From NCBI GenBank assembly GCA_016868895.1, contig VGFK01000001.1, forward strand, positions 87,006-151,005: 64,000 nucleotides of DNA. The letters run 5' to 3'. Position 1 is the stretch's first letter; every line of letters starts with the position of its first letter. Shown here piece by piece: positions 1-64,000 of the stretch. Both the position numbers and the translations under genes were made by a program. The notes beneath the pieces are model-generated. The model worked only from the letters and a program-made list of their open reading frames with translations. It was not told where the DNA came from and did not search any database. The stretch comes from Bacteroidota bacterium. GTDB taxonomy: Bacteria > Bacteroidota > Bacteroidia > Chitinophagales > Chitinophagaceae.

Positions 1-2581
1 CGCTGTTGTTTCGTGCATAACCAACTGCAGTAATAGAGGTTGTGGGTCCACCCCTCACCAGTCCACCTCTTGCATTTCCATATAACCAGGTATCCGATAT
101 GTAATACTCTGAAACGTTTTTAGGCATATCCACGACTTCATTCCACATGCGGTTAAAATTGAGTCGCATATTCCAATTCAACCCTTTGTTTCCACCCCGT
201 AACAAATCATAATCTACTGAAATTTCAACCCCCTGGTTTCTTGTGCTTGCTGCGTTTTGGGTATTCAGTACAAATCCGGTTCCATAACTCAATCTAAAAT
301 TTTGAATGATTTGTCCCTTGTTGAGCGTGTTGTAATAAGTGACATCAAAATTGAGTCGACTATTGAACAGGCGCATCTCAGTTCCTAACTCATAGGTGCT
401 TTGACGCTCTGGACGCAAGTCAGGACTATTATTAAAGAATCCATACGAAAATCCACCACCACTGGCAAAATTGTCAACAAAAACAGATTGAGTAGAATAG
501 GGAGTGTTCAGGCGTGCCGTTCCGGCTAGTGAGGTCCGAACCTTCCAATAACTGACCAGGTTGTTCAATTTTACTTCCGGGAAAATATCGCTCAGGATCA
601 CACTCAAACTACCCCCGGGATAATTGTACCGGCGATTGAGTTTTGGCAATGGAGATGCTTCTTCAAAACGATGCGTGTAGCTGAAGAATGCATAATTTTT
701 ATAACTCAGGGATACTTCTCCAAAGAATGCCTGCTGCCGAAGAACATTCAAATTGTATTCGCCAATTTTATTGCGAAGCAGCCGGAGGCGGGTATTGGGC
801 CGGGTCACATTACTGTCCATGAAATTCCCCATGATTCCATTCAGATCACGATCGGTGACCGTAGCCCCATTTTTAACCATTGCACCGGTTGCACTTACGT
901 TGTCTACGATGTTGGTTCCATACACGGAGAACATACGTGTTTCGTAATTCTGCCACATCGTTCCCGCCATGACCCTCAAACTGAAATCTTTTCCAAGCTG
1001 CTTTTTGGCAGTGGCCGTAATGGTATGATTGTACCCCGAGTACTTACGCCAATAATTATCCAATGAGCCACCCTGACCAGCTGAAAGAAAATAGGATTGC
1101 GGGTGGTAGAACATGTAACCAAACATGTCATAGGTATCATATCCAAACCGACCAGAAACAGTCAACCACTTAAAAGGATTGATGTTGATCCCCATGCTAT
1201 AGGTCTTCCTTTCCGTTTCATCATACGCCCTGTTCTTCTTTACATTGAATAACGGGTTGTCGTATTCCCCATTGGCGGTAGTGTTGGAGAAAATGTCAAG
1301 TTTGTCGCCGGTGGTTGGATCCTCAAAATTGGTGATATCAATGTCACTTGGCCATATCATTAAACTCAGCAGATAACTTCCAAAACTACGGAGCACCTTG
1401 TTGTTATCGCTTTTGATGTAGGCCACAGAAGGCATCAACTCAATTTTATCTTTCCAAAGCTTTGTGCTGTTGGAAATTCTAAAGTTATATCGGCGAAAAC
1501 TATTGTTGGGCACAACACCTTGTTGGTCAAAATAACTTCCAGATAGTCTAAACTTGGATTTTCCTACACCAAAATCGACACCGATATTGTGTGTTTGTGC
1601 TTTTCCGGTTCTAAAAAATGTTTCCCGATTGTTGTAGCGTTTAGTGGTGGCATCGTATGCGGGACCAAAATATTGAAATGTATTGGCAGATGCTCCATTG
1701 ATTCCGTTACGATAATCATCGATGATTTCTGGCCAACGAACGACCTCTTGTATTCGATAGCTGTTATCGTATTGAACTGCAAGTTTGTTGGTCTTAGCTT
1801 TTCGAGTGGAAATGACGATTGCTCCTGAGCTGGCCTGGCTGCCATACAATGCGGTGGCTTCCGGTCCCTTTAGCACGGTAATGGTCTCAATATCACTTGG
1901 ATTGATATCCGCTATTCTGTTTTGGTAATCACTGGCCCGGTTAGGACGATCAGATGCCAGTCCAATACCCTGTCCGCCACTGGACGTTTCATTGATGGTT
2001 TGATTATCAATGATCACGCCATCCACTACATAAAGAGGCTGGTTGCTCAAAGACAGAGAATTGAATCCCCGAAGGACAACCGAAGATGAAGCACCTGCAA
2101 CTCCCGAAGTCTGATCCAGCGTCAAACCTGCAACCCTTCCAGCCAATCCATTGAGAAAATTTTCCCGTTGTGTTTGTTGCAATTCTTGTCCGTCAACTTT
2201 CTGAACAGAATAACCCAATTCACGAGGATTGCGTTTAATGTCCATTGCCGTCACCACAACCTCGCCCAGCATGGCATCAGAAATCTTCAGTCCGATTTTT
2301 AAATTTTGGTTGGAACGGATGGGAACGTCTGTGGTTTCATACCCTACCGAGGAAAATTGAAGCACCTCGCCCTCAGCAACTAAAATTTTAAAATTACCAT
2401 TGTTATCTGTTTGTGTGGCACGGCGTGTTCCTTTCACTCGGATACTGACTCCTATGAGCGGAGTCTTCCCGTCTTCACCAATTACTGTACCGGTGATGAC
2501 CTTTTCTTGGGCGAAAGAATGTCCAACAAACGATAGCATCAAAAAAGTGACAGCCAAAGCGGCATTAATCAATTTTTTCAT
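1..2581 (-). CDS. SusC/RagA-family TonB-dependent outer membrane receptor (C-terminus beyond window)
   Basis: Reading leftwards from ATG at 2579-2581, the frame stays open to the window edge, giving about 860 N-terminal residues. A signal peptide ends near residue 25 (HSFA|QEK). A carboxypeptidase-regulatory-like beta-sandwich follows (about residues 27-105, with the typical LIGVSIRVKGT strand), then the plug domain with the SusC signature GRVAGL...VVLRG and PLYVVDGVIID, then alternating aromatic barrel strands. Such receptors import oligosaccharides or peptides across the outer membrane with a SusD lipoprotein; any SusD partner would lie left of the window. The substrate cannot be told from sequence. 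Full-length members have about 1000 residues, so the end of the barrel is missing here. Confidence 0.93.
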   Translation of the reverse strand, partial: MKKLINAALAVTFLMLSFVGHSFAQEKVITGTVIGEDGKTPLIGVSIRVKGTRRATQTDNNGNFKILVAEGEVLQFSSVGYETTDVPIRSNQNLKIGLKISDAMLGEVVVTAMDIKRNPRELGYSVQKVDGQELQQTQRENFLNGLAGRVAGLTLDQTSGVAGASSSVVLRGFNSLSLSNQPLYVVDGVIIDNQTINETSSGGQGIGLASDRPNRASDYQNRIADINPSDIETITVLKGPEATALYGSQASSGAIVISTRKAKTNKLAVQYDNSYRIQEVVRWPEIIDDYRNGINGASANTFQYFGPAYDATTKRYNNRETFFRTGKAQTHNIGVDFGVGKSKFRLSGSYFDQQGVVPNNSFRRYNFRISNSTKLWKDKIELMPSVAYIKSDNNKVLRSFGSYLLSLMIWPSDIDITNFEDPTTGDKLDIFSNTTANGEYDNPLFNVKKNRAYDETERKTYSMGININPFKWLTVSGRFGYDTYDMFGYMFYHPQSYFLSAGQGGSLDNYWRKYSGYNHTITATAKKQLGKDFSLRVMAGTMWQNYETRMFSVYGTNIVDNVSATGAMVKNGATVTDRDLNGIMGNFMDSNVTRPNTRLRLLRNKIGEYNLNVLRQQAFFGEVSLSYKNYAFFSYTHRFEEASPLPKLNRRYNYPGGSLSVILSDIFPEVKLNNLVSYWKVRTSLAGTARLNTPYSTQSVFVDNFASGGGFSYGFFNNSPDLRPERQSTYELGTEMRLFNSRLNFDVTYYNTLNKGQIIQNFRLSYGTGFVLNTQNAASTRNQGVEISVDYDLLRGGNKGLNWNMRLNFNRMWNEVVDMPKNVSEYYISDTWLYGNARGGLVRGGPTTSITAVGYARNNS

Positions 2582-2723
2582 AACAGTTAGTTTTTAATCT
2601 CAACAGGCGGATTTTCATCCAGCAACGCTGACGATAAATCAAGAGATATAACAGTAATTTAAGAAGGATAGGTGAGTCAGCAAAAAAAAAGATAGGAACA
2701 TCATTATTAATAAAAATTCATGT

Positions 2724-2837
2724 TTATAATTCTCTTTTTTTCAACTGACTTACCGCATGGTTTACAGCACGAGCGGTCAAGGCCATAAATGTGAGGGATG
2801 GATGTTGCGTACTGGTAGACAACATGCTAGCAACTGC
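2724..2837 (-). pseudogene. Relic of a GMC oxidoreductase C-terminus
   Basis: On the minus strand a 37-codon open stretch ends at TAA 2724-2726 and reads STSTQHPSLTFMALTARAVN near its middle. This matches the conserved C-terminal signature of GMC-type FAD oxidoreductases (S-x-Q-N/H-P-S/T-L-T-x-M-A-L-x-A-R). Immediately upstream in the same frame is a stop codon (TGA, 2838-2840), and no flavin-binding N-terminal part exists before the tRNA gene. It is best read as the decayed tail of a deleted gene. The family call rests on remembered motif similarity only. Confidence 0.55.
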
Positions 2838-2906
2838 TCACCACTGAATGTTCATGGGGCGCAACCCTATCCTTCATCATGGAATCAAGTTACACATAAG
2901 ATGCAT

Positions 2907-2939
2907 AAAAAAAACCTCAGCAATACAAATTGCTGAGGT

Positions 2940-2940
<1 letters not shown>
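2907..2940 (-). terminator. Intrinsic terminator of the tRNA-Ala gene
   Basis: A perfect 11-bp inverted repeat (2913-2923 with 2930-2940, loop of 6) is followed in the transcript by a run of eight U (A run at 2907-2914). It starts at the last base of the encoded CCA of the tRNA, so stem and tRNA 3' end share one base. Confidence 0.88.
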
Positions 2941-3016
<76 letters not shown>

Positions 3017-3090
3017 AATGGGATGCAAATTTACGCAAACAATTGAAAAGAAGGAATTGAATTGGTTTTCCTAATGAAAGGAAGCGTGAA

Positions 3091-3417
3091 TCAAAACCGG
3101 CTCGGGCCACGATTGAATCCACCGCCAGGAGGACGGCCACCGGGTCCACCGCTACCACCAGGACGACCGCCAGAGGGACGATCTTCTGCGGCTTTCACCA
3201 CAAGTGGCTTCTTGCCTAAGGATATGTCGTTCAGATTTTCTATGGCATCTTTAGCCTCATCGGCATTGGGCATATCTACAAAACCGAAACCGCGACTTTT
3301 TCCTGTCTCGCGATCCATGGCAACTTTTGCTGATTTTACTGCACCAAACTTTTCAAAAATTTCCAAGAGTTCGGCATCATCCAGGTCATAGGGCAGACCG
3401 GCAACGAAGATATTCAT
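3091..3417 (-). CDS. Single-RRM RNA-binding protein with Gly-rich tail
   Basis: A 108-residue protein with one RNA recognition motif: RNP2 is IFVAGL (residues 3-8) and RNP1 is KSRGFGFV (40-47), with the conserved aromatic residues that stack on RNA bases. Residues from about 79 on form a Gly/Pro/Arg-rich disordered tail (GGRPGGSGGPGG). Small RRM proteins of this kind are common in Bacteroidota and are thought to act as RNA chaperones or post-transcriptional regulators. The gene stands alone between the tRNA and the divergent transporter gene. A near-consensus -7 element (TATCTTTA) lies a short distance upstream of the start. Confidence 0.9.
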   Translation of the reverse strand: MNIFVAGLPYDLDDAELLEIFEKFGAVKSAKVAMDRETGKSRGFGFVDMPNADEAKDAIENLNDISLGKKPLVVKAAEDRPSGGRPGGSGGPGGRPPGGGFNRGPSRF

Positions 3418-3530
3418 AGTGGATTTTTTACTGAATAAAGATAGATATTATAAGTGGTATGAACACAAAATCATAATTTAAACATGCGAAACCATCTTTA
3501 TTGACGCCAAAACCATAAAATTCCTTCGCA

Positions 3531-4307
3531 ATGATCCACTTCATCATCAAAGATAAACCTACGCGACTCTTTCTCATACTGGGTGGTTTTTTCATTGCCA
3601 ACGCACTGATCGCTGAAGTAGTAGGCGTAAAATTATTTTCACTGGAACGCACCCTGGGAGCGGAACCCACCAACCACACCTTATTTGGAGAGTCGGGACT
3701 AGGCTTTACCCTATCCGCCGGTACCCTCACCTGGCCACTGGTCTTCATCATGACGGACATCATCAATGAATACTATGGCGTAAAAGGGGTTCGTTTTTTA
3801 TCGCTTCTCACCGCCTGCATCATCGCATTTGCGTTTCTGGTTTTCTATGGAGCCATTCACATTGCCCCGGATAATTTTTGGGTTACCTCACAAGCTACAA
3901 ATGGAGTTCCCAATATGCAGTTGGCCTATAGCCAGATCCTGGGACAGGGAATGAACATCATATTCGCATCGCTCACCGCATTTCTAGTGGGACAATTGGC
4001 AGATGCTACCGTTTTCAAAAAGATCAAACTGATTACCGGCGATAAAGGCATCTGGATGCGCGCTACCCTCTCCACCCTGATTTCCCAATTGATCGACACG
4101 TTCTGTGTGGCGTATATCTATTTGTATTTTTCACTGGGGTTCTCGTTTGCCCGTGTAACGGCCATTGGCATTACAGGATATGTATACAAGTTTGTCATTG
4201 CAATACTGTGTACACCCCTGATTTATCTGGTCCATAACCTGATCGAAGAATTTCTGGGCAAAACCAAAGCCAGTGAAATGAAAAGAGCTGCACTGGCAGA
4301 TCAATGA
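3531..4307 (+). CDS. Queuosine precursor transporter (YhhQ/VUT family)
   Basis: A 258-residue inner membrane protein with about six hydrophobic segments. The N-terminal helix carries FFIANALIAEVVGVKLF, a later segment has TWPLVFIMTDIINEYYG (the conserved D-x-x-N-E-x-Y-G of the family, formerly DUF165), and the C-terminal part has YKFVIAILCTPLIYLVHNLIEE. Family members take up queuosine precursors such as preQ0 or preQ1 for tRNA modification. The stop codon abuts that of the convergent PEP carboxylase gene. No queuosine biosynthesis gene is in the window. Confidence 0.85.
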   Translation: MIHFIIKDKPTRLFLILGGFFIANALIAEVVGVKLFSLERTLGAEPTNHTLFGESGLGFTLSAGTLTWPLVFIMTDIINEYYGVKGVRFLSLLTACIIAFAFLVFYGAIHIAPDNFWVTSQATNGVPNMQLAYSQILGQGMNIIFASLTAFLVGQLADATVFKKIKLITGDKGIWMRATLSTLISQLIDTFCVAYIYLYFSLGFSFARVTAIGITGYVYKFVIAILCTPLIYLVHNLIEEFLGKTKASEMKRAALADQ

Positions 4308-6881
4308 TCAGGCAGAATTTCTTCCGGCATTGATGATTCCAAACGAACAACGCATAACCAATTTCTCGTAACTGCTCCGCATGGGAGAAGGAATATTTTT
4401 TTCTTCAATCTCCCGGACCTTGGTTAGTGCATACTGCTGAATGGTGGTCAAGGGAAGAACAATCCTTTCACGGGTTTGTATCGATATGTTTTCAATGGGA
4501 TAATCCTCCATCAGCTCTGTTTTTCCGGAGAGCATGAGGATATATTGTCGGGTGAGCTCATACTCCGATTGAATATCGCGCCAGATTTCTCCGTAAGTGG
4601 GGTGATCCGATAAGTAAGCAGTGAGCGGGAAAAAACATTTTTTCATGGCCATCTCACAATTGTCCATCAACGTTCTGAAAAAAGAGGAGCGCTGATAAAT
4701 AGCCTTCAACGCTTTCATGTGCCCTTTGCGCTCCATGTTGCGCAATGCAGTACCCACACCATAGTAGCCGGTGACATTTTGTTTCATCTGACTCCAGGAA
4801 CCCACATACGGTATCGCACGTAAATCCTGTAATGATAATCGGGCAGAAGCTCCGCGTTTGGCAGGCCTGCTCCCAATATTTGTTTCAGCATAGAAACGCA
4901 ATGGACTCGCATGCGTCAGGTACTCCATGAAATAAGGATGATTTCGAAGACGCACGTACGCATCAAAACTTTCCCAAGCAAGCTGATCAAGTAATTCCTG
5001 TTCCTGATCGCTGAATGTACTAGCGCCACTGGAAAACAATTGGCTGGAAATTCCTGCGTTGATCAATTGTTCCATATTGAACTGCGCAGACTCCACCGTA
5101 CCAAAATTCGAACTCACGGTTTGCCCTTGTACTGTCAACTCAATTTCTTTTTGGGAGATATCACTTCCCATGGATGCATAAAACTTATGCGTCTTGCCTC
5201 CTCCTCGAGCAGGGGGACCACCCCTGCCATCAAAAAACACCACATCAATATTGTATTTAGCAGAAACAGCCGATACTTCTTTTTTGGCTTTGTAAATACT
5301 GTAATTGGCCATCAGATACCCACCGTCTTTAGTGCCATCGCTAAAACCGAGCATCACCGTTTGCTTTCTTCTCCTGCGTTTCAGATGATCCATGTATGGC
5401 GCAAATGCATACAGATCCTGCATCACGCTCGCAGCATTTTTCAAATCATCAATGGTCTCAAATAAAGGAATGATGTCAACGTCGATGGCGTTGCGCTTCC
5501 ATCCTCCGGCAACAAATAAGGCAAAGACTTCTAAAATGTGTTCAGGGTATTTGCATTGACTGATGATGTACCGATCACAACCGGGTTTGCCATTCTGATC
5601 CTGGATCTTTTTGATCATACCTACGGTGGACAACGTATCCTGCGCAATGGCAGATGCACCGGATGGAAGTTCGAAGGGTCCTTCAAACGCAGCGAGCCAT
5701 TTCAATTTCTCCTCCCGTTCCATGGTTACATAATCCTGCCCATTCAAAGCACTGCACACTTCCGCAATCACTTTATGATGTACGCCGCTGTCCTGACGAA
5801 TATCCAGCGTTGCAAAATGAAGTCCGAACACATGAACCCGATGCAGCAAGGCATCCACCATACCCAAGAACAAGCCATTGTGCTGGTGCACGATCGTCTC
5901 ACGAATCTGATAAAGGGTTTCCTCCACTTCTTGCTGCGTAAGATCGGCCTGGTATCCAGGGATGAAAATATTATCATACAACCGCTTTTCCAGTTTTTGC
6001 AATGGCCCTTCCACTCCCTCAAAAGTGAGTCGCCTCCTCATCTTCCGCACATCCATGTAATAACATTTGATGATGGCCCCCCGCAGTGCGTCCGCAACTT
6101 TTAGGGTAATGTCGCTGGTGACAAACGGATTACCATCCCGATCACCGCCGGGCCAAAATCCCATGCGGATCAGGGAGTGCGCGGGATCATGCTCATCAGA
6201 AAACTGTTGAGCCATGGTTGTGGTAATCTTTCCACTTGCCGGATAGAACACATTCTCCAGGTACCAGATCAGGCTGACTGCTTCATCGTAGGGTGTTGGC
6301 TTTTGCTTTTTGAAAAAAGCGGTTTTACCCAACTGCTGTAAATAGGTGTTGATCTGATTCAGATTATTTTCTGCAATGGCTTTGGACAAATCATTGATAA
6401 TACCCAGCACCGATCCCGGATAAAACTGCGTGGGATGAGCCGTCAGCACCAGTCGCACAGAAAAATCTCGAAGCCGCTTTTGCAATTGGGATTGCTTGCT
6501 TTCCTGAATAACATCGGCCTGCAACTGTTTGAGTGTTCCCAGCCCCTTCATATCGTTCAACTTGGAAAATGCTGCGTCTTCCAGCGCATCGAAGAGAACA
6601 ACTTGTCGCTCTACATACTGCACAAACCGAAAGAGCAGATCGAGCTGCTGCTGCTCGGTGGTGTAGGAGGTGTGCCGACTGAAAAAATCTTCTAAAATAG
6701 CAACGGGTCCCCATTTCTTCTTATACCCCTCCTCGCATAGCGACTGCAGCAGGGATAACATGATGCCGGTTTTTTCAATCCGATGAAACGGCAACGACGT
6801 GAATAAACTGTTGTACAGCTGATAACGAATGCCCACTTCATTATTGAACCGCGAAATCTCGGTAGAAGAATTACTGTTCAT
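4308..6881 (-). CDS. ppc: Phosphoenolpyruvate carboxylase
   Basis: An 857-residue cytoplasmic enzyme that adds bicarbonate to PEP to make oxaloacetate, refilling the TCA cycle and feeding aspartate-family amino acids. The first catalytic motif LTAHPTQ has its histidine at residue 149. WPGGDRDGNPFVT follows, and the Gly-rich catalytic loop FDGRGGPPARGGG is present, slightly different from the FHGRGGTVGRGGGP form of proteobacteria, together with GFSDGTKDGGYL. Length is close to the usual 870-930. The gene diverges from the threonine operon, a sensible pairing because oxaloacetate is the precursor of threonine. The C-terminus ends NAGRNSA, close to but not identical with the classical ...NTG end. 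Confidence 0.97.
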   Translation of the reverse strand: MNSNSSTEISRFNNEVGIRYQLYNSLFTSLPFHRIEKTGIMLSLLQSLCEEGYKKKWGPVAILEDFFSRHTSYTTEQQQLDLLFRFVQYVERQVVLFDALEDAAFSKLNDMKGLGTLKQLQADVIQESKQSQLQKRLRDFSVRLVLTAHPTQFYPGSVLGIINDLSKAIAENNLNQINTYLQQLGKTAFFKKQKPTPYDEAVSLIWYLENVFYPASGKITTTMAQQFSDEHDPAHSLIRMGFWPGGDRDGNPFVTSDITLKVADALRGAIIKCYYMDVRKMRRRLTFEGVEGPLQKLEKRLYDNIFIPGYQADLTQQEVEETLYQIRETIVHQHNGLFLGMVDALLHRVHVFGLHFATLDIRQDSGVHHKVIAEVCSALNGQDYVTMEREEKLKWLAAFEGPFELPSGASAIAQDTLSTVGMIKKIQDQNGKPGCDRYIISQCKYPEHILEVFALFVAGGWKRNAIDVDIIPLFETIDDLKNAASVMQDLYAFAPYMDHLKRRRRKQTVMLGFSDGTKDGGYLMANYSIYKAKKEVSAVSAKYNIDVVFFDGRGGPPARGGGKTHKFYASMGSDISQKEIELTVQGQTVSSNFGTVESAQFNMEQLINAGISSQLFSSGASTFSDQEQELLDQLAWESFDAYVRLRNHPYFMEYLTHASPLRFYAETNIGSRPAKRGASARLSLQDLRAIPYVGSWSQMKQNVTGYYGVGTALRNMERKGHMKALKAIYQRSSFFRTLMDNCEMAMKKCFFPLTAYLSDHPTYGEIWRDIQSEYELTRQYILMLSGKTELMEDYPIENISIQTRERIVLPLTTIQQYALTKVREIEEKNIPSPMRSSYEKLVMRCSFGIINAGRNSA

Positions 6882-6956
6882 TTGCTTATTTATTGAGGAA
6901 AATGGGGCAATCGGACTGTAAATTTAAATAAAAATCAAGTTTTAATGAATTTTACT

Positions 6957-6964
6957 TAATTTTG
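6957..6964 (+). promoter_or_regulatory. -7 element of the threonine operon promoter
   Basis: TAATTTTG fits the Bacteroidota -7 consensus TAnnTTTG exactly and lies 16 bases before the leader-peptide ATG. No good TTTG -33 box stands 19 bases upstream, so the promoter may be weak or need an activator. Confidence 0.55.
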
Positions 6965-6980
6965 TAATCCAAGATCAGCA

Positions 6981-7076
6981 ATGCAATCCAACTACACATT
7001 CAGCACCACTTCTTTTCGTCAGCTTACTGACGGTGCGGTTGCATTGACTACCACCTTCACGACCACAACCCGTTAG
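6981..7076 (+). CDS. Threonine-rich leader peptide of the thr operon (attenuator)
   Basis: A 31-codon reading frame from ATG 6981 to TAG 7074. Eleven of 31 residues are threonine, and the last nine are TTTFTTTTR, using ACT, ACC, ACG and ACA codons. It sits between a -7 promoter element and the threonine genes, as expected of a leader peptide that senses charged tRNA-Thr: stalling in the Thr run when threonine is scarce would change RNA folding downstream. Unlike the enterobacterial thr leader it has no isoleucine codons. The function is inferred from composition and position. Confidence 0.75.
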   Translation: MQSNYTFSTTSFRQLTDGAVALTTTFTTTTR

Positions 7077-7082
7077 GGTTGT
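7017..7082 (+). promoter_or_regulatory. Candidate attenuator hairpins in the thr leader
   Basis: Two perfect stem-loops overlap the leader frame: 7017-7022 with 7027-7032 (CGTCAG/CTGACG, loop CTTA), and 7065-7071 with 7076-7082 (ACAACCC/GGGTTGT, loop GTTA), the second spanning the stop codon. GGTTG at 7037-7041 could pair instead with CAACC at 7067-7071, giving mutually exclusive folds. The second stem lacks a clean U run (ACTTTATC follows), so which hairpin terminates transcription is uncertain. A weaker GAAG/CTTC hairpin followed by TTTATT lies near 7130. Confidence 0.45.
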
Positions 7083-7154
7083 ACTTTATCATATCACCTC
7101 TGGGCGTCCGCCATTTTCTGAAGTACATCTTCTTTATTCAACAATTATGTCATC

Positions 7155-7508
7155 ATGCACCAACCATCATCATACTCTTCCTCCGTTCAACACGCACTCC
7201 AGTTGAAAGAGCTCGCCAATAATTGTCTTTCACCGGTCTTCGATTTCAATGAACCCCTTTATGCAATTGAAAAATTGTTTCTGGATCTGGCACGAAATGA
7301 AATTCCAGTCATGCACCAAAGCAGTGTATTGAGTCAGATTCGATGCGAGTTCAATCAGCTGGAAAATTTCTGTAAAGGAATTCAACTGCTGGGTGTACTT
7401 CCACATGCCATTGCATTGCACTTTGTTCACGTACCCGATCAACTCGTGCACTACATCGTTTCACAGGCAGAAGCATTTGCTGCTCCATCGGAAATTAACC
7501 ACTCATGA
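7155..7508 (+). CDS. Small protein resembling an internal piece of aspartokinase I (ThrA remnant)
   Basis: A 117-residue protein. Residues about 40-110 (LFLDLARNEIPV..., FNQLENFCKGIQLLG, ...VSQAEAF) resemble the helical segment that follows the N-terminal strand region of the aspartokinase domain in bifunctional ThrA; compare FAQIKHVLHGISLLG in E. coli ThrA. The kinase signature KFGGTS, the rest of the kinase, the ACT domains and homoserine dehydrogenase are all absent. It sits exactly where thrA normally precedes thrB, and its stop overlaps the thrB start (ATGA, 7505-7508), implying translational coupling. It is either a decayed relic kept for coupling or a small regulator. Catalysis is not expected. 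The homology is from memory of the family and is not computed. Confidence 0.6.
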   Translation: MHQPSSYSSSVQHALQLKELANNCLSPVFDFNEPLYAIEKLFLDLARNEIPVMHQSSVLSQIRCEFNQLENFCKGIQLLGVLPHAIALHFVHVPDQLVHYIVSQAEAFAAPSEINHS

Positions 7509-8434
7509 AATCGGTAACGCTTCACTCACCTGCCACCATCGCAAATCTGGTTTGCGGATTTGATATCATCGGACTTTGTTTGAAGGAGCCCTATGATATT
7601 ATGACATTGGAATGGTCGGATCAACCAGGACTCACCATTGAACACATAGACGGATACGGACTTCCGATTCTACCGGAAGAAAATGTTGCAGGAGGTGCAC
7701 TGTTGGCGCTCATGCGAGAACTGGAGCCCGAAATAGGCATGCGGTTGATCATCGATAAAAAAATAATGCCCGGAAGCGGATTGGGCTCAAGTGCAGCCAG
7801 TGCAACGGGTGCTGTTCTTGCTGCAAACCGACTTCTTCAGCATCGGTTCACCAATGAAGAGCTGCTCCAGTTTGCAATGTGTGGTGAAAAAATAGCAAGC
7901 GGAGTAAAACATGCCGACAACCTGGCGCCCTGCCTGATGGGAGGAGTTACGCTGATTCGATCCATCCACCCCTTGGATGTAATCGATATCCCTTCACCTG
8001 AATTATTTATTTCCGTGGTGCATCCGCAGATAGAAGTGAAGACATCAGATGCGCGACGCATATTGAAAAAAGAAGTTCCGCTTCGGTCTGCCATCAAACA
8101 ATGGGGAAATATCGGTGGGCTCATCGCCGGGTTGATGAAAGGCGACCATGACTTGATTGGCCGCTCACTGGAAGACGTCATCATTGAACCCATTCGGAAT
8201 ATTTTGATTCCAGGATTTGAAGAAGTGAAATCCCGATCACTCGCAGCCGGTGCACTGGGAGGAGGTATTGCCGGAAGCGGCCCCTCTGTGTTCATGCTCA
8301 GCAAAAACCATGACACTGCCGTTGCGGTAGAATCGGAAATGAAAGCGATTTATTCCCGGATGGGACTGGACGCAAAGACTTATGTAACATCGCTGAATTC
8401 AGAAGGCATTCACATCACACATGAAGCTGCATGA
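7505..8434 (+). CDS. thrB: Homoserine kinase
   Basis: A 309-residue GHMP-family kinase that phosphorylates homoserine, the committed step to threonine. The ATP-binding motif PGSGLGSSAA lies at residues 89-98 and the C-terminal GHMP motif GGGIAGSGPSVF is present. Length matches the family. The start overlaps the preceding small ORF by four bases, and the stop overlaps the thrC start by four bases (ATGA at 8431), so the three frames are translationally coupled behind the Thr-rich leader. No separate homoserine dehydrogenase or aspartokinase is in the window, so the substrate must come from genes elsewhere. Confidence 0.96.
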   Translation: MKSVTLHSPATIANLVCGFDIIGLCLKEPYDIMTLEWSDQPGLTIEHIDGYGLPILPEENVAGGALLALMRELEPEIGMRLIIDKKIMPGSGLGSSAASATGAVLAANRLLQHRFTNEELLQFAMCGEKIASGVKHADNLAPCLMGGVTLIRSIHPLDVIDIPSPELFISVVHPQIEVKTSDARRILKKEVPLRSAIKQWGNIGGLIAGLMKGDHDLIGRSLEDVIIEPIRNILIPGFEEVKSRSLAAGALGGGIAGSGPSVFMLSKNHDTAVAVESEMKAIYSRMGLDAKTYVTSLNSEGIHITHEAA

Positions 8435-9732
8435 CGTACTATAGCCTAAACCATCGTTCAGCACCAGTTGATTTTCGGTCGGCCGTGCTGCAGGGACAAG
8501 CTCCGGATGGCGGATTGTATTTCCCTTCCGATATCCCAATCTGGGACCAGCACTTCATTGATTCGCTTGCCAACTTGAATAAGATAGAAATCGGATTTCG
8601 GATCATGGAACCCTATGTTGGAGAAAGCATGCGCAAGGAGGATCTTTATGCGGCCATCGCATCAACACTTTCGTTTGATTTTCCATTGAAGCAAATCAGC
8701 GAACGGATCTGGGGATTGGAACTCTTTCATGGTCCAACCTTAGCATTCAAAGATCTGGGTGCACGGTTTTTCAGCAAGTGCCTGGAGTTGTTTGTACAAG
8801 CTGAAGACAAAAAAACAATTGTGCTGGTCGCAACCAGCGGAGATACCGGCGGTGCAGTAGCAGATGCATTTTATAGAATGAAAGGGATCGAGGTGGTGAT
8901 TTTATATCCAGCCGGACGTGTCAGCTCTATTCAAGAAATGCAGTTAACCGGATACCAAGGCAATATCCATGCACTTGAAATAAAAGGCAGCTTTGACGAA
9001 TGCCAGCAGCTGGTGAAACAGGCGTTTGTCGATCGGGAGCTCAGTGAATCCGTTCGACTCACCTCCTCCAATTCCATCAACATCGCGCGATGGCTTTCAC
9101 AACAAGTGTATTACGGCATTGCACGCTCACAGTGGATGGAAACTGTGGATCCTGTTATAGCAGTACCCAGTGGCAATCTGGGAAACATATGTGCGGGAAT
9201 GATGGCACACCATTCAGGCTTACCCATCGATCATTTCATCATGTCGTGCAACGTTAATAATGTGTTTGTGAAATACCTGAGCAACCTTCAATATCATCCC
9301 CAACCTTCCCTGCACACCCTATCCAATGCCATGGATGTTGGAAACCCCAGCAATGCGGTACGCATTATGGAACTGCTCAAGCAAAAAAAAGATGGGATGG
9401 TATCCAATGCCGTCGTTGGTTATTCGGTCAGCGATGATCAAACAAGCCAAACCATTAAAGAAGTATTCAATGCCTACAACTATTTGCTGGATCCACACAG
9501 TGCAGTCGCCTATTCCAGCATGAACCACTACCTCAACCTGCACCCCCGAAAAAAAGGAATAGTGCTGTGCACCGCACACCCGGTAAAATTTCCGGAAAGC
9601 ATTGAAGATTTGATAGATCAATCGATACCGATTCCACCCGCCGCAGCATCGCTGTTCAACAGAAAGAAAGAATTTGACGCACTGGATGCAGATTTCGCTG
9701 CATTGAAAGAAAAAATTTTTGAGTTAGTGTAG
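8431..9732 (+). CDS. thrC: Threonine synthase
   Basis: A 433-residue PLP-dependent enzyme that converts O-phosphohomoserine to threonine. The Schiff-base lysine is K107 in LAFKDLGARFF. The phosphate-binding loop VATSGDTGGAV follows, as does the later SGNLGNICAG loop. Length and N-terminal domain (YYSLNHRSAPVDFRSAVLQG) fit the bacterial threonine synthase class. It is the last gene of the threonine operon, overlapping thrB by four bases. No clear terminator is visible in the 217 bases between it and the rhodopsin gene. Confidence 0.97.
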   Translation: MTYYSLNHRSAPVDFRSAVLQGQAPDGGLYFPSDIPIWDQHFIDSLANLNKIEIGFRIMEPYVGESMRKEDLYAAIASTLSFDFPLKQISERIWGLELFHGPTLAFKDLGARFFSKCLELFVQAEDKKTIVLVATSGDTGGAVADAFYRMKGIEVVILYPAGRVSSIQEMQLTGYQGNIHALEIKGSFDECQQLVKQAFVDRELSESVRLTSSNSINIARWLSQQVYYGIARSQWMETVDPVIAVPSGNLGNICAGMMAHHSGLPIDHFIMSCNVNNVFVKYLSNLQYHPQPSLHTLSNAMDVGNPSNAVRIMELLKQKKDGMVSNAVVGYSVSDDQTSQTIKEVFNAYNYLLDPHSAVAYSSMNHYLNLHPRKKGIVLCTAHPVKFPESIEDLIDQSIPIPPAAASLFNRKKEFDALDADFAALKEKIFELV

Positions 9733-9949
9733 CATATACACAAAAACAGGTCAATCGTATATAAATCAATCGAATACACGGTCGGTCTCGTTAGCTGGAC
9801 ACAGACTTGAAACCCACTTGAATAAAAACCCACATATTTTATCAACTCAATGAACTTTTTGTTTTATCTTCAGTTAGTAAAAGTTATACGATTGTTGAAC
9901 CGATGTGCAGGAACGAAAAGCTGTCATTTATTAACCAAAACTATACACG

Positions 9950-10666
9950 ATGAGCCCCTTCTTTCTTGAGGCAGCGATTGCTGCCGACAATTATGTGGCG
10001 TTTACGTTCTTCGTAGGCACCATGGCCATGATGGCCGCTTCGGTTTTCTTCTTTTTTGAAGTTGGCAACACTGACAAAGCATGGAGGACTTCTGTGCTGG
10101 TATCAGGATTGATCACCTTCATCGCTGCAGTACACTACTACTACATGCGGGGGTACAACCTGGAGAACAACACTTCTCCTACCTTCTTCCGTTATGTAGA
10201 CTGGCTGTTGACTGTACCGCTGATGTGTGTTGAGTTCTACCTCATCACCAAGAAAGCAGGTGCAACAACTGGTTTGCTGTGGAAACTCATCTTTGCTTCT
10301 GTGGTGATGCTGGTTACCGGTTACTTCGGTGAAACCATTGACATGGCACACAGCTGGCAGTGGGGTCTTGCTTCTGGTATTGCTTATTTCTACATTGTTT
10401 ACCTGGTATGGTTCGGCGACGTAGCCAAACTTGCAGGTGCAACATCTCCAGCCGTTGCTAGCGCAGTGAAAACACTTGCATGGTTTGTACTGGTCGGTTG
10501 GGCAATTTACCCAATTGGTTACATCCAGGGTACTCCCGGTGGTCTGTTCGGTATGCAGCTCGATTTCGGTCTGCCTATGGACGTGATCTACAACATCGGT
10601 GATGCGGTGAACAAGATCGGTTTCGGTCTCGTCATCTATGCATTGAGCCGTTCTGAATCCAAGTAA
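9950..10666 (+). CDS. Proteorhodopsin, DTE type, predicted green-absorbing proton pump
   Basis: A 238-residue seven-helix retinal protein. Helix C reads RYVDWLLTVPLMCVE, giving proton acceptor D84, T88 and proton donor E95 (the DTE motif of outward proton pumps). The spectral tuning site is M92, typical of green-absorbing Bacteroidota proteorhodopsins. H62 matches the conserved helix B histidine that partners the acceptor, and K222 binds retinal. By counting back from the YIVY of helix E, G139 falls at the place where antenna-binding xanthorhodopsin-type proteins have their fenestration glycine. Blh lies downstream behind a strong terminator. Upstream, 9733-9949 holds only poor matches to the TTTG/TAnnTTTG promoter (best TACGATTG at 9887-9894). 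Confidence 0.96.
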   Translation: MSPFFLEAAIAADNYVAFTFFVGTMAMMAASVFFFFEVGNTDKAWRTSVLVSGLITFIAAVHYYYMRGYNLENNTSPTFFRYVDWLLTVPLMCVEFYLITKKAGATTGLLWKLIFASVVMLVTGYFGETIDMAHSWQWGLASGIAYFYIVYLVWFGDVAKLAGATSPAVASAVKTLAWFVLVGWAIYPIGYIQGTPGGLFGMQLDFGLPMDVIYNIGDAVNKIGFGLVIYALSRSESK

Positions 10667-10689
10667 GAAGGAAGTCACGCATATTCGTT

Positions 10690-10726
10690 GAAGGGCTCGT
10701 GCGTTTGCATGAGCCCTTCTCTTTTC
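10690..10726 (+). terminator. Strong intrinsic terminator between rhodopsin and blh
   Basis: A 13-bp stem with one G-U pair (10690-10702 with 10707-10719, GTTT loop) followed by TCTTTTCT. It ends 13 bases before the blh ATG. It would end most rhodopsin transcripts, so blh is either read-through-expressed at a low level or has its own promoter, which would have to lie within the terminator region or the rhodopsin gene. Confidence 0.85.
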
Positions 10727-10738
10727 TAAACCCAATCA

Positions 10739-11698
10739 ATGACCTTTCCACTGCAACATAGCCGACCTTTTCACCTGCTCACATGGATCAATGCAGCCAT
10801 TGGCGCCGCCATGCTGGTCTGGAGTAAATGGGCGGGACCCCTTCCCATCGCATTTCAGATCGGGTATTTTGCAACTATGATTGCCATCACCGGCATTCCC
10901 CACGGGGCGCTGGATCACGTGATTGCTCGGGTGAACGACGAGCATCAGAACAAACGATTCAGCATGGTCCAGTTCCTGGTGAAGTACCTCCTGGCCATGG
11001 CCGGATATGCACTTTGCTGGGTGTTCTTCCCTTCGATTAGTTTACTCCTCTTTTTAATCATCTCGGCATGGCATTTTGGTGAAACGGATATTGCCAACGT
11101 AGGCAATAACCTGATCTGGAACCTGAGCCGCATGCTCTGGGGCAGCTTTGTGCTGCTGCTGATTTTACTCACCCACCAGCAAGAATCCATCGATATCATT
11201 TCCCGCATCACCCATTTTGAGAGGGGAACGCAGTTAGTGATTGAAGCATGTGCAACTCATGCCACATCGATTCTGGTTGGCCTGGGAATAGCCAGCAGCA
11301 TGCTAACCGCATATTGTTTCCTCACCCACGAAAACACCTATTCACTGAATGCACTGCTCAACCTGATGGTCATCCTGGTGCTCTGCATTAAACTTCCCTT
11401 GCTCCCCTCTTTTGCGTTGTATTTTGCCGGATGGCATTCCATCCGTTCGTTTGAACTTATTTTCCGGTATTTGCAAAACGATAAGGCACATGCACATTTG
11501 CAGCCTGCATCGCTCTGGATGCGTTCTATCCCCATGACCATCATGGCCGCATTATTTTTTTTAGCCTCAGCGTACGTTTGGTCATTCAGTGAATTGAACA
11601 GCGATCCACTGCCCGTTGTATTTATTTTTCTTTCGGTCATTACCCTTCCTCACCTGGATGTGATGGATAAAATGATCAAGCGGTCGACTGCCTCCTGA
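10739..11698 (+). CDS. blh: Beta-carotene 15,15'-dioxygenase, Brp/Blh family
   Basis: A 319-residue membrane enzyme that splits beta-carotene into two retinal molecules, the chromophore of the rhodopsin just upstream. The family's histidine motifs are present: HGALDHV near residue 60, WHFGETD near 115, FAGWHSIRSFEL near 235, and a C-terminal LPHLDVMDKM. About seven to eight hydrophobic segments alternate with these motifs. Pairing with rhodopsin is the usual arrangement in marine and freshwater bacteria. Carotenoid synthesis genes (crtEBIY) are not in the window. The terminator ahead of it suggests much lower expression than the opsin. Confidence 0.93.
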   Translation: MTFPLQHSRPFHLLTWINAAIGAAMLVWSKWAGPLPIAFQIGYFATMIAITGIPHGALDHVIARVNDEHQNKRFSMVQFLVKYLLAMAGYALCWVFFPSISLLLFLIISAWHFGETDIANVGNNLIWNLSRMLWGSFVLLLILLTHQQESIDIISRITHFERGTQLVIEACATHATSILVGLGIASSMLTAYCFLTHENTYSLNALLNLMVILVLCIKLPLLPSFALYFAGWHSIRSFELIFRYLQNDKAHAHLQPASLWMRSIPMTIMAALFFLASAYVWSFSELNSDPLPVVFIFLSVITLPHLDVMDKMIKRSTAS

Positions 11699-11713
11699 GC
11701 CAACCATTTGAAT

Positions 11714-11721
11714 TATTTTTG
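11714..11721 (+). promoter_or_regulatory. -7 element four bases before the GNAT start
   Basis: TATTTTTG matches TAnnTTTG exactly and is separated from ATG 11726 by only CGGC, predicting a leaderless or nearly leaderless transcript. No clear -33 box is visible. Confidence 0.5.
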
Positions 11722-11725
11722 CGGC

Positions 11726-12208
11726 ATGAGCATCACCATCTCCCCCATAACTCCGGAAGACAATCCTATCATTGCAACCATCATTCGCAAGACATTGGAA
11801 GAATTCAATGCCAATAAATGCGGAACGGTTTATTACGATGCCTCAACCGATCACCTCTTTGAACTGTTTTCAAAAGAACGTTCAGGATATTTTACTGCAC
11901 GATCCGGCAACACCATTGTGGGAGGTGGAGGATTTTTCCCGAGCTATGGATTGCCTGAGGACACCTGTGAATTGGTCAAAATGTATTTGTTGCCCGAAGC
12001 GAGGGGTACCGGCACCGGGGCACAATTGATCTTAAAAGCAATGGAGGGCGCACGTGCAGCAGGGTTCAAGCGCATGTACATCGAAACAATGCCTGAGTTA
12101 CAAAAAGCGATGTCGGTTTACGAAAAATTTGGCTTTGCCTATTTAGATGGACCCATGGGCAACACCGGCCACCATGGCTGTTCGATCTGGATGTGCGGGA
12201 ATCTTTAA
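11726..12208 (+). CDS. GNAT-family N-acetyltransferase
   Basis: A 160-residue acetyl-CoA-dependent transferase. The acetyl-CoA binding loop reads LLPEARGTGTGAQLI (the R/Q-x-x-G-x-G/A motif), followed by the helix MEGARAAGFKRMYIET and the C-terminal strand VYEKFGFAYLDGPMGNTGHHGC. ATG 11726 is preferred over an in-frame TTG at 11708, because a perfect -7 promoter element lies just before the ATG. The substrate is unknown. The closest described group is small-molecule or amino-acid acetyltransferases of the PhnO/MarR-associated type, but this is only a general likeness. The stop overlaps that of the convergent SprT-like gene. Confidence 0.85.
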   Translation: MSITISPITPEDNPIIATIIRKTLEEFNANKCGTVYYDASTDHLFELFSKERSGYFTARSGNTIVGGGGFFPSYGLPEDTCELVKMYLLPEARGTGTGAQLILKAMEGARAAGFKRMYIETMPELQKAMSVYEKFGFAYLDGPMGNTGHHGCSIWMCGNL

Positions 12209-12825
12209 GGATGTTTTTTTACTTCGTAGACGGGACTGAATACATACACCTTGCCTGTAGACACCTCAGTCGCCTTGATCCGCTTTCTGACTTTTTCATT
12301 CCGCTTAAATGTTCGTCCGCCCTTGATGATGAATTGTTCACCTTCGGCTAACTCTTCAATGAGGCAATACCCTTCTTTTTGAAAATCATACCGATGCAGG
12401 ACGCGCATGAGATCGGCATCAGCACAAGAACTGGCAGCTGGACGCGCCGCTGTCATTTTCAATTGCTCGGTGATGTCGATCGGAAAAATTCGCGTTTGTA
12501 GAAATTGCTGCAGCAAATCAGCGTAATGTTGCTGCCATTCTTTGCCATGCGACTCCACACGGTGGCCGAATCGAATAAAGGTGATCAGATGAGCCAGCTC
12601 ATGCAGCAGGGTAATCAAAAAGGCAAATGGATTTAGATTTCCGTTTATACTGATGCGGTGGTGTTTGTCGGCATGCGCATTGCGGTAATCACCCAAAACA
12701 GTTGCACGGGAGCGGGTAATCGTGAGGTGTACCCGATACTGATGCAGATACGGCGTGATGAGTTCAAATGTACCAACCGGCAGGTAATCCGACAACGAAC
12801 GTATGGGCGCTTCCTGTTGAGGCAT
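12205..12825 (-). CDS. SprT-like zinc metalloprotease domain protein
   Basis: A 206-residue protein with the zinc motif HELAHL (H75, E76, H79), followed by FGHRVESHGKEW, which supplies the third histidine as in SprT/Spartan-like proteases. The C-terminal third (about 125-206) is rich in charged and beta-forming residues and may be a small zinc-independent substrate-binding part. SprT-like proteins of eukaryotes cut DNA-protein crosslinks; the bacterial role is not well known. Its start overlaps the stop of the AtpI-like gene by one base (TGATG), making it the last member of a four-gene coupled set. Confidence 0.88.
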   Translation of the reverse strand: MPQQEAPIRSLSDYLPVGTFELITPYLHQYRVHLTITRSRATVLGDYRNAHADKHHRISINGNLNPFAFLITLLHELAHLITFIRFGHRVESHGKEWQQHYADLLQQFLQTRIFPIDITEQLKMTAARPAASSCADADLMRVLHRYDFQKEGYCLIEELAEGEQFIIKGGRTFKRNEKVRKRIKATEVSTGKVYVFSPVYEVKKHP

Positions 12826-13214
12826 CAGCGTTTCTTTTGTATGGCAGCCAATACCCCTTTTACTTCAAAAAAAGTGTAGACCAGATACAGGAACATGCAT
12901 ACGAGGAGTCCCGGTACATTTTTTTGTTCTCCTTTGATCAATGCGTAGGCCACGACAGCTGTAGCCGAAAACACCAGTTTGGAGATGAACGACCCATAGA
13001 CCGATGAAGTAAATCCGAGCGTAGAAGCTGCACGCATACCCTTGTTCAGGATCCAGAACGAAAAAACAGTGAGTACGAACAGAAAGAGATTCCCAAAAAA
13101 TACCACTTCGGGATCGACCCCGATGTCGTTCAGCATATCGACCAAAAGCCCCGACAGCAGGGCAACGATAAAAAATACACTTATGATCGGCCGCAATGAT
13201 TTTCGAATAGTCAT
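12825..13214 (-). CDS. Four-helix membrane protein, AtpI-like
   Basis: A 129-residue protein with four predicted membrane helices (about 9-27, 37-57, 70-92, 97-118) and little outside the membrane. Size, topology and the position directly after AtpZ suggest an AtpI/UncI-like assembly factor of the ATP synthase, but no diagnostic motif is certain. In many Bacteroidota the next genes would be atpB, atpE and so on; here the next gene is SprT-like. It overlaps AtpZ by four bases and SprT by one base. Confidence 0.55.
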   Translation of the reverse strand: MTIRKSLRPIISVFFIVALLSGLLVDMLNDIGVDPEVVFFGNLFLFVLTVFSFWILNKGMRAASTLGFTSSVYGSFISKLVFSATAVVAYALIKGEQKNVPGLLVCMFLYLVYTFFEVKGVLAAIQKKR

Positions 13215-13435
13215 TGTTTCTTTTTTTGGGTATCGATTACAATGCGAATAAGATTAAAGAGTACCGCCAGCAAGGGTAAAATCCAAATCAGGAGTGCACC
13301 GGAAAAATGAAAATAGTCGTCGGCCATAGACCCTACCCACAAGGCCAGTAAGATGGATGCAAAAAATTGCATGCCCATACCCATGTACTTGGTCCACGAA
13401 CTATTGTGCCTTGGTTCAGTGCCAGACTGCATCAC
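13211..13435 (-). CDS. AtpZ/AtpI family protein
   Basis: A 74-residue protein with two membrane helices (about 19-39 and 45-67) in the arrangement KYMGMGMQFFASILLALWVG...LLIWILPLLAVLFNLIRIV, typical of AtpZ, the small protein next to ATP synthase operons that helps assembly or forms a Mg/Ca channel with AtpI. It overlaps its upstream neighbour by four bases (13432-13435) and the downstream AtpI-like gene by four bases. The ATP synthase subunit genes are not adjacent. Confidence 0.85.
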   Translation of the reverse strand: MMQSGTEPRHNSSWTKYMGMGMQFFASILLALWVGSMADDYFHFSGALLIWILPLLAVLFNLIRIVIDTQKKKQ

Positions 13436-13827
13436 TCAAAACTCTGTTCAAGGTCTGGAATGGAAATGACAGCAGTGTCCAACAAGCGCTCCGACTCACC
13501 AGACAATACTTTTTGTAGGTTGTCCAAATACGCTTCCCGGTAACGGACTTGTTTTTCCAGTGAATCGGTTCTCATTTTTAGTCGGGTCAACTCACGTCGT
13601 TCCGATTGAGAGCCGTATCCTGGAATATAAAATTTCAGGGGGGTGAAACTGATGAGCGCAGTGGTCAGTCCCACGAGCAGCACAAAAATAAAACAGGAAA
13701 CAATATATACACCCAGTCGCGTGATTTTGAACGTCACCACCTCTTCATAGGAGTGATCGTTCATGATCACCAGTCGGTACCGATTGGTCAACCGCTTGAA
13801 TCTGCTTTGCTTGAATTCTTCTGCCAT
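13432..13827 (-). CDS. Membrane-anchored coiled-coil protein resembling the N-terminus of Bacteroidota M23 peptidases
   Basis: A 131-residue protein. The N-terminal cytoplasmic part has KRLTNRYRLVIMNDHSYEEVVTFKITRLG, a single membrane helix spans about 37-59, then comes FTPLKFYIPGYGS followed by a periplasmic coiled coil (about 75-120). This pattern is the N-terminal half of a family of Bacteroidota M23 metallopeptidases (FTPLREYIPGY is its hallmark). The LytM peptidase domain is missing and the frame ends naturally. It is the first gene of the AtpZ/AtpI/SprT set. It may be a scaffold that pairs with a separate hydrolase. Confidence 0.7.
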   Translation of the reverse strand: MAEEFKQSRFKRLTNRYRLVIMNDHSYEEVVTFKITRLGVYIVSCFIFVLLVGLTTALISFTPLKFYIPGYGSQSERRELTRLKMRTDSLEKQVRYREAYLDNLQKVLSGESERLLDTAVISIPDLEQSFE

Positions 13828-13889
13828 TTCAGGTTGGATAACGCAATAAAGTTACTGTTAATTCTGGATTAGGTGTAGTTTTACACACC

Positions 13890-16745
13890 ATGAACAACCC
13901 GTTCTATCGCCCGCGCACCTATTTGAGCTGGACGATGATGGTCGCCTTCCTCGCCATCTCCGTTGGGGCGGCAATGGCTCAGTCCGATATCACCTACGAC
14001 CTGCAAAAGCCGAAAGCGTTCGAGAACAGAAAACTGCGTTCTGAACTGACTCCAGATAAGAAAATGAATCCGGTCAAGCGACTCAAAGAAAACATCGTCG
14101 CGCAATACAATTTTTACTTCAACGCCAATAACAAACTAGAGGAATCGATTCGTGCTGTTCGCTCCTCGTACAAAGACAACTTCAATGCATTGCTTCCGTA
14201 TTATGACATGCCGCTGGAAAGCTTCAAAGGTCAGCAGCAGAACCTCGACTCCGTTGTCATCAAATGCAACAACGGCATTCTCCTGCACGATCTTCGAAAC
14301 GACTGGGTAGATGACCTCTACCTGCTGATGGGAAAATCCTATTTCTATCAGCAAAAATTTGATTCGGCCTTTGATGTGTTTCAGTATATCAATTATACGT
14401 TTCAGCCCAAATCAAAAAATGAAAAAGGATTTGAAAAACAAATAGGCTCAAACCTGAGTGAAACCGGGACTCCCTTCAACATTGCAACCCGCGAAAAAGG
14501 AGAAGGTGCGCGGCTGTCTTCGCGCAACGATGCACTTCTGTGGATCATTCGTACACAGTTTGCCGTAGGCTCAGATGATGTTGCACGCAGCCTGATTGCG
14601 GTCCTGCGGCGTGATACCTATTTCCCAAAACGGCTGAAGGACGAACTGGCCGATCTAACTGCATATGGATTTTACCGATCAGGGCAATATGATTCTGCGG
14701 CTCATATGATGGAATCTTCAATGAACGTGTGCAGAGACAACAGAGAACAGTCGCGCCGCCTCTTTTTAATCGCCCAACTCTATGCGTCCGTTAACAAGAA
14801 AAAAGAAGCAGAGGAATTTTTTGATAAATCGATTACCCTGACCACAGACCCCATCATGGAGGCATATGCGAGGATCTATCAGGTGGGACTGAGTTCGGAT
14901 GAAGCCGACCTGAACAAACGCATTGATGAGAATGTGGAGCTGCTGCTTCAAATGATCAAAAAAGAAAAATACCGCTCCTATCGGTCGATCATCTACGAAG
15001 CAGCGGCTACGATGGAACTCGAACGCAAACAAACAGCAAAAGCGATCGAACTGCTCATTGCATCCACTCAATTTGACGGCATCGAACCCACTGTCAAAAC
15101 CAAAACCCAAATGCGCATCGCAGAATTGGCCTTTGACTCCAAAAATTACAAGATTGCAAAAAACTATTTTGATAGTGTTGGGAACGGACAGCTCTCTGAA
15201 GCGGTAACCTCCAAGAAAACCATTGCAGCAGAACTGATGCTGTATTTTGACCTATTGGATAAAGAAGACAGCCTTCAACGCATAGCGCGCCTGCCAGAAA
15301 AAGAACGTGAAGAGTTTCTGCGGCAATTGCTCAGGAAATTAAAAAAAGAACAGGGCATACAGGAAGAAGAGGTTCAATCGACCGGGAGAGGTGCCGTCCA
15401 GCAACGCACCAGCATCCTGGATCCCAACTCGGGAAATATTTTTTCCAATGATCCCAAAAAGGGAGAATGGTATTTCAATAATCCCACTCTGGTAGCGCAA
15501 GGAAAATTAATGTTTACAAATAAGTGGGGCAATCGGCCGAATGTTGACAACTGGAGGCGACTCTCCGCGATTTCTGGAAATGCCCGTGCGGGTGCTGTAA
15601 GAGGCGATGGAAGAAGAGGAGGCGCCGCGCCGCCACCCACTGATGCAGGTACACCTGAACTATCCATAGAAGGTCTTTCCAAAAATCTTCCCTTAAGCGA
15701 GTCGCAAATGGCCATCTCACAGCGCAAAAAGGGAGAGGCATATGTAAAATTGGCTGCAATCTATCGGGACAAGCTCGGAGATGAAGCAACGGCGAAAGAT
15801 TGGATCGCACGTTTCATACGGGAAGGAAACGACACTGCATTACTGGCTGTAGCAGCACCCAAAAAAGATTCGGAAGAAAAACGAACTGCCATCAACAATA
15901 CGTATCAACAGATTTATGCTCTTTTCTTATCCGGAAGATTCGAGCAGGCCTTACAGGAAAAGAAGAAGGCCGACGAGCAATACGGCACTACCCAATGGAG
16001 TCCGCAACTGCTATATATAGAATCGGTATACTACATCAAATCGCGTAAAGATGAGCAGGCCATTGCGGCATTGAAGACGATTGTCGCCCAGCACCCTGAA
16101 TCCCCACTTGCTGCAAGGGCATCGGTATTAGCCGAAGTTGTGGCAAAACGGGATTCTATTGAGTCGGCATTGACCGCCATGGAAGTGGTCCGACAACAAG
16201 AGGACAGTTTAGTGTGGGTCGATGATCGTCCACTTCCCAAACCCAAAGAGGCCATTGCTAAACAAGAGCCCGCCAACCGAATTGTTTCGCAGCAAAAGGA
16301 AATCAAGAAAGTGGCCGTTGATTCAGCTGCATTCAAGGTGCCAGTCAATACCATTAAAGCTGAACGATTTGCGTTCAATGCCAATGACCCCTATGCGGTA
16401 CTGTTGTTGATGAAGGATGTGGACATTGTATACATCAATGAAGCCAAACGCGCACTTGCACGCTACAATGAAGAGCGCTATCCGGGCAATACATTTTCCA
16501 TCCGAAACGACGTGATCGGTACAACAGCGTATATCCTCATGAGCTTTTTCAACAATGCCGCAGATGCCTTAGTCTATATAGAACGTGCTGCACCTCTCGC
16601 TCCCCGTGAAATTTTCCCCTGGTTGCAAGCCGATAAATACGCATTCTACATTGTGTCTCCAGATAACCTGAAAAAAATGATGGAAGACAAAGAGACGGCC
16701 GGCTATATTAAATTCCTGCAGCAGCAACTACCGGGAAAATTTTAA
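13890..16745 (+). CDS. Large TPR protein, PorW/SprE-like (type IX secretion/gliding accessory)
   Basis: A 951-residue exported protein with a signal peptide ending near residue 30 (GAAMA|QSD), so it is periplasmic rather than a lipoprotein. Tandem TPR-like helices run through most of it, with typical repeats such as DDLYLLMGKSYFYQQKFDSAFDVFQYI (about residues 139-165, given here only as its location and key GKSYFYQ core). A low-complexity linker (about 560-600) divides two repeat blocks, and a C-terminal alpha/beta part ends it. Length, architecture and the N-terminal NPVKRLKENIVAQYNFYFNAN pattern resemble SprE/PorW, needed for type IX secretion. Cargo with matching sorting domains is encoded at 55052 and 61792. 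Confidence 0.7.
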   Translation: MNNPFYRPRTYLSWTMMVAFLAISVGAAMAQSDITYDLQKPKAFENRKLRSELTPDKKMNPVKRLKENIVAQYNFYFNANNKLEESIRAVRSSYKDNFNALLPYYDMPLESFKGQQQNLDSVVIKCNNGILLHDLRNDWVDDLYLLMGKSYFYQQKFDSAFDVFQYINYTFQPKSKNEKGFEKQIGSNLSETGTPFNIATREKGEGARLSSRNDALLWIIRTQFAVGSDDVARSLIAVLRRDTYFPKRLKDELADLTAYGFYRSGQYDSAAHMMESSMNVCRDNREQSRRLFLIAQLYASVNKKKEAEEFFDKSITLTTDPIMEAYARIYQVGLSSDEADLNKRIDENVELLLQMIKKEKYRSYRSIIYEAAATMELERKQTAKAIELLIASTQFDGIEPTVKTKTQMRIAELAFDSKNYKIAKNYFDSVGNGQLSEAVTSKKTIAAELMLYFDLLDKEDSLQRIARLPEKEREEFLRQLLRKLKKEQGIQEEEVQSTGRGAVQQRTSILDPNSGNIFSNDPKKGEWYFNNPTLVAQGKLMFTNKWGNRPNVDNWRRLSAISGNARAGAVRGDGRRGGAAPPPTDAGTPELSIEGLSKNLPLSESQMAISQRKKGEAYVKLAAIYRDKLGDEATAKDWIARFIREGNDTALLAVAAPKKDSEEKRTAINNTYQQIYALFLSGRFEQALQEKKKADEQYGTTQWSPQLLYIESVYYIKSRKDEQAIAALKTIVAQHPESPLAARASVLAEVVAKRDSIESALTAMEVVRQQEDSLVWVDDRPLPKPKEAIAKQEPANRIVSQQKEIKKVAVDSAAFKVPVNTIKAERFAFNANDPYAVLLLMKDVDIVYINEAKRALARYNEERYPGNTFSIRNDVIGTTAYILMSFFNNAADALVYIERAAPLAPREIFPWLQADKYAFYIVSPDNLKKMMEDKETAGYIKFLQQQLPGKF

Positions 16746-16790
16746 GGAATCCTTTCCATCAAAGCCCCTCCTTTTGTTTAGTTTTACTCC

Positions 16791-19118
16791 ATGAGGATGC
16801 CGTCAAAAAAAGACCCGGGAGTGAGTCGACCTGTTCACATTTTTTGGAAGATCTTTTTCTATTGCTGGGGGGTTGCACTGCTGATGATCCTGGTGATTTA
16901 CCTGGGACTATTTGGCAAACTTCCCTCAATCGAGGAATTGGAAAATCCTTCCATGATGTCCTCTTCGGAAATTTATGCAGATGACGGCACCCTCATGGGC
17001 AAGTTTTATTTGAAGGACAGGATCAACGTCAAGTACCAAGACATCTCTCCCAATGTAATCAAAGCACTGATCGCCACAGAAGATGAACGGTTTTACGAAC
17101 ATTCCGGCATTGATGTGCGCAGTCTGCTGCGGGCAGTTGTTTTTTTAGGTAGTGAGGGGGGCGCCAGCACCATCACTCAACAATTGGCAAAGGCTTTGCT
17201 CGGTCAACAAAGCCGCATGTCGGTCGGCCGCGTCATCGAAAAACTGAAAGAATGGATTGTAGCCATTCGACTGGAACGCAATTTTACAAAAGAAGAAATC
17301 ATCACCCTGTACTTGAACATGGTGAACTACGGCGATGAAACCTATGGAATTCGCAATGCAGCAAAGACCTATTTTCAAAAAGAGCCCGGTGAATTGCGGG
17401 TAGATGAAGCAGCCGTGCTGGTGGGATTGCTGAAAGGAAGCACCCGTTACAATCCCAGACGAAATCCAAAAGCGGCGATGAACCGCAGGAACACGGTGCT
17501 CGATCAGATGGCGCGAAACGACTACCTCAGCAAAGAGGAGGCCAGGGCATTGAAGATTGAACCCATTCGCTTGAATTACCTAAAGCTGGATGAGAATTCA
17601 GGGATTGCTCCCTATTTCAGGGAAGTTCTCCGCGAAGAGATCAAAACCTGGTGCAAGGAAAATGAAAATCCCAAGACCGGTGAGCCCTACGATATATATA
17701 AAGACGGGCTCAAGATTTTCACGACCATCAATGCACGCATGCAGGAATATGCAGAATTATCCGTGTACCGTCACATGCAGAACCTGCAAAAAGTATTCAG
17801 CAGTCAGCAAAACATCAAAACAGGTACTGTCTGGAATACCCCGGATGCAAAAGCGATTTTGGAAACTGCCATGCGTCAAAGCGATCGCTGGAGAAATCTG
17901 AAAGAGGATGGCGTGGAAGAAGATGAGATCCGGAAATCATTTCTTCAGCCAGTGCGCATGAAAATATTTGCCTGGAATGAAAAGCGGGAAAGCGATACCC
18001 TGATGACGCCTCTCGATTCCATCCGGTACCATAAGCAGGTCATGCAAATCGGACTGCTGGCCATGGATCCGCTAACGGGTGATGTAAAGGCCTGGGTAGG
18101 TGGAAGCAATTTCAAACGGTTCAAATTCGATCACGTCAATATAAAGACCAAGCGACAAGTAGGGTCCACCTTTAAACCGCTCCTTTATACATTGGGTGTC
18201 ATGAATGGGTACACCCCTGAAACCATTATGCCCGGCGGACCCATCAACATGGGGGGTAAAATGATAGATGGAACCGGTGGACCCATGGCCATTTGTCTCG
18301 CGTTCTCAAAGAATCCGGCAGCAGTCCACCTGATCAATACCCTCGGGGTTGAGCGCACCATCGAGTTTGCTAAACAATGCGGCATCACCAGTACCATTCC
18401 GCCATACCCTTCCATTGCATTGGGATCTGCGGATATCTCGTTAGTTGAAATGGTACAGGCATTCAGCATGTTTCCCGCCAGAGGATACAACGTAAAACCA
18501 AATTTCATCAGTCGCATTGAAGACCGCAACGGCAACGTGCTGGCCTCTTTCCGGGCAGAAACCAAAGAAGTCATAGGAGAATCAGAAGCCTATGTCATGA
18601 CCAAAATGCTGCAGGGGGTTGTGGACAGAGGAACTGCAGGTTCACTGCGTTGGGCCTATGGAGTGCAGGGACAAATCGCAGGAAAAACAGGCACCACGAA
18701 TGATAACGCTGACGGTTGGTTCATTGGATTCAATCCGCAGTTGCTCACCGGAGTGTGGGTGGGGTGCGATGATCCGTTTTTGCGCATGCTGTATACCGCA
18801 GGAGGATCACAAATGGCCATGCCCGCTTGGGCCTATTTTTATCAGCAAGTGTTTAACGACAATTCGCTGAACATCGATCCCGAGTCTGCATTTATTCCCC
18901 CCTCCAACATGCAGAACGAAATCATATTCGATTATGATCCGTTTGAAAAAGAAGCAGCCCAACTTCCAGCAGAAGGTGAAGAAGGGAATAAGTCGAGTGA
19001 ATACATCGATATTCCTATTGCTCCATTGCCACCGAAACAAGAAAATACTGCTGGTGATACTGCTTCAAAAAAGAAGTCGGTACCAAAACGCGTCTTCAGT
19101 AAAGAAGATGGAAATTGA
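16791..19118 (+). CDS. Class A penicillin-binding protein (PBP1A type)
   Basis: A 775-residue bifunctional peptidoglycan synthase with one membrane helix (about 18-40). The GT51 transglycosylase domain has ATEDERFYEHSG (catalytic E97) and GGASTITQQLAK (123-134). The transpeptidase domain has S459 in GSTFKP, SKN in the AFSKNPAA segment and K632 in the KTGTT box. It polymerises and crosslinks glycan strands on the outer face of the inner membrane. A C-terminal acidic and Lys-rich tail (from about 715) follows. It is cotranscribed with or just downstream of the TPR gene (45 bases apart). RlpA, a cell wall hydrolase, lies nearby. Confidence 0.96.
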   Translation: MRMPSKKDPGVSRPVHIFWKIFFYCWGVALLMILVIYLGLFGKLPSIEELENPSMMSSSEIYADDGTLMGKFYLKDRINVKYQDISPNVIKALIATEDERFYEHSGIDVRSLLRAVVFLGSEGGASTITQQLAKALLGQQSRMSVGRVIEKLKEWIVAIRLERNFTKEEIITLYLNMVNYGDETYGIRNAAKTYFQKEPGELRVDEAAVLVGLLKGSTRYNPRRNPKAAMNRRNTVLDQMARNDYLSKEEARALKIEPIRLNYLKLDENSGIAPYFREVLREEIKTWCKENENPKTGEPYDIYKDGLKIFTTINARMQEYAELSVYRHMQNLQKVFSSQQNIKTGTVWNTPDAKAILETAMRQSDRWRNLKEDGVEEDEIRKSFLQPVRMKIFAWNEKRESDTLMTPLDSIRYHKQVMQIGLLAMDPLTGDVKAWVGGSNFKRFKFDHVNIKTKRQVGSTFKPLLYTLGVMNGYTPETIMPGGPINMGGKMIDGTGGPMAICLAFSKNPAAVHLINTLGVERTIEFAKQCGITSTIPPYPSIALGSADISLVEMVQAFSMFPARGYNVKPNFISRIEDRNGNVLASFRAETKEVIGESEAYVMTKMLQGVVDRGTAGSLRWAYGVQGQIAGKTGTTNDNADGWFIGFNPQLLTGVWVGCDDPFLRMLYTAGGSQMAMPAWAYFYQQVFNDNSLNIDPESAFIPPSNMQNEIIFDYDPFEKEAAQLPAEGEEGNKSSEYIDIPIAPLPPKQENTAGDTASKKKSVPKRVFSKEDGN

Positions 19119-19123
19119 ACGAA

Positions 19124-19717
19124 TTACTTTTTCCCAATCGTTCCAAATACGCCCAGCGAATAAAACAGGGTGTGCGCAGCATTTGGAGTAACAGGAAGGC
19201 GGTACTGCCCTTGCAAAACGACGAATGTTTGATCATACAAGTTCAGTTGCAAACCAGCTCCAGCGGGTAGGTACGCAGCGTAATATCCTCTCCAAGTAGA
19301 TGCACCTGCTCCCATAGATAGAAAAGGAGAAACCCAGTAGGAATCATCCGTCAACTTCATAAACAGGTTGGCGTCCAGTTCAAAATAGGGCTTGGGACCA
19401 ACACCTGCAGCAAAGGGCTGATTGGTGAGCGAGTATTCCAAGTTAGAGAACCCAAAACGAGCGTTGAAATCAAATGTTTTGTCAAGACCCACAGTATAAT
19501 TCACAGCTAGACCAGGCCTCATCCTGCTCAACTTGTTCCATTGTTGTTTTGCCAATACACCGGAGAGACCATTCTGTCTCATCTCAGAAGCCGTTTTATA
19601 ATCATGCAGCGTAAACTGAACGCCGAGATTTTTGCCTTTTACATTTGACGATTTGTCCTGAGCCGAAACACCGACCAAAGAAAGCGTAGCAATAGCAAGG
19701 AGGAGTATCCTATTCAT
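19124..19717 (-). CDS. Outer membrane beta-barrel protein, unknown role
   Basis: A 197-residue protein with a clear signal peptide (MNRILLLAIATLSLVGVSAQ). The rest alternates polar and aromatic residues in about eight amphipathic strands (YFELDANLFMKL, WVSPFLSMGAGAS, FVVLQGQYRLPV), ending in a strand close to the C-terminus, as in OmpA/OmpX-like small barrels. The ATG at 19717 is chosen because it starts the signal peptide; an open stretch further upstream overlaps the rlpA gene. The stop lies five bases from the convergent PBP gene's stop. Function cannot be told. Confidence 0.75.
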   Translation of the reverse strand: MNRILLLAIATLSLVGVSAQDKSSNVKGKNLGVQFTLHDYKTASEMRQNGLSGVLAKQQWNKLSRMRPGLAVNYTVGLDKTFDFNARFGFSNLEYSLTNQPFAAGVGPKPYFELDANLFMKLTDDSYWVSPFLSMGAGASTWRGYYAAYLPAGAGLQLNLYDQTFVVLQGQYRLPVTPNAAHTLFYSLGVFGTIGKK

Positions 19718-19775
19718 AAACAGTTGGATTTTGAGTATAACAAAAATACTCCCCAGAGGTTGAATCGTAAAATAT

Positions 19776-20216
19776 TTATTGGATTTTGGAGGCAACAGCT
19801 CCCGAATCGGAACGAACCACTTCAACCCTGACGCGTATGATTCCTGATCGATTGAATCCCAAGCGTTTAGCAGCAGCTCTGGAAACATCTACCAGTCTTG
19901 GGTTTCGGTGATGCAGCCGGTCATTCACCCGAAGGACCACCGATTGGCCGTTTTTGATGTTGGTGACCCGTACCATCGTTCCAAATGGCAGGGTATTATG
20001 GGCACAGGTCAGCTTGCTCTGACTGAACACCTCGCCATTGGCTGTGGTCCTTCCCACGAATTTGTCGGCATAAAAACTGGCAACACCCTCCGCTGAATCC
20101 ACAACAGCTACTTTTCGGTAGTTGGGCTTCTGCTGACCCCTACTGGAATTGAATCCCAGTACCAGCAGCAAAATTAGAAGCAATAACCGGAGATTATGGT
20201 GGTGAAGCAATGCCAT
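19776..20216 (-). CDS. RlpA-like septal ring lytic transglycosylase
   Basis: A 146-residue exported protein with a signal peptide (about 1-27) and a double-psi beta-barrel domain (about 43-140). GVASFYADKFVGRTTANGE and the downstream VRVTN, VLRVNDR and VDVSRAAAKRLG segments are the classic RlpA motifs; the aspartate in VNDR is the likely catalytic residue. Full-length RlpA often carries a SPOR domain, which is missing here, as in many Bacteroidota members. It trims peptidoglycan strands lacking stem peptides. It shares its direction with the beta-barrel gene 58 bases downstream. Confidence 0.92.
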   Translation of the reverse strand: MALLHHHNLRLLLLILLLVLGFNSSRGQQKPNYRKVAVVDSAEGVASFYADKFVGRTTANGEVFSQSKLTCAHNTLPFGTMVRVTNIKNGQSVVLRVNDRLHHRNPRLVDVSRAAAKRLGFNRSGIIRVRVEVVRSDSGAVASKIQ

Positions 20217-20378
20217 GCAACCCTAAAATTAACCCCTTGGCCCAAAAAAGAGAAGCAAACGGGCTCGCTTTAACGGTTTTTTATTTTATACGATTGATTT
20301 TCAGTACTTTAAGGTCTAAAACCCACACGGAAAACGGGAATTTTCTTTCACGGAAAAGAGGGAAAAGCGGTAAATTGA

Positions 20379-21107
20379 ATGCAAATGAGGGCAGTGCTAA
20401 AGATGTACATGGTTCGGTTAATCCTGGTTATGCTGGCCATTGGAATAGAGGCTTCGGTCAACGGGCAGTCGCTGGTCGTCCTCCACTCCCCGGCCGAGTT
20501 GACTAAGAAGACCCAACAGGATCCCTCCCAAGGGTTGGTAGATCTTGCTACTGCAGTACCACACCTTAAGCTGGACCTCAGGTACGCATCGACCCATAAT
20601 TTTACGGGTGTTCGGCTTTATCCAAAAGGGCAACACCGATCCTACCTCCGCCGGGATCCGGCAGCTGCGCTCGCCCAGGCGGCAAAGGAGTTGGAGGCAG
20701 AGGGATTGGGAATCTGGGTTTGGGATGCTTACCGCCCCTATTCCGTCACGGTCCGGTTTTGGGAAATGATTGGAGATGAACGCTACGTTGCACATCCCTC
20801 CAAAGGAAGTGGACATAACCGGGGGATTGCTGTTGATCTCACCCTCTACGACATGAAAACGGGAAAGGTGCTGGATATGCCGACTGAATTCGATGATTTC
20901 AGCGAGAGCGCTCATCATGGATATGCCGCCTTGACTGAAAAAAAGATATCCAACAGAGAATTGCTTCGGGTCGTGATGGAACGAAATGGTTTCATTAAAT
21001 TTCAAACAGAATGGTGGCACTACTACTGGCCCAATGCAGATCGATACGATGTTTTGGACATACCATTCAACGAACTAAAAAAAGAATTGCGTGCAGTTGA
21101 ACAATAA
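20379..21107 (+). CDS. VanX-like D-Ala-D-Ala dipeptidase (M15 family), exported
   Basis: A 242-residue protein with a signal peptide (about 1-30) and an M15D zinc dipeptidase domain. Zinc motif one is SGHNRGIAVDLTLYD (the histidine and aspartate ligands), and motif two is TEWWHYYW (catalytic glutamate and histidine ligand). WDAYRPYSVTVRFW is also conserved. Relatives cleave D-Ala-D-Ala. In this exported, non-resistance context it more likely recycles peptidoglycan dipeptides or cuts another dipeptide. It is the first gene of a tight five-gene operon. Its 3' end overlaps the SDR gene by 17 bases. Nothing in the operon suggests a vancomycin resistance cassette (no VanH or VanA). Confidence 0.9.
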   Translation: MQMRAVLKMYMVRLILVMLAIGIEASVNGQSLVVLHSPAELTKKTQQDPSQGLVDLATAVPHLKLDLRYASTHNFTGVRLYPKGQHRSYLRRDPAAALAQAAKELEAEGLGIWVWDAYRPYSVTVRFWEMIGDERYVAHPSKGSGHNRGIAVDLTLYDMKTGKVLDMPTEFDDFSESAHHGYAALTEKKISNRELLRVVMERNGFIKFQTEWWHYYWPNADRYDVLDIPFNELKKELRAVEQ

Positions 21108-21864
21108 ACATATTCTTGTTGCAGGAGGCACTTCCGGTATTGGACTGGCCGCTGCTCGCTATTGCGCGGAAAAAGGTGCAAAAGTGATGGCGGTTGGGAA
21201 ACCCAACCCTGAACTGCAGTCGGTTGAAGGTCGACTTGAATTCGAGTTCCTGGATCTCACAGAAGAAAGCAATTGTTCAGCTGCTATCGAAACGTGTGTG
21301 GATCGATTGGGCGATTTAGATGGGTTGTTTCATGTAGCAGGCGGAAGCGGTCGTTCATTTGGCGATGGTCCCTTGCATTCCTTGACTCTTGATGCGTGGA
21401 GAGCAACCTTTCAACTGAATCTGGAAACCATGATGATGACCAATCGAGCTGCCATCCGCTTTTTTTTAAACCAACACAAAGGCGGCAGCATCGTGAACCT
21501 GTCCTCTGTTTTAGCCGCACACCCTTCTCCTGCTTTCTTTTCAACCCATGCCTATGCTGCTGCAAAAGCTGCAGCCATTGGACTATCCACTGCTGCTGCA
21601 GCTCATTATGCCCAGCACAATATCCGGGTCAATGTCATTGCCCCGGGACTCGTTGAAACGCCCATGTCGGCTCGGGCCAGCAGCGACCCAGCCATTCAGT
21701 CGTTTATCACGACCAAACAACCCCTGGACGGAGGACGAATAGGAAGGCCGGAAGACATATCTGCAATGGCAGCGTTGTTGCTTTCGAATGAGGCTTCTTT
21801 CATCACTGGTCAGACCATCCACATCGACGGAGGTTGGTCGGTTTCTGAAGGACAACATGCGTAA
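21091..21864 (+). CDS. Short-chain dehydrogenase/reductase
   Basis: A 257-residue NAD(P)-dependent classical SDR. The cofactor loop is GGTSGIG (near residue 12), and the catalytic YxxxK is in HAYAAAKAAAIGLS, with a preceding serine in NLSSV. The C-terminal GRPEDISAMAALLLSNEASFITGQTIHIDGG segment is typical. The likely start is GTG 21091, which overlaps the upstream gene by 17 bases; later in-frame starts would lose the first strand. The substrate is unknown. The operon context points to a sugar- or hydroxyacid-like compound. Confidence 0.92.
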   Translation: MQLNNKHILVAGGTSGIGLAAARYCAEKGAKVMAVGKPNPELQSVEGRLEFEFLDLTEESNCSAAIETCVDRLGDLDGLFHVAGGSGRSFGDGPLHSLTLDAWRATFQLNLETMMMTNRAAIRFFLNQHKGGSIVNLSSVLAAHPSPAFFSTHAYAAAKAAAIGLSTAAAAHYAQHNIRVNVIAPGLVETPMSARASSDPAIQSFITTKQPLDGGRIGRPEDISAMAALLLSNEASFITGQTIHIDGGWSVSEGQHA

Positions 21865-21875
21865 ATAAATATTAC

Positions 21876-22646
21876 ATGAACGAGATCAATCAATACATCG
21901 AAAAGAGTCGCACCATCTGCGAAAAAATTGCCGCACAACACGATCAGATTGAAACCGCCGCAGTGTGGTTTGCAGATACTATAGTAAAAGGAAGAATGGT
22001 ACACGTATTCGGATCCGGACACAGCCGCATCATGGTCGAAGAAATGTGGCCACGCTACGGCTCATTCCCGGGATTCAATCCCATCGTTGAACTATCTCTC
22101 ACCTTTCACAACCTGGTGGTGGGCGCCAATGGTCAGCGACAAGCCATGTTCCTTGAGAACGTGAGCGGACTGTCAGAGCGAATCCTGCGCAACTTCAAAT
22201 TAGAAGCAAATGACTCCGCCTTGATCATCTCATCCGGAGGCACCAACATCGTTCCCATTGAAATGGCAGAAGCATTTCAACAACAAGGAATTAAAGTGGT
22301 CAGCATCCTTTCAAAAGATCATTCAACTGCTAGTGCAAGCAAACGCAGCGATGGAAAAAAACTGGGAGATTGTTCGGATCTGGTATTGGATACGGGCGCG
22401 CCGGTGGGAGATGCGATGATCCATATCGATGGATTGAACACGCCCGTGGCTCCAGGTTCCAGCCTCGGTGGCATTCTACTCATCAACGCCATCAAAGCAC
22501 GTGTTGCCGCACTGCTCACAGCAGCAGGACAGCCTCCGACCGTTTTATCGGCGGCCAATGTTGTAGGAGCAGAAGAAGCCGTTCGACTCTTTGAGGCAGC
22601 GTATGATGAGCATGCCGTTCGACTCGCACAACTTTATCAATTCTAA
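21876..22646 (+). CDS. SIS-domain protein (UPF0309-type sugar isomerase family)
   Basis: A 256-residue protein with a single SIS fold. VHVFGSGHSRIMVEEM near residue 43 is the N-terminal phosphosugar-binding loop, and ALIISSGGTNIVPIEMAEAFQQQGIKVVSI near 112 is the serine-rich loop. SIS proteins isomerise or sense phosphosugars such as glucosamine- or N-acetylmuramate-6-phosphate. The family to which it appears to belong (UPF0309) has no firmly assigned reaction. It follows the SDR by 11 bases and precedes the MetE-like gene by three bases. Confidence 0.85.
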   Translation: MNEINQYIEKSRTICEKIAAQHDQIETAAVWFADTIVKGRMVHVFGSGHSRIMVEEMWPRYGSFPGFNPIVELSLTFHNLVVGANGQRQAMFLENVSGLSERILRNFKLEANDSALIISSGGTNIVPIEMAEAFQQQGIKVVSILSKDHSTASASKRSDGKKLGDCSDLVLDTGAPVGDAMIHIDGLNTPVAPGSSLGGILLINAIKARVAALLTAAGQPPTVLSAANVVGAEEAVRLFEAAYDEHAVRLAQLYQF

Positions 22647-22649
22647 TAC

Positions 22650-23675
22650 ATGCAACCCATTCCCATTCGCACAACCGTCGTCGGCAGCTATCCCTTTCCG
22701 GGATGGCTCGAACATGCCACTCAACACTTATCTGATTTTGGAGCAGCCGATATGGAAGAAATGGCAGAAGATGCCGTCATCGCCGCCATTCACGATCAAC
22801 TCAGAGCGGGCCTCGATGTGATCACCGATGGAGAACAAACCCGGTTTGATTTCAATCTCTCGTTTTACGGTTTTATCGAAGGCATTGAACCCAACCATAC
22901 CGAAACCCGAAAATTCGGTCCACCGGCTCACGACCAACGCGGCAAGCACAGCATAGTTGGAGCGCTCAAAGCGCCCAGGGGACTAGGATCGGTAAAGGAG
23001 TATCAGCGATTGAAACGGCTGGCACCATCAGGACCAACTTTGAAATGCAGCCTGCCCGGTCCCTATACATTGAGCGGAAGATTGCTCCCCAATGCAACAT
23101 ACAAAGACCGTTGGGAAATCACCCAGGCATTGATTCCCATCATACAACATGAATTGAACACGCTGATTCAGGAGGGATGCACGGAAATCACGGTGGATGA
23201 GCCATCCATGAGTTGCTACGCCTACAAAGAAGACACCAAGCGATTCGTGTCTATCTTTAATGAAACCGTTGCGCCTGCAAAAGGGAAATGCCGACTCTCC
23301 ACCCACTTGTGTTTTGGAAATTTTAAAGGTCGACCTGTTGGCTACCGCAGTCTTCGTCCGATGCTGCCCGACTTCCTCGACTTAAACGTGGATGAAGTGC
23401 ACGTTGAAATGGCCAACCGCGAGTTTGCTGAGATAGAATTACTCGCTGCATTTGCAGAAAAAATGGATGTCTCGGTTGGCATCATCGACGTAAAAAATTA
23501 TTACATCGAAACAGTGGAAGATGTCAAGGATCGCATTGCACGATGCTTGAAGTTTGTTCCAGCCGAAAAACTATCGGTAGCACCTGACTGCGGATTGAGT
23601 CAGACTGCCCGATGGGCCGCAAAACAAAAACTGATCCACATGGTGGAAGGCGCGCGACAAATGAGGGCATCATGA
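22650..23675 (+). CDS. Stand-alone MetE-core methyltransferase-like protein
   Basis: A 341-residue protein matching only the C-terminal catalytic barrel of cobalamin-independent methionine synthase (MetE is about 750 residues). Probable zinc ligands are H219 and C221 in STHLCFGNF, E253 in VEMANRE, and C314 in APDCGLSQTARW. The N-terminal signature TTVVGSYPFP is typical. Core-only MetE proteins occur in many bacteria; some transfer methyl groups from corrinoids or other donors, others have unknown substrates. Its place in a putative sugar or phosphosugar operon makes ordinary methionine synthesis doubtful. It overlaps the downstream gene by four bases. Confidence 0.88.
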   Translation: MQPIPIRTTVVGSYPFPGWLEHATQHLSDFGAADMEEMAEDAVIAAIHDQLRAGLDVITDGEQTRFDFNLSFYGFIEGIEPNHTETRKFGPPAHDQRGKHSIVGALKAPRGLGSVKEYQRLKRLAPSGPTLKCSLPGPYTLSGRLLPNATYKDRWEITQALIPIIQHELNTLIQEGCTEITVDEPSMSCYAYKEDTKRFVSIFNETVAPAKGKCRLSTHLCFGNFKGRPVGYRSLRPMLPDFLDLNVDEVHVEMANREFAEIELLAAFAEKMDVSVGIIDVKNYYIETVEDVKDRIARCLKFVPAEKLSVAPDCGLSQTARWAAKQKLIHMVEGARQMRAS

Positions 23676-24520
23676 TTCGCGCACTTCGAAAAGATCAGGC
23701 ATTCTTAGAAGACGTTACCACCCTTTCTGCACAGGAGGATCTGCACCTTTGGTGGTTGGGACAAAGCGGATACCTCATTCAATACAAAGGCAAGCGCATT
23801 TTGATCGATCCATATCTATCCGATTCGCTGACCAAAAAATATGCGCAAACCGATAAGCCGCATGTGCGCATCAGTGAACGGGTAATCGACCCTGCCATAC
23901 TTCCCCGCATCGACCTCATCACTTCCAGTCATCTGCATACCGATCACATGGATGCTGCAACAATACTACCGATCCTGTCCCATTCCCCGGAATGCCGCCT
24001 GCTGGTCCCTACCGCCAACCGAAAAGCGGTGGCTGAGCGACTCTCCATCGATGCTCAGGCAATTCATTGCATCAACGAAGGAGAAGAATTTACCTGGAAT
24101 GAATTTCATGTTCGCGCCCTACCGGCAGCACACAATACCATTGAGCGGGACGAACACGGAAATTGTTTATGTCTGGGATATGCAATCACGATCGGTCCCT
24201 ATCGACTCTATCACAGCGGAGACACTCTTGATTATGCGGGATTGGACGATCACCTCCGGAGATTTCAACCGCATCTGGCCATTCTTCCGATCAACGGAAA
24301 CGACCCCGCCAGAAAAGTAGCGGGTAATCTCAATGCAACAGAAGCAGTTGACCTCTGCAAACGTTCCAACCTACCCCTGATGCTTCCCTGTCATTACGAT
24401 CTTTTTGCTTTCAATACTGCAGACATCAGGGAATTTATGCGAACCGCAACTGATTCGCAGCAACGTTTCATCGTGCTGGAACTGGGAGGTCGAATCTGCG
24501 GACGTGAACTGGCAGATTAA
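23672..24520 (+). CDS. MBL-fold hydrolase, UlaG-like
   Basis: A 282-residue metallo-beta-lactamase fold protein. The metal motif is SSHLHTDHMD (H-x-H-x-D-H), later ligands are in LPAAHN and YHSGDTLDY, and a C-terminal LPCHYDLFAFN is present. This is the pattern of UlaG, the L-ascorbate-6-phosphate lactonase, so a lactone of a sugar acid phosphate is a plausible substrate. ATG 23672 overlaps the preceding stop (ATGA), which is better than a longer upstream frame. It is the last gene of the five-gene operon, and its stop overlaps the convergent DUF952 stop by four bases. Confidence 0.88.
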   Translation: MIRALRKDQAFLEDVTTLSAQEDLHLWWLGQSGYLIQYKGKRILIDPYLSDSLTKKYAQTDKPHVRISERVIDPAILPRIDLITSSHLHTDHMDAATILPILSHSPECRLLVPTANRKAVAERLSIDAQAIHCINEGEEFTWNEFHVRALPAAHNTIERDEHGNCLCLGYAITIGPYRLYHSGDTLDYAGLDDHLRRFQPHLAILPINGNDPARKVAGNLNATEAVDLCKRSNLPLMLPCHYDLFAFNTADIREFMRTATDSQQRFIVLELGGRICGRELAD

Positions 24521-24816
24521 AACGGCTTTACCGTTACCACCGCATCCAAATTAATTGGACCGTAGATATGGGGAAAGGTATCCTGAATGGAAGGCGCCCA
24601 TTCAAAGATGTATTGCTCTGTCAGCTTTGTTGTATCAATCTCCAAAAGGATCAATTCGCCTGCATTTTTATAAAATCGTTCCCGAACTCCTTCCAATTGT
24701 GAATGCTGGCTGCAATGAATGAACCCTTCATCTTTCAACGACGGTGCAGTATATTCTCCAGACTGTTGAGCAGTTGCCCATGCAGCAGGAGTTGTAATAT
24801 GATAAATCAGTGGCAT
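24517..24816 (-). CDS. DUF952 domain protein
   Basis: A 99-residue protein made of one DUF952 domain: it begins LIYHITTPAAW, then GFIHCSQHSQL (conserved in the family), then LILLEIDTTKL and FPHIYGPINLDAVV. The family is related in fold to ADP-ribosyltransferase/RNA 2'-phosphotransferase-like proteins, and its function is not known. The ATG follows the aroC stop codon with no gap (TAA then ATG), so it is the last gene of the aromatic operon and probably translated by reinitiation. Confidence 0.88.
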   Translation of the reverse strand: MPLIYHITTPAAWATAQQSGEYTAPSLKDEGFIHCSQHSQLEGVRERFYKNAGELILLEIDTTKLTEQYIFEWAPSIQDTFPHIYGPINLDAVVTVKPF

Positions 24817-25815
24817 TTAGAGTGAAGATACCCTTTTTATCCGTTGTTCGCGTAACAAGAGATCTGCGAGTACCATAGCCGTAACGCCCTCAAGTACAGG
24901 TGGAACACGCAATGCAATGCACAAATCGTGGCGACCTCGAACAGCGAAGGATTCCATTTGATCGGTTTCCCAGTTGTAGGTAAACTGATCCTGTGGAGTA
25001 GAAGAAGTCGGTTTAATGGCAATGCGGAACACCAGCTCATTGCCGTTGGTGAGTCCCCCTAGAATTCCTCCCGCATGATTGGTAGCGGTTTTCCCTGATG
25101 CATTTTCAAGCGCATCGTTGTGCTGGCTCCCAAACAATTCAGTCGATTTGAATCCAGTACCAAATTCAACACCCCTGACTGCGGGTATGGCAAATACAGC
25201 ATGTGCCAGCAAGGATTCAACCGAATCGAAAAAGGGTTCCCCCAATCCTATCGGCAACCCGGAAACACGGCATTCCACAATTCCGCCCACGGAATCTTTT
25301 GCGTCGATTCCTTTTTGCAATCCTTTTTCAGTATCGGTTTCGCCGGCGATGGATGCGATGTGTGCGTCAACAGCAAGTGGAGCAATCATTTTTTTTGCCA
25401 CTACCCCAGCGGCTACCAGACAGAGGGTAAGCCTTCCGCTGAAATGCCCACTGCCTCGATAATCTTCAAATCCTCCGAATTTTTTACTGGCCACAAAATC
25501 AGCATGTCCGGGTCGGGGCACCGCGCGCTGCTTTTCGTAATCACCGGAACGGATGTTCTTGTTTTCAAATAAGAGTGTCAACGGAGCTCCTGTAGTCCTG
25601 CCGTTGAATACCCCACTCTTGAAAAGCGGAAGGTCCTCTTCCTGCCGAGGCGTTGTCCCCTTTTGCATTCCACCTTTTCTGCGTTCGGTGTCTTTGATAA
25701 AATCATCGACCGACAGCAGCATTCCCGCAGGGACACCATCGATCACCACTCCCACACTCTCGCCGTGCGACTCTCCAAAAATGGTGACCTGAAAAAGTTT
25801 TCCGAATTGATTCAT
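24817..25815 (-). CDS. aroC: Chorismate synthase
   Basis: A 332-residue FMN-dependent enzyme that converts EPSP to chorismate. Signatures are the N-terminal FGESHGESVGVVIDGVPAG, the central RPGHADFVASKKFGGFEDYRGSGHFSGRLT (key residues R, H and the second serine/arginine pair), and the C-terminal AVRGRHDLCIALRVPPVLEGVTAMVLAD, noted here by their cores. It is a little shorter than the common 350-390 residues. It is preceded by aroA with a nine-base gap and followed directly by DUF952. Confidence 0.96.
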   Translation of the reverse strand: MNQFGKLFQVTIFGESHGESVGVVIDGVPAGMLLSVDDFIKDTERRKGGMQKGTTPRQEEDLPLFKSGVFNGRTTGAPLTLLFENKNIRSGDYEKQRAVPRPGHADFVASKKFGGFEDYRGSGHFSGRLTLCLVAAGVVAKKMIAPLAVDAHIASIAGETDTEKGLQKGIDAKDSVGGIVECRVSGLPIGLGEPFFDSVESLLAHAVFAIPAVRGVEFGTGFKSTELFGSQHNDALENASGKTATNHAGGILGGLTNGNELVFRIAIKPTSSTPQDQFTYNWETDQMESFAVRGRHDLCIALRVPPVLEGVTAMVLADLLLREQRIKRVSSL

Positions 25816-25824
25816 ATATCAAAA

Positions 25825-27102
25825 TTAGTGGGTTTCCTCTACAGCAGCTCCCAGTTGATTCAAGTGACGATAAAAATCAGGATACGATTTTCCTACGGCT
25901 TCAGCAACATCAATGCGGATGGTGCCATTTGCACGGAGTGCTGCAACAGCGCAGGCCATCGCAATGCGGTGATCGTGATGCGAATGTACATCCGCACCGT
26001 TCAACTGACCACCTCCATGTACGCTCATGATATCTCCGTGCAATTCAATGTTCACTCCCATCTTTCCAAATTCCTGTTGCAGGGTGAGCGCCCGATTGCT
26101 TTCTTTGTGGGTCAGTCGATTAGCACCGGTGATGCGACTGACTCCGTTGCAATAGGCAGCCAGTGCTACCAATGGAGGAAACAAGTCCGGGCATTCCGTA
26201 GCGTCAAACTCAAACGGCTGCAAGGTTGCTGGACCTACCCTATACGTTCCCTGCTCAAGATCAAGAGCTGCTCCGGCATCACGAATGGCATCCAAAATTT
26301 TCTTATCCGCCTGAACAGAATCGGGCTGCATGCCCTGAATCTGAATGGGACCGGCTATTGCTCCGGCTACACATAAAAAGGCTGCTCCGCTCCAATCGCC
26401 TTCCACCGAATAATTGATCTGAGCCGGTGATTCCGGAACCGAATGATCGTCAAAAAAGAAACGCTTGTATCCTTCGACCAGTGGAACCTTCATGCCAAAT
26501 GATTGCATGACCCGGAGAGTGAGATCGATATACGGCTTGCTTTTTAAACCGATGACATCAATGTATACATTGTGAGCACCGGATGCCGCGTAGGCCATAA
26601 GCAGTCCGGTGAGGAACTGTGAACTCAGGCTACCATCCACCTGGATATTTTTAGGAACCAGTGGTCCCGCTATCTCCAATGGAAGCTTTCCATCATGGCT
26701 GCGGATCGATATTCCCAATTGCGGAAAAATTTCATCAAAAAAATTCATGGGACGATTCACCAATGAACCCGAACCGCTGATTACCAATGTGTGATTCGAC
26801 AAAGCAGCGATGGGAGTAAACATGCGGATACCCAAGCCACTTTCTCCGCAATGCACCTCATGGGTGAGCGGGACAACACCCTTGCTTTGCACCCGGATCA
26901 CATCGTGTTCGTTCAGAACAGTTGCTCCCAGTTTCTGGATCACATCCAGTGCTGCACGGTCGTCGTTGCTTCTGCCCGGATGATGAATGAGGGTCTCCCC
27001 TTTGTGCAACAACGCTGCCGCACAGGCCCGTTGCATATCACTCTTGGAGCGAGGAGCGCGAATGGAACCGCTAAGCGCTGAAGGATGAACGGTTGCAATC
27101 AT
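25825..27102 (-). CDS. aroA: 3-phosphoshikimate 1-carboxyvinyltransferase (EPSP synthase)
   Basis: A 425-residue enzyme that joins shikimate-3-phosphate and PEP. The substrate-binding lysine is in APRSKSDMQRA near residue 20, and the C-terminal HSHHDHRIAMACAVAALRA is diagnostic. Instead of the LGNAGTAxRP loop of E. coli the protein has CGESGLGIRMFTP, a Bacteroidota variant of the PEP-binding loop. It overlaps aroB by four bases (27099-27102), so it is coupled to it. Confidence 0.95.
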   Translation of the reverse strand: MIATVHPSALSGSIRAPRSKSDMQRACAAALLHKGETLIHHPGRSNDDRAALDVIQKLGATVLNEHDVIRVQSKGVVPLTHEVHCGESGLGIRMFTPIAALSNHTLVISGSGSLVNRPMNFFDEIFPQLGISIRSHDGKLPLEIAGPLVPKNIQVDGSLSSQFLTGLLMAYAASGAHNVYIDVIGLKSKPYIDLTLRVMQSFGMKVPLVEGYKRFFFDDHSVPESPAQINYSVEGDWSGAAFLCVAGAIAGPIQIQGMQPDSVQADKKILDAIRDAGAALDLEQGTYRVGPATLQPFEFDATECPDLFPPLVALAAYCNGVSRITGANRLTHKESNRALTLQQEFGKMGVNIELHGDIMSVHGGGQLNGADVHSHHDHRIAMACAVAALRANGTIRIDVAEAVGKSYPDFYRHLNQLGAAVEETH

Positions 27103-28142
27103 GCGCGTGTTCGATTGAGTGAAGTAAATGCTTTCAAATAGCCGTTGATGGCCGCTAGGTCTATTTCAACCACTGTTCCTTTTCCGAGTTTTTTCAATGA
27201 AACAAAACGGATTTTTTTACGCTCCCGTTTTTTATCCATCTGAAGAATCTTAAACACGCGGGATACATCAAATTGCGCACGCGTGGGTAATCCGTATTGC
27301 ACCAGAACCGATTCGAGGGATGTTACGCATATTGTTCCATTCATGTGTTCCGATAGCCATCCTGCAAAAACCATTCCCAATGCCACCGCTTGTCCGTGCA
27401 TGAGCTCGTACTGGGTTTCCAAAGCATGTCCCAACGTATGCCCGAAGTTTAAGAGTCGCCTATCTCCTCTCTCGTGCACATCTTTCCCAACAATAGACGA
27501 TTTTATTTCAACGTTGCGGCGAATGATTTTTTTGAGCAGCGTTGAAGTGCGTCGCAATGATGCTAGATCATGTTGCTGCAGGAGCTTGAATAAGCGGGCA
27601 TCGTTGATGCAGGCATGCTTGATGATTTCAGCACAGCCGTTCGACCACTCTGAATCGGGCAAGGTGGACAAAAGGGAGGTGTCGTATAGAATGAATTCCG
27701 GTTGACGAATTACGCCCACCATGTTTTTATACTCTCCTACATCAATACCGTTCTTTCCTCCAATGCTTGCATCCACCATCCCCAATAAAGAAGTAGGCAC
27801 AAAACCAAAACGCAGTCCCCGCATATACACCGATGCAATGTATCCAGTTAAATCAGTGATGACGCCACCGCCCACGCCCACCAAGGTGGTAGAGCGATCG
27901 GCCTGCATAGTGATCAGCTGACCGATTACAGCATCAACCGTGGGTTGGATCTTGTATTCCTCTCCCGGCTTCAGCACAATGCAGCTCCAGCCCTTGAATT
28001 TTTTAAGATGCGCACGATAGACATTCTCATCCGTGATGATGATGGTGTAGCGGCGATCCACTAGCTGTGATAACCGTGAGAACGAAGTATCGAAATGCAT
28101 CGACACCTTTTCTCCCGCGAACGTATAGTGTTTTGTCGCCAT
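27099..28142 (-). CDS. aroB: 3-dehydroquinate synthase
   Basis: A 347-residue NAD- and metal-dependent enzyme that cyclises DAHP to 3-dehydroquinate, the second shikimate step. GVGGGVITDLTGYIASVYMRG and TSLLGMVDASIGGKNGID (described by their cores GGGVITD and DASIGGKNG) bind NAD and substrate. Metal ligands are in CAEIIKHAC and LNFGHTLGHALE. The gene begins two bases after the DAHP synthase stop and overlaps aroA by four bases. Confidence 0.96.
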   Translation of the reverse strand: MATKHYTFAGEKVSMHFDTSFSRLSQLVDRRYTIIITDENVYRAHLKKFKGWSCIVLKPGEEYKIQPTVDAVIGQLITMQADRSTTLVGVGGGVITDLTGYIASVYMRGLRFGFVPTSLLGMVDASIGGKNGIDVGEYKNMVGVIRQPEFILYDTSLLSTLPDSEWSNGCAEIIKHACINDARLFKLLQQHDLASLRRTSTLLKKIIRRNVEIKSSIVGKDVHERGDRRLLNFGHTLGHALETQYELMHGQAVALGMVFAGWLSEHMNGTICVTSLESVLVQYGLPTRAQFDVSRVFKILQMDKKRERKKIRFVSLKKLGKGTVVEIDLAAINGYLKAFTSLNRTRA

Positions 28143-28144
28143 GA

Positions 28145-29233
28145 TTAATCGTTCATCACTTTATTCTGACGGTTGATGCTTTCCATGTGAATGGCGTCCA
28201 TATACCGGCTAATGAACTCTTCGCTCAGTCCCAATTTGGAAGATTTCTTGACTGCCTTTTCCAGGATTTCGCTCCAGCGGTTTTGCTGGAAAATTGTTAC
28301 GTTGTTGTCTTTCTTGTACTGACCAATTTTTTCAGCCACATGCATGCGCTGGGAAATCAACTGCATGAGTTCATCATCAATATGATTAATCTGTTCCCGA
28401 AGTTTATCCAGAGCCGCATGAAAAGAGGGCGATGCCACGTCTTCGTTTCGCCAGTTGATGGCCTCCAGCATTTCCGCCAGGCGTTCGGGCGTAACCTGTT
28501 GCTTGGCATCGCTCCAGGCATTATCCGGATCAATGTGGCTCTCGATCATGAGTCCGTCAAAATCAAGGTCCACCGCTTTCTGCGCGGTACTTTGAAGAAT
28601 ATCGCGTCGACCGCAAATGTGCGAAGGATCATTGATCATCATCATTTCAGGCAATCTTCGCTTCATTTCGAGTGCCAAGTGCCACATCGGCGCATTTCTG
28701 AATTCGGTGTTGCCATAAGAAGAAAACCCGCGGTGAATCAGTCCGATTTCTTTCACGCCTGCGCGGCTTATCCGTTCTACAGCACCTTGCCATAATTCAA
28801 GATCCGGGTTGATTGGATTTTTTATCAGCACCGGCACATTGGCCCCTCTCAGGGCATCAGCTACCTCTTGCACACTGAATGGATTGACCGTTGTGCGGGC
28901 GCCTACCCACAACACGTCTACCTCAAAGGTGAGTGCGTCTTCCACCTGCTTGCCTGTTGCTACCTCCACGGTAGTAGGCAACCCGGTTGCCTTTTTTGCC
29001 TGCTGCAACCAGGGCAAGCCCTTGGTACCAATGCCTTCGAACATTCCAGGCTTGGTGCGCGGTTTCCAAATTCCGGCACGGAGCATGTTGACCATTCCGG
29101 TTTTTGCCAATCGCAGGGCGGTCTCCATAACCTGCTCTTCTGTTTCTGCGCTGCACGGGCCTGAAATGATCAGTGGACGTTTGCTCCACGCCGACTGAAC
29201 GGGTGCTGGGGAGGTGGCGACTGTCTGTTCCAT
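28145..29233 (-). CDS. Bifunctional DAHP synthase / chorismate mutase
   Basis: A 362-residue fusion. Residues about 15-260 are a type I-beta DAHP synthase (LIISGPCSAE at 21-30, RAGIWKPRTKPGMFEG, WVGARTTVNP, IHRGFSSY, DPSHICGRRD), which condenses PEP and erythrose-4-phosphate. Residues about 270-362 are an AroQ-type chorismate mutase (LDKLREQINHIDDELMQLIS, then RMHVAEKIGQYK). In other bacteria the mutase part makes the synthase sensitive to prephenate, so this fusion probably gives feedback control at the first step. It lies between tyrA (30-base gap) and aroB (2-base gap). Confidence 0.95.
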   Translation of the reverse strand: MEQTVATSPAPVQSAWSKRPLIISGPCSAETEEQVMETALRLAKTGMVNMLRAGIWKPRTKPGMFEGIGTKGLPWLQQAKKATGLPTTVEVATGKQVEDALTFEVDVLWVGARTTVNPFSVQEVADALRGANVPVLIKNPINPDLELWQGAVERISRAGVKEIGLIHRGFSSYGNTEFRNAPMWHLALEMKRRLPEMMMINDPSHICGRRDILQSTAQKAVDLDFDGLMIESHIDPDNAWSDAKQQVTPERLAEMLEAINWRNEDVASPSFHAALDKLREQINHIDDELMQLISQRMHVAEKIGQYKKDNNVTIFQQNRWSEILEKAVKKSSKLGLSEEFISRYMDAIHMESINRQNKVMND

Positions 29234-29263
29234 TGTGTAAATTTAGTTTTTTTAAAAGGGTTA

Positions 29264-30115
29264 TTAGTGTATGATTCGCTTGATCTGATTTGCATTCACG
29301 ATCAATTCATTTAGGTATTCCCAATTTTCTTTTTCCAAACAGGATTTGAATTTTCGCAATTGCGAAATATGTTCATTCAAAACATCCAATACATTTTCTT
29401 TATTCTGCATGAGAATGGGTGTCCACATAGCGGGACTGCTTTTGGCCAACCGAACCGTGCTTTCAAAGCCCGCACTGGCCATTTCAAATATGGCCTCCCC
29501 CTCTTTTTCTTTTTCCAACACCGTGTTGGCAAGAGCAAAAGAAGTGATGTGTGAAATGTGGCTCACGTAAGCAGCGTGCAAGTCGTGTTCGACTGCTCCC
29601 ATTTCAATAATGCGCATCCCGAGATCCGAGAACAGTGATGCAGCATGGGCACGAGCATCGGCATCGGTTTTTTCGGCATCGCAAAAAATAACCGCTTTCC
29701 CCTGAAAGGCGTTATCCACTGCGGCGGATGGACCACTGTATTCTGTCCCCCACATCGGATGAGATGCCAAGAACCTTCCCCGTTTAGGATGATGTTCAAC
29801 AGCGGAAATGATCTGCGATTTAGTCGACCCCATATCCATCACCACCTGATCCTCAATCGCATCCAACACGGATTGCAGTACGGTTGGAACAGCATTCACC
29901 GGAATAGCGAGAACAATCAAGTCGGCCTTCGGTATGGCTTCTTCAAGCGTGGCCATGGTATCAACTAGACCCAGCTCGATGGCTTGTTGCGCATGATGAG
30001 GGTTGTTGTCCACACCAATCAAAGTCTGTGCCCATCCGAGTGAGCGGCAGCGCAGTGCAAACGAACCGCCGATGAGTCCCACGCCAACAATTACAATATT
30101 CTTCTTTGCTTTCAT
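29264..30115 (-). CDS. tyrA: Prephenate/arogenate dehydrogenase
   Basis: A 283-residue NAD(P)-dependent enzyme of tyrosine synthesis. The nucleotide-binding motif is VIVGVGLIGGSFAL at the N-terminus. DMGSTKSQI and ASHPMWGTEYSGP near residues 95-130 carry the conserved substrate-binding residues (S, H and G-x-E). The C-terminal helical dimerisation domain includes HDLHAAYVSHISHITSFAL. No ACT domain is present. The gene starts 11 bases after the aminotransferase stop. Confidence 0.95.
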   Translation of the reverse strand: MKAKKNIVIVGVGLIGGSFALRCRSLGWAQTLIGVDNNPHHAQQAIELGLVDTMATLEEAIPKADLIVLAIPVNAVPTVLQSVLDAIEDQVVMDMGSTKSQIISAVEHHPKRGRFLASHPMWGTEYSGPSAAVDNAFQGKAVIFCDAEKTDADARAHAASLFSDLGMRIIEMGAVEHDLHAAYVSHISHITSFALANTVLEKEKEGEAIFEMASAGFESTVRLAKSSPAMWTPILMQNKENVLDVLNEHISQLRKFKSCLEKENWEYLNELIVNANQIKRIIH

Positions 30116-30126
30116 ATGATCAACCC

Positions 30127-31320
30127 TTATGCGTCAACAGTAGTGTTGTGTTGTTGAATGCGTTTCAATGCTTCAGACAAGATTGCTTTGGTGCTGCACA
30201 AACTGATGCGTACAAACGCATCACCCTGATCGCCAAAAATTCCCCCCGGGGTAATGAATACTTTTGCGTGCGACAAAATACTGTCGCTCAACGCAAATCC
30301 AGATGCAACATTCGAGGGTATCCGGGCCCACACAAACATTCCCACCTGATCCCTTGCATAGCTGCATCCCAATTCATCTAAAATTGCACAGGCGATTTCC
30401 TTTCTCTCGGCATAGACGGCATTCACTTCATCGAACCAATCTGCGCCCAACTCCAGTGCTTTTGCTGCCGCCAGCTGAACCGGTAAAAACATTCCTGAAT
30501 CCATATTGCTTTTGAACCGAAGAATGGCATTGATGTGATTAGCAGCTGCTACAATCATCCCAACGCGCCAGCCCGCCATGTTGTGTGATTTGCTGAGGGA
30601 GTTCAATTCAATGGTCACCTCTTTTTCCGGATCGTACGCCAACAGACTGCCGGGTTGTTCATTGAGGATGAAACTATAGGGATTGTCGTGCACAATGAGG
30701 ATGCGCTCTTTTTTTGCAAATGCGATGATGGACTGCATGAGATCCCCATCCGCCAGTTGTCCCGTTGGCATATGCGGATAATTCAGAAACAGCAGTTTGA
30801 TTCGTCCTGCACCCGAAGCAGCGTAGGCATCAATTTTGTGTTTCCATTGTTGCAGATCCGGTTGCCAGTTGTGTTGTTCTTGAAGGGTGTAGGAGATGAC
30901 ATTTCCGCCAGATAGTCGGACTGCACTCGAATAGGTTGGATAACCGGGATTGGGCACCAGTGCTCCATCTCCCTGGTTCAAATAGGTCATGCAAATATGC
31001 ATGATGCCTTCTTTGCTTCCGATCAACGGCAATATTTCCGATGAAGGATCTACATCGATGCGGTACCACTTCGCATACCATGAGGCGATCGCTTCGCGAA
31101 GTACGGGAGAACCTTTGTACGATTGATAGGCGTGAGTAGAGGGTTTGGCCGACTCTGCATGGAGAACTTCAACGACTGAAGGGTGTGGAGGAAGATCAGG
31201 ACTACCAATACCGAGATTGATCACGCGGTGGCCTGCTTTATTGAGCTCATCGATCTCTCCGAGTTTGGTGCTGAAATAATATTCACCAATGCCTTCCAGT
31301 CGTGACGAAACAGGGATCAT
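30127..31320 (-). CDS. Class I/II aminotransferase (aromatic amino acid branch)
   Basis: A 397-residue PLP enzyme. The Schiff-base lysine is in SLSKSHNMAGWRVG, the PLP phosphate contacts include DNPYSF, and the usual NxPxNPTG appears as NYPHMPTGQ, a variant seen in Bacteroidota. Placed between pheA and tyrA, it most likely transaminates phenylpyruvate and hydroxyphenylpyruvate (or prephenate). ATG 31320 follows the pheA stop by two bases and is chosen over a TTG further upstream. Sequence alone does not exclude an aspartate or LL-diaminopimelate specificity. Confidence 0.9.
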   Translation of the reverse strand: MIPVSSRLEGIGEYYFSTKLGEIDELNKAGHRVINLGIGSPDLPPHPSVVEVLHAESAKPSTHAYQSYKGSPVLREAIASWYAKWYRIDVDPSSEILPLIGSKEGIMHICMTYLNQGDGALVPNPGYPTYSSAVRLSGGNVISYTLQEQHNWQPDLQQWKHKIDAYAASGAGRIKLLFLNYPHMPTGQLADGDLMQSIIAFAKKERILIVHDNPYSFILNEQPGSLLAYDPEKEVTIELNSLSKSHNMAGWRVGMIVAAANHINAILRFKSNMDSGMFLPVQLAAAKALELGADWFDEVNAVYAERKEIACAILDELGCSYARDQVGMFVWARIPSNVASGFALSDSILSHAKVFITPGGIFGDQGDAFVRISLCSTKAILSEALKRIQQHNTTVDA

Positions 31321-31322
31321 AA

Positions 31323-32183
31323 TCAACTGTTGAATTTTCCTTTTTTATACACACCCAGTATCCGCAGGTACTCGGTATTTTTCTTCAATTCCTGAGTGAC
31401 GGCTTCATATTGATCCAAGGCCTCAAATTCCAGATCGGCGTGAAAGCCGTAGCGGAACCGGCTTCCTGCGATAGGGAAAGATTGCAGCTTACTCAGGTTG
31501 ATGCCGTGAACCGCAATCAGGGTAAGCACCTGAGCCAGTCGTCCTTTTGAATGATCGGTATGGAAACTTATGGATGCTTTGTTGGCTCCTGTGATCTCCG
31601 ATGCATGCCGCTGCAGGATCAAAAAACGCGTATAGTTATTTTTTACATCGTGAATATTGGGCGCAATGATGTTCATGCCGAACAGTTCTGCGGCAAGTGC
31701 TCCTGCAATGGCAGCGATGTGTTTGCTTTTTCGCTGATGAACATGTTTGGCACTGAGGGCCGTATCCTCTGTCTCGATGAGCTTCCAGGGATGGCGCTTA
31801 AGGTACTCTGTGCATTGCAACAGGGCCATGGGATGGGAATGCACTTCTCGGATATCAACGAGTTTGACTCCTGGGTTGACCATCAGGTGCTGATCGATTT
31901 GTAGATAAACCTCACCCGTGACAATCAGGTTGGATTTTTGCAACAGGTTGTAGTTGGCCAGGATGCTTCCGGCAATGGAATTTTCAATGGCCATTACCCC
32001 ACCCTGTGTTTTCTTCGAGTTGCCCGCTTCCCGGATCACATCCGTAAACGTAGCGCAGGGTAAAATATCGACCTGTTTTCCAAAAAATTGACGAGCCGCT
32101 ACCTGATGAAAGCTCCCTTCGTAGCCCTGGATGGCCAGCGGCTTAGGGGGTACAGGTACTGCATCTTTTTTTGTCTTGCTCAT
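31323..32183 (-). CDS. pheA: Prephenate dehydratase
   Basis: A 286-residue enzyme that converts prephenate to phenylpyruvate. The N-terminal catalytic part has GYEGSFHQVAARQFF, GVMAIENSIAGSI and the diagnostic NNYTRFLIL (catalytic threonine of the TRF motif). A C-terminal ACT domain (about residues 195-280, ASISFHTDHSKGRLAQVL and LQSFPIAGSRFRYGFHADLE) is the expected phenylalanine sensor, giving feedback control on top of attenuation. It is the first structural gene of the aromatic operon. Its ATG lies 11 bases after the U run of the leader terminator. No chorismate mutase is fused here; that activity is on the DAHP synthase. Confidence 0.96.
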   Translation of the reverse strand: MSKTKKDAVPVPPKPLAIQGYEGSFHQVAARQFFGKQVDILPCATFTDVIREAGNSKKTQGGVMAIENSIAGSILANYNLLQKSNLIVTGEVYLQIDQHLMVNPGVKLVDIREVHSHPMALLQCTEYLKRHPWKLIETEDTALSAKHVHQRKSKHIAAIAGALAAELFGMNIIAPNIHDVKNNYTRFLILQRHASEITGANKASISFHTDHSKGRLAQVLTLIAVHGINLSKLQSFPIAGSRFRYGFHADLEFEALDQYEAVTQELKKNTEYLRILGVYKKGKFNS

Positions 32184-32193
32184 TCGGGTCCAT

Positions 32194-32221
32194 TAAAAAA
32201 AATCCCGGTCTTGACCGGGAT
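32194..32221 (-). terminator. Attenuator terminator ahead of pheA
   Basis: In the transcript, ATCCCGGT (32221-32214 region) and its complement close a GC-rich hairpin (arms within 32202-32221) followed by eight U (32201-32194). It stands between the Phe/Tyr leader peptide and the pheA start. CGGGA near the leader stop could pair with TCCCG of the upstream arm, which would prevent the hairpin, as expected for an antiterminator. Confidence 0.9.
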
Positions 32222-32253
32222 CCTTATGTTGATTTGTTTGAGTGTAGTTTTTT

Positions 32254-32328
32254 TCAACAAAAAGCTCCCGTTCCTCCGGTAAAGAAGTAATAGAAATAAA
32301 AGAAGTAGCGGGTTCTATTCGTTTTCAT
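32254..32328 (-). CDS. Phe/Tyr-rich leader peptide of the aromatic operon
   Basis: A 24-codon frame from ATG 32326-32328 to TGA 32254-32256. It begins MKTNRT and continues RYFFYFYYFF, ten residues of which nine are Phe or Tyr, then TGGTGAFC. It starts five bases after a perfect -7 promoter element and ends 33 bases before an intrinsic terminator that precedes pheA. Ribosome stalling at these codons when Phe- or Tyr-tRNA is short should favour antitermination and expression of the eight downstream genes. Function is inferred from composition, order and spacing, which together fit classical attenuation closely. Confidence 0.88.
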   Translation of the reverse strand: MKTNRTRYFFYFYYFFTGGTGAFC

Positions 32329-32333
32329 CTATG

Positions 32334-32364
32334 CAAAGATAGGTTAGTTTGAAGATTATTCAAA
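32334..32364 (-). promoter_or_regulatory. Consensus Bacteroidota promoter of the aromatic operon
   Basis: The minus strand carries TTTG (32364-32361), exactly 19 bases, then TATCTTTG (32341-32334), a full match to TTTG-N19-TAnnTTTG. The predicted start of transcription falls within a few bases of the leader-peptide ATG at 32328, so the leader mRNA is leaderless or nearly so. Confidence 0.85.
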
Positions 32365-32370
32365 AAAATA

Positions 32371-34029
32371 TCAAAATCTTTTTCTGAATGTATTCCCATC
32401 GGCCTCATTCATTCGAATTTTTCTGCCTTTGAACTTTTTTCCGTCAATGGCGCGGATCATCTGTTGAGCGGAGCGGGATTCGATCTCCACCCAGCTGTTC
32501 ATTTCCCGCATATCGATTTTACCCAGCACGTCTTTTCGAAGATCGCTCATGTCCAGGATGAACTGCAGGAAGCTGGCCTTATAGAAACCGTCTTTGGTAC
32601 CCAGGTTGATGAATAACTTTTTAAAATCGCCACTTCCGCTGCGTGGTTCCCGTGAATCCTGCCTGCTGAACTCTGCACCTTTTTTCGGACGTTCTTTGCG
32701 GTCGTCGCGCATGTTGAGATCAGCTGCATTCTCATAGTACTGCAAGAAGCGGTCAAATTCCAATGCCGCCACGCGTTGTAGAATTTCTTCTTTTTCGGTG
32801 TGCGCAAATTTCTCGCGCAACACAGGAAGATAGGTTTCGTATTCTCCGTGGCTGATGTCGGCCTTGAGCATACGATCGATGAAATGAAAAAACTGTTTGC
32901 GGCAAACGTCTTTTCCGGAAGGAATATCCAATCGGTGAAACCGGTTGTTGATGAGTTTTTCAATTTGTCGCAAGCGATAGGTTTCCCGTTGGGTGAGCAA
33001 TGAAATACAGATACCGCTGTTTCCTGCTCTACCGGTTCGACCGCTGCGATGGGTATAGACTTCCAGATCGTCGGGAAGTTCGTAGTTGATGACATGTGTG
33101 ATGCCCTGGACATCGATGCCGCGTGCTGCAACGTCGGTTGCAATGAGCAGCTGCAAAGAGCGTTCCCGAAAGCGGGCCATCACTTTATCGCGTTGCGCCT
33201 GTGTGAGGTCGCCGTGCAGCGCCTCAATATCGTACCCTTCCCGAATCAGGGATTCGGTGATGGATTGAGCGTCGGCCTTGGTTCGGGTGAATATGATGCC
33301 GTAGATGCCGGGATTAAAATCGATGATGCGCTTCAGGGTTTGGTAGCGGTTCACACCGGAAGTCACATAGTATTGATGATCGATGTTGGTATTGGCGGCG
33401 TTTACTTTTCCAATGGTGACTTCAGCGGGAGTGTCCATGTATTTTCGGCTCACCTGTCGCACTTCATTGGGCATGGTTGCGCTGAACAACCAGATGCTGT
33501 TCCGGTTGGGGGTATTACTGAGGATGAATTCGATATCTTCTCTGAATCCCATGTTCAGCATTTCGTCGGCCTCATCCAACACGATGTATTCGATTTGAAA
33601 CAGATCAATGGCTTTGCGCTCGATCAGATCAATCAGTCGGCCAGGAGTAGCCACCACCACCTGCACTCCTTTTTTAATGTCGCGGATCTGATCTCCCATG
33701 GAGGCGCCACCGTACACGGCAACGGTTCGAAAACCGGGTTTGGCCGATGAAAAATTGGTGAGGTCGCGGTTGATCTGCATACAGAGCTCCCGGGTTGGAC
33801 AAACGATGAGTCCCTTGGGTTTCTGAGCAGGTCCTTCAATGAGTTGGATAAGGGGAAGTCCAAATGCAGCCGTTTTTCCGGTTCCGGTCTGTGCCAGTCC
33901 GATAAAATCTTTGGTACCGCTGAGCAAAGTGGGAATGGCTTTTTCTTGTATAGGGGTCGGGGTCTGAAAACCCAGGATTCGGATGCTATCCAACATGTTC
34001 GCCGCAAGACCTAACGCTTCAAAATTCAT
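32371..34029 (-). CDS. DEAD-box RNA helicase with DbpA-like RNA-binding domain
   Basis: A 552-residue ATP-dependent RNA helicase. Motifs in order: Q motif FQTPTPIQEKAIP, Walker A AQTGTGKT, PTREL, TPGR, DEAD in VLDEADEMLNMGF, SAT in LFSATMP, and HRSGRTGRAG. After a charged linker (about 440-470) a C-terminal DbpA/CsdA-type RNA-binding domain (about 475-545, KLFINLGTKDGFYKASFLQFI) follows. Such enzymes help ribosome assembly or unfold RNA in the cold. ATG 34029 gives the normal N-terminus; a longer upstream frame is only the antisense of the neighbouring low-complexity gene. Confidence 0.95.
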   Translation of the reverse strand: MNFEALGLAANMLDSIRILGFQTPTPIQEKAIPTLLSGTKDFIGLAQTGTGKTAAFGLPLIQLIEGPAQKPKGLIVCPTRELCMQINRDLTNFSSAKPGFRTVAVYGGASMGDQIRDIKKGVQVVVATPGRLIDLIERKAIDLFQIEYIVLDEADEMLNMGFREDIEFILSNTPNRNSIWLFSATMPNEVRQVSRKYMDTPAEVTIGKVNAANTNIDHQYYVTSGVNRYQTLKRIIDFNPGIYGIIFTRTKADAQSITESLIREGYDIEALHGDLTQAQRDKVMARFRERSLQLLIATDVAARGIDVQGITHVINYELPDDLEVYTHRSGRTGRAGNSGICISLLTQRETYRLRQIEKLINNRFHRLDIPSGKDVCRKQFFHFIDRMLKADISHGEYETYLPVLREKFAHTEKEEILQRVAALEFDRFLQYYENAADLNMRDDRKERPKKGAEFSRQDSREPRSGSGDFKKLFINLGTKDGFYKASFLQFILDMSDLRKDVLGKIDMREMNSWVEIESRSAQQMIRAIDGKKFKGRKIRMNEADGNTFRKRF

Positions 34030-34079
34030 GGTATTATTTTTGATGAGAATGATAGCAACGCCTTGAATATCAATAAGAT

Positions 34080-34110
34080 AAAAAAAGTCACCCCGTGGAA
34101 ACGGGGCGAC
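34080..34110 (-). terminator. Intrinsic terminator after the Ala-rich lipoprotein
   Basis: A 10-bp stem (34087-34096 with 34101-34110, GGAA loop in plus-strand terms, one G-U pair in the RNA) is followed in the transcript by seven U (34086-34080). It separates the small lipoprotein gene from the DEAD-box helicase start at 34029. Confidence 0.85.
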
Positions 34111-34141
34111 TTCAACGATTGCTTGCCATATGAAAAAAAGC

Positions 34142-34315
34142 TTACTTAGCTTCTGCAGGGGCAGCAGCAGTGTCAACAGCAGCAGCAGCAGTATCAGCAG
34201 CAGCAGTATCAACAGCAGGAGCTTCTACAGCTGTAGTGTCAGCAGCAGGAGCTTCTTCAGCACCACCACAAGAAGCGAGGGCTACGATAGCCAGGATAGC
34301 GAAAAACTTTTTCAT
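34142..34315 (-). CDS. Small Ala-rich lipoprotein with repeated tail
   Basis: A 57-residue protein. Residues 1-15 are a lipoprotein signal peptide with lipobox LASC (Cys16), followed by GGAEEAP and a tail of near-repeats of the type VDTAAADTAAA. The tail holds almost only Ala, Thr, Asp, Val and Pro and should be disordered. Comparable tiny lipoproteins, often highly expressed, are widespread in Bacteroidota with no known function. The gene has its own strong terminator, consistent with a short abundant transcript. The start is placed at the Met of the signal peptide; a longer open frame upstream lacks support. Confidence 0.8.
   Translation of the reverse strand: MKKFFAILAIVALASCGGAEEAPAADTTAVEAPAVDTAAADTAAAAVDTAAAPAEAK
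34147..34255. repeat. Imperfect GCA/CAG trinucleotide repeat tract
   Basis: About 109 bases of the form (GCA)n interrupted by GTGTCA, GTATCA and GCTTCT, encoding the Ala-Thr-Asp repeats of the small lipoprotein. The in-frame repetition could expand or contract by slippage without breaking the frame. Confidence 0.7.
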
Positions 34316-34455
34316 TCTTTTGTTTTTTTGAATGTTAAAATTGAAGTAACTGGAAATTGATTCGCAAAGTAAAACAAAGTAACCCGGATTTTGAAAGTTT
34401 TTTTTTGTTGTTTTGCGGGTTACCATCCCTGCTACAGGGAATAAATGCATGTAAA

Positions 34456-35019
34456 GTGGCGATTTCAGAACAGGAATTAGCGATTTTTAGGGCCATTGGA
34501 AAGAACGAGAAGCGTGCGATCGAATCGGTGTACAGTGAAAATTATGGTCTGATTCAGCATTTTGTCATTGCCAACAATGGCAATGAAGATGATGCGAGGG
34601 ATGTGTTTCAAGAGGCCATGATCGTGCTCTATGAAAAGTCAAGGTCCCCTGAATTTGAGCTCACCTGTCAGATCAGAACCTATCTCTATTCGGTTTGTCG
34701 CCGGTTGTGGTTGAAAAAACTGCAGCAGGCACGCAGGATGGAGACACCGGTTGAGGGATTGGAAAAGCTGATTCCGGTAGAAGAAGACTTGGAGGACCAC
34801 GACAAACTCAATGCCCAGTACTTGACCATGCGTACGGCTATGGGAAAAATCGGGGAACCCTGTAAAAGTCTGATCGAGGCCTTTTACGTACACCGAAAAA
34901 ACATGCACGAGATTGCCAGTTTTTTTGGGTATACCAACGCAGACAATGCAAAGAACCAGAAGTACAAGTGCCTGATGCGATTGAAAAAATTATTCTTTGC
35001 TCAATATAAAAATAACTGA
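34456..35019 (+). CDS. Sigma-70 family (ECF-like) RNA polymerase sigma factor
   Basis: A 187-residue protein from GTG 34456. The region 2 signature DARDVFQEAMIVLYEK (near residue 45) and a helical region 4 (SLIEAFYVHRKNMHEIASFFGYTNADNAKNQKYKCLMRLKK, described by its core MHEIASFFGY) identify it. Region 4 has the DAKNQKYKC-like helix typical of a Bacteroidota ECF subgroup. It would direct polymerase to a small regulon. The membrane-bound anti-sigma/protease encoded two bases downstream is the likely partner. An open stretch upstream of the GTG overlaps the promoter region of the divergent lipoprotein and is not expected to be translated. Confidence 0.9.
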   Translation: MAISEQELAIFRAIGKNEKRAIESVYSENYGLIQHFVIANNGNEDDARDVFQEAMIVLYEKSRSPEFELTCQIRTYLYSVCRRLWLKKLQQARRMETPVEGLEKLIPVEEDLEDHDKLNAQYLTMRTAMGKIGEPCKSLIEAFYVHRKNMHEIASFFGYTNADNAKNQKYKCLMRLKKLFFAQYKNN

Positions 35020-35021
35020 TC

Positions 35022-36125
35022 ATGGATCAAGCCCATTTAGCAGAAGCGGTAGAACGCTACCTCAAAGGAGAAATGGATCCTCAAGAACGGCATGCGTTTG
35101 AAGAAGCCCGAAAAAATAATCCGGAGCTGGATCAGACCGTTGTGGAATATCAGTTTTTCTTCGATGAGATGGAGCGATATGGTACAATTCGTCGGTTCAA
35201 ATCCAATCTATACGACACGCACCACACGTTACAAGAAAACGGACAGATCAAAGACCTTCACCTTCCTGCCAGCACCCGCATCCTGAACATGTGGACCAAG
35301 TACAGGAGGGTTGTTGCTGTGGCCGCTTCGATTGCAGGGATCACGGCTTTGCTGATCAGCGGAATGATCAGTATTTTTTCACCGAACCGACCCATTCGGG
35401 ATTTGGAGGAACTGAGAAGAAAGGTGAGCAACCTCGAGCGCCAATCCAGCAACCAGCGCGCAGAAATCAACAACGTAAAATCCAAAATTGCTCCCGGCAC
35501 TGACGTGCGGTTTGGCGGTACAAGTTTCCTGATCGATCCAAAAGGAATACTATTGACCAGTGCTCACGTGTTAAATGGTGCTAAAAAAGTATATGTCCAG
35601 AGCAATGACGGAGTGGATTACCTGGCGGAGATTGTTCACCAGGATGAAGCATCTGATTTAGCCATATTGAAAATCAACGACGAAGAATATACGGCCCCCC
35701 GATCGCTCCCCTACGGCATCAGCCGCAATCGTTCTGAACTGGCCGAACCGGTGTTCACCCTCGGATATCCCAAAGACGAAATTGTATACAACGAAGGGTG
35801 CCTGAGTTCAAAATCAGGATTACAGGGAGACACAATGGCCTATCAAATCAGCATCGCAGCCAATCCAGGAAACAGCGGTGGACCCGTATTCAACCGCAAT
35901 GGAGAAGTAATTGGGATTATCAGTACACGACAAGCATCCGCAAATGGTGTGGTGTTTGCGACAAAGTCCAATAATATCTATGGGTTGTTGGAAGCAATTA
36001 AAAAAGATGCTTCGGATGTGAACATCAAGCTTCGCCCATACAGTTCATTGCGTGGCACCTCTCGCTCCGAGCAGGTCAAGAAAGTACAGGATCACATTTA
36101 CATGGTAAAAGTAGTACTGAGCTAA
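35022..36125 (+). CDS. Anti-sigma-like membrane protein fused to a trypsin-like serine protease
   Basis: A 367-residue protein in three parts. Residues 1-90 resemble a cytoplasmic anti-sigma domain (AEAVERYLKGEMDPQERHAFEEA, of the putative zinc-finger-less Bacteroidota type). One membrane helix spans about 96-118, followed by a coiled coil (about 124-156). Residues about 160-330 form an HtrA/S1C-like trypsin domain with H182 (TSAHVL), D212 (SDLAIL) and S285 (NPGNSGGP). No PDZ domain is present. It follows the sigma factor by two bases, so the pair is an operon. The fusion suggests a periplasmic protease that controls or is controlled with the sigma factor. This is inferred from architecture. 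Confidence 0.85.
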   Translation: MDQAHLAEAVERYLKGEMDPQERHAFEEARKNNPELDQTVVEYQFFFDEMERYGTIRRFKSNLYDTHHTLQENGQIKDLHLPASTRILNMWTKYRRVVAVAASIAGITALLISGMISIFSPNRPIRDLEELRRKVSNLERQSSNQRAEINNVKSKIAPGTDVRFGGTSFLIDPKGILLTSAHVLNGAKKVYVQSNDGVDYLAEIVHQDEASDLAILKINDEEYTAPRSLPYGISRNRSELAEPVFTLGYPKDEIVYNEGCLSSKSGLQGDTMAYQISIAANPGNSGGPVFNRNGEVIGIISTRQASANGVVFATKSNNIYGLLEAIKKDASDVNIKLRPYSSLRGTSRSEQVKKVQDHIYMVKVVLS

Positions 36126-36135
36126 TCCAATTGTA

Positions 36136-37035
36136 CTATTTCCAGAGCCCCATCGGATATTCTCCGCTGCCTAGTAGTTTTTCAATTCCGGAACGGACGG
36201 CAGGAGCATCTTCTTTATAAGTAACGCCAAACCAAATGGCAGAAGTGGGAATGACTTCTACTTTTCCTTCACCTTGATGAATGAATTGATCGGCTACAAG
36301 CGGTATAAAAAATTCCGATTTCTCTTCTTTTCCTCTTGCTTGTAAAAACTCCTGAAACAACCGGTGGGTATAGGCAAATACCGAAGGATGGAAGCACCAA
36401 AAATTCATGGAAACGATAGTAGAGAGTTGCAAGTGAGCCGGTTCTAGTCCATCATCGCACACTACCCCTTCAGCATGCCGTGAAATATTCAACCGCTCCG
36501 TTACGCCTACCAGATTGCCGAGTTCGTCCATGGAACACACTCCGCGGTTGACGGTTCCGTGGTCAGACAACGTCTGCTCCAGCTGATAGCCTATGATGAA
36601 ATAATTTTGGGCCGAACATTGTTGACTTAAAAAAGCATACGCCTTCTGAAAAGCATCTCTTCCGTAAAAATCGTCGGCATTGATGACCGCAAACGGCTCT
36701 TGAATAACATCGCGGGCGCACAAAACGGCATGAGCAGTCCCCCAGGGGTTTGACCGGGTAGACAACCGGTCGTATCCATCCAAATGTGCATCTAGATGCT
36801 GATACACGTACTCCGTTTGAATCCTTCCTTTGAGCTTGGGTTCAAATATTGACTTGAACTGTTCGGCAAAATCTTCCCGAATGACAAAGACGACTTTCCC
36901 AAATCCGGCCCGTATGGCATCGTAAATCGAATAATCCATGATGGTTTCACCATCGGGACCAAACGATTCAATCTGCTTCATGCCGCCGTATCGCGAGGCC
37001 ATTCCGGCTGCCAAGATCAATAAGGATGGCTTCAT
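36136..37035 (-). CDS. Sugar-phosphate nucleotidyltransferase
   Basis: A 299-residue NTP transferase. LLILAAGMASRYGGMKQIESFGPDGETIMDYS (core AAGMASRYGG) is a nucleotide-binding loop, and VINADDFYGRDAF carries the metal-binding aspartate. TRSNPWGTAHAVL contacts the sugar. The family makes nucleotide sugars such as UDP- or CMP-linked precursors, but the specific sugar cannot be told. It resembles the UTP-glucose-1-phosphate uridylyltransferase-like proteins annotated in Bacteroidota. It is convergent with the protease gene (10-base gap) and stands alone. Confidence 0.85.
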   Translation of the reverse strand: MKPSLLILAAGMASRYGGMKQIESFGPDGETIMDYSIYDAIRAGFGKVVFVIREDFAEQFKSIFEPKLKGRIQTEYVYQHLDAHLDGYDRLSTRSNPWGTAHAVLCARDVIQEPFAVINADDFYGRDAFQKAYAFLSQQCSAQNYFIIGYQLEQTLSDHGTVNRGVCSMDELGNLVGVTERLNISRHAEGVVCDDGLEPAHLQLSTIVSMNFWCFHPSVFAYTHRLFQEFLQARGKEEKSEFFIPLVADQFIHQGEGKVEVIPTSAIWFGVTYKEDAPAVRSGIEKLLGSGEYPMGLWK

Positions 37036-37104
37036 TGATTATTAATTGGAGAGCAAAGTTATTCTTAAAATTCTAGGTGTCAAAATGCGAACTTTACCTA
37101 GTAC

Positions 37105-37995
37105 ATGTTAAATAAAATACTCATACAGTCCATTTCAACAGCAGTTACGAAAGCGCATCAAATGCACGCCGATTGTGCGCGGTTTGATCTTGTTCACCCA
37201 ATTGTTTCCGGCAACAAGTACTATAAACTTCGCTACTATATCGCCGAAGCCCAGGCAACGGGTAAATCGACATTGGTCACCATGGGCGGATACTATTCCA
37301 ACCACCTCCTTGCACTGGCTTTCAGTGCGCAACAAGCTGGACTCGCATCCATCGGATGGGTTCGGGGAGAACAACCCAAGACACTTTCACCCACCTTGAA
37401 CGATTGCATTTCCCTTGGAATGGAGTTGCAATTTTTTTCGCGTTCCACATTTGATGAACTTCATGCAGATCATGCATTTATTAACCAATCAAACCATCTC
37501 TTCATCCCCCAAGGAGGATTTGGACGTTTAGGCATGATGGGCGCTGCAACCATGTTGGATGATCTGGATGCAAGCCGCTACGATATTCTGGTTGCTGCTG
37601 CTGGAACCGGCACCATGGCAGCAGGATTGATCAGTCGATTGCACCCATACCAACAACTGGAAATTATTTCAGTACTAAAAGGAAGTAATACACTTGAAGA
37701 AGACATCCTCAGCCTATTACCTGAAGAAGAACAAAAGCATAAGAAATACCAGATTCACTATCGTTTTCATGAAGGAGGATATGCGCGGCACACTGCCGCA
37801 TTATTAAAAACGATGAACGAATTTTATCAGGAAACTGAAATCCCAACTGATTTTGTTTACACCGGAAAAATGATCAAAGCATTTCTCACACTTGCTTCTG
37901 AAGAGGCATCATGGCGCGGTAAACAAATACTGCTGCTGCATTCTGGCGGACTACAAGGCAATCGTTCATTAAAACTAGGTGAATTGATGTATTAA
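37105..37995 (+). CDS. ACC deaminase / D-cysteine desulfhydrase family PLP enzyme
   Basis: A 296-residue fold-type II PLP enzyme. The Schiff-base lysine is in HPIVSGNKYYKLRY near residue 32-36, GGYYSNHLLALAF follows with the catalytic-region serine and asparagine, and AAGTGTMAAGL binds the PLP phosphate. The family includes ACC deaminase and D-cysteine desulfhydrase. The residues needed for ACC cannot be judged from this reading, and most Bacteroidota members of this length are annotated only to family. It is slightly shorter than the 325-340 residues usual for characterised enzymes. Confidence 0.85.
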   Translation: MLNKILIQSISTAVTKAHQMHADCARFDLVHPIVSGNKYYKLRYYIAEAQATGKSTLVTMGGYYSNHLLALAFSAQQAGLASIGWVRGEQPKTLSPTLNDCISLGMELQFFSRSTFDELHADHAFINQSNHLFIPQGGFGRLGMMGAATMLDDLDASRYDILVAAAGTGTMAAGLISRLHPYQQLEIISVLKGSNTLEEDILSLLPEEEQKHKKYQIHYRFHEGGYARHTAALLKTMNEFYQETEIPTDFVYTGKMIKAFLTLASEEASWRGKQILLLHSGGLQGNRSLKLGELMY

Positions 37996-38008
37996 AGATT
38001 TCTTTTTT

Positions 38009-38016
38009 TAACTTTG
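38009..38016 (+). promoter_or_regulatory. -7 element five bases before a start codon
   Basis: TAACTTTG matches TAnnTTTG and is separated from ATG 38022 by ATTGA, predicting a leaderless or nearly leaderless mRNA for the secreted protein that follows. Confidence 0.5.
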
Positions 38017-38021
38017 ATTGA

Positions 38022-38852
38022 ATGATGTTCTCCAGCAAGTATTATCAATTATCCATCATCCTCTGCCTGAGTATACTTGCTCCTGAATTGCGCGCACAAG
38101 ATAGCCTTCCATCCTTTTATGCGAGAGAACGAAATGGGTACGCTATCATTGGATGGTTTAATCCCTATACAGATATCAGTGAACTGATTGTGCAGCGATC
38201 GACCGACTCCCTGAGCGGATTCCGATCCATCATGAGTATGCCGGATCCCAGCTCCATTTACAACGGATTTGTATACAAAAAAGAAAATGCCGCCTCCTTC
38301 TATTACCGCATTTTCTACGTCCGTTCAGGAAGCCGTTATACGTTTACCCCATCCTTAAAACCCAAACCTGCCGATCCAGAACCTTTACCAGCAGGCCCCG
38401 ATCTAGAAAAAACAAAACCGGTTAACGCCACGCCCCTCCCCCCTGTACAAGTTGACAGCATTCTCAAAAGTAATCCCAAAATCGATAGCATATATAAAGT
38501 GAATCCTGAACAAGCAATGAAAATCATCCGATCCATGGACGCATCATTGCAGCCCACAGGCAAAATCTTTACGCCATCAACCGATGGTATTTTTGATCCT
38601 TCCGCTTTTATTTTCATCGATAATGATGGCAATCTTGTCATTGCACTTCCGGATGTACAGAAAAAAAAATACAGCCTTCATGTCTATACGGAAGATGGCA
38701 ACCATTTGTTTGAAATGAAAAATATTCGTGAACCGCATTTGCTTATTGATAAATCCAACTTCTACAAAAGCGGGTGGTTCAGGTACGATCTATTTGAAAG
38801 CGGAAAACTGAAAAGCAAGAACAAGTTTTTTATCCCGACAGAAGTCAAATAA
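38022..38852 (+). CDS. Secreted protein of unknown function, Fn3-like N-terminus
   Basis: A 276-residue exported protein with a signal peptide (about 1-25, cleaved near RAQDS). Residues about 30-105 (GYAIIGWFNPYTDISELIVQRSTDS, described by its core IIGWFNPY) look like a fibronectin-III-type sandwich. A Pro/Lys-rich linker (about 110-150) leads to a C-terminal beta domain (about 190-275) with FIFIDNDGNLVIALPDV. I do not recognise the family. It is possibly a cell-surface or periplasmic structural protein. Its 3' end overlaps the convergent lipB by eight bases. Confidence 0.8.
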   Translation: MMFSSKYYQLSIILCLSILAPELRAQDSLPSFYARERNGYAIIGWFNPYTDISELIVQRSTDSLSGFRSIMSMPDPSSIYNGFVYKKENAASFYYRIFYVRSGSRYTFTPSLKPKPADPEPLPAGPDLEKTKPVNATPLPPVQVDSILKSNPKIDSIYKVNPEQAMKIIRSMDASLQPTGKIFTPSTDGIFDPSAFIFIDNDGNLVIALPDVQKKKYSLHVYTEDGNHLFEMKNIREPHLLIDKSNFYKSGWFRYDLFESGKLKSKNKFFIPTEVK

Positions 38853-39540
38853 GCCTGCATTCAAATACCTGCTCAAAATGGCGTTTCACCTGAAGTTTAA
38901 CTTCATTCATATCTACAGTCCTACCCAATTCTTTTTCAAGTGACGTGACCTGTTTATCGGGTATACCGCAGGGAACAATCATGTTAAAATAGTTCAGATC
39001 GGGATTCACGTTCAGCGCAAAGCCGTGCATGGTAACCCAACGACTGCACCGCACTCCCATCGCACAGATCTTGCGGGCTTTCATGGGATGGGCCGAATCA
39101 AGCCATACTCCGGTCTCCCCTTTGCTTCGCTCCCCGTTCAATCCATAGTCCGCCAACACCAATATGATGACCTCTTCCAATGAGCGCAAATAGCGTCCAA
39201 TGTCAGTATAAAATTTTTCCAGGTCTACAATCGGATACCCTACAAGTTGTTCAGGTCCGTGAAACGTAATATCGCCCCCTCGGTTGGTGGGGTAATAGGC
39301 TATGTTGCGCTGACTGAGTTCTTCTTGAGTGACCAGCACATGCGACTCTTTGCCACTCTTTCCCAATGTATACACCGGAGGATGCTCACAGAAAATGAGA
39401 TGATGCCGGGTTTCCTCATCGGAGATTCCCTTTGCTCGATTGGACTTGATCTCGGTATTGGCTTTTAACAACGCCTCTTGCTGTTGCCAGGCCAATCCGT
39501 ATTCAATGCGGCCCCAATCGGTAAAAATCACTTCTTGCAT
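38845..39540 (-). CDS. lipB: Lipoyl(octanoyl) transferase
   Basis: A 231-residue enzyme that moves octanoate from acyl carrier protein to lipoyl domains. The diagnostic RGGDITFHGPEQLVGYP is present; the catalytic lysine is in ARKICAMGVR and the catalytic cysteine in VPCGIPDKQVTSLEKELG. ATG 39540 is preferred to the TTG three bases upstream. Lipoyl synthase (lipA) is not adjacent. The neighbours are a divergent pseudouridine synthase and a convergent hypothetical protein. Confidence 0.95.
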   Translation of the reverse strand: MQEVIFTDWGRIEYGLAWQQQEALLKANTEIKSNRAKGISDEETRHHLIFCEHPPVYTLGKSGKESHVLVTQEELSQRNIAYYPTNRGGDITFHGPEQLVGYPIVDLEKFYTDIGRYLRSLEEVIILVLADYGLNGERSKGETGVWLDSAHPMKARKICAMGVRCSRWVTMHGFALNVNPDLNYFNMIVPCGIPDKQVTSLEKELGRTVDMNEVKLQVKRHFEQVFECRLI

Positions 39541-39569
39541 CAATTCAATATTGGTTCATGGCCTTGTGC

Positions 39570-39577
39570 TACCTTTG
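39570..39577 (+). promoter_or_regulatory. -7 element upstream of the RluA-family gene
   Basis: TACCTTTG matches TAnnTTTG and lies 14 bases before ATG 39592. No good -33 box is seen. Confidence 0.45.
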
Positions 39578-39591
39578 CAAAAATAATCATT

Positions 39592-40665
39592 ATGCCGCTC
39601 AAGGGCATGGAAGAATCTCCAGAAGAACAGATTGAACAATCCTCGGACGAGCTGTATGAGCGACTGACATTGGTGGTGGACAAGGGACAAGAACCGCTCC
39701 GCATTGATAAATTTCTACTCAGCCGTGTTGTAAATACTTCCCGAAATAAAATCCAGCAATACATCGATAACGAGATGGTATTGGTCAACGAGCGACCAGT
39801 AAAGTCAAATTACAAAGTCAAACCGGGAGATGGAATTATTTTCTATTCCGATAATGATCCTCAAACCTATGAGATCATCCCGGAAAACCTACCCCTGAAT
39901 ATTGTTTTCGAAGACGAACACATACTGGTCATTCATAAACCAGCGGGACTGGTGGTTCACCCTGGAGCAGGGAATTTTTCCGGTACCCTGCTCAACGGAG
40001 TTGCAGGATACCTCAAGCAACAACAACCGGATCTGGACGAATCCACACTTCCTCGGTTTGGAATGGTACACCGCATCGATAAAAATACGAGCGGATTGAT
40101 GGTCCTGGCCAAATCAGAACTTGCCGCATTCAAATTGGCTAAACAATTTTTTGATCACACCGTTGAACGAAAATACCTCGCCCTGGTCTGGGGAAATTTT
40201 GAATCCACAACCGGAACTGTTGTGGGACATATCGGTAGGCATGCACGGTTCAGAAAATTAATGGATGTTTACCCGGAAGGCGACTATGGCAAAGAAGCCA
40301 TCACCCACTATACCGTTTTGGAAGATTTAAAGTATGTGAGCCTGGTTGAATGCAGATTGGAAACCGGGAGAACGCATCAGATCCGTGTCCACATGCAACA
40401 CATTGGCCACCCGCTGTTCAATGATGAAGTATATGGGGGAGATAAAATTGTAAAGGGAACGGTGTTCACCAAGTACAAACAATTCGTGGAAAACTGTTTC
40501 GCACTTTGCAATCGACAGGCCCTGCATGCCAAAACCCTTGGGTTCATCCACCCTAAAACCGAAGAACCACTCTTATTTGAAAGTGAAATCCCTGCAGACA
40601 TGCAAGCCGTTATCCAAAAATGGAAAGCATATGCGGGCGGTGTTCAATTCACGGATAAATCATAA
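39592..40665 (+). CDS. RluA-family 23S rRNA pseudouridine synthase (RluD-like)
   Basis: A 357-residue protein with an N-terminal S4 RNA-binding domain (about 28-85, RIDKFLLSRVVNTSRNKIQQYI core) and a RluA catalytic domain. The catalytic aspartate is in VHRIDKNTSGLMVLAK, and RLETGRTHQIRVHMQHIGHP is the conserved C-terminal motif. RluD modifies helix 69 of 23S rRNA; the exact target here is inferred from domain order only. ATG 39592 is chosen because the longer frame overlaps lipB antisense and a -7 promoter element lies just upstream of this ATG. Confidence 0.93.
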   Translation: MPLKGMEESPEEQIEQSSDELYERLTLVVDKGQEPLRIDKFLLSRVVNTSRNKIQQYIDNEMVLVNERPVKSNYKVKPGDGIIFYSDNDPQTYEIIPENLPLNIVFEDEHILVIHKPAGLVVHPGAGNFSGTLLNGVAGYLKQQQPDLDESTLPRFGMVHRIDKNTSGLMVLAKSELAAFKLAKQFFDHTVERKYLALVWGNFESTTGTVVGHIGRHARFRKLMDVYPEGDYGKEAITHYTVLEDLKYVSLVECRLETGRTHQIRVHMQHIGHPLFNDEVYGGDKIVKGTVFTKYKQFVENCFALCNRQALHAKTLGFIHPKTEEPLLFESEIPADMQAVIQKWKAYAGGVQFTDKS

Positions 40666-41582
40666 ACCGTTGCCGTAAACAATCCCCGTTCGCTTCCCTT
40701 CACCACTACCCCCCAGCTTCCATCATAGCGAATGAGTTTTGGATAGAGATAACCGTTTTTCTTATCGATTTCCACATGCATCGCAACATTGAAGCGATAC
40801 ACACCGGCATTGTAACTCATGGTATAATCGCGCTCGATTACTTCAAAGCTGTCGTAATCAAACCAGGTGGTCATTTCATCAATTACTACCTCATCTTTTT
40901 TAAAGAAGGAAAGTCCTTCCTTCATTTTCAATCGAAATACATATGCGGTTTTCCCTTTGTACTCCTGGAGGTCAATGCTGAAATCGTAAAGATCAGAATG
41001 CTGCTGATCAAATACCTGCACTTTTCTTCCCATCAGTGGTATACCCGGAATGTCTTTCCCCGGATTAAAGAACAGCATTTTGAGCTGTTCCTTGCGTTTT
41101 TCTATTCCTTTCTTATCACGTATGTTGAGCTTCAGATCACCGACGGTATTGGTTTGTCCGCACACGGTATCTTTTGAAAAAAACAACGATGCATACAGCT
41201 GTGCGGTGTAATAGTTAGGATCACCTTGTGCATCATAATAATCACCGGTTATATTTTCCTGTTCGGTGATGGTAACGCGGCATGTTCCGGAAGACCACTG
41301 CCGGGTTTTGCTGTTCAGGCTGGCGGCTACCTTTCCTTTTCGATCGAACATGCGCACATCATTCAACGTCCGGTAATTCAAAACACGCAAGTTCTTAAAC
41401 GCCTTGTAGAACGTTGTATCATCTCCTACACGCTTGATGAAGCCGGGAACGTTGGTTCCGCTTCGGATAATCACAGGAGTCAACGTAACCAGTCGCCCCC
41501 CCGACTGCACCACAGAGTCTTTCTCCTGTCCATAAAGTGACAGCGCCATCAGTACCGAGAAGAGGAACGCATAGCATTTCAT
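40644..41582 (-). CDS. Conserved secreted protein of unknown function
   Basis: A 312-residue exported protein with a signal peptide (about 1-18, ending LYGQ). No known domain is recognised. The sequence is rich in beta-forming segments and has a duplicated pattern of tyrosine/aspartate turns (VFDQQHSDLYDFSIDLQEYKG core, WFDYDSFEVIERDYTM), suggesting a beta-sandwich or barrel-like periplasmic protein. Proteins like this are conserved in Chitinophagaceae without assigned function. Its stop overlaps the end of the convergent pseudouridine synthase gene by 22 bases. Confidence 0.75.
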   Translation of the reverse strand: MKCYAFLFSVLMALSLYGQEKDSVVQSGGRLVTLTPVIIRSGTNVPGFIKRVGDDTTFYKAFKNLRVLNYRTLNDVRMFDRKGKVAASLNSKTRQWSSGTCRVTITEQENITGDYYDAQGDPNYYTAQLYASLFFSKDTVCGQTNTVGDLKLNIRDKKGIEKRKEQLKMLFFNPGKDIPGIPLMGRKVQVFDQQHSDLYDFSIDLQEYKGKTAYVFRLKMKEGLSFFKKDEVVIDEMTTWFDYDSFEVIERDYTMSYNAGVYRFNVAMHVEIDKKNGYLYPKLIRYDGSWGVVVKGSERGLFTATVYDLSVN

Positions 41583-41587
41583 GGCTG

Positions 41588-41595
41588 CAAAATTA
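41588..41595 (-). promoter_or_regulatory. -7 element five bases before a start codon
   Basis: The minus strand reads TAATTTTG, a full match to TAnnTTTG, then CAGCC and ATG 41582. This predicts a leaderless or nearly leaderless transcript. Confidence 0.5.
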
Positions 41596-41612
41596 CAGCG
41601 TTAACCCCAATG

Positions 41613-44087
41613 CTATCGTTTATTTCCCGTTTGCTGAACATCTCTGTTCATCTCCATGATGTCCACCCCTTGTGAAAAATCACCCAGTAACCACTTGCTG
41701 AAATAATCGCCCATCAACCAGAAATGATATTCGGTCATATCCCCGTACCCGTGTCGCTGACCCGGCAAGACGACCAAGTCAAATCGCTTATTGGCCTTGA
41801 TGAGGGCATTGGCCATGCGGATGGTGTTGCCCGGATGCACATTGTTGTCAATATCCCCGGTAGAAAGCATGAGTCGTCCTTTCAAATTCTTTGCCAACTC
41901 GGAATTTTTTTCAATCCGGTATAAAAAGGACGTATCGCCCTTATCGGTGATCTGTTCACGAACACCGTGGTGCTTTTCGCTCCACCAACGGTTATAAATA
42001 TTGTTTTCATGGTTTCCAGCGGATGAAACGGCTACTTTGAAAAAGTCAGGGTACACCAGCATGGCGGCAGTGGACATGAAACCTCCGCCTGAATGGCCAT
42101 GGATGCCTACTTTTTGTATATCGATATAGGAATGCCGCTGGGCAAGCTGTTCCAATACTGTTTTTTTATCGGCCAACCCATAATCACGGAGATTCCCGTA
42201 GCCATAATTATGGTACCACTTGGAACGGGAAGGATGCCCGCCTCTGTTTCCCAGTGTCACCACTATAAATCCAAACTGTGCAAGTCGGTCTATACGGTCC
42301 ATGCTTCTTCCAAATGCTTTGTTCACCGATTCGGTTTGTGGACCCGGATAGACATAAGCAATGACTGGATATTTTTTGGTTGAATCAAAATCAAAGGGTT
42401 TATAAACAACACCATACAGATCGGTGATGCCATCATCGGCCTTTGCTGTGAATGGTTCTGGAAATGCATACCCTGCATGGAACAGAGCACTGAGGTCTGT
42501 TTTTTCAAGGTCCATTATTTTCTTTCCATTGGCGTCATACAAAACAGAAACAGGAGCAGTGTTCACGCGAGAGAAATTATCAATAAAAAACCGTTTGCTG
42601 TCGTCCAGACTCACCGCATGATCAAAATTACCTGCATTCAATAATCGCACAGGACTTCCATCCAATCCCACTTTATACAAATGCAGATAGTAGGGATCTT
42701 CATCCTGTTCTTTTCCGTTTGCAGTGAAATAGACCGTGCGGGTTTTTTCATCGACGGCTTCTATTTCTTCCACATGCCAGGGGCCAGAAGTGATGTGGCC
42801 CTTTAGTTTACCCGTTGCTTCATAATGATACAAATGTGCCCATCCATCTCGCTCGCTCCAATGGATGAATTCTTTTCCGCCGTTAAAGAAGACAGGTTTT
42901 CTCAATTCAACATAGGTGTTCAACCGCTCTTCTACAAGTACTTCCACTTTTTGAGAAAGAATATCCACCGCACAAACATCGATGCGTTTTAAATCCCGAC
43001 TTGTTCTTGAAAAATAAAACCGTTTCTCATCCCCCAACCAGATGAATGGACGGTGTTCTTCGTCCCGCATCTTTTTTTCCATGTCTGCGGGCCAAATAGC
43101 CAACTCCTGATCCTTGAACATTTCTGCAGCGATTGGCTTGAGTTGCTTGTCGGCCATAGAATAGATCAACATCTCCCGAACTGGGGCCTCTTTTTCGCCC
43201 GGCATGTGGTACTTGTAAGTCTCCAGGGTTGGTCGCGGCTCTGCAACACTGTTGATCACCCATAAATCCTTGACCTTTCTGCTATCCGTTCTGAGCATTG
43301 CAAAATGGCGGGAGTCAGGCGACCATAGTGCTTGAACCGGTTTACGCTTTTTTGCATTGGCAACCCGCTCCACGTTGGTTTCATTGTAGCTGTCGCCATA
43401 CGCGTAATACTCCATTCCGTCGGTCGTCAATTTTTCTTCGCGGATGGTGCTGTCCTCTTCATTGGCCAACGCCTTCCGGTAATTCGCTGAATCCATTCGG
43501 TACAAATTGAACTGACGCGCAAAAATCACCCATTGCTGATCCGGCGATACATTGGCCCAATTGGGCTTGGACTTGGGTTTTTTATGGTCTTTTAATTCGA
43601 CCAGAGAATCGGTCATCACGTTGTACTCAAAATGAAAAACTTTTTTTTCGGAAGTGGAGACAGTCGACTTTTTCGCAGAATCCTTTTTCTCCTCGTCCAA
43701 TGTGCTCTTTACTTCAAACCGAACCCAATTCTCGTCGCGGACAAACTTCAGATTATCCAGCTGCAAATGTTTCCCATCGATGGGGTCCTTGATGATGCGG
43801 GTCAACGCAGCGGCAAGCTTATCGTTATCGAACAAGGGCGATTTGGTCAACTTAACCGGATCAACCATTATCCATTTCTTCCCCTGCGTTGTTTCATACG
43901 CATACCAGAAACGCGAACCGTTTTTCATCCAATGCGGATCGACAGCCGTCGAAAAAATCATCTTCTCCAGTTTTTTGGGAGAGAAACGGGAAGGAAGCTC
44001 GTAGTTGGCTTTTTGATGAACGACGGGTTGAGCATGAACAGAAATAAACAGACCCAACAACGCTATGAAAAATAATGAAGGTTTCAT
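41613..44087 (-). CDS. S9-family peptidase (DPP IV/prolyl oligopeptidase-like), exported
   Basis: An 824-residue secreted peptidase with a signal peptide (MKPSLFFIALLGLFISVHAQ). An N-terminal beta-propeller (about 40-560, repeated WSPDSRHFAML and WSERDGWAHLY type blades) precedes an alpha/beta hydrolase domain. The nucleophile serine is in HGHSGGGFM, the acid in GDIDNNVHP and the histidine in GQRHGYGD, completing the triad. It most likely cuts Xaa-Pro or short peptides in the periplasm. The start is placed at the signal peptide Met, seven codons inside the longest frame. Confidence 0.93.
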   Translation of the reverse strand: MKPSLFFIALLGLFISVHAQPVVHQKANYELPSRFSPKKLEKMIFSTAVDPHWMKNGSRFWYAYETTQGKKWIMVDPVKLTKSPLFDNDKLAAALTRIIKDPIDGKHLQLDNLKFVRDENWVRFEVKSTLDEEKKDSAKKSTVSTSEKKVFHFEYNVMTDSLVELKDHKKPKSKPNWANVSPDQQWVIFARQFNLYRMDSANYRKALANEEDSTIREEKLTTDGMEYYAYGDSYNETNVERVANAKKRKPVQALWSPDSRHFAMLRTDSRKVKDLWVINSVAEPRPTLETYKYHMPGEKEAPVREMLIYSMADKQLKPIAAEMFKDQELAIWPADMEKKMRDEEHRPFIWLGDEKRFYFSRTSRDLKRIDVCAVDILSQKVEVLVEERLNTYVELRKPVFFNGGKEFIHWSERDGWAHLYHYEATGKLKGHITSGPWHVEEIEAVDEKTRTVYFTANGKEQDEDPYYLHLYKVGLDGSPVRLLNAGNFDHAVSLDDSKRFFIDNFSRVNTAPVSVLYDANGKKIMDLEKTDLSALFHAGYAFPEPFTAKADDGITDLYGVVYKPFDFDSTKKYPVIAYVYPGPQTESVNKAFGRSMDRIDRLAQFGFIVVTLGNRGGHPSRSKWYHNYGYGNLRDYGLADKKTVLEQLAQRHSYIDIQKVGIHGHSGGGFMSTAAMLVYPDFFKVAVSSAGNHENNIYNRWWSEKHHGVREQITDKGDTSFLYRIEKNSELAKNLKGRLMLSTGDIDNNVHPGNTIRMANALIKANKRFDLVVLPGQRHGYGDMTEYHFWLMGDYFSKWLLGDFSQGVDIMEMNRDVQQTGNKR

Positions 44088-44159
44088 TTTTGATTGACTT
44101 TCGTCCAATTTAATGCATTAAATCAAAAAACCATAACTTGTAAACCAAGCATTGTTCAC

Positions 44160-44756
44160 ATGAATTATCTGGCATTGGGCGACTCCTACACCATTGGTGA
44201 AGGAGTGCCGATATTCGATTCCTTTCCCTATCAAACGGTTCAGCGATTGCGATCCGCCGGACACGCAATAGAGGCTCCGGAAATTGTCGCAAAAACAGGA
44301 TGGACGACTGATGAATTGATGAACGGCATCAAGAACCAACAGCTCTTGAATACCTATAGTTTTGTGAGCGTGTTGATTGGCGTAAACAATCAGTACCGAG
44401 GAAGAGACCCGCAAGAGTACAGCAAACAGTTTCAATCGATTCTTGAACTATCCATTAACAAAGCGGGAAATCGGCCAGAGCGGGTAGTTGTATTGTCCAT
44501 CCCGGATTGGGGATGCACACCATTTGCAGAAGGAAGAGACCGAAATAAAATTTCCGCGGAAATTGATTTATTCAACTCCATCAATCAATTAGGAGCCATA
44601 CAATACGGGGTTCATTACATTGAAATCACCAAAGAATGCAGAGCCTGTCTGAATGACCGCACACTGGTGGCAGCCGATGGACTGCATCCTTCAGGGAAGG
44701 AGTACGCAAAGTGGGCCGATCAACTTTCAGGAGCAGTCGTACGTCATTTCAAATAA
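44160..44756 (+). CDS. SGNH/GDSL hydrolase
   Basis: A 198-residue esterase-type protein. Block I is ALGDSYTIGEG with the nucleophile serine at residue 8, block III has GVNNQYRG (the asparagine), and block V is DGLHPSGKEYAKWA with the catalytic Asp-x-x-His. No signal peptide is seen, so it is cytoplasmic. Relatives remove acyl groups from lipids or sugars; the substrate is unknown. ATG 44160 starts directly with the GDSL strand. Its end overlaps the convergent pyrF by 13 bases. Confidence 0.88.
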   Translation: MNYLALGDSYTIGEGVPIFDSFPYQTVQRLRSAGHAIEAPEIVAKTGWTTDELMNGIKNQQLLNTYSFVSVLIGVNNQYRGRDPQEYSKQFQSILELSINKAGNRPERVVVLSIPDWGCTPFAEGRDRNKISAEIDLFNSINQLGAIQYGVHYIEITKECRACLNDRTLVAADGLHPSGKEYAKWADQLSGAVVRHFK

Positions 44757-45553
44757 TCTGCCATTTCAACGGCATACGATTGTGCTTTTTCCCCCGCAGC
44801 TATTGAAAAATCTGTTCCGGAAGAAGCAAAAATGATATCACGACTGGAATTGACGAGTATGCCGACATGTTCGTTGATAGCTTTTTCTGAGATGTCTTTC
44901 AAACTGCCTCCTTGCGCACCTACTCCCGGGACAAGAAAAAAATGATGCGGTACAATACGACGCAGGTTGGTGAATTCTTCGGCACGCGTAGCTCCCACAA
45001 CAAACATGGTATTGTGAATGGTTCCCCACCCTGTAACGGTCCGAATGACTTTTTCATATAGCCTTCCATTTCCATCAGCGAGTTCATTCAATTCAAAGTC
45101 CCGTGCTCCAGGATTGGAAGTGAGTCCCAATACAATTGCCCATTTCCCTTCAAATTGCAAAAAGGGTTTCACGCTGTCCTCTCCCATGTACGGCGCCACA
45201 GTAATTGCATCGAAGGGAAGGTGTTGTAAAAAAGCTATGGCATATTGCGAAGAGGTGTTTCCAATATCCCCACGCTTTGCGTCGGCGATGCGAAAATGGG
45301 TAGCCGGAATGTAGCGGATGGTTTTTTCCAAGGAAGCCCAACCGTTCAGTCCGCGCGACTCATAAAAAGCAGTATTGATTTTATACGCTACACAATAAGG
45401 CAGTGTTGCATCAATAATGGCTTTGTTAAACGCGAAAACTGGATCCTCGTCATCCATTAAATGTTTTGGTATTTTCTGAATATCCGAATCCAATCCTACG
45501 CAGAGATAGGTCCGTTTGCTTTTGATCTGTTCAACGAGTTGCTCAAGCGTCAT
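44744..45553 (-). CDS. pyrF: Orotidine 5'-phosphate decarboxylase (type 2)
   Basis: A 269-residue TIM-barrel enzyme that makes UMP. The catalytic Asp-Lys-Asp array is in IADAKRGDIGNTS. The N-terminal LCVGLDSDIQKIP and C-terminal VPGVGAQGGSLKDI segments match the longer PyrF form of Bacteroidota and actinobacteria. It is the last gene in a leftward set with PAP2, CNNM and kynureninase genes, nine bases after kynU. Confidence 0.95.
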   Translation of the reverse strand: MTLEQLVEQIKSKRTYLCVGLDSDIQKIPKHLMDDEDPVFAFNKAIIDATLPYCVAYKINTAFYESRGLNGWASLEKTIRYIPATHFRIADAKRGDIGNTSSQYAIAFLQHLPFDAITVAPYMGEDSVKPFLQFEGKWAIVLGLTSNPGARDFELNELADGNGRLYEKVIRTVTGWGTIHNTMFVVGATRAEEFTNLRRIVPHHFFLVPGVGAQGGSLKDISEKAINEHVGILVNSSRDIIFASSGTDFSIAAGEKAQSYAVEMADYLK

Positions 45554-45562
45554 GGCAAAGAA

Positions 45563-46819
45563 TTATTCAAGTTCGTGCAGAATTTCCTTCATTGCTTCCC
45601 GGAACATCCACACTTCCGTAAATGTATTGTAGAGAGGAACTGGGGCCAGTCGAATAACATTTGGCTCACGCCAATCGACCATGAATCCTTTTTCAAAGAG
45701 CCGATCGTAAACCATTCGCCCTTTTTCATGGAACAGCAAGGAAACCTGGCAACCTCTGGAATCCGGTGTGATGCAGGTAAACAACGGGGAGCGAAGGTCA
45801 CTGATCACAGCTTTTATCCACTCTACCAGTTGGTATTGTTTGGAAAGTATACTGCTCCATCCTGCTTCTTCAACCAGTATGAGGGATGATTTTAAACAGG
45901 CATAGAGCAACATAGAAGGTGTACTGACCTGCCATGCGGTTGCATCCGGCTCCGGCTGGAAACGGTCGTGCATTTTGAATCGCTCTTCCCGTTTATACCC
46001 CCACCATCCGGTTAGCTTTTTACAGGCTGGATCATGCAGGTGATTGGAATGAACAAAAATGCCTGCAACTGCACCGGGACCACCATTCATGTATTTGTAA
46101 GAGCACCAACAGGCAAAGTCCACTTGCCAATCATGAAGCCTCAGCTCTACATTTCCTGCAGCATGTGCCAGATCCCATCCCACCATCGCACCTGCTTTTT
46201 TTGCAGCAGCACTGATGGTTTTTATATCAAATAATTGTCCACTGTAGTAATTGACCCCTCCTAAAAAAACCAACGCCAATTCATCGCGGTGTTGTTCTAT
46301 GACATCCAGCAAGTGAGTTTCATCGATGTGTGAAGTTCCGGGGGCTGGATGAACAAGCAGAATATCTTCATCCGGGTTCAGTCCCATATGCGACACAAAA
46401 GAATGAACAGCATATTGATCGCTTGGAAACGCTTTTGCTTCCATCAGAATTTTTCTGCGTTTGCCATTGGGTCGATAAAAACTGACCATCATGAGATGAA
46501 TGTTCACTGTCAATTGTCCCATGATGCTCACCTCCTGTTTATGCGCACCAACAATTGTACTCACCGGTTGCACCAGTTGATCGTGCAGGTTCAACCAAGG
46601 CCGCTCTCCTTTATGGAACGACTCCACTCCTTCATTGGCCCATTGCTGAAGCACAAAGTCGATTGCCGTTTGGGTGGACTTTGGCTGCAATCCCAGCGAG
46701 TTACCCAGAAAATAGATCCGCTGTCCATTTTCATTTTCCGGAATTAAAAATTTGCTGCGGAAAGCACCCAGTGGATCCCGCTTATCCAATTGCTCTGCAT
46801 GACTCCGCGACAATTCCAT
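45563..46819 (-). CDS. kynU: Kynureninase
   Basis: A 418-residue PLP enzyme that cleaves kynurenine or 3-hydroxykynurenine to anthranilate or 3-hydroxyanthranilate plus alanine. The N-terminal YFLGNSLGLQPKST, the central WDLAHAAGNVELRLHDW and the Schiff-base lysine in CWCSYKYMNGGPG fit the family and its normal length of about 420. Tryptophan dioxygenase and other kynurenine genes are not nearby. ATG directly follows the CNNM stop (TAA then ATG), so the pair is translationally linked, although no metabolic reason is obvious. Confidence 0.95.
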   Translation of the reverse strand: MELSRSHAEQLDKRDPLGAFRSKFLIPENENGQRIYFLGNSLGLQPKSTQTAIDFVLQQWANEGVESFHKGERPWLNLHDQLVQPVSTIVGAHKQEVSIMGQLTVNIHLMMVSFYRPNGKRRKILMEAKAFPSDQYAVHSFVSHMGLNPDEDILLVHPAPGTSHIDETHLLDVIEQHRDELALVFLGGVNYYSGQLFDIKTISAAAKKAGAMVGWDLAHAAGNVELRLHDWQVDFACWCSYKYMNGGPGAVAGIFVHSNHLHDPACKKLTGWWGYKREERFKMHDRFQPEPDATAWQVSTPSMLLYACLKSSLILVEEAGWSSILSKQYQLVEWIKAVISDLRSPLFTCITPDSRGCQVSLLFHEKGRMVYDRLFEKGFMVDWREPNVIRLAPVPLYNTFTEVWMFREAMKEILHELE

Positions 46820-48121
46820 TTATGCTTCGTCGTTTAATTCTTCGCGAATTTTATCGGAGATTGTTACCTGCACCTTATCGATTCTTCGGCCATCCATATC
46901 TAAAATCTCAAATGAGAATCCTTTCCACTCGAATTGATCTCCTGTTACTGGAATGCGTTCCAGTTGTTGCAGGATGAAACCGGCAAGGGTATCAAATTCC
47001 TGATCTCCTTCTCCCATCCAGTCAGCTTTTTCAAAATGCGACAAGAAATCATAAAAAGGAATTTGAGCATCGACAAGATAGCTACCGTCTTCCCTCATTT
47101 TAATTTCATAATCTTGCAAATCCAGCTCAGGAAGATCGCCCACAATGGCTTCCAGTATATCGTTCAGCGTAACGAGCCCCAATAACGACCCGTATTCATC
47201 GACCACAAAACTGGTATGGATCTTTGACTGTTTGAACTTTTCCAATAACTGGTAGGGACTGATCGTCTCCGGAACAAAAAGCGGGTTGTTCATCACATCT
47301 TTGAACGGAATATCATCCGGAGTGGTGTACATGTCTTTGATGGAAACAATGCCTTTTATATTATCGATGGATTTGTCGCACACCGGATAGACCGAATGCG
47401 GTTCTTTGAGTATTTTCTCCCGGATGCTGTTTTCACTGTCGTTCAAATCAAACCAGATGATATCGCTGCGGTGCGTCATCAAGGAGGTTACGTTCCGATC
47501 GCCCAGATGAAAAACGCGTTGGATGATCTCCTGTTCGGTTTCTTCGATGGCACCGTGCTCCGTGCCTTCGTTGATGATGGCTTTGATTTCTTCTTCGGTG
47601 ACTTGCGACTCATCCGTTTTGACCATAAATACTTTTAAAATAACATTTGAGGTACGGGAGAGCAACCACACAAATGGGTGCATGAATTTGGAGACCAGTA
47701 GCATGGGTCCCGCTACTGATTTGGCAATGCCTTCGGGATTGGACAATCCCAACCGTTTTGGAACCAGCTCTCCAAACACCAGTGAAAAAAATGTAACGGC
47801 GATGACAACGACTGCTGTGGCCAATTCATTCGCAAAAGCAGAGATAGGTTGTTGCTTCATCAAAAAAGCTTCCACATCATCCACGATTCGTTCACCCGAA
47901 AAAATACCGGTAAAGATGCCGATGATGGTGATGCCGATTTGAACCGTTGATAGGAATGAGTCCGGCTTTTGCGCCAACTGCAGTGCCAGCTTGGCCCGAA
48001 GATCGCCTTTATTGGCTTGCGCTTCCAGTCGGGGCTTGCGGGAAGAAACCAACGCAATCTCGGCCATGGAGAAGAACCCGTTGATTAAAATCAACAGAAA
48101 AAGAATGAATAAATCACTCAT
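46820..48121 (-). CDS. CNNM/CorC-family transporter with CBS domains
   Basis: A 433-residue membrane protein, often annotated as hemolysin family. A CNNM domain (about 1-180) with three to four membrane helices includes GFFSMAEIALVSSRKPRLEAQA (core SMAEIALVSS) and FGELVPKRLGLSNPE. Two CBS domains (about 200-330, MTHRSDIIWFDL and SFVVDEYGSLLGLVTLNDILEAIVGD core) and a C-terminal CorC_HlyC domain (about 345-425) follow. Relatives export or sense Mg2+ or Co2+. The start overlaps the PAP2 stop by eight bases. Confidence 0.93.
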   Translation of the reverse strand: MSDLFILFLLILINGFFSMAEIALVSSRKPRLEAQANKGDLRAKLALQLAQKPDSFLSTVQIGITIIGIFTGIFSGERIVDDVEAFLMKQQPISAFANELATAVVVIAVTFFSLVFGELVPKRLGLSNPEGIAKSVAGPMLLVSKFMHPFVWLLSRTSNVILKVFMVKTDESQVTEEEIKAIINEGTEHGAIEETEQEIIQRVFHLGDRNVTSLMTHRSDIIWFDLNDSENSIREKILKEPHSVYPVCDKSIDNIKGIVSIKDMYTTPDDIPFKDVMNNPLFVPETISPYQLLEKFKQSKIHTSFVVDEYGSLLGLVTLNDILEAIVGDLPELDLQDYEIKMREDGSYLVDAQIPFYDFLSHFEKADWMGEGDQEFDTLAGFILQQLERIPVTGDQFEWKGFSFEILDMDGRRIDKVQVTISDKIREELNDEA

Positions 48122-48719
48122 ATGTGTGGGGCAAAGATAAGGCCCTGTTGCTTATCTTGGCTGCCATCCACCCCAATAAGGCTCCGAGGAGACCGCCAGC
48201 CAGGACATCGGTGGGGAAATGCACCCCTACATAGACCTGGGAATAGGCGATAACAGCTGCCCACAGGAACAATAAAAGGTACCCTTTGCCAAAACGCCCT
48301 AAAGTGGCCACTGCATAGGTTGCGAATGCAAAGTGGTTCACTGCATGAGAGGAGGTGAAGCTGCCGTTTGCTCCGCAGTAGCTGGCCAATAGGCGCACCT
48401 GATCGGCAAGTTCAAGGTCGCGACAGGGTCGGTGTCGACCCACCCATGCTTTGATGACCTGACTGCTCAACATGTCGGAACAGGCTACGAGCAGGAGCGC
48501 ACCCAGGAACCATTTCCAGGCTATTTTGCCATAGGTGCGGTACGACAAATACAAAAGAAATAAATATAAAGGGATGTGAAAAACAGCTTCTCGCAACCGA
48601 ATAGCAGCTTGATCCATCAAGGGATGAATAGCTGTTCGGTTGATGAAAAAGAACAGTTGCCGATCCCAGTTCAAAAGGGTTTCAAGGAGCTGAAAATGTT
48701 CAGATTGAAGAAAATGCAT
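48114..48719 (-). CDS. PAP2-family phosphatase (undecaprenyl-PP phosphatase-like)
   Basis: A 201-residue membrane protein with about five helices. The phosphatase motifs are KAWVGRHRP (C1), FTSSHAVNH (C2) and SQVYVGVHFPTDV (C3). In C3 the usual SR is SQ, so one conserved arginine is missing, although the histidine and aspartate remain. Family members remove phosphate from lipid pyrophosphates or phosphatidic acid. ATG 48719 is preferred over a start nine codons upstream, because the -7 element TATTTTTG lies six bases before it. Confidence 0.88.
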   Translation of the reverse strand: MHFLQSEHFQLLETLLNWDRQLFFFINRTAIHPLMDQAAIRLREAVFHIPLYLFLLYLSYRTYGKIAWKWFLGALLLVACSDMLSSQVIKAWVGRHRPCRDLELADQVRLLASYCGANGSFTSSHAVNHFAFATYAVATLGRFGKGYLLLFLWAAVIAYSQVYVGVHFPTDVLAGGLLGALLGWMAAKISNRALSLPHTYE

Positions 48720-48725
48720 GGAGTA

Positions 48726-48733
48726 CAAAAATA
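48726..48733 (-). promoter_or_regulatory. -7 element six bases before the PAP2 start
   Basis: The minus strand has TATTTTTG, a full TAnnTTTG match, then TACTCC and ATG 48719. A leaderless or very short 5' UTR is predicted for the four-gene leftward operon. Confidence 0.5.
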
Positions 48734-48771
48734 AGCAGGAATCCAAACTTGTGTGCCGAATCCATATGCAT

Positions 48772-48779
48772 TAAATTTG
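48772..48779 (+). promoter_or_regulatory. -7 element upstream of glmM
   Basis: TAAATTTG matches TAnnTTTG; TTG at 48749-48751 lies 20 bases upstream as a partial -33 box. The gap to the GTG start is 19 bases. Confidence 0.55.
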
Positions 48780-48798
48780 CACTCTTAAAACGTGAAGT

Positions 48799-50181
48799 GT
48801 GGCATTGATCAAAAGCATATCTGGAATTAGAGGCACCATTGGAGGACATCCCGGAGATTCGCTCTCCCCGTTGGATGTGGTGAAATATACAGCAGCTTTT
48901 GGTCAGTGGGCGCTCGAACAAGGCAATAAAAAAATTGTGATGGGTCGGGACGGAAGAATCAGCGGTCCTTCTATTTCCCAGCTCGTCGCCCACACGCTGG
49001 TTGCAGTCGGCGCCGATGTCATCGACCTTGGACTTTCTACTACGCCTACCGTGGAAGTGGAAGTGGTTGCAGAACAAGCCGCAGGGGGCATCATCATTAC
49101 CGCCAGCCATAATCCAAAAGAGTGGAATGCACTCAAACTGCTCAATGAAAAAGGAGAATTCATCAGTGCAGAAGTAGGAACATCGATCCTGAATCGGGCT
49201 GAAAACAACACCCTATCGTTTTGTTCTATTGATCGCTTTGGATCGTATACGGCCAAACCAGACCACATGGATCGTCATTTGCAGGCGATACTGGACTATC
49301 CTTTAGTGGACGCGGCATCGATCGAAAAAAAGAAGTTTAAAATCGTGGTGGATGCAATCAACAGCAGCGGAGCGGTGTTTGTTCCGGCACTGTTAACGCG
49401 ACTGGGGTTAAAGGATACCGATATCATTGTATTGAATGCAGAAGTAAACGGAAAATTTGCCCACAATCCCGAGCCACTTCCCCAGCACCTCAGCGAACTA
49501 TCTGCGGCAGTCATTGCCCATAAAGCTCATCTTGGTATTGCCGTGGATCCGGATGTTGACCGACTGGTGCTGGTCTGTGAGGACGGTAGCATGTTCGGGG
49601 AAGAATATACCCTGGTGGCTGTTGCCGACTATCTACTGAGCAAACGAACAGGAAATACCGTCAGCAATCTTTCTTCAACACGTGCCCTTAAGGATATAAC
49701 TGAAAAAAGAGGCGGAACCTATTACCCTGCTGCCGTTGGAGAAGTAAATGTGGTGGCAAAAATGAAAGAAGTTGATGCAGTCATCGGTGGAGAAGGCAAT
49801 GGCGGCATCATTGTTCCTGATTTCCACTATGGGAGGGATGCACTGATTGGCATCGTCTTATTCCTGACACACTTGGCTCAATCGGGAAAGTCGGTTAAGC
49901 AATTGAGAAATAGCTACCCCGACTATTTCATCAGCAAGAATAAAATTGAATTATCGGCCGGCATCAATCTTCAAGAAGTATTCACCAAAATTCAGGAAAA
50001 ATACCGGGCGCATCCAGCAAATACAATAGATGGCTTGCGCATCGACTTTGATAATGATTGGGTTCACCTGAGGGCCAGCAATACTGAACCCATCATTCGC
50101 ATCATTGCGGAAAGCAGTCTCGAAACAACGGCAAACAACATTGCCATCAAGCTCATCAAAGACATTCAAGAAGCACTCTAA
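48799..50181 (+). CDS. glmM: Phosphoglucosamine mutase
   Basis: A 460-residue phosphohexomutase from GTG 48799. The phosphoserine loop is TASHNPKEWNALK with S103, the metal loop is DPDVDRL, the sugar-binding loop is GEGNGG, and the C-terminal phosphate loop is RASNTEPIIRI. It interconverts glucosamine-6-phosphate and glucosamine-1-phosphate for UDP-GlcNAc and cell wall synthesis. The assignment as GlmM rather than another mutase follows the N-terminal SISGIRGTIGG form usual for Bacteroidota GlmM. A cysteine desulfurase gene follows after 39 bases. Confidence 0.92.
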   Translation: MALIKSISGIRGTIGGHPGDSLSPLDVVKYTAAFGQWALEQGNKKIVMGRDGRISGPSISQLVAHTLVAVGADVIDLGLSTTPTVEVEVVAEQAAGGIIITASHNPKEWNALKLLNEKGEFISAEVGTSILNRAENNTLSFCSIDRFGSYTAKPDHMDRHLQAILDYPLVDAASIEKKKFKIVVDAINSSGAVFVPALLTRLGLKDTDIIVLNAEVNGKFAHNPEPLPQHLSELSAAVIAHKAHLGIAVDPDVDRLVLVCEDGSMFGEEYTLVAVADYLLSKRTGNTVSNLSSTRALKDITEKRGGTYYPAAVGEVNVVAKMKEVDAVIGGEGNGGIIVPDFHYGRDALIGIVLFLTHLAQSGKSVKQLRNSYPDYFISKNKIELSAGINLQEVFTKIQEKYRAHPANTIDGLRIDFDNDWVHLRASNTEPIIRIIAESSLETTANNIAIKLIKDIQEAL

Positions 50182-50220
50182 ATTGCTTTTTCGTATTTTC
50201 GTCATCTACCCTTTTCGTGA

Positions 50221-51348
50221 ATGGTAAAGAGAATTTATTTTGATAATGCGGCGACTACGCCTTTGGACCCTAAGGTATTTGAGGCAATGGTCCCCTATTT
50301 CATTGAACATTTTGGAAATCCCTCTTCCATCTACTCCTATGGCAGGGAAAACCGACTGGTGATAGAAAAATGCAGAAAAACAGTCGCACAACTCTTGGGG
50401 GCACACCCTTCGGAGATTTTTTTTACCAGTGGGGGAACGGAAAGCACCAATGCAGCCTTGCATGGGGCGGTCGAACAACTCGGTTGCACCCGCATCATTA
50501 CATCTCCCATAGAACACCATGCAACCCTGCACACCTGTGAACACCTGCATCAATCCGGTCGGATTTCACTCGCTTATGTGAATGTATTCAGCAACGGCCA
50601 TGTTGATCTTGCCCATCTGGAGCAACTGCTTTCGGAATCAACTGAGAAAACCCTGGTTTCCCTAATGCATGCCAACAATGAAATTGGGAATATAACGGAT
50701 ATTCAAAAAGTTGGTGAACTCTGTAAACGCTTCAACGCCTTGTTCCATACCGATACGGTGCAGACGGTAGGTCATTTCCCATTTGACTTGTCCACGATTC
50801 ATGTGCATTTTATTTCTGCCTCTGCACACAAGTTTCATGGACCCAAAGGAGTGGGAATTTTATACGTAAGGTCGGGCACCGGCATCGGACCTTATATCCA
50901 CGGAGGCGGACAGGAAAGAAACATGCGTGCGGGTACCGAAAATATTTACGGCATTGTAGGGTTCACCAAAGCGTTGGAGCTGGCCTGTGAAACAATGCAG
51001 GCTGAAGCTGCTCAAATTGCCTCAATCAAATCCTACGCGTGCGAACAACTCATCCATCGCATACCAGGAATTTGCTTCAACGGCGATATTTCCGGCAATA
51101 GCTTGTACACCGTGTTGAGTGCAGGACTTCCAGTGAACGACAAAACAGAAATGATTTTACTCAACCTGGATATCCATCATATCTGTGCATCAGGAGGAAG
51201 TGCCTGTACCAGTGGAGCAGATCAAGGCTCTCATGTGATTCGTGCTTTACACATTCCCGCTCAGGTCACCATCCGATTTTCCTTCAGCAAGTACAACAGC
51301 AAAGAGGAAATCGATGAAATGATCCAAACGCTTCGACAGCTCCTCTGA
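50221..51348 (+). CDS. Cysteine desulfurase, NifS/IscS type
   Basis: A 375-residue PLP enzyme that takes sulfur from cysteine for Fe-S clusters or tRNA thiolation. The Schiff-base lysine is in SASAHKFHGPKGVG, and the active-site cysteine is in SGGSACTSGADQGSHV. The N-terminal YFDNAATTPLDPKV is typical of class I desulfurases. No iscU or scaffold gene is adjacent. It may share the glmM transcript (39-base gap), and the deacetylase gene begins 15 bases downstream. Confidence 0.93.
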   Translation: MVKRIYFDNAATTPLDPKVFEAMVPYFIEHFGNPSSIYSYGRENRLVIEKCRKTVAQLLGAHPSEIFFTSGGTESTNAALHGAVEQLGCTRIITSPIEHHATLHTCEHLHQSGRISLAYVNVFSNGHVDLAHLEQLLSESTEKTLVSLMHANNEIGNITDIQKVGELCKRFNALFHTDTVQTVGHFPFDLSTIHVHFISASAHKFHGPKGVGILYVRSGTGIGPYIHGGGQERNMRAGTENIYGIVGFTKALELACETMQAEAAQIASIKSYACEQLIHRIPGICFNGDISGNSLYTVLSAGLPVNDKTEMILLNLDIHHICASGGSACTSGADQGSHVIRALHIPAQVTIRFSFSKYNSKEEIDEMIQTLRQLL

Positions 51349-51363
51349 TAAAATCAACTGTAT

Positions 51364-52377
51364 ATGCATACATCCATTCTTTCACTTGCCCGATTGGTAA
51401 GTGTTGTGTTTATTTTGTTGCTCTCTCGTGCACAGGCGCAAGAAACTACTTGGGCAGAGCGACTGGGATATCCAAAAGGTGCAAAAGTAGTAGTGTTTCA
51501 CGTTGATGATGTTGGGATGAGTTGGGAATCCAACCGAGGGGCCATTGAAAGCATGACACAGGGAGTAGCCACTTCCTGTTCCATGATGATGCCTTGTCCC
51601 TGGATTCCGGGAATCTTTCGCTACCTCAAGGAGCATCCGGAAATGGATGCAGGTCTTCACCTGACCTTGACCTCCGAGTGGCGCGATTACCGGTGGAAGC
51701 CGGTTAGTGATCGGCAAGATGTACCGGGTTTGGTCGACCCCTCCGGTATGATGTGGAAGAGTGTGGAGGATGTGGTGAGGCATGCAACCGCTGATGAGGT
51801 CGAAAAAGAAATACGTGCGCAAGTGGACTTCGCACTGAAGCTTGGGTTTCGTCCTACCCACTTGGACTCACACATGGGAACCTTGTTTGCCACGCCTGCC
51901 TTCATCCAACGGTACATCAAAGTTGGCATTGAACACAAAATCCCCGTGATGTTTCCGGGTGGACACAACACCCTGATCGCTGATCAAATGCGGTCTACCG
52001 CAGCCGATAAACAAATGGCAAAAGGGATTGGTAAGATGTTATGGGATGCAGGATTACCGGTGATTGACGATTTGCACAACACAAGTTATGATGTTCCCCT
52101 GCCGAAAGACGTCTCTCCTACTGCTGAACATATCCGGAAACACAAGACCGCATTTTACAAGCAGGCCATTCGCGATATTCGTCCCGGCATCACCTATGTC
52201 ATCATGCATTGCAATAAACCTTCGGAGCACTTTGAAAACATATCCGATTCCAAACTGATCCGAGAAGGGGATTTTTTAGCCATGACAGATCCTGAATTGC
52301 GCGCATTCGTTGAAAAAGAAGGAGTTATTCTCACCACCATGCGGGAGCTGATGAGCAGAAGGCAATCGGTTAAATAA
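51364..52377 (+). CDS. Exported YdjC/ChbG-like carbohydrate deacetylase
   Basis: A 337-residue protein with a signal peptide (about 1-25, ending AQAQE). The YdjC barrel follows: the metal aspartates are in HVDDVGMS, the histidines in GLHLTLTSEW and PTHLDSHMG, and a late histidine in VIMHCNKPSEH. ChbG removes an acetyl group from chitooligosaccharides in E. coli; here the enzyme is exported, so it may act on periplasmic glycans. It lies 15 bases after the desulfurase gene and converges on mutS with a three-base gap. Confidence 0.9.
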   Translation: MHTSILSLARLVSVVFILLLSRAQAQETTWAERLGYPKGAKVVVFHVDDVGMSWESNRGAIESMTQGVATSCSMMMPCPWIPGIFRYLKEHPEMDAGLHLTLTSEWRDYRWKPVSDRQDVPGLVDPSGMMWKSVEDVVRHATADEVEKEIRAQVDFALKLGFRPTHLDSHMGTLFATPAFIQRYIKVGIEHKIPVMFPGGHNTLIADQMRSTAADKQMAKGIGKMLWDAGLPVIDDLHNTSYDVPLPKDVSPTAEHIRKHKTAFYKQAIRDIRPGITYVIMHCNKPSEHFENISDSKLIREGDFLAMTDPELRAFVEKEGVILTTMRELMSRRQSVK

Positions 52378-52380
52378 ACC

Positions 52381-54972
52381 CTATCCCAACCGCTTCTTGA
52401 TTTCGCTGAGCATCACCAATGCCTCAACGGGTGTCAGTGCATTGATATCAGTTTTTTCCAGTAAGTTCCGAATGGTTTCAAATGCTTCGGTGTGTGCATC
52501 AAAAATGGACAATTGAACATTGGCTGCAGGAGCAGGAAGTGTATTGCCCGGCTGTGTTGATTTAGCTTCCAACTGCTGGAGCAACTGCGTAGCACGGTGA
52601 ACCAAAGCATTCGGCATACCGGCCATTCGGGCAACGTGAATGCCAAAGCTGTGCATACTTCCTCCCGGTGCTAGTTTACGGAGAAATAAAATTTGATTAT
52701 CGACTTCGCGGTGCGTAATATGAAAATTCCGAACCCGCGACAGTCGCCCTTCTAACTCATTGAGCTCATGGTAGTGGGTTGCAAACAAGGTCTTGGGTCG
52801 TTCAGCAGCATCATGCAGGTATTCTGCAATACTGGCTGCAATCGAAATACCATCGTAAGTAGAAGTGCCGCGACCAATCTCATCAAGAATCACCAAAGAC
52901 CGCTGGGAAATATTGTTGATGATACTGGCAGTCTCATTCATTTCCACCATGAACGTGGATTCACCACCGCTTAAGTTATCCGAAGCCCCAACCCGTGTAA
53001 ATATTTTGTCGGTTAGAGGGATACGTGAGGCAGAAGCAGGAACATAGCTTCCCATATGGGCCATCAATACAATGAGCGCAGTCTGTCGCAATACCGCACT
53101 TTTACCACTCATATTGGGTCCGGTCAAAATGATGATCTGGCAACGTTCCTGGTCGACCTGCACATCGTTTGCCACATATTCCTCTCCGGGTGAGAGCAGT
53201 TGTTCGATGACCGGATGGCGGCCTTGGGTAATCTGCAGGTCCTCCCCTTCGTGCAGCACTGGCTTCGTATAGTTGTATTTTTTCGCGGTATGCGCAAAGG
53301 AGAAAAGACAATCGATGATGGCCAGTGTGTGTGCGTTTTGTTGAAGGACCAACAGGTGATTTCGCAGATGCGTGAGCAATTCTTCGTACACGGCCGACTC
53401 CAACTCGTGGATCTTATCTTCCGCTCCCATTATCTTTTCTTCGTACTCCTTTAATTCAGGAGTGATGTAGCGCTCTGCATTGGTTAACGTTTGCTTTCGA
53501 ATCCATGAAGCAGGAACCTTTGAACGGTGTGCATGACTGACTTCCAGGTAATAGCCAAAAACATTATTGAATCCAATTTTAAGCGAGCCGATTCCCGTTT
53601 CCTGTGCTTCGCGCTGCTGGATGTCCACAAGTACCTGCTTACCTCCGGAGGCCAGCGAGCGGTATTGATCCAGTTCTTCATTCACCCCCGTTGCAATCAC
53701 TCCTCCTTTTTGCACCTGCAAGGGCGCATTTTCGGAGATGACGCGCTGGATCTGCTGCACCAGTTCATGTAAAGGGTCGAGTTGATTGGCCAGGTGATGG
53801 GCATGCGACTGATTCAGCTGGCCAACAATTTCTTTTACACGGCCTATCAGTTGAAGAGACCGTGCCAGTTGGAGGACTTCACGGGGATTGATTTTACCGG
53901 ATGGAAGTTTGCCGGCAAGTCGTTCAAGGTCGCCACACTGACTCATTGCTTCTCGGCACTGCGTCATGGCTGCTTCGTTGAGCATGACGTATTCAACAAC
54001 GTCCAATCGTTGATTGATGGCGGTTAAATTGACCAAAGGCATCAGCAACCACCGCTTGAAAAGTCGACTTCCCATAGGAGTGACCGTGGCATCGATTGAT
54101 TTGGCCAAACTTCTTCCTGGTTCGTTGGATGTGGAGACCAGTTCCAGGTTCCGGATGGTAAACTGATCCATCCACATGTAGTCGGTGCGATCGATGCGCT
54201 GCATGGACCGAATGTGCCCGCAGTGCGGATGAACGGTATCGGCTACATAGTGAAGTGATGCTCCGGCTGCAACAATAGCCGCGGGAAGTCCCTCTACACC
54301 AAACCCCTTGAGCGATGCAGTTTGGAAATGCTTGAGCAGGGCTTCTTCAGCATATCGGTAGTCAAATACCCACGGATCCATCCATTGGGTATGTATTTTT
54401 TTTCCGAATGCGGCAACAAACCGCTGTTGATTTCCTTTTTGGCAGAGCACTTCAGCGGGCTGAAAGGACTGCAGCAGCTGTTGAGCATATTCCTCATTGC
54501 CTTGTGCGATAAAAAATTCTCCCGTTGATATATCCAAGAAACTTATGCCGCAGGTCGCATCCCCAAAATGGATGCACCCAAGAAAATTATTGGAAGATCC
54601 CTCTAGCAATTTATCGTTGGTGGTCAACCCCGGAGTCACCATTTCGGTCACTCCCCGCTTGACGATTCCTTTTGCCAGCTTGGGATCTTCCAGCTGATCG
54701 CAAATGGCCACTCGAAAGCCGGCCTTGACGAGTTTATGCAGATAATTGTCCAAGGCGTGATGCGGAAATCCGGCCAGTTCAAGCGATGAAGCAGCGCCAT
54801 TGTTGCGTTTGGTCAGGGTAATGCCCAATACAGCAGCGGCTTTCACAGCGTCCTCTCCAAAAGTTTCATAAAAATCCCCTACCCGGAAGAGCAATATGGC
54901 GTCGGGGTACCGTTGCTTGATTTCCGCGTGTTGTCGCATCAGAGGTGTATCGTGCACGTGTTTCATAATCAT
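52381..54972 (-). CDS. mutS: DNA mismatch repair protein MutS
   Basis: An 863-residue ATPase that recognises mismatches. The mismatch-contacting F-x-E is F34-Y35-E36 in GDFYETFGEDA. Domains follow in the usual order: connector, core/lever with clamp, then the ATPase with Walker A TGPNMSGKSAVLRQTA, signature DNLSGGESTFMVEM and Walker B ILDEIGRGTSTYDG. The C-terminal part (about 790-863) includes the helix-turn-helix dimerisation region. Length is normal for MutS1. MutL is not in the window. It has its own -7 element 13 bases upstream. Confidence 0.98.
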   Translation of the reverse strand: MIMKHVHDTPLMRQHAEIKQRYPDAILLFRVGDFYETFGEDAVKAAAVLGITLTKRNNGAASSLELAGFPHHALDNYLHKLVKAGFRVAICDQLEDPKLAKGIVKRGVTEMVTPGLTTNDKLLEGSSNNFLGCIHFGDATCGISFLDISTGEFFIAQGNEEYAQQLLQSFQPAEVLCQKGNQQRFVAAFGKKIHTQWMDPWVFDYRYAEEALLKHFQTASLKGFGVEGLPAAIVAAGASLHYVADTVHPHCGHIRSMQRIDRTDYMWMDQFTIRNLELVSTSNEPGRSLAKSIDATVTPMGSRLFKRWLLMPLVNLTAINQRLDVVEYVMLNEAAMTQCREAMSQCGDLERLAGKLPSGKINPREVLQLARSLQLIGRVKEIVGQLNQSHAHHLANQLDPLHELVQQIQRVISENAPLQVQKGGVIATGVNEELDQYRSLASGGKQVLVDIQQREAQETGIGSLKIGFNNVFGYYLEVSHAHRSKVPASWIRKQTLTNAERYITPELKEYEEKIMGAEDKIHELESAVYEELLTHLRNHLLVLQQNAHTLAIIDCLFSFAHTAKKYNYTKPVLHEGEDLQITQGRHPVIEQLLSPGEEYVANDVQVDQERCQIIILTGPNMSGKSAVLRQTALIVLMAHMGSYVPASASRIPLTDKIFTRVGASDNLSGGESTFMVEMNETASIINNISQRSLVILDEIGRGTSTYDGISIAASIAEYLHDAAERPKTLFATHYHELNELEGRLSRVRNFHITHREVDNQILFLRKLAPGGSMHSFGIHVARMAGMPNALVHRATQLLQQLEAKSTQPGNTLPAPAANVQLSIFDAHTEAFETIRNLLEKTDINALTPVEALVMLSEIKKRLG

Positions 54973-54985
54973 CTGGAGAATCCGT

Positions 54986-54993
54986 CAAAAATA
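54986..54993 (-). promoter_or_regulatory. -7 element of the mutS promoter
   Basis: The minus strand has TATTTTTG, a full TAnnTTTG match, 13 bases before ATG 54972. Confidence 0.5.
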
Positions 54994-55051
54994 CGAAAGC
55001 GATGATTCCGAATAAAGGCATTATTTTTAGGATTCTCCGGTTTTTTTACCC

Positions 55052-56677
55052 ATGAAGAACCTTTTGATCATACTCCTCCTCCTCCTCTTACCCGGAACCC
55101 ATTGGGCCCAGGTTAATTTTACCGATTCTGATCTGCCCATCATCGCGATCAATACCGGAGGCCAATCCATTCCCAATGATCCTAAGATTACTGCGGACAT
55201 GAAGGTGTTTTTCAACGGATCGGGCAAAAGAAACAAAACCACTGATCCTCCCACTGCATACAATAATAAAATTGGAATTGAATTAAGGGGACAATCCTCT
55301 CAGGGGCAACCCCTTCGATCGTATGACATTGAATTGCGTGATCCTGCGGGCGTTGAGCTCAATGCTCCCTTGCTGGGAATGGCCCCCGAAAGCGATTGGG
55401 TGCTCTATGCTCCGTATATGGACAAAACACTCATGCGCAATTTTCTTGCTTATACCCTTTCGAGAAGGATGGGCCGCTGGGCATCGGACGTACGCTACGT
55501 GGAATTGGTACTGAATAACGAATACCAGGGAATCTATCTTTTAGTAGAAAAAATAAAACGCGATTCCAGTCGCGTCAATATTGCAGACCTGTTGCCCACT
55601 GATAATGCAGGGATCGAACTCACGGGCGGTTACATTTTCAGCTTGGATAAACAACCCAATGGTTGGTTCTCCAGTTATCCCTCACCGAGCACTACAACAA
55701 ATGCAACCCGGCAGTTTTCATATGTGTATCCCAGACTGAGTGTGATTACTCCACAACAAAAAGAATACTTAAAAAATACGGTCGATGAATTTGAGCGAGC
55801 GCTGGCAGGGCCTCAGTTCCAGGATCCGGGGCAAGGGGTTCGCAAGCATGCCAATCTTTCATCTTTTATTGATTTTTTTATCATCAATGAAATCAGTAAG
55901 AATATCGACGGTTATCGGTTGAGCACTTACTTGTACAAAGACAAAAATGTCAAGGATGGTCGCATTCATGCCGGTCCCGTTTGGGATTTTGATCTGGGAT
56001 TCAAGAATGCGGATTACTGTGCCGGGAATCAAATCTTTGGCTGGGGATACCGATTCAATTTTGTTTGCCCCAGCGATGGCGCAGGTGCTGTCCCTTTTTG
56101 GTGGGAGCGGCTAACCATTGATACTGGATTTCTATCCTCGTTACGCTGCAGGTGGGTAAGCCTGAGAACAGGTATATTGTCCGATGATGCCGTTGATCGG
56201 CTGATTGATTCTGCGGATCGCGTAACCACAGAGGCAAGAGCTCGGCATTTTAGCAAATGGGATCTTAGAGGCACCACCTGGTGGAGAGGTCAATTTCCAA
56301 TTCAAGGATATGAAGCAGAACGGGAGACCATGCGTGCGTGGATCAAAGCCCGGATGAACTGGCTGGATCAAAACATTCAAAATACCGGAGCCTGTGGTGA
56401 TTGGCCTTCAAACAATGCAGAGAATATTATTATTTCGACTTTTCCCAACCCATTTAAAGGCTCAGGATTTTTATTCATCAAATCTCGAGAATCACAAGGC
56501 GTTACCGTTGAAGTAGTGAATTCCGTTGGAAGGACCATCATGCGGACCACAAAAAATGTTTTTAAAGGGGATAATAAAATTTCAATGAATGGCGACTATT
56601 GGCCTGCAGGTGTTTACCAAATCATGGTCACTGCTGCCACCGGAGAAAAATCGGTATTTCGACTAATCAAGCAATAA
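55052..56677 (+). CDS. CotH-kinase-like protein with type IX secretion sorting domain
   Basis: A 541-residue exported protein with a signal peptide (about 1-19, ending HWAQ). The CotH domain (about 65-420) shows RGQSSQGQPLRSYDIELRD (its core SSQG and S-Y-x-I-E), the long NNEYQGIYLLVEKI strand and the metal/nucleotide aspartates in PVWDFDLGFKNADY. Spore CotH is an atypical protein kinase; CotH of other bacteria is found with secreted or surface proteins. Residues about 455-541 (STFPNPFKGSGFLFI..., GVYQIMVTA, VFRLIKQ end) form a type A sorting domain, so it should be sent through type IX secretion and attached to the surface or released. Confidence 0.9.
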   Translation: MKNLLIILLLLLLPGTHWAQVNFTDSDLPIIAINTGGQSIPNDPKITADMKVFFNGSGKRNKTTDPPTAYNNKIGIELRGQSSQGQPLRSYDIELRDPAGVELNAPLLGMAPESDWVLYAPYMDKTLMRNFLAYTLSRRMGRWASDVRYVELVLNNEYQGIYLLVEKIKRDSSRVNIADLLPTDNAGIELTGGYIFSLDKQPNGWFSSYPSPSTTTNATRQFSYVYPRLSVITPQQKEYLKNTVDEFERALAGPQFQDPGQGVRKHANLSSFIDFFIINEISKNIDGYRLSTYLYKDKNVKDGRIHAGPVWDFDLGFKNADYCAGNQIFGWGYRFNFVCPSDGAGAVPFWWERLTIDTGFLSSLRCRWVSLRTGILSDDAVDRLIDSADRVTTEARARHFSKWDLRGTTWWRGQFPIQGYEAERETMRAWIKARMNWLDQNIQNTGACGDWPSNNAENIIISTFPNPFKGSGFLFIKSRESQGVTVEVVNSVGRTIMRTTKNVFKGDNKISMNGDYWPAGVYQIMVTAATGEKSVFRLIKQ

Positions 56678-56709
56678 ATGCCTTTTAACGCAATGCTGTA
56701 TGTGGTCGG

Positions 56710-56773
56710 CAGGTAAAATAAAATCAGCCTGTACGAGCCTGAACAGTTTACGGGTATAGGGTCTTTTTACCTG
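56710..56773. repeat. Inverted repeat, 9-bp arms 46 bases apart
   Basis: CAGGTAAAA (56710-56718) and TTTTACCTG (56765-56773) are exact inverted copies in the 258-base gap between the CotH gene and the Hpt-like gene. No transposase or target duplication is seen. The meaning is unclear. Confidence 0.5.
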
Positions 56774-56848
56774 AATTTTGAACAATTGACTGATAATCAA
56801 GTGATTCAAGCACTAGGGGCCATAGCCACTCATTAATATTAGGTACTC

Positions 56849-56880
56849 ATACGTAATCTAATTACGTATATTCACGTAAT
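56849..56880. promoter_or_regulatory. Palindromic candidate operator with a third half-site
   Basis: ATACGTAAT (56849-56857) and ATTACGTAT (56861-56869) are perfect 9-bp arms around CTA, and a third ACGTAAT stands at 56874-56880, 23 bases after the first. The site lies 56-87 bases before the Hpt-like gene and looks like a binding site for a dimeric regulator. A cruciform or short-repeat origin is also possible. Confidence 0.5.
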
Positions 56881-56935
56881 AATTATTTCATTCCAAAAAT
56901 CCAGTGATAATAATTATTTATCAATCAGCACATTA

Positions 56936-57247
56936 ATGCAGTTCAAGCGACTTCATAATATAACCGGAAATGATCCTGCGCTGAACCGCAGGATTGCTTC
57001 TATTTTCTTGAGCGAGTTGGAATTGTTTAGAAAAAACCTGGATGCATATATCAAGGATGGCAATAAAGAGGAGCTGAAATCGATGATATTCAAATTGAGT
57101 CCAAGTTTTATCATTTTTGAAAAAGATCTGTTGGTTAAACAATTAGAATCCATTGCTGATATCAACAACCATGAACAACTTGAAGGCATTCAAAAAGAGT
57201 TGGATGCGCTGCATGAGGCGTTGGCGCAATTTTTAGCATCCCTTTAG
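56936..57247 (+). CDS. Small Hpt-like helical protein without the phosphorylatable histidine
   Basis: A 103-residue all-helical protein. The order GNDPALNRRIASIFLSELELFRKNL, then EELKSMIFKLSPSFIIFEKDLL, then KQLESIADI resembles a histidine phosphotransfer (Hpt) domain. The second helix normally reads AHKLKxSF; here the histidine position holds phenylalanine (IFKLSPSF). If the assignment is right it cannot pass phosphate and would be a pseudo-Hpt binding protein, possibly titrating a response regulator. The call rests on pattern only; a generic four-helix protein is the alternative. It is monocistronic, with a palindrome upstream. Confidence 0.5.
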   Translation: MQFKRLHNITGNDPALNRRIASIFLSELELFRKNLDAYIKDGNKEELKSMIFKLSPSFIIFEKDLLVKQLESIADINNHEQLEGIQKELDALHEALAQFLASL

Positions 57248-57262
57248 CCCATGCATTCATAA

Positions 57263-57889
57263 CTATACTGGTACGTAGACCATGTATTTTTCTAAGAAAA
57301 AATCTCGTGGAAACAAATCATGTATAGAAGTCAGGTGGGGACGAACACCCGATTCTGAAATTTCCTGGTGCAAATCACCTCCCTTTAAACAAATAAGACC
57401 GTTTTTAAGTTGCTCACTGTTCCGCTTGTTGCGCAAAAGCGGTCGGCTCCATCTCCAAAGATCGTTCAGCGGCGCAACTGCTCTAGAAACGGCAAAATCA
57501 AAGCTCTTTCCGCGAAGATCTTCAATCCGTGAATGCTCTACACTGAGATTGTCCAGGCCTAACTCTTCTTTCACAGCTTCTACCACTTTTAGTTTTTTCC
57601 CAATTGAATCCACCAGATGGAACTGAACTTCTGGAAAGAAAATGGACAGTGGAACGCCTGGAAATCCCCCGCCAGTCCCAATATCCACGACCAGTGAACC
57701 CGGTTCAAATGAATAGCATGCCGCTATGGCCAAAGAGTGCAAGACGTGGTGTTCGTACATGGAAGCAATATCTTTTCGGGAAATCACATTTATTTTTTGA
57801 TTCCAGTCGGAGTAAATAGGAAGCAGTTGCTCAAACTGCTTCAACTGACGATCAGAAAAATCAGAAAAATAACCGGTGATCAGCTCCAT
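57263..57889 (-). CDS. rsmG: 16S rRNA (guanine-527-N7)-methyltransferase
   Basis: A 208-residue SAM-dependent enzyme. INVISRKDIASMYEHHVLHSLA is the conserved N-terminal part, and the SAM loop is VVDIGTGGGFPGVPLSIFFP (core DIGTGGGFPG). The C-terminal FAVSRAVAPL is also diagnostic. It methylates G527 of 16S rRNA. ATG 57889 (MELITGYF) is chosen because it is the family's usual start; it overlaps the glycosyltransferase end by 10 bases. Earlier in-frame ATGs at 57910 and 57958 lie inside that gene. Confidence 0.92.
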   Translation of the reverse strand: MELITGYFSDFSDRQLKQFEQLLPIYSDWNQKINVISRKDIASMYEHHVLHSLAIAACYSFEPGSLVVDIGTGGGFPGVPLSIFFPEVQFHLVDSIGKKLKVVEAVKEELGLDNLSVEHSRIEDLRGKSFDFAVSRAVAPLNDLWRWSRPLLRNKRNSEQLKNGLICLKGGDLHQEISESGVRPHLTSIHDLFPRDFFLEKYMVYVPV

Positions 57890-58995
57890 TGAGCTTTGGG
57901 AGTTTTCCATAATGTGGAAACAAATAAAATATAATAAATCATCATCCAAAAATCCCAAAAGGGGAAGAACAGGAAAAGATCTCCTTCGCCAAGCCGTTTC
58001 ATGGCTCGATAGTAGATAATCCCTTGCAACAGTATTTTAAAAGAAAAAATTCCAATCACCCATTGCCATTTTAACATCAATAATGCCAGCACAAACAAAG
58101 GATAAAATAAAAACTGGCTGATCATGTACCAGCCCAACATCCATCGGTGAAATGGCTTATAGTATTTTCCAGTAGAATTATGCCGTTCTTTTTGAGCCAG
58201 CCAACTCGACCAGCTCATGGGAGCAGAAGAGAAGGTAAAAGCATCCGGGTCAATGGCCACCCGTGTATTTTCTTTGGTGGAACAGGCATTGATGAACAGG
58301 TCGTCATCCCCACCGGGTAAATGATGGTGGGCAGCAAATCCTTTTTGACGCATGAACAACTCGCGCCGGTAGGATAAATTTCTTCCTACCCCCATGTAGG
58401 GCTTCCCCCCCAGTGCAAAAGACAGGTACTGAAGGGCGGTATGGAACGCGTCAAACCGAACGAATTTATTTAGGATGCCCTTTGATTGCTTATAACCACC
58501 ATACCCCAACACAATCTCTACGCCCGGGTCATATGCCTCCTGCATTTTCCGAATCCAATGCTCGGATGATGGAATACAATCCGCATCGGTCATCAGCAGC
58601 ACTTCGTGTTTAGCCGACTTTATCCCTATCGATAACGGAAATTTCTTTCCTGGAATATGCATGGCCTCTTGTTTGAGCTCAATCACATGCAACTGGCGGT
58701 AGGTCCGGTGCAATCCCTCCAATAGAAATTTAGTGTCGTCCTGTGAGTTATCGTTTACCACAATGATCTCATGGGTACTGCGATAGGCCTGCGCAAGCAC
58801 ACCTAGCAGGTTTTTTTCAATTTCATCTGCTTCGTCACGGGCACAAATGATCACACTCACTGGCTGTTCAGCAATATAAGACCGGGAGGGTGGGCGGTAA
58901 AATGCAAGTAACCTGAAATAACGGAGATAATAATAGACCTGAAGCAAGACGACAAAACAAAATGCCATGAAAGGCAGCCACACCAGCATGTTCAT
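57880..58995 (-). CDS. Membrane glycosyltransferase, family 2
   Basis: A 371-residue protein with an N-terminal membrane helix, a GT-A domain and two to three C-terminal helices. Motifs are VSVIICARDEADEIEKNL, IIVVNDNSQDDT, the metal-binding DAD in MTDADCIPSSEHW, and GGDDDLFI followed by a QKERHN-type acceptor-site motif. It transfers a sugar, perhaps for cell surface glycans or lipids; donor and acceptor are unknown. ATG 58995 is chosen because a longer frame would run into the divergent folC start. It overlaps rsmG by 10 bases. Confidence 0.88.
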   Translation of the reverse strand: MNMLVWLPFMAFCFVVLLQVYYYLRYFRLLAFYRPPSRSYIAEQPVSVIICARDEADEIEKNLLGVLAQAYRSTHEIIVVNDNSQDDTKFLLEGLHRTYRQLHVIELKQEAMHIPGKKFPLSIGIKSAKHEVLLMTDADCIPSSEHWIRKMQEAYDPGVEIVLGYGGYKQSKGILNKFVRFDAFHTALQYLSFALGGKPYMGVGRNLSYRRELFMRQKGFAAHHHLPGGDDDLFINACSTKENTRVAIDPDAFTFSSAPMSWSSWLAQKERHNSTGKYYKPFHRWMLGWYMISQFLFYPLFVLALLMLKWQWVIGIFSFKILLQGIIYYRAMKRLGEGDLFLFFPFWDFWMMIYYILFVSTLWKTPKAQWS

Positions 58996-59011
58996 GGCAC
59001 CGAAGATACAA

Positions 59012-59019
59012 TATCTTTG
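59012..59019 (+). promoter_or_regulatory. -7 element four bases before the folC start
   Basis: TATCTTTG, identical to the aromatic operon's -7 box, then CAGC and ATG 59024. At the -33 position stands TGTT (58989-58992), a partial match. A leaderless mRNA is predicted. Confidence 0.55.
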
Positions 59020-59023
59020 CAGC

Positions 59024-60316
59024 ATGAATTACCAGGAGTGCATCGAATACTTATACGAAAAGCTTCCAATGTTCAGCAGGACCGGTGACGCTGCACTCAA
59101 GTTGAACCTGGATAACACATGGGCATTGTGTCGATACCTGGATATGCCACAAGAAAAATTTCCTTCGGTGCACATTGCCGGAACCAACGGAAAAGGATCA
59201 GTCAGCCATCTTCTGGCCTCTGTTTTTCAGGAAGCAGGTTACACAACGGGACTCTACACCTCCCCTCATCTAAAAGACTTCAGGGAACGCATCAAAGTAA
59301 ATGGGAAAATGATCCAACCTGAGCAGGTTGTTCATATCGTAAAACGACTGCAACCGATCATTGAAGAAATTGAACCTTCGTTTTTCGAAGTAACCGTTGC
59401 AATGGCATTTCATCAGTTTGCCGAAGAAGAGGTGGACATCGCAATCATCGAGACTGGATTGGGTGGTCGGCTGGATAGCACCAACGTAATCACCCCGATT
59501 CTTTCCATCATCACCAATATCGGACTTGACCATGTGTCTATTCTGGGGGACACACACGAAAGCATTGCAAGAGAAAAAGCAGGAATTATTAAACCCGGTA
59601 TCCCGGTCATCATTGGAAGCACCCAGGAAACAACTCGTCCAGTTTTCTTAGCAACTGCACAGCACAATGAATCATCCATACTCTTCGCAGACCAGGTCGT
59701 TTCGTCTACCATCACGGAACGATTGCCGGATCGGATTACTGTTGCCCTACTGGGCTCCAATGAAGAACAGTCGCAGGTATTTCAAACACCACTGAGCGGC
59801 GCATACCAGCAAGAAAACATCTGTACAGCAGTGGCCGCTTGTAAGCAACTCGTGAGGGACGGATGGAAATTGACCGATACTGCGATGAAAAAAGGGATGC
59901 TTCACGTAATCAAGAATACCGGCTTACACGGACGTTGGGAAGTCATTGAAAAAAATCCGTTGATTGTGCTGGATGTAGCACACAACAAAGAAGGAATGGA
60001 AAAAGTCGTTGCTCAAATCAATGAATTTTCATTCAAGCATGTATACCTGATCATGGGCACATCCGCAGATAAAGATGTAGATGGAATATTGAAACTACTA
60101 CCCAAATCGTTTACATATGGATTTACAGAAGCAGCAATACCAAGAGCCATGAAAAAAGAGCAGCTGCTTCAAAAGGCCACTGCTGCAGGACATACAGGAA
60201 AAGTTTTTGAAAATGTAAATAAGGCCCTCGATGAATTTAAGCGACTGGCAGAACCGGATGATCTGATCATCGTCTGTGGAAGTATTTTTGTAGTGGGAGA
60301 GGTCGACCGCACATGA
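59024..60316 (+). CDS. folC: Folylpolyglutamate synthase / dihydrofolate synthase
   Basis: A 430-residue Mur-ligase-type enzyme that adds glutamate to dihydropteroate and folates. The ATP loop is HIAGTNGKGSVSHLLAS. YTSPHLKDFRERI, IETGLGGRLDSTN and LDHVSILGDTHESIAREKAGIIK follow in order, and the C-terminal domain has LDVAHNKEGM. The start at 59024 is the first ATG that gives the normal N-terminus; an upstream ATG frame lies in the divergent glycosyltransferase. It is convergent with the Nudix gene (two-base gap). Confidence 0.95.
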   Translation: MNYQECIEYLYEKLPMFSRTGDAALKLNLDNTWALCRYLDMPQEKFPSVHIAGTNGKGSVSHLLASVFQEAGYTTGLYTSPHLKDFRERIKVNGKMIQPEQVVHIVKRLQPIIEEIEPSFFEVTVAMAFHQFAEEEVDIAIIETGLGGRLDSTNVITPILSIITNIGLDHVSILGDTHESIAREKAGIIKPGIPVIIGSTQETTRPVFLATAQHNESSILFADQVVSSTITERLPDRITVALLGSNEEQSQVFQTPLSGAYQQENICTAVAACKQLVRDGWKLTDTAMKKGMLHVIKNTGLHGRWEVIEKNPLIVLDVAHNKEGMEKVVAQINEFSFKHVYLIMGTSADKDVDGILKLLPKSFTYGFTEAAIPRAMKKEQLLQKATAAGHTGKVFENVNKALDEFKRLAEPDDLIIVCGSIFVVGEVDRT

Positions 60317-60318
60317 AT

Positions 60319-60867
60319 TCAAAGCCTCAATTCACCCAAGTGTTCCAATGCATAAAACAGCGCAGTGGCATGCATGCTTTGCAGAATTGATTTTTCTTTT
60401 AAGAGCTGCTTTACTTCTTCTAGTGTCATCAAACGAAGTTCAATCTCCTCGTTTTCATCCAGTTCTTGTCCACTGATTTTCACTCCCCCTTGAGCAAGAA
60501 ACATGTGCATCCAATTCGAGTGGGTAGACGGATTGGCCGAAGTCTTTCCCAGGTATGTATACGAGTCAAATACATACCCTGTTTCTTCTTTTAGTTCCCT
60601 GGCAATTGCAGCTTCAAAGGATACATCATCTGCATCTACACAACCACCGGGTATCTCCAACATGGTCAAACCGGCGGCATGGCGGTATTGACGCTCCATG
60701 ATGAATGATCCTTCCCGGGTGATGGCTACTGCAGTTACCCATTCCGGAAATTCATACACATAATATGGATCAACGATGCGACCATCTGGCTTTTCACAAC
60801 GGTCTTTTCTAACCGTGAACCAGAGGTCCTTAAAAAGGTATTCAGATTGGATTTGTTTCCAGTTCAT
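60319..60867 (-). CDS. Nudix hydrolase, ADP-ribose pyrophosphatase-like
   Basis: A 182-residue Nudix protein. The Nudix box is intact: GGCVDADDVSFEAAIARELKEETGY, with the catalytic glutamates in REL-EET. The N-terminal strand exchange region (YYVYEFPEWVTAVAITREG) and the YRHAAGLTMLEIPGG segment fit the ADP-ribose pyrophosphatase type. The substrate has not been established. It follows the FkbM-type gene by two bases and is therefore in the same operon. Confidence 0.9.
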   Translation of the reverse strand: MNWKQIQSEYLFKDLWFTVRKDRCEKPDGRIVDPYYVYEFPEWVTAVAITREGSFIMERQYRHAAGLTMLEIPGGCVDADDVSFEAAIARELKEETGYVFDSYTYLGKTSANPSTHSNWMHMFLAQGGVKISGQELDENEEIELRLMTLEEVKQLLKEKSILQSMHATALFYALEHLGELRL

Positions 60868-60869
60868 GG

Positions 60870-61751
60870 TTAACGTTTGTGTGCGCGAATCAATGCGCGG
60901 CGGAGATAGGGCGCTCGAATGGACTTATCGTAGTGGAAAATCATAAATCCTTTTGAAGGCTCCACTCGAAAACCGTATGAATGTAGCAGATCAGTAAACG
61001 CTTGTTCGTCGTCATGTTTGTGATAGGTACACAATGCAAGTCGTAATGGTTGTCTGTGTTGAAGAATATGCTGAAATCCTTTGAGGAGTCGCTGCTCTCC
61101 CCCATCAACATCAATTTTCAAGAAATTGATCTCCCTTTCTTTAAAGAACGCATCTCCTGTGCATTGCATGCCTTCATTCGAGTCGGATACCATCCGTTCA
61201 ATGATTTCTACTTTGTGGCTCCAGGGGGCAAATGTATGTCGCAGTGCTTCCACCCATTGCGGGTCGCACTCAAACAAATAAATTTTTTTAACCTTTTCCA
61301 CCACCGATAGGGCAAAATTTCCTTCAGCAGCTCCAAAATCTGCCAAAACGGTTTCCCCATCTACCTGAAAGCTTTCACTCAAATACCGGTGTGGACTTTC
61401 CACATCCTGCTCCATGCACAAGTCCCGGTATGCTCGTTGAATGCGATCGCAGCTCCAGTTTTTCCGAAAAAAAAGGCGCTTTCCTTCATGGACCACATAC
61501 TTAAACCCATTGTTATCATCTACCCATACCTCTACCTCTTCTTTTTTATACCCATCAATGAATGAATAAGGGAAGGTATGCACACCCCTTGTTTGCACAA
61601 ACGGAATGACGCGATTCCACTCTTTATTGTCCTTTAATTCAGGGTGAGTCGTCCAATAGCATACGAGACCTTGTTTTATTTGCTTATGCAGGATCGCTCT
61701 GCGAATCGGCTTGGGAACGAAGATTCGATATAATTGTGAAGGAATGGACAT
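60870..61751 (-). CDS. FkbM-family SAM-dependent methyltransferase
   Basis: A 293-residue protein with a class I methyltransferase fold from about residue 120. The SAM loop is LADFGAAEGNFALSVVEK, the acidic loop has YLFECDPQWVEAL, and the FkbM signature is FLKIDVDGGEQRLLKG. The N-terminal 120 residues are family-unlike and perhaps recruit the substrate. FkbM-type enzymes O-methylate sugars or other hydroxyls, often for surface polysaccharides. No glycan cluster is directly adjacent. Confidence 0.85.
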   Translation of the reverse strand: MSIPSQLYRIFVPKPIRRAILHKQIKQGLVCYWTTHPELKDNKEWNRVIPFVQTRGVHTFPYSFIDGYKKEEVEVWVDDNNGFKYVVHEGKRLFFRKNWSCDRIQRAYRDLCMEQDVESPHRYLSESFQVDGETVLADFGAAEGNFALSVVEKVKKIYLFECDPQWVEALRHTFAPWSHKVEIIERMVSDSNEGMQCTGDAFFKEREINFLKIDVDGGEQRLLKGFQHILQHRQPLRLALCTYHKHDDEQAFTDLLHSYGFRVEPSKGFMIFHYDKSIRAPYLRRALIRAHKR

Positions 61752-61791
61752 GCAATAGGCTCAGTGGCCACGCAAATGTATTGAATGGACG

Positions 61792-63366
61792 TCAAACCTT
61801 AATTACAGTCTTGACCTGTTGGATGATTTCATTTTGTAGACGGATGTAATACACTCCGGCTGGAAGGTGTTGTCCATTATATTGCGTTTCAAACGTTCCG
61901 GGGTCCATCACCTGATCGATCAAAATTTTCACAAGTCGACCAGCACCATCCAGCACTTGGATCAAGGTATGCCCTCCTGCTGTTTTGAATTGTACCTTAA
62001 TTGTAGAGAAGAAAGGATTGGGGTACGGCACCAGCAATTGATCGGGATCTCCTACTGGTGAGAGTACCGAACAGGTTCCGGTTTTCGTCAGGGGTAGATT
62101 CTGAAATTGTTTAAGCATGACCGTGTTCAACATTCCCGCATCCACGCATAACCAATTGGAAAGTATGCTTGCATAAACACTTCTGAAATCATATTGATAG
62201 GGTACATTATCAGAAACCGTTGCGTTCAGGGGAATATCGGGGTTGTTTCCTGAAATACCCGGCTGTACGCTATCGCCAAAAACAAATAAGGGAGCAGCGG
62301 CCCCATGATCGGTACCATTAGAGCCATTGCTCTTGATACGTCGACCAAATTCTGAATATGTCATACCCACTACCCGTTTCTCAATTTCCAAAAAGCGCAA
62401 ATCATCTTGAAAAGCCTTAATGGCGCTGCTCACATTTCCCAATAGGCGGGCATGGATTCCTCCAGTGGTGTCTCCCGTATTGACTTGATTGGCGTGTGTA
62501 TCAAATCCTCCGTAACTGACCAGGTAAATTTTTGTTTTAAGTCCCCCTTTAATCAAACGGGCCACAATCTTTAACTGGTCCGCCAGTGTGTTACCCGTGG
62601 GGTAAGGCATTTGGGAAGTCACCTTCGAATTGGCCGTTTTAATAACATCTCCATATCGCTGTGTTTGCCGGTATGTTTCCCGCACAAAGGTGAGTTCCTT
62701 GCCCGCGTAACTATTGGGGGCAGGGTCGGATTGATTGTTTACAAAGCTATAGAAGGAACTGGGATTGGAAATGCTCATACCCATCGGTTGTGCGGGACCT
62801 TGCAGGGTCAGGGAAGTAACAGAACCGATTTGGATGGCAAGGGGATCAGGCATCGTAGTATTGGGATAATTACTGGGAAAGCCCGGGTAGAGTTCATCCA
62901 ACAATCGTCCCAGCCAACCGGTATTCACTACCTGGTTACTTTCTGAAGCACTCATCCAGATATCCGTTGCCCGAAAGTGAGAGAAATTTGGACGCGGATA
63001 TCCTACAGATTGCACGATATGCATTTTGCCTTCATTGAAAAGCTGCTGCATGCCGGTCATTGCAGGATGCAACCCTGTATTGGGATGCCGATCGAGCCGA
63101 AGGACCTTTTCCTGAGCGATATATACATTGTTTCGTGCATTGTAATACTGTCCAAACTTATCGATGGGAATAACCGTATTCAATCCATCATTGCCACCAT
63201 TGAGCTGAATCACTACCAACACACGGTCGTTGTCACCAGCCGGCAACAAATAATTATCCAATAACTGATGACCAGAAGCATACGCACGAAATCCCACACC
63301 GGACATAAATGAAGGCACCATCAGTCCCGCAGGCAAGTAATTATTTATGAATCGTCTTCTATCCAT
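61792..63366 (-). CDS. DUF1501 protein with type IX secretion sorting domain
   Basis: A 524-residue exported protein. The N-terminus MDRRRFINNYLPAGLMVPSF has the double-arginine look of a Tat signal. The DUF1501 alpha/beta domain (about 40-425) shows VVIQLNGGNDGLNTVIP, GLHPAMTGMQQLFNEGKMHIVQSVGYP (core), GFDTHANQVNTGD and SEFGRRIKSNGSNGTDHGAAAP, motifs typical of the family, which is distantly related to sulfatases and alkaline phosphatases. Residues about 435-524 form a type A sorting domain (PYPNPFFSTIKVQF, LPAGVYYIRL). It follows the DUF1800 gene by nine bases; the two families are normally paired. Confidence 0.92.
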   Translation of the reverse strand: MDRRRFINNYLPAGLMVPSFMSGVGFRAYASGHQLLDNYLLPAGDNDRVLVVIQLNGGNDGLNTVIPIDKFGQYYNARNNVYIAQEKVLRLDRHPNTGLHPAMTGMQQLFNEGKMHIVQSVGYPRPNFSHFRATDIWMSASESNQVVNTGWLGRLLDELYPGFPSNYPNTTMPDPLAIQIGSVTSLTLQGPAQPMGMSISNPSSFYSFVNNQSDPAPNSYAGKELTFVRETYRQTQRYGDVIKTANSKVTSQMPYPTGNTLADQLKIVARLIKGGLKTKIYLVSYGGFDTHANQVNTGDTTGGIHARLLGNVSSAIKAFQDDLRFLEIEKRVVGMTYSEFGRRIKSNGSNGTDHGAAAPLFVFGDSVQPGISGNNPDIPLNATVSDNVPYQYDFRSVYASILSNWLCVDAGMLNTVMLKQFQNLPLTKTGTCSVLSPVGDPDQLLVPYPNPFFSTIKVQFKTAGGHTLIQVLDGAGRLVKILIDQVMDPGTFETQYNGQHLPAGVYYIRLQNEIIQQVKTVIKV

Positions 63367-63375
63367 GTTGCGGGT

Positions 63376-64000
63376 TTACATGAGTTGATACTCCGGCAGG
63401 TTCATTAAGTATTTAACCAAGGACGTGATAGCCGTGGTTACGTGTTTGGTATTGGCTGCATTGCTGGGCGTAGCAACATAGGTTTCCCACGCGTTGGTCC
63501 AATAATAATCTTCCGACTGTCCTGCAAGGAGAATATCCCGTTTGAGTTGTGTTTTATGTGCTGGGGTTATTCCAATCCCGAGCAGATGATTAACCAAATC
63601 ATCGATCAGGAAGTTCGGGTTTTCAGGTCGACTGAATTTACGAACCAGGTTGACGCCATTGACGGCTACCTTGAATCCGTTCATCGTATAGCCCGTTGTG
63701 GCCAAAATATCCAGGTACTGGATACGCTTTGGCAATGTATCGGTATTGATCCAATATTCATAAAAACCAGGTTCCTGGTAAAAAGCTTTCCACCCACTCA
63801 CGTCAGGAGGATCTCCTAAATTTTGTTGCATGTTAGTGAGGTAGGCAACCAATTGATTCCACAAAGGATAATTGATAGCGTAAGCGTCGGCCGACGCAAA
63901 CTGTACGTCGGTCTCGCGCAACATCCCAATGAGCATGTCAGCGGGACTTTTAATCTGTGCCCCTATATAGGTTGTTTCGTAGAAATGAGAACTTGATAAT
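63376..64000 (-). CDS. DUF1800 domain protein (N-terminus beyond window)
   Basis: The minus-strand frame is open through the right edge and gives about 208 C-terminal residues, starting within SHFYETTYIGAQIKSPADML. GDPPDVSGWKAFYQEPGFYEYWINTDTLPKRI (core DVSGW...W) and the closing ALIxLPEYQLM-like end (LVKYLMNLPEYQLM) are typical of DUF1800 proteins. An internal ATG at 63936 is not the real start. DUF1800 and DUF1501 genes occur side by side in many bacteria and are thought to form a secreted or envelope system of unknown role. Confidence 0.9.
   Translation of the reverse strand, partial: LSSSHFYETTYIGAQIKSPADMLIGMLRETDVQFASADAYAINYPLWNQLVAYLTNMQQNLGDPPDVSGWKAFYQEPGFYEYWINTDTLPKRIQYLDILATTGYTMNGFKVAVNGVNLVRKFSRPENPNFLIDDLVNHLLGIGITPAHKTQLKRDILLAGQSEDYYWTNAWETYVATPSNAANTKHVTTAITSLVKYLMNLPEYQLM

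Follow-up and report, generated by a model that had tools for sequence, protein, structure and literature searches.

A conserved Phe/Tyr-rich leader ahead of pheA that very probably acts as a transcription attenuator of an aromatic amino acid operon in Chitinophagaceae

Introduction

The locus described here raises the question of whether one short leader, placed between a promoter and pheA, could govern an operon that makes both phenylalanine and tyrosine. Leader-peptide attenuation is a textbook class of mechanism, and in classical attenuators the switch is held to be decided during transcription. A comparative study of attenuation from 2010 may already cover the Bacteroidetes. The preliminary description of this locus had taken attenuation of this type to be little described in the Bacteroidota, a statement that has to be corrected: the available part of a transcriptome study of Flavobacterium psychrophilum (2021) describes strong indications that amino acid operons are controlled by leader-peptide attenuation, together with 5' elements at pheA and hisG that are conserved in other genera, among other Flavobacteriaceae (PMC9723704). 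The available part of another source lists a Bacteroid-trp motif and an Actinobacteria pheA motif (PMC2864571). Our literature search, for which most subscription journals lay outside reach, found no description of a combined Phe/Tyr leader, and a search of the same scope, with few subscription journals, found neither covariation for a combined Phe/Tyr leader in the Bacteroidota nor near-leaderless leaders there. We analysed a stretch of 64,000 nucleotides (the window) from a Chitinophagaceae genome, along with pheA loci from related genomes.

Results

Layout of the leader and the aromatic operon

The promoter, leader frame, hairpin and pheA start all lie within 184 bases of the minus strand (Table 1), and the arrangement agrees with the preliminary description: a perfect promoter, a 24-codon Phe/Tyr frame, a GC-rich hairpin with eight U and pheA 11 bases further on. 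The promoter follows the consensus TTTG / TAnnTTTG, as given in the available part of its source (PMC7366714). Five bases, CATAG, separate its TATCTTTG box (hereafter the -7 box) from the leader ATG at 32328. The GC-rich terminator stem reads ATCCCGGT-CAAG-ACCGGGAT (32221-32202), and the first of the eight T at 32202-32195 belongs to the stem; 11 bases lie between this tract and the pheA ATG at 32183, which is 70 bases from the leader stop at 32254. Upstream, a co-directional frame for a DEAD-box helicase (DEAD, Helicase_C and DbpA domains) stops at 32371, 6 bases ahead of the promoter. The antiterminator (32270-32254 x 32232-32215) was absent from the preliminary description and was found here by folding and pairing.

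Table 1. Features of the leader region and of the genes that follow it, in window coordinates.
Feature	Coordinates	Strand	Evidence
Bacteroidota-type promoter, TTTG (32364-32361), 19 bases, TATCTTTG (32341-32334)	32334..32364	minus	consensus match
Leader frame MKTNRTRYFFYFYYFFTGGTGAFC, 24 codons and TGA	32254..32328	minus	translation
Antiterminator 5' half CGGGAGCTTTTTGTTGA, the end of the leader frame	32254..32270	minus	pairing
Antiterminator 3' half TCAACATAAGGATCCCGG, contains the terminator 5' arm	32215..32232	minus	pairing
Intrinsic terminator, 8-pair stem, loop CAAG, eight T	32195..32221	minus	sequence, covariation
pheA, prephenate dehydratase (PF00800)	31323..32183	minus	Pfam
Class I/II aminotransferase (PF00155)	30127..31326	minus	Pfam
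tyrA, prephenate dehydrogenase (PF02153, PF20463)	29264..30115	minus	Pfam
DAHP synthase fused to chorismate mutase (PF00793, PF01817)	28145..29233	minus	Pfam
aroB, 3-dehydroquinate synthase	27099..28142	minus	
aroA, EPSP synthase	25825..27102	minus	
aroC, chorismate synthase	24817..25815	minus	
DUF952 protein (PF06108), last gene of the run	24517..24816	minus	Pfam

The eight-gene aromatic run is likewise as first described: pheA, the aminotransferase gene, tyrA, the gene for DAHP synthase-chorismate mutase, aroB, aroA, aroC and the DUF952 gene follow the leader on the same strand with gaps of at most 30 bases, and they would probably be read as one transcript. One copy of pheA was found in the genome.

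A simple terminator scan of the region returned 13 hairpins against a shuffle mean of 13.1, so that the hairpin by itself would prove little; the scan reported the pheA-leader hairpin in the plus-strand orientation only. Folded whole, the minus strand of the region was mildly more stable than its shuffles (z -1.69), and folding of the plus strand, the wrong one, gave nothing (z -0.32). The 24-residue leader peptide matched no Pfam or NCBIfam model, and an Rfam scan of the whole window at the gathering score returned tRNA only, with no T-box or metabolite riboswitch. One Rfam match at the locus, to rimP, was weak, on the opposite strand and below the cut-off, and was rejected.

Conservation upstream of pheA

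The comparison covered 182 pheA loci for which 300 bases or more of upstream sequence were available: 29 from the genus (the window's own included), 5 from the family, 78 from named relatives, 11 from other families of the order, 32 from other families of the class and 27 from other classes of the phylum. In the phylum search, 70 of the 171 genomes with pheA (own included) were examined, with closer relatives over-represented, and the loci examined were those of the best matches plus 40 picked places. Five loci with less than 300 bases upstream were excluded (L016, L022, L032, L093, L121), as were the fragment L040, two fragments at contig ends (G014:C165 and G027:C60) and L061, which is the L034 locus again. 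Since the named set partly duplicates genomes of the genus set, the 148 leaders reported below include 130 unique ones.

A detector requiring a short frame with at least six Phe/Tyr in 10 residues, plus a terminator, found such a leader in its strict form at 137 of the 182 loci, against 0/182 reverse complements and 0/3,640 dinucleotide shuffles, the best two of which reached five Phe/Tyr; the combination of frame and terminator is thus not due to chance. The rules were then relaxed, since leaders that start with GTG or have weaker stems (L055, L064-L066, L099, L118, L153, L156) were among those that the strict form had missed. The relaxed detector found leader and terminator at 148/182 loci: genus 29/29, family 5/5, named relatives 76/78, order 6/11, class 28/32 and phylum 4/27. 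Its control counts are higher because of the looser rules. They came to 6/182 for reverse complements and 0/182 for reversed sequences, and among control residue pairs to LI 45, LV 22, KR 10, YN 10, KN 7, TS 6, IV 2 and RS 1, with 0 each for WC, HQ, MC, GA and DE; pairs sharing Phe scored FL 68 and FS 52.

The search of relatives suggested at the outset, for Phe/Tyr frames with a terminator before pheA, was therefore successful at every genus locus and at 148 of the 182 overall. The refuting case envisaged with it, relatives that keep the terminator and have lost the Phe/Tyr codons, was not encountered in the genus, where both are kept at all 29 loci with enough upstream sequence; pheA itself was present in 33 of the 36 other genus genomes. 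Cultivable relatives also carry this leader, for example Terrimonas ginsenosidimutans and Taibaiella chishuiensis (loci L102, L160). No leader was detected at 34 of the 182 loci (other classes 23/27, order 5/11, class 4/32, named relatives 2/78), 28 of which belong to other classes or to other families of the order. Relocation accounts for one of the four class misses, in that the leader of genome G134 (pheA locus L175), MLITAAIYFTFFYFYFRSQSRIGAVYCLAKN, precedes the gene for DAHP synthase-chorismate mutase. This Pfam-confirmed arrangement (L258, C1:199512-199654, minus strand) has pheA about 3.5 kb downstream. Another variant was seen at L034 (G053, C30), with two tandem Phe/Tyr-containing leaders, each with its own terminator, ahead of one pheA.

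Two amino acids in the codon run

Each of the 148 leaders has at least two Phe and at least two Tyr codons, with means of 5.0 and 3.7. The runs of the 130 unique leaders hold 558 Phe and 445 Tyr codons (TTT 396, TAT 256, TAC 189, TTC 162); the next most frequent residues are Thr (54), Ser (53) and Arg (50), and Leu (6) and Cys (8) are rare. Mean variability in the aligned run is 0.18 at the first codon base, 0.37 at the second and 0.33 at the third, and the values for the second and third bases fit an interchange of Phe and Tyr together with synonymous changes. Trp codons occur in 33 of the 148 pheA leaders, and some of these Trp-containing leaders may sense all three aromatic amino acids.

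Pairing and covariation of the two helices

Pairing was examined in the state in which the transcript includes the 5' arm of the terminator and not yet its 3' arm. In all 130 unique leaders the 5' arm pairs by at least 5 bases with sequence past the Phe/Tyr run, and in 126 of them this antiterminator has a better energy than 95 or more of 100 versions in which the upstream part was shuffled (p<=0.05). Its partner lies wholly within the leader frame in 118 leaders, at least half within it in 3 and mostly past the stop codon in 9, the last including four order and three class loci. The antiterminator thus uses the region downstream of the regulatory codons, and it and the terminator are mutually exclusive.

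For covariation, 77 of the 92 unique leaders from the genus, family and named sets were aligned. The other 15 had been dropped by eye because their length was odd, their start uncertain or their sequence nearly identical to another, and the start of L024 was moved before alignment, which together may slightly favour the following pairing counts. The antiterminator is 88.7% paired, against at most 47.2% when the arms are slid, and has 36 cells changed on both sides, against a shuffle mean of 13.6 (0/500 as high). Counted by pairs with two-sided change, it is not above the shuffles (5 against a mean of 4.3; 206/500 as high). At one position of this helix 49 sequences have a G-C pair and 18 an A-U pair, and 29/77 leave the outermost pair open. 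For the terminator, pairing reaches 97.4%, two-sided cells number 24 against 5.5 expected, and 4 pairs show two-sided change against a shuffle mean of 2.3 (23/500 as high). A three-way change is found in L024, L027 and L029, where a column of the shared arm has changed from G to C along with both of its partners, so that an antiterminator C-G pair has become G-C and a terminator G-C pair C-G. The shuffle controls ignore relatedness and the slid controls weigh more; both agree. Compensatory changes are present in both helices among the 77 aligned leaders, which answers the covariation check suggested at the outset for the stem and the antiterminator.

Folding with the ribosome in place

We folded the leaders with the bases covered by the ribosome masked, on the assumption that its leading edge lies 12 bases from the start of the A-site codon. 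Placing the ribosome in mid-run or on the final Phe/Tyr codon of the run gave the nascent antiterminator P>0.5 in 130/130 unique leaders; placing it at the stop codon did so in 10/130. The model thus predicts that stalling would keep the nascent antiterminator and that completion of the peptide would remove it. The same procedure gave the expected contrast between mid-run and stop for three Escherichia coli leaders (NC_000913.3), namely 1.0/0.01 for pheL, 1.0/0.01 for thrL and 0.99/0.22 for hisL, and values of 1.0, 1.0 and 0.62 at the last regulatory codon, which indicates that it behaves properly.

At equilibrium, the terminator of the complete leader had P>0.5 in 89/130 leaders with the ribosome in mid-run and in 107/130 with the ribosome at the last codon of the run. 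Since the terminator often wins at equilibrium, the model needs the nascent antiterminator to be captured kinetically during transcription. With this requirement, the RNA folding calculation that had been called for yields a predicted switch consistent with attenuation in the 130 unique leaders.

Without a ribosome, the nascent antiterminator had P>0.5 in 121/130 leaders; its P was 0.99 in the window leader, 0.91 in thrL, 0.07 in pheL and 0.01 in hisL. Since the antiterminator of the window leader forms without a ribosome, with no competing hairpin seen, read-through is predicted if the leader is not translated. The operon would then be on, the opposite of what is predicted for E. coli pheL when initiation fails.

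A start codon beside the promoter

All 29 genus loci have a -7 box, one mismatch being allowed, whose end lies 3-8 bases upstream of the leader start (5 bases in 15 loci, 4 in 7), although these distances are biased toward short values because the detector favoured, among several possible start codons, one with a -7 box. No box was found within 12 bases in 3/76 leaders of the named relatives, 1/5 of the family, 2/6 of the order, 21/28 of the class and 2/4 of the phylum, which makes the box-adjacent start a feature of the window's family and its nearest relatives and not a general one. The box is located around -7 according to the available part of its source (PMC7366714). The leader RNA would therefore start within a few bases of the AUG, with a 5' UTR that is almost nil. 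Short 5' UTRs of less than 10 bases make up only about 3.7% in Bacteroides thetaiotaomicron (PMC7366714), and 5.5% of the mRNAs examined in F. psychrophilum are leaderless (PMC9723704), in each case as given in the part of the source available.

The pattern TTTG-N16-23-TAnnTTTG-N3-8-ATG, a promoter with a near-leaderless ATG, matches 11 places in the 1.75 Mb genome against 3 for a reversed control pattern, and one of the ten matches away from pheA is a second amino acid leader. This His leader (L262; window genome G000, C2, about 279 kb), MFISRHHHHSLPKR, begins 4 bases past a TACTTTTG box and is followed by a terminator and then hisG. We surveyed 22 hisG loci (own included), 19 of them from the genus, after exclusion of the contig-end fragment L287. 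A terminator and a leader in which 8 residues include 3 or more His are present at all 19 genus loci, the -7 box stands exactly 4 bases before the chosen start in 18 of them, and the upstream pairing of the terminator 5' arm spans 7-11 bases in 18 loci and 3 in one (L270). Of the three loci outside the genus, L281 carries both leader and terminator, L286 lacks both, and L266 shows a candidate leader but no terminator. In the window genome we also observed a terminator just upstream of trpE (L265; C2, about 165 kb), preceded by a short frame with one Trp, MLSNITNGYWHHVPTVLG, which is possibly a trp attenuator.

Distribution of similar leaders among genomes

A covariance model built from the pheA leaders matched the window genome strongly once (E<=4.5e-8), and likewise each of the 33 pheA-bearing genus genomes. 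Most of the sequences so matched had been used in building it; G006, G009, G013, G014, G015, G027 and G028 were not themselves in the model. Matches were weak or absent (best E 0.006) in the three genus genomes in which no pheA was found. At E<=0.01 the model matched 50 of 119 class genomes, in many cases over the terminator half only. From both searches we read 26 places beyond the known pheA loci (E 2.4e-6 to 0.006), of which eight precede amino acid genes by Pfam: genes for prephenate dehydratases at L226, L228, L229, L234, L240 and L246, and the genes at L258 and L250. The candidate leader at L240, MLFICLYSGYFCWFCQ, is poor in Phe/Tyr, and the other 18 places showed no convincing leader. 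At L250 (G138, C2:604581-604713, minus strand), an Ile/Thr leader, MIFNTSIITTIIITTGINQRG, and a terminator stand ahead of a gene whose product, an amino acid kinase carrying ACT domains, looks like an aspartokinase from its sequence.

Discussion

Our findings point to a ribosome-mediated transcription attenuator that very probably senses charged tRNA-Phe and tRNA-Tyr and thereby sets transcription of the Phe/Tyr operon. The short frame is rich in codons for the operon's products, an intrinsic terminator lies between this frame and the first gene, and the operon makes both Phe and Tyr. The basis for this reading is the promoter match, the leader, both helices, their conservation and the compensatory changes, all of them seen in the compared sequences.

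We infer the exact transcription start, the translation of the leader, the stalling and the expression response from this arrangement. Transcription would start a few bases from the leader AUG, and a ribosome would load as the RNA emerges. When Phe or Tyr is scarce, the ribosome would stall within the RYFFYFYYFF run and leave 32270-32254 free to pair with 32232-32215, which would sequester the terminator 5' arm; with this arm held, RNA polymerase would continue into pheA. When both amino acids are plentiful, a ribosome at the stop codon would cover 32270-32254, the terminator would form and transcription would stop before pheA. Control by ribosome stalling at the Phe/Tyr codons, as first proposed, is in this sense supported by the comparative tests, from which the regulation itself would follow.

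Other explanations for the locus can be envisaged. The hairpin could be the plain terminator of the upstream helicase gene and the Phe/Tyr frame a chance T-rich stretch, given that the helicase frame ends 6 bases before the promoter, that terminators after genes are common and that terminator-like hairpins in the region do not exceed the shuffles. However, none of the 3,640 shuffles yielded frame and terminator, the frame is kept at 29/29 genus loci, the sequence past the run pairs with the terminator arm in 130/130 leaders with compensatory changes, and a perfect promoter separates the helicase from the leader, all of which makes this explanation very improbable. It is just as hard to credit that the leader acts on pheA mainly through translation, by coupling or reinitiation past the leader stop, and not through termination. 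Reinitiation after a leader has been proposed for many bacteria, including the Bacteroidetes, in the available part of one source, but the peak for the Bacteroidetes there is at 11-14 bp (PMC4833913), whereas the gap from leader stop to pheA is 70 bases and is occupied by a conserved eight-T terminator.

A third possibility accepts attenuation and restricts the sensor to Phe, or to slow translation generally, with the Tyr codons as tolerated substitutes for Phe in a U-rich stretch. In its favour, the second base, by which Phe and Tyr codons differ, varies in the run (0.37; first base 0.18, third base 0.33). Yet all 148 leaders have at least two Tyr (mean 3.7, against 5.0 Phe), the operon makes both amino acids, and codons for Leu (6) and Cys (8) are also one base away from those for Phe and are rare next to the 445 Tyr codons in the runs. 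We therefore consider a Phe-only sensor unlikely and favour the attenuator that reads both amino acids, in which one leader serves two amino acids of one branched pathway.

Within the window's genus and among the closest named relatives, the covariation seen here is evidence of classical attenuation, and the same leader layout is seen in other families of the class. Whether near-leaderless leader peptides, with the -7 box locked beside the leader AUG, are the standard design of amino acid attenuation in the Chitinophagaceae seems to us an evenly balanced question. Flavobacteria are described as being without Shine-Dalgarno sequences in the available part of the F. psychrophilum study (PMC9723704). 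Ribosomes would load at the emerging 5' end of a near-leaderless leader, and the tight coupling needed by attenuation would result. Should the near-leaderless start be borne out, it would point to a way of timing attenuation in a phylum where Shine-Dalgarno pairing is not relied upon. The leader layout also offers a simple search rule, a short frame 4-5 bases after TAnnTTTG and then a terminator, which has already yielded the His leader.

The closest known counterpart is the pheL-pheA system of E. coli (NC_000913.3; Rfam RF01859, Phe_leader), which shares the leader of cognate codons, the terminator before pheA and the antiterminator past the codon run, and which responds to masked folding in the same way as the window leader. 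The order of leader, terminator and pheA that the preliminary description had likened to the enterobacterial one thus stands, and the likeness ends at the mixed Phe/Tyr run, the almost absent 5' UTR that the sequence suggests and the lack of a competing hairpin. E. coli pheL has seven Phe and no Tyr, whereas the run here is mixed, with both amino acids in 148/148 leaders. It has a competing fold without translation, and none was seen in the window leader. Moreover, the start codon here adjoins the -7 box, and its operon leads to both end products. The Rfam Phe_leader model matches the locus on the right strand and over its full length at 21.7 bits (E 0.17) against a cut-off of 55, which places the window leader outside that family.

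The F. psychrophilum elements belong to the same phylum and stand at the same two genes, pheA and hisG, as here; the available part of that account mentions no dual Phe/Tyr sensing, antiterminator, covariation or near-leaderless start (PMC9723704). In the other families of the class, the -7 box beside the leader start is usually missing (21/28), unlike in the window's genus. A parallel for the start is found in the trpL leader (rnTrpL) of Sinorhizobium meliloti, whose transcript begins at the ATG of the leader frame and thus encodes a leaderless leader peptide, according to the available part of its description (PMC7298713). It differs in its Trp codons and its place in the Alphaproteobacteria, and the likeness lies in the described start of the transcript.

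Two further E. coli leaders complete the comparison, both of which differ from the window leader in their amino acids. E. coli thrL and hisL have ordinary 5' leaders. Like the window leader, thrL forms its antiterminator by default without translation (P 0.91), and hisL is the analogue of the His leader in the window's genome. The Ile/Thr leader at L250 follows the thrL pattern in another phylum.
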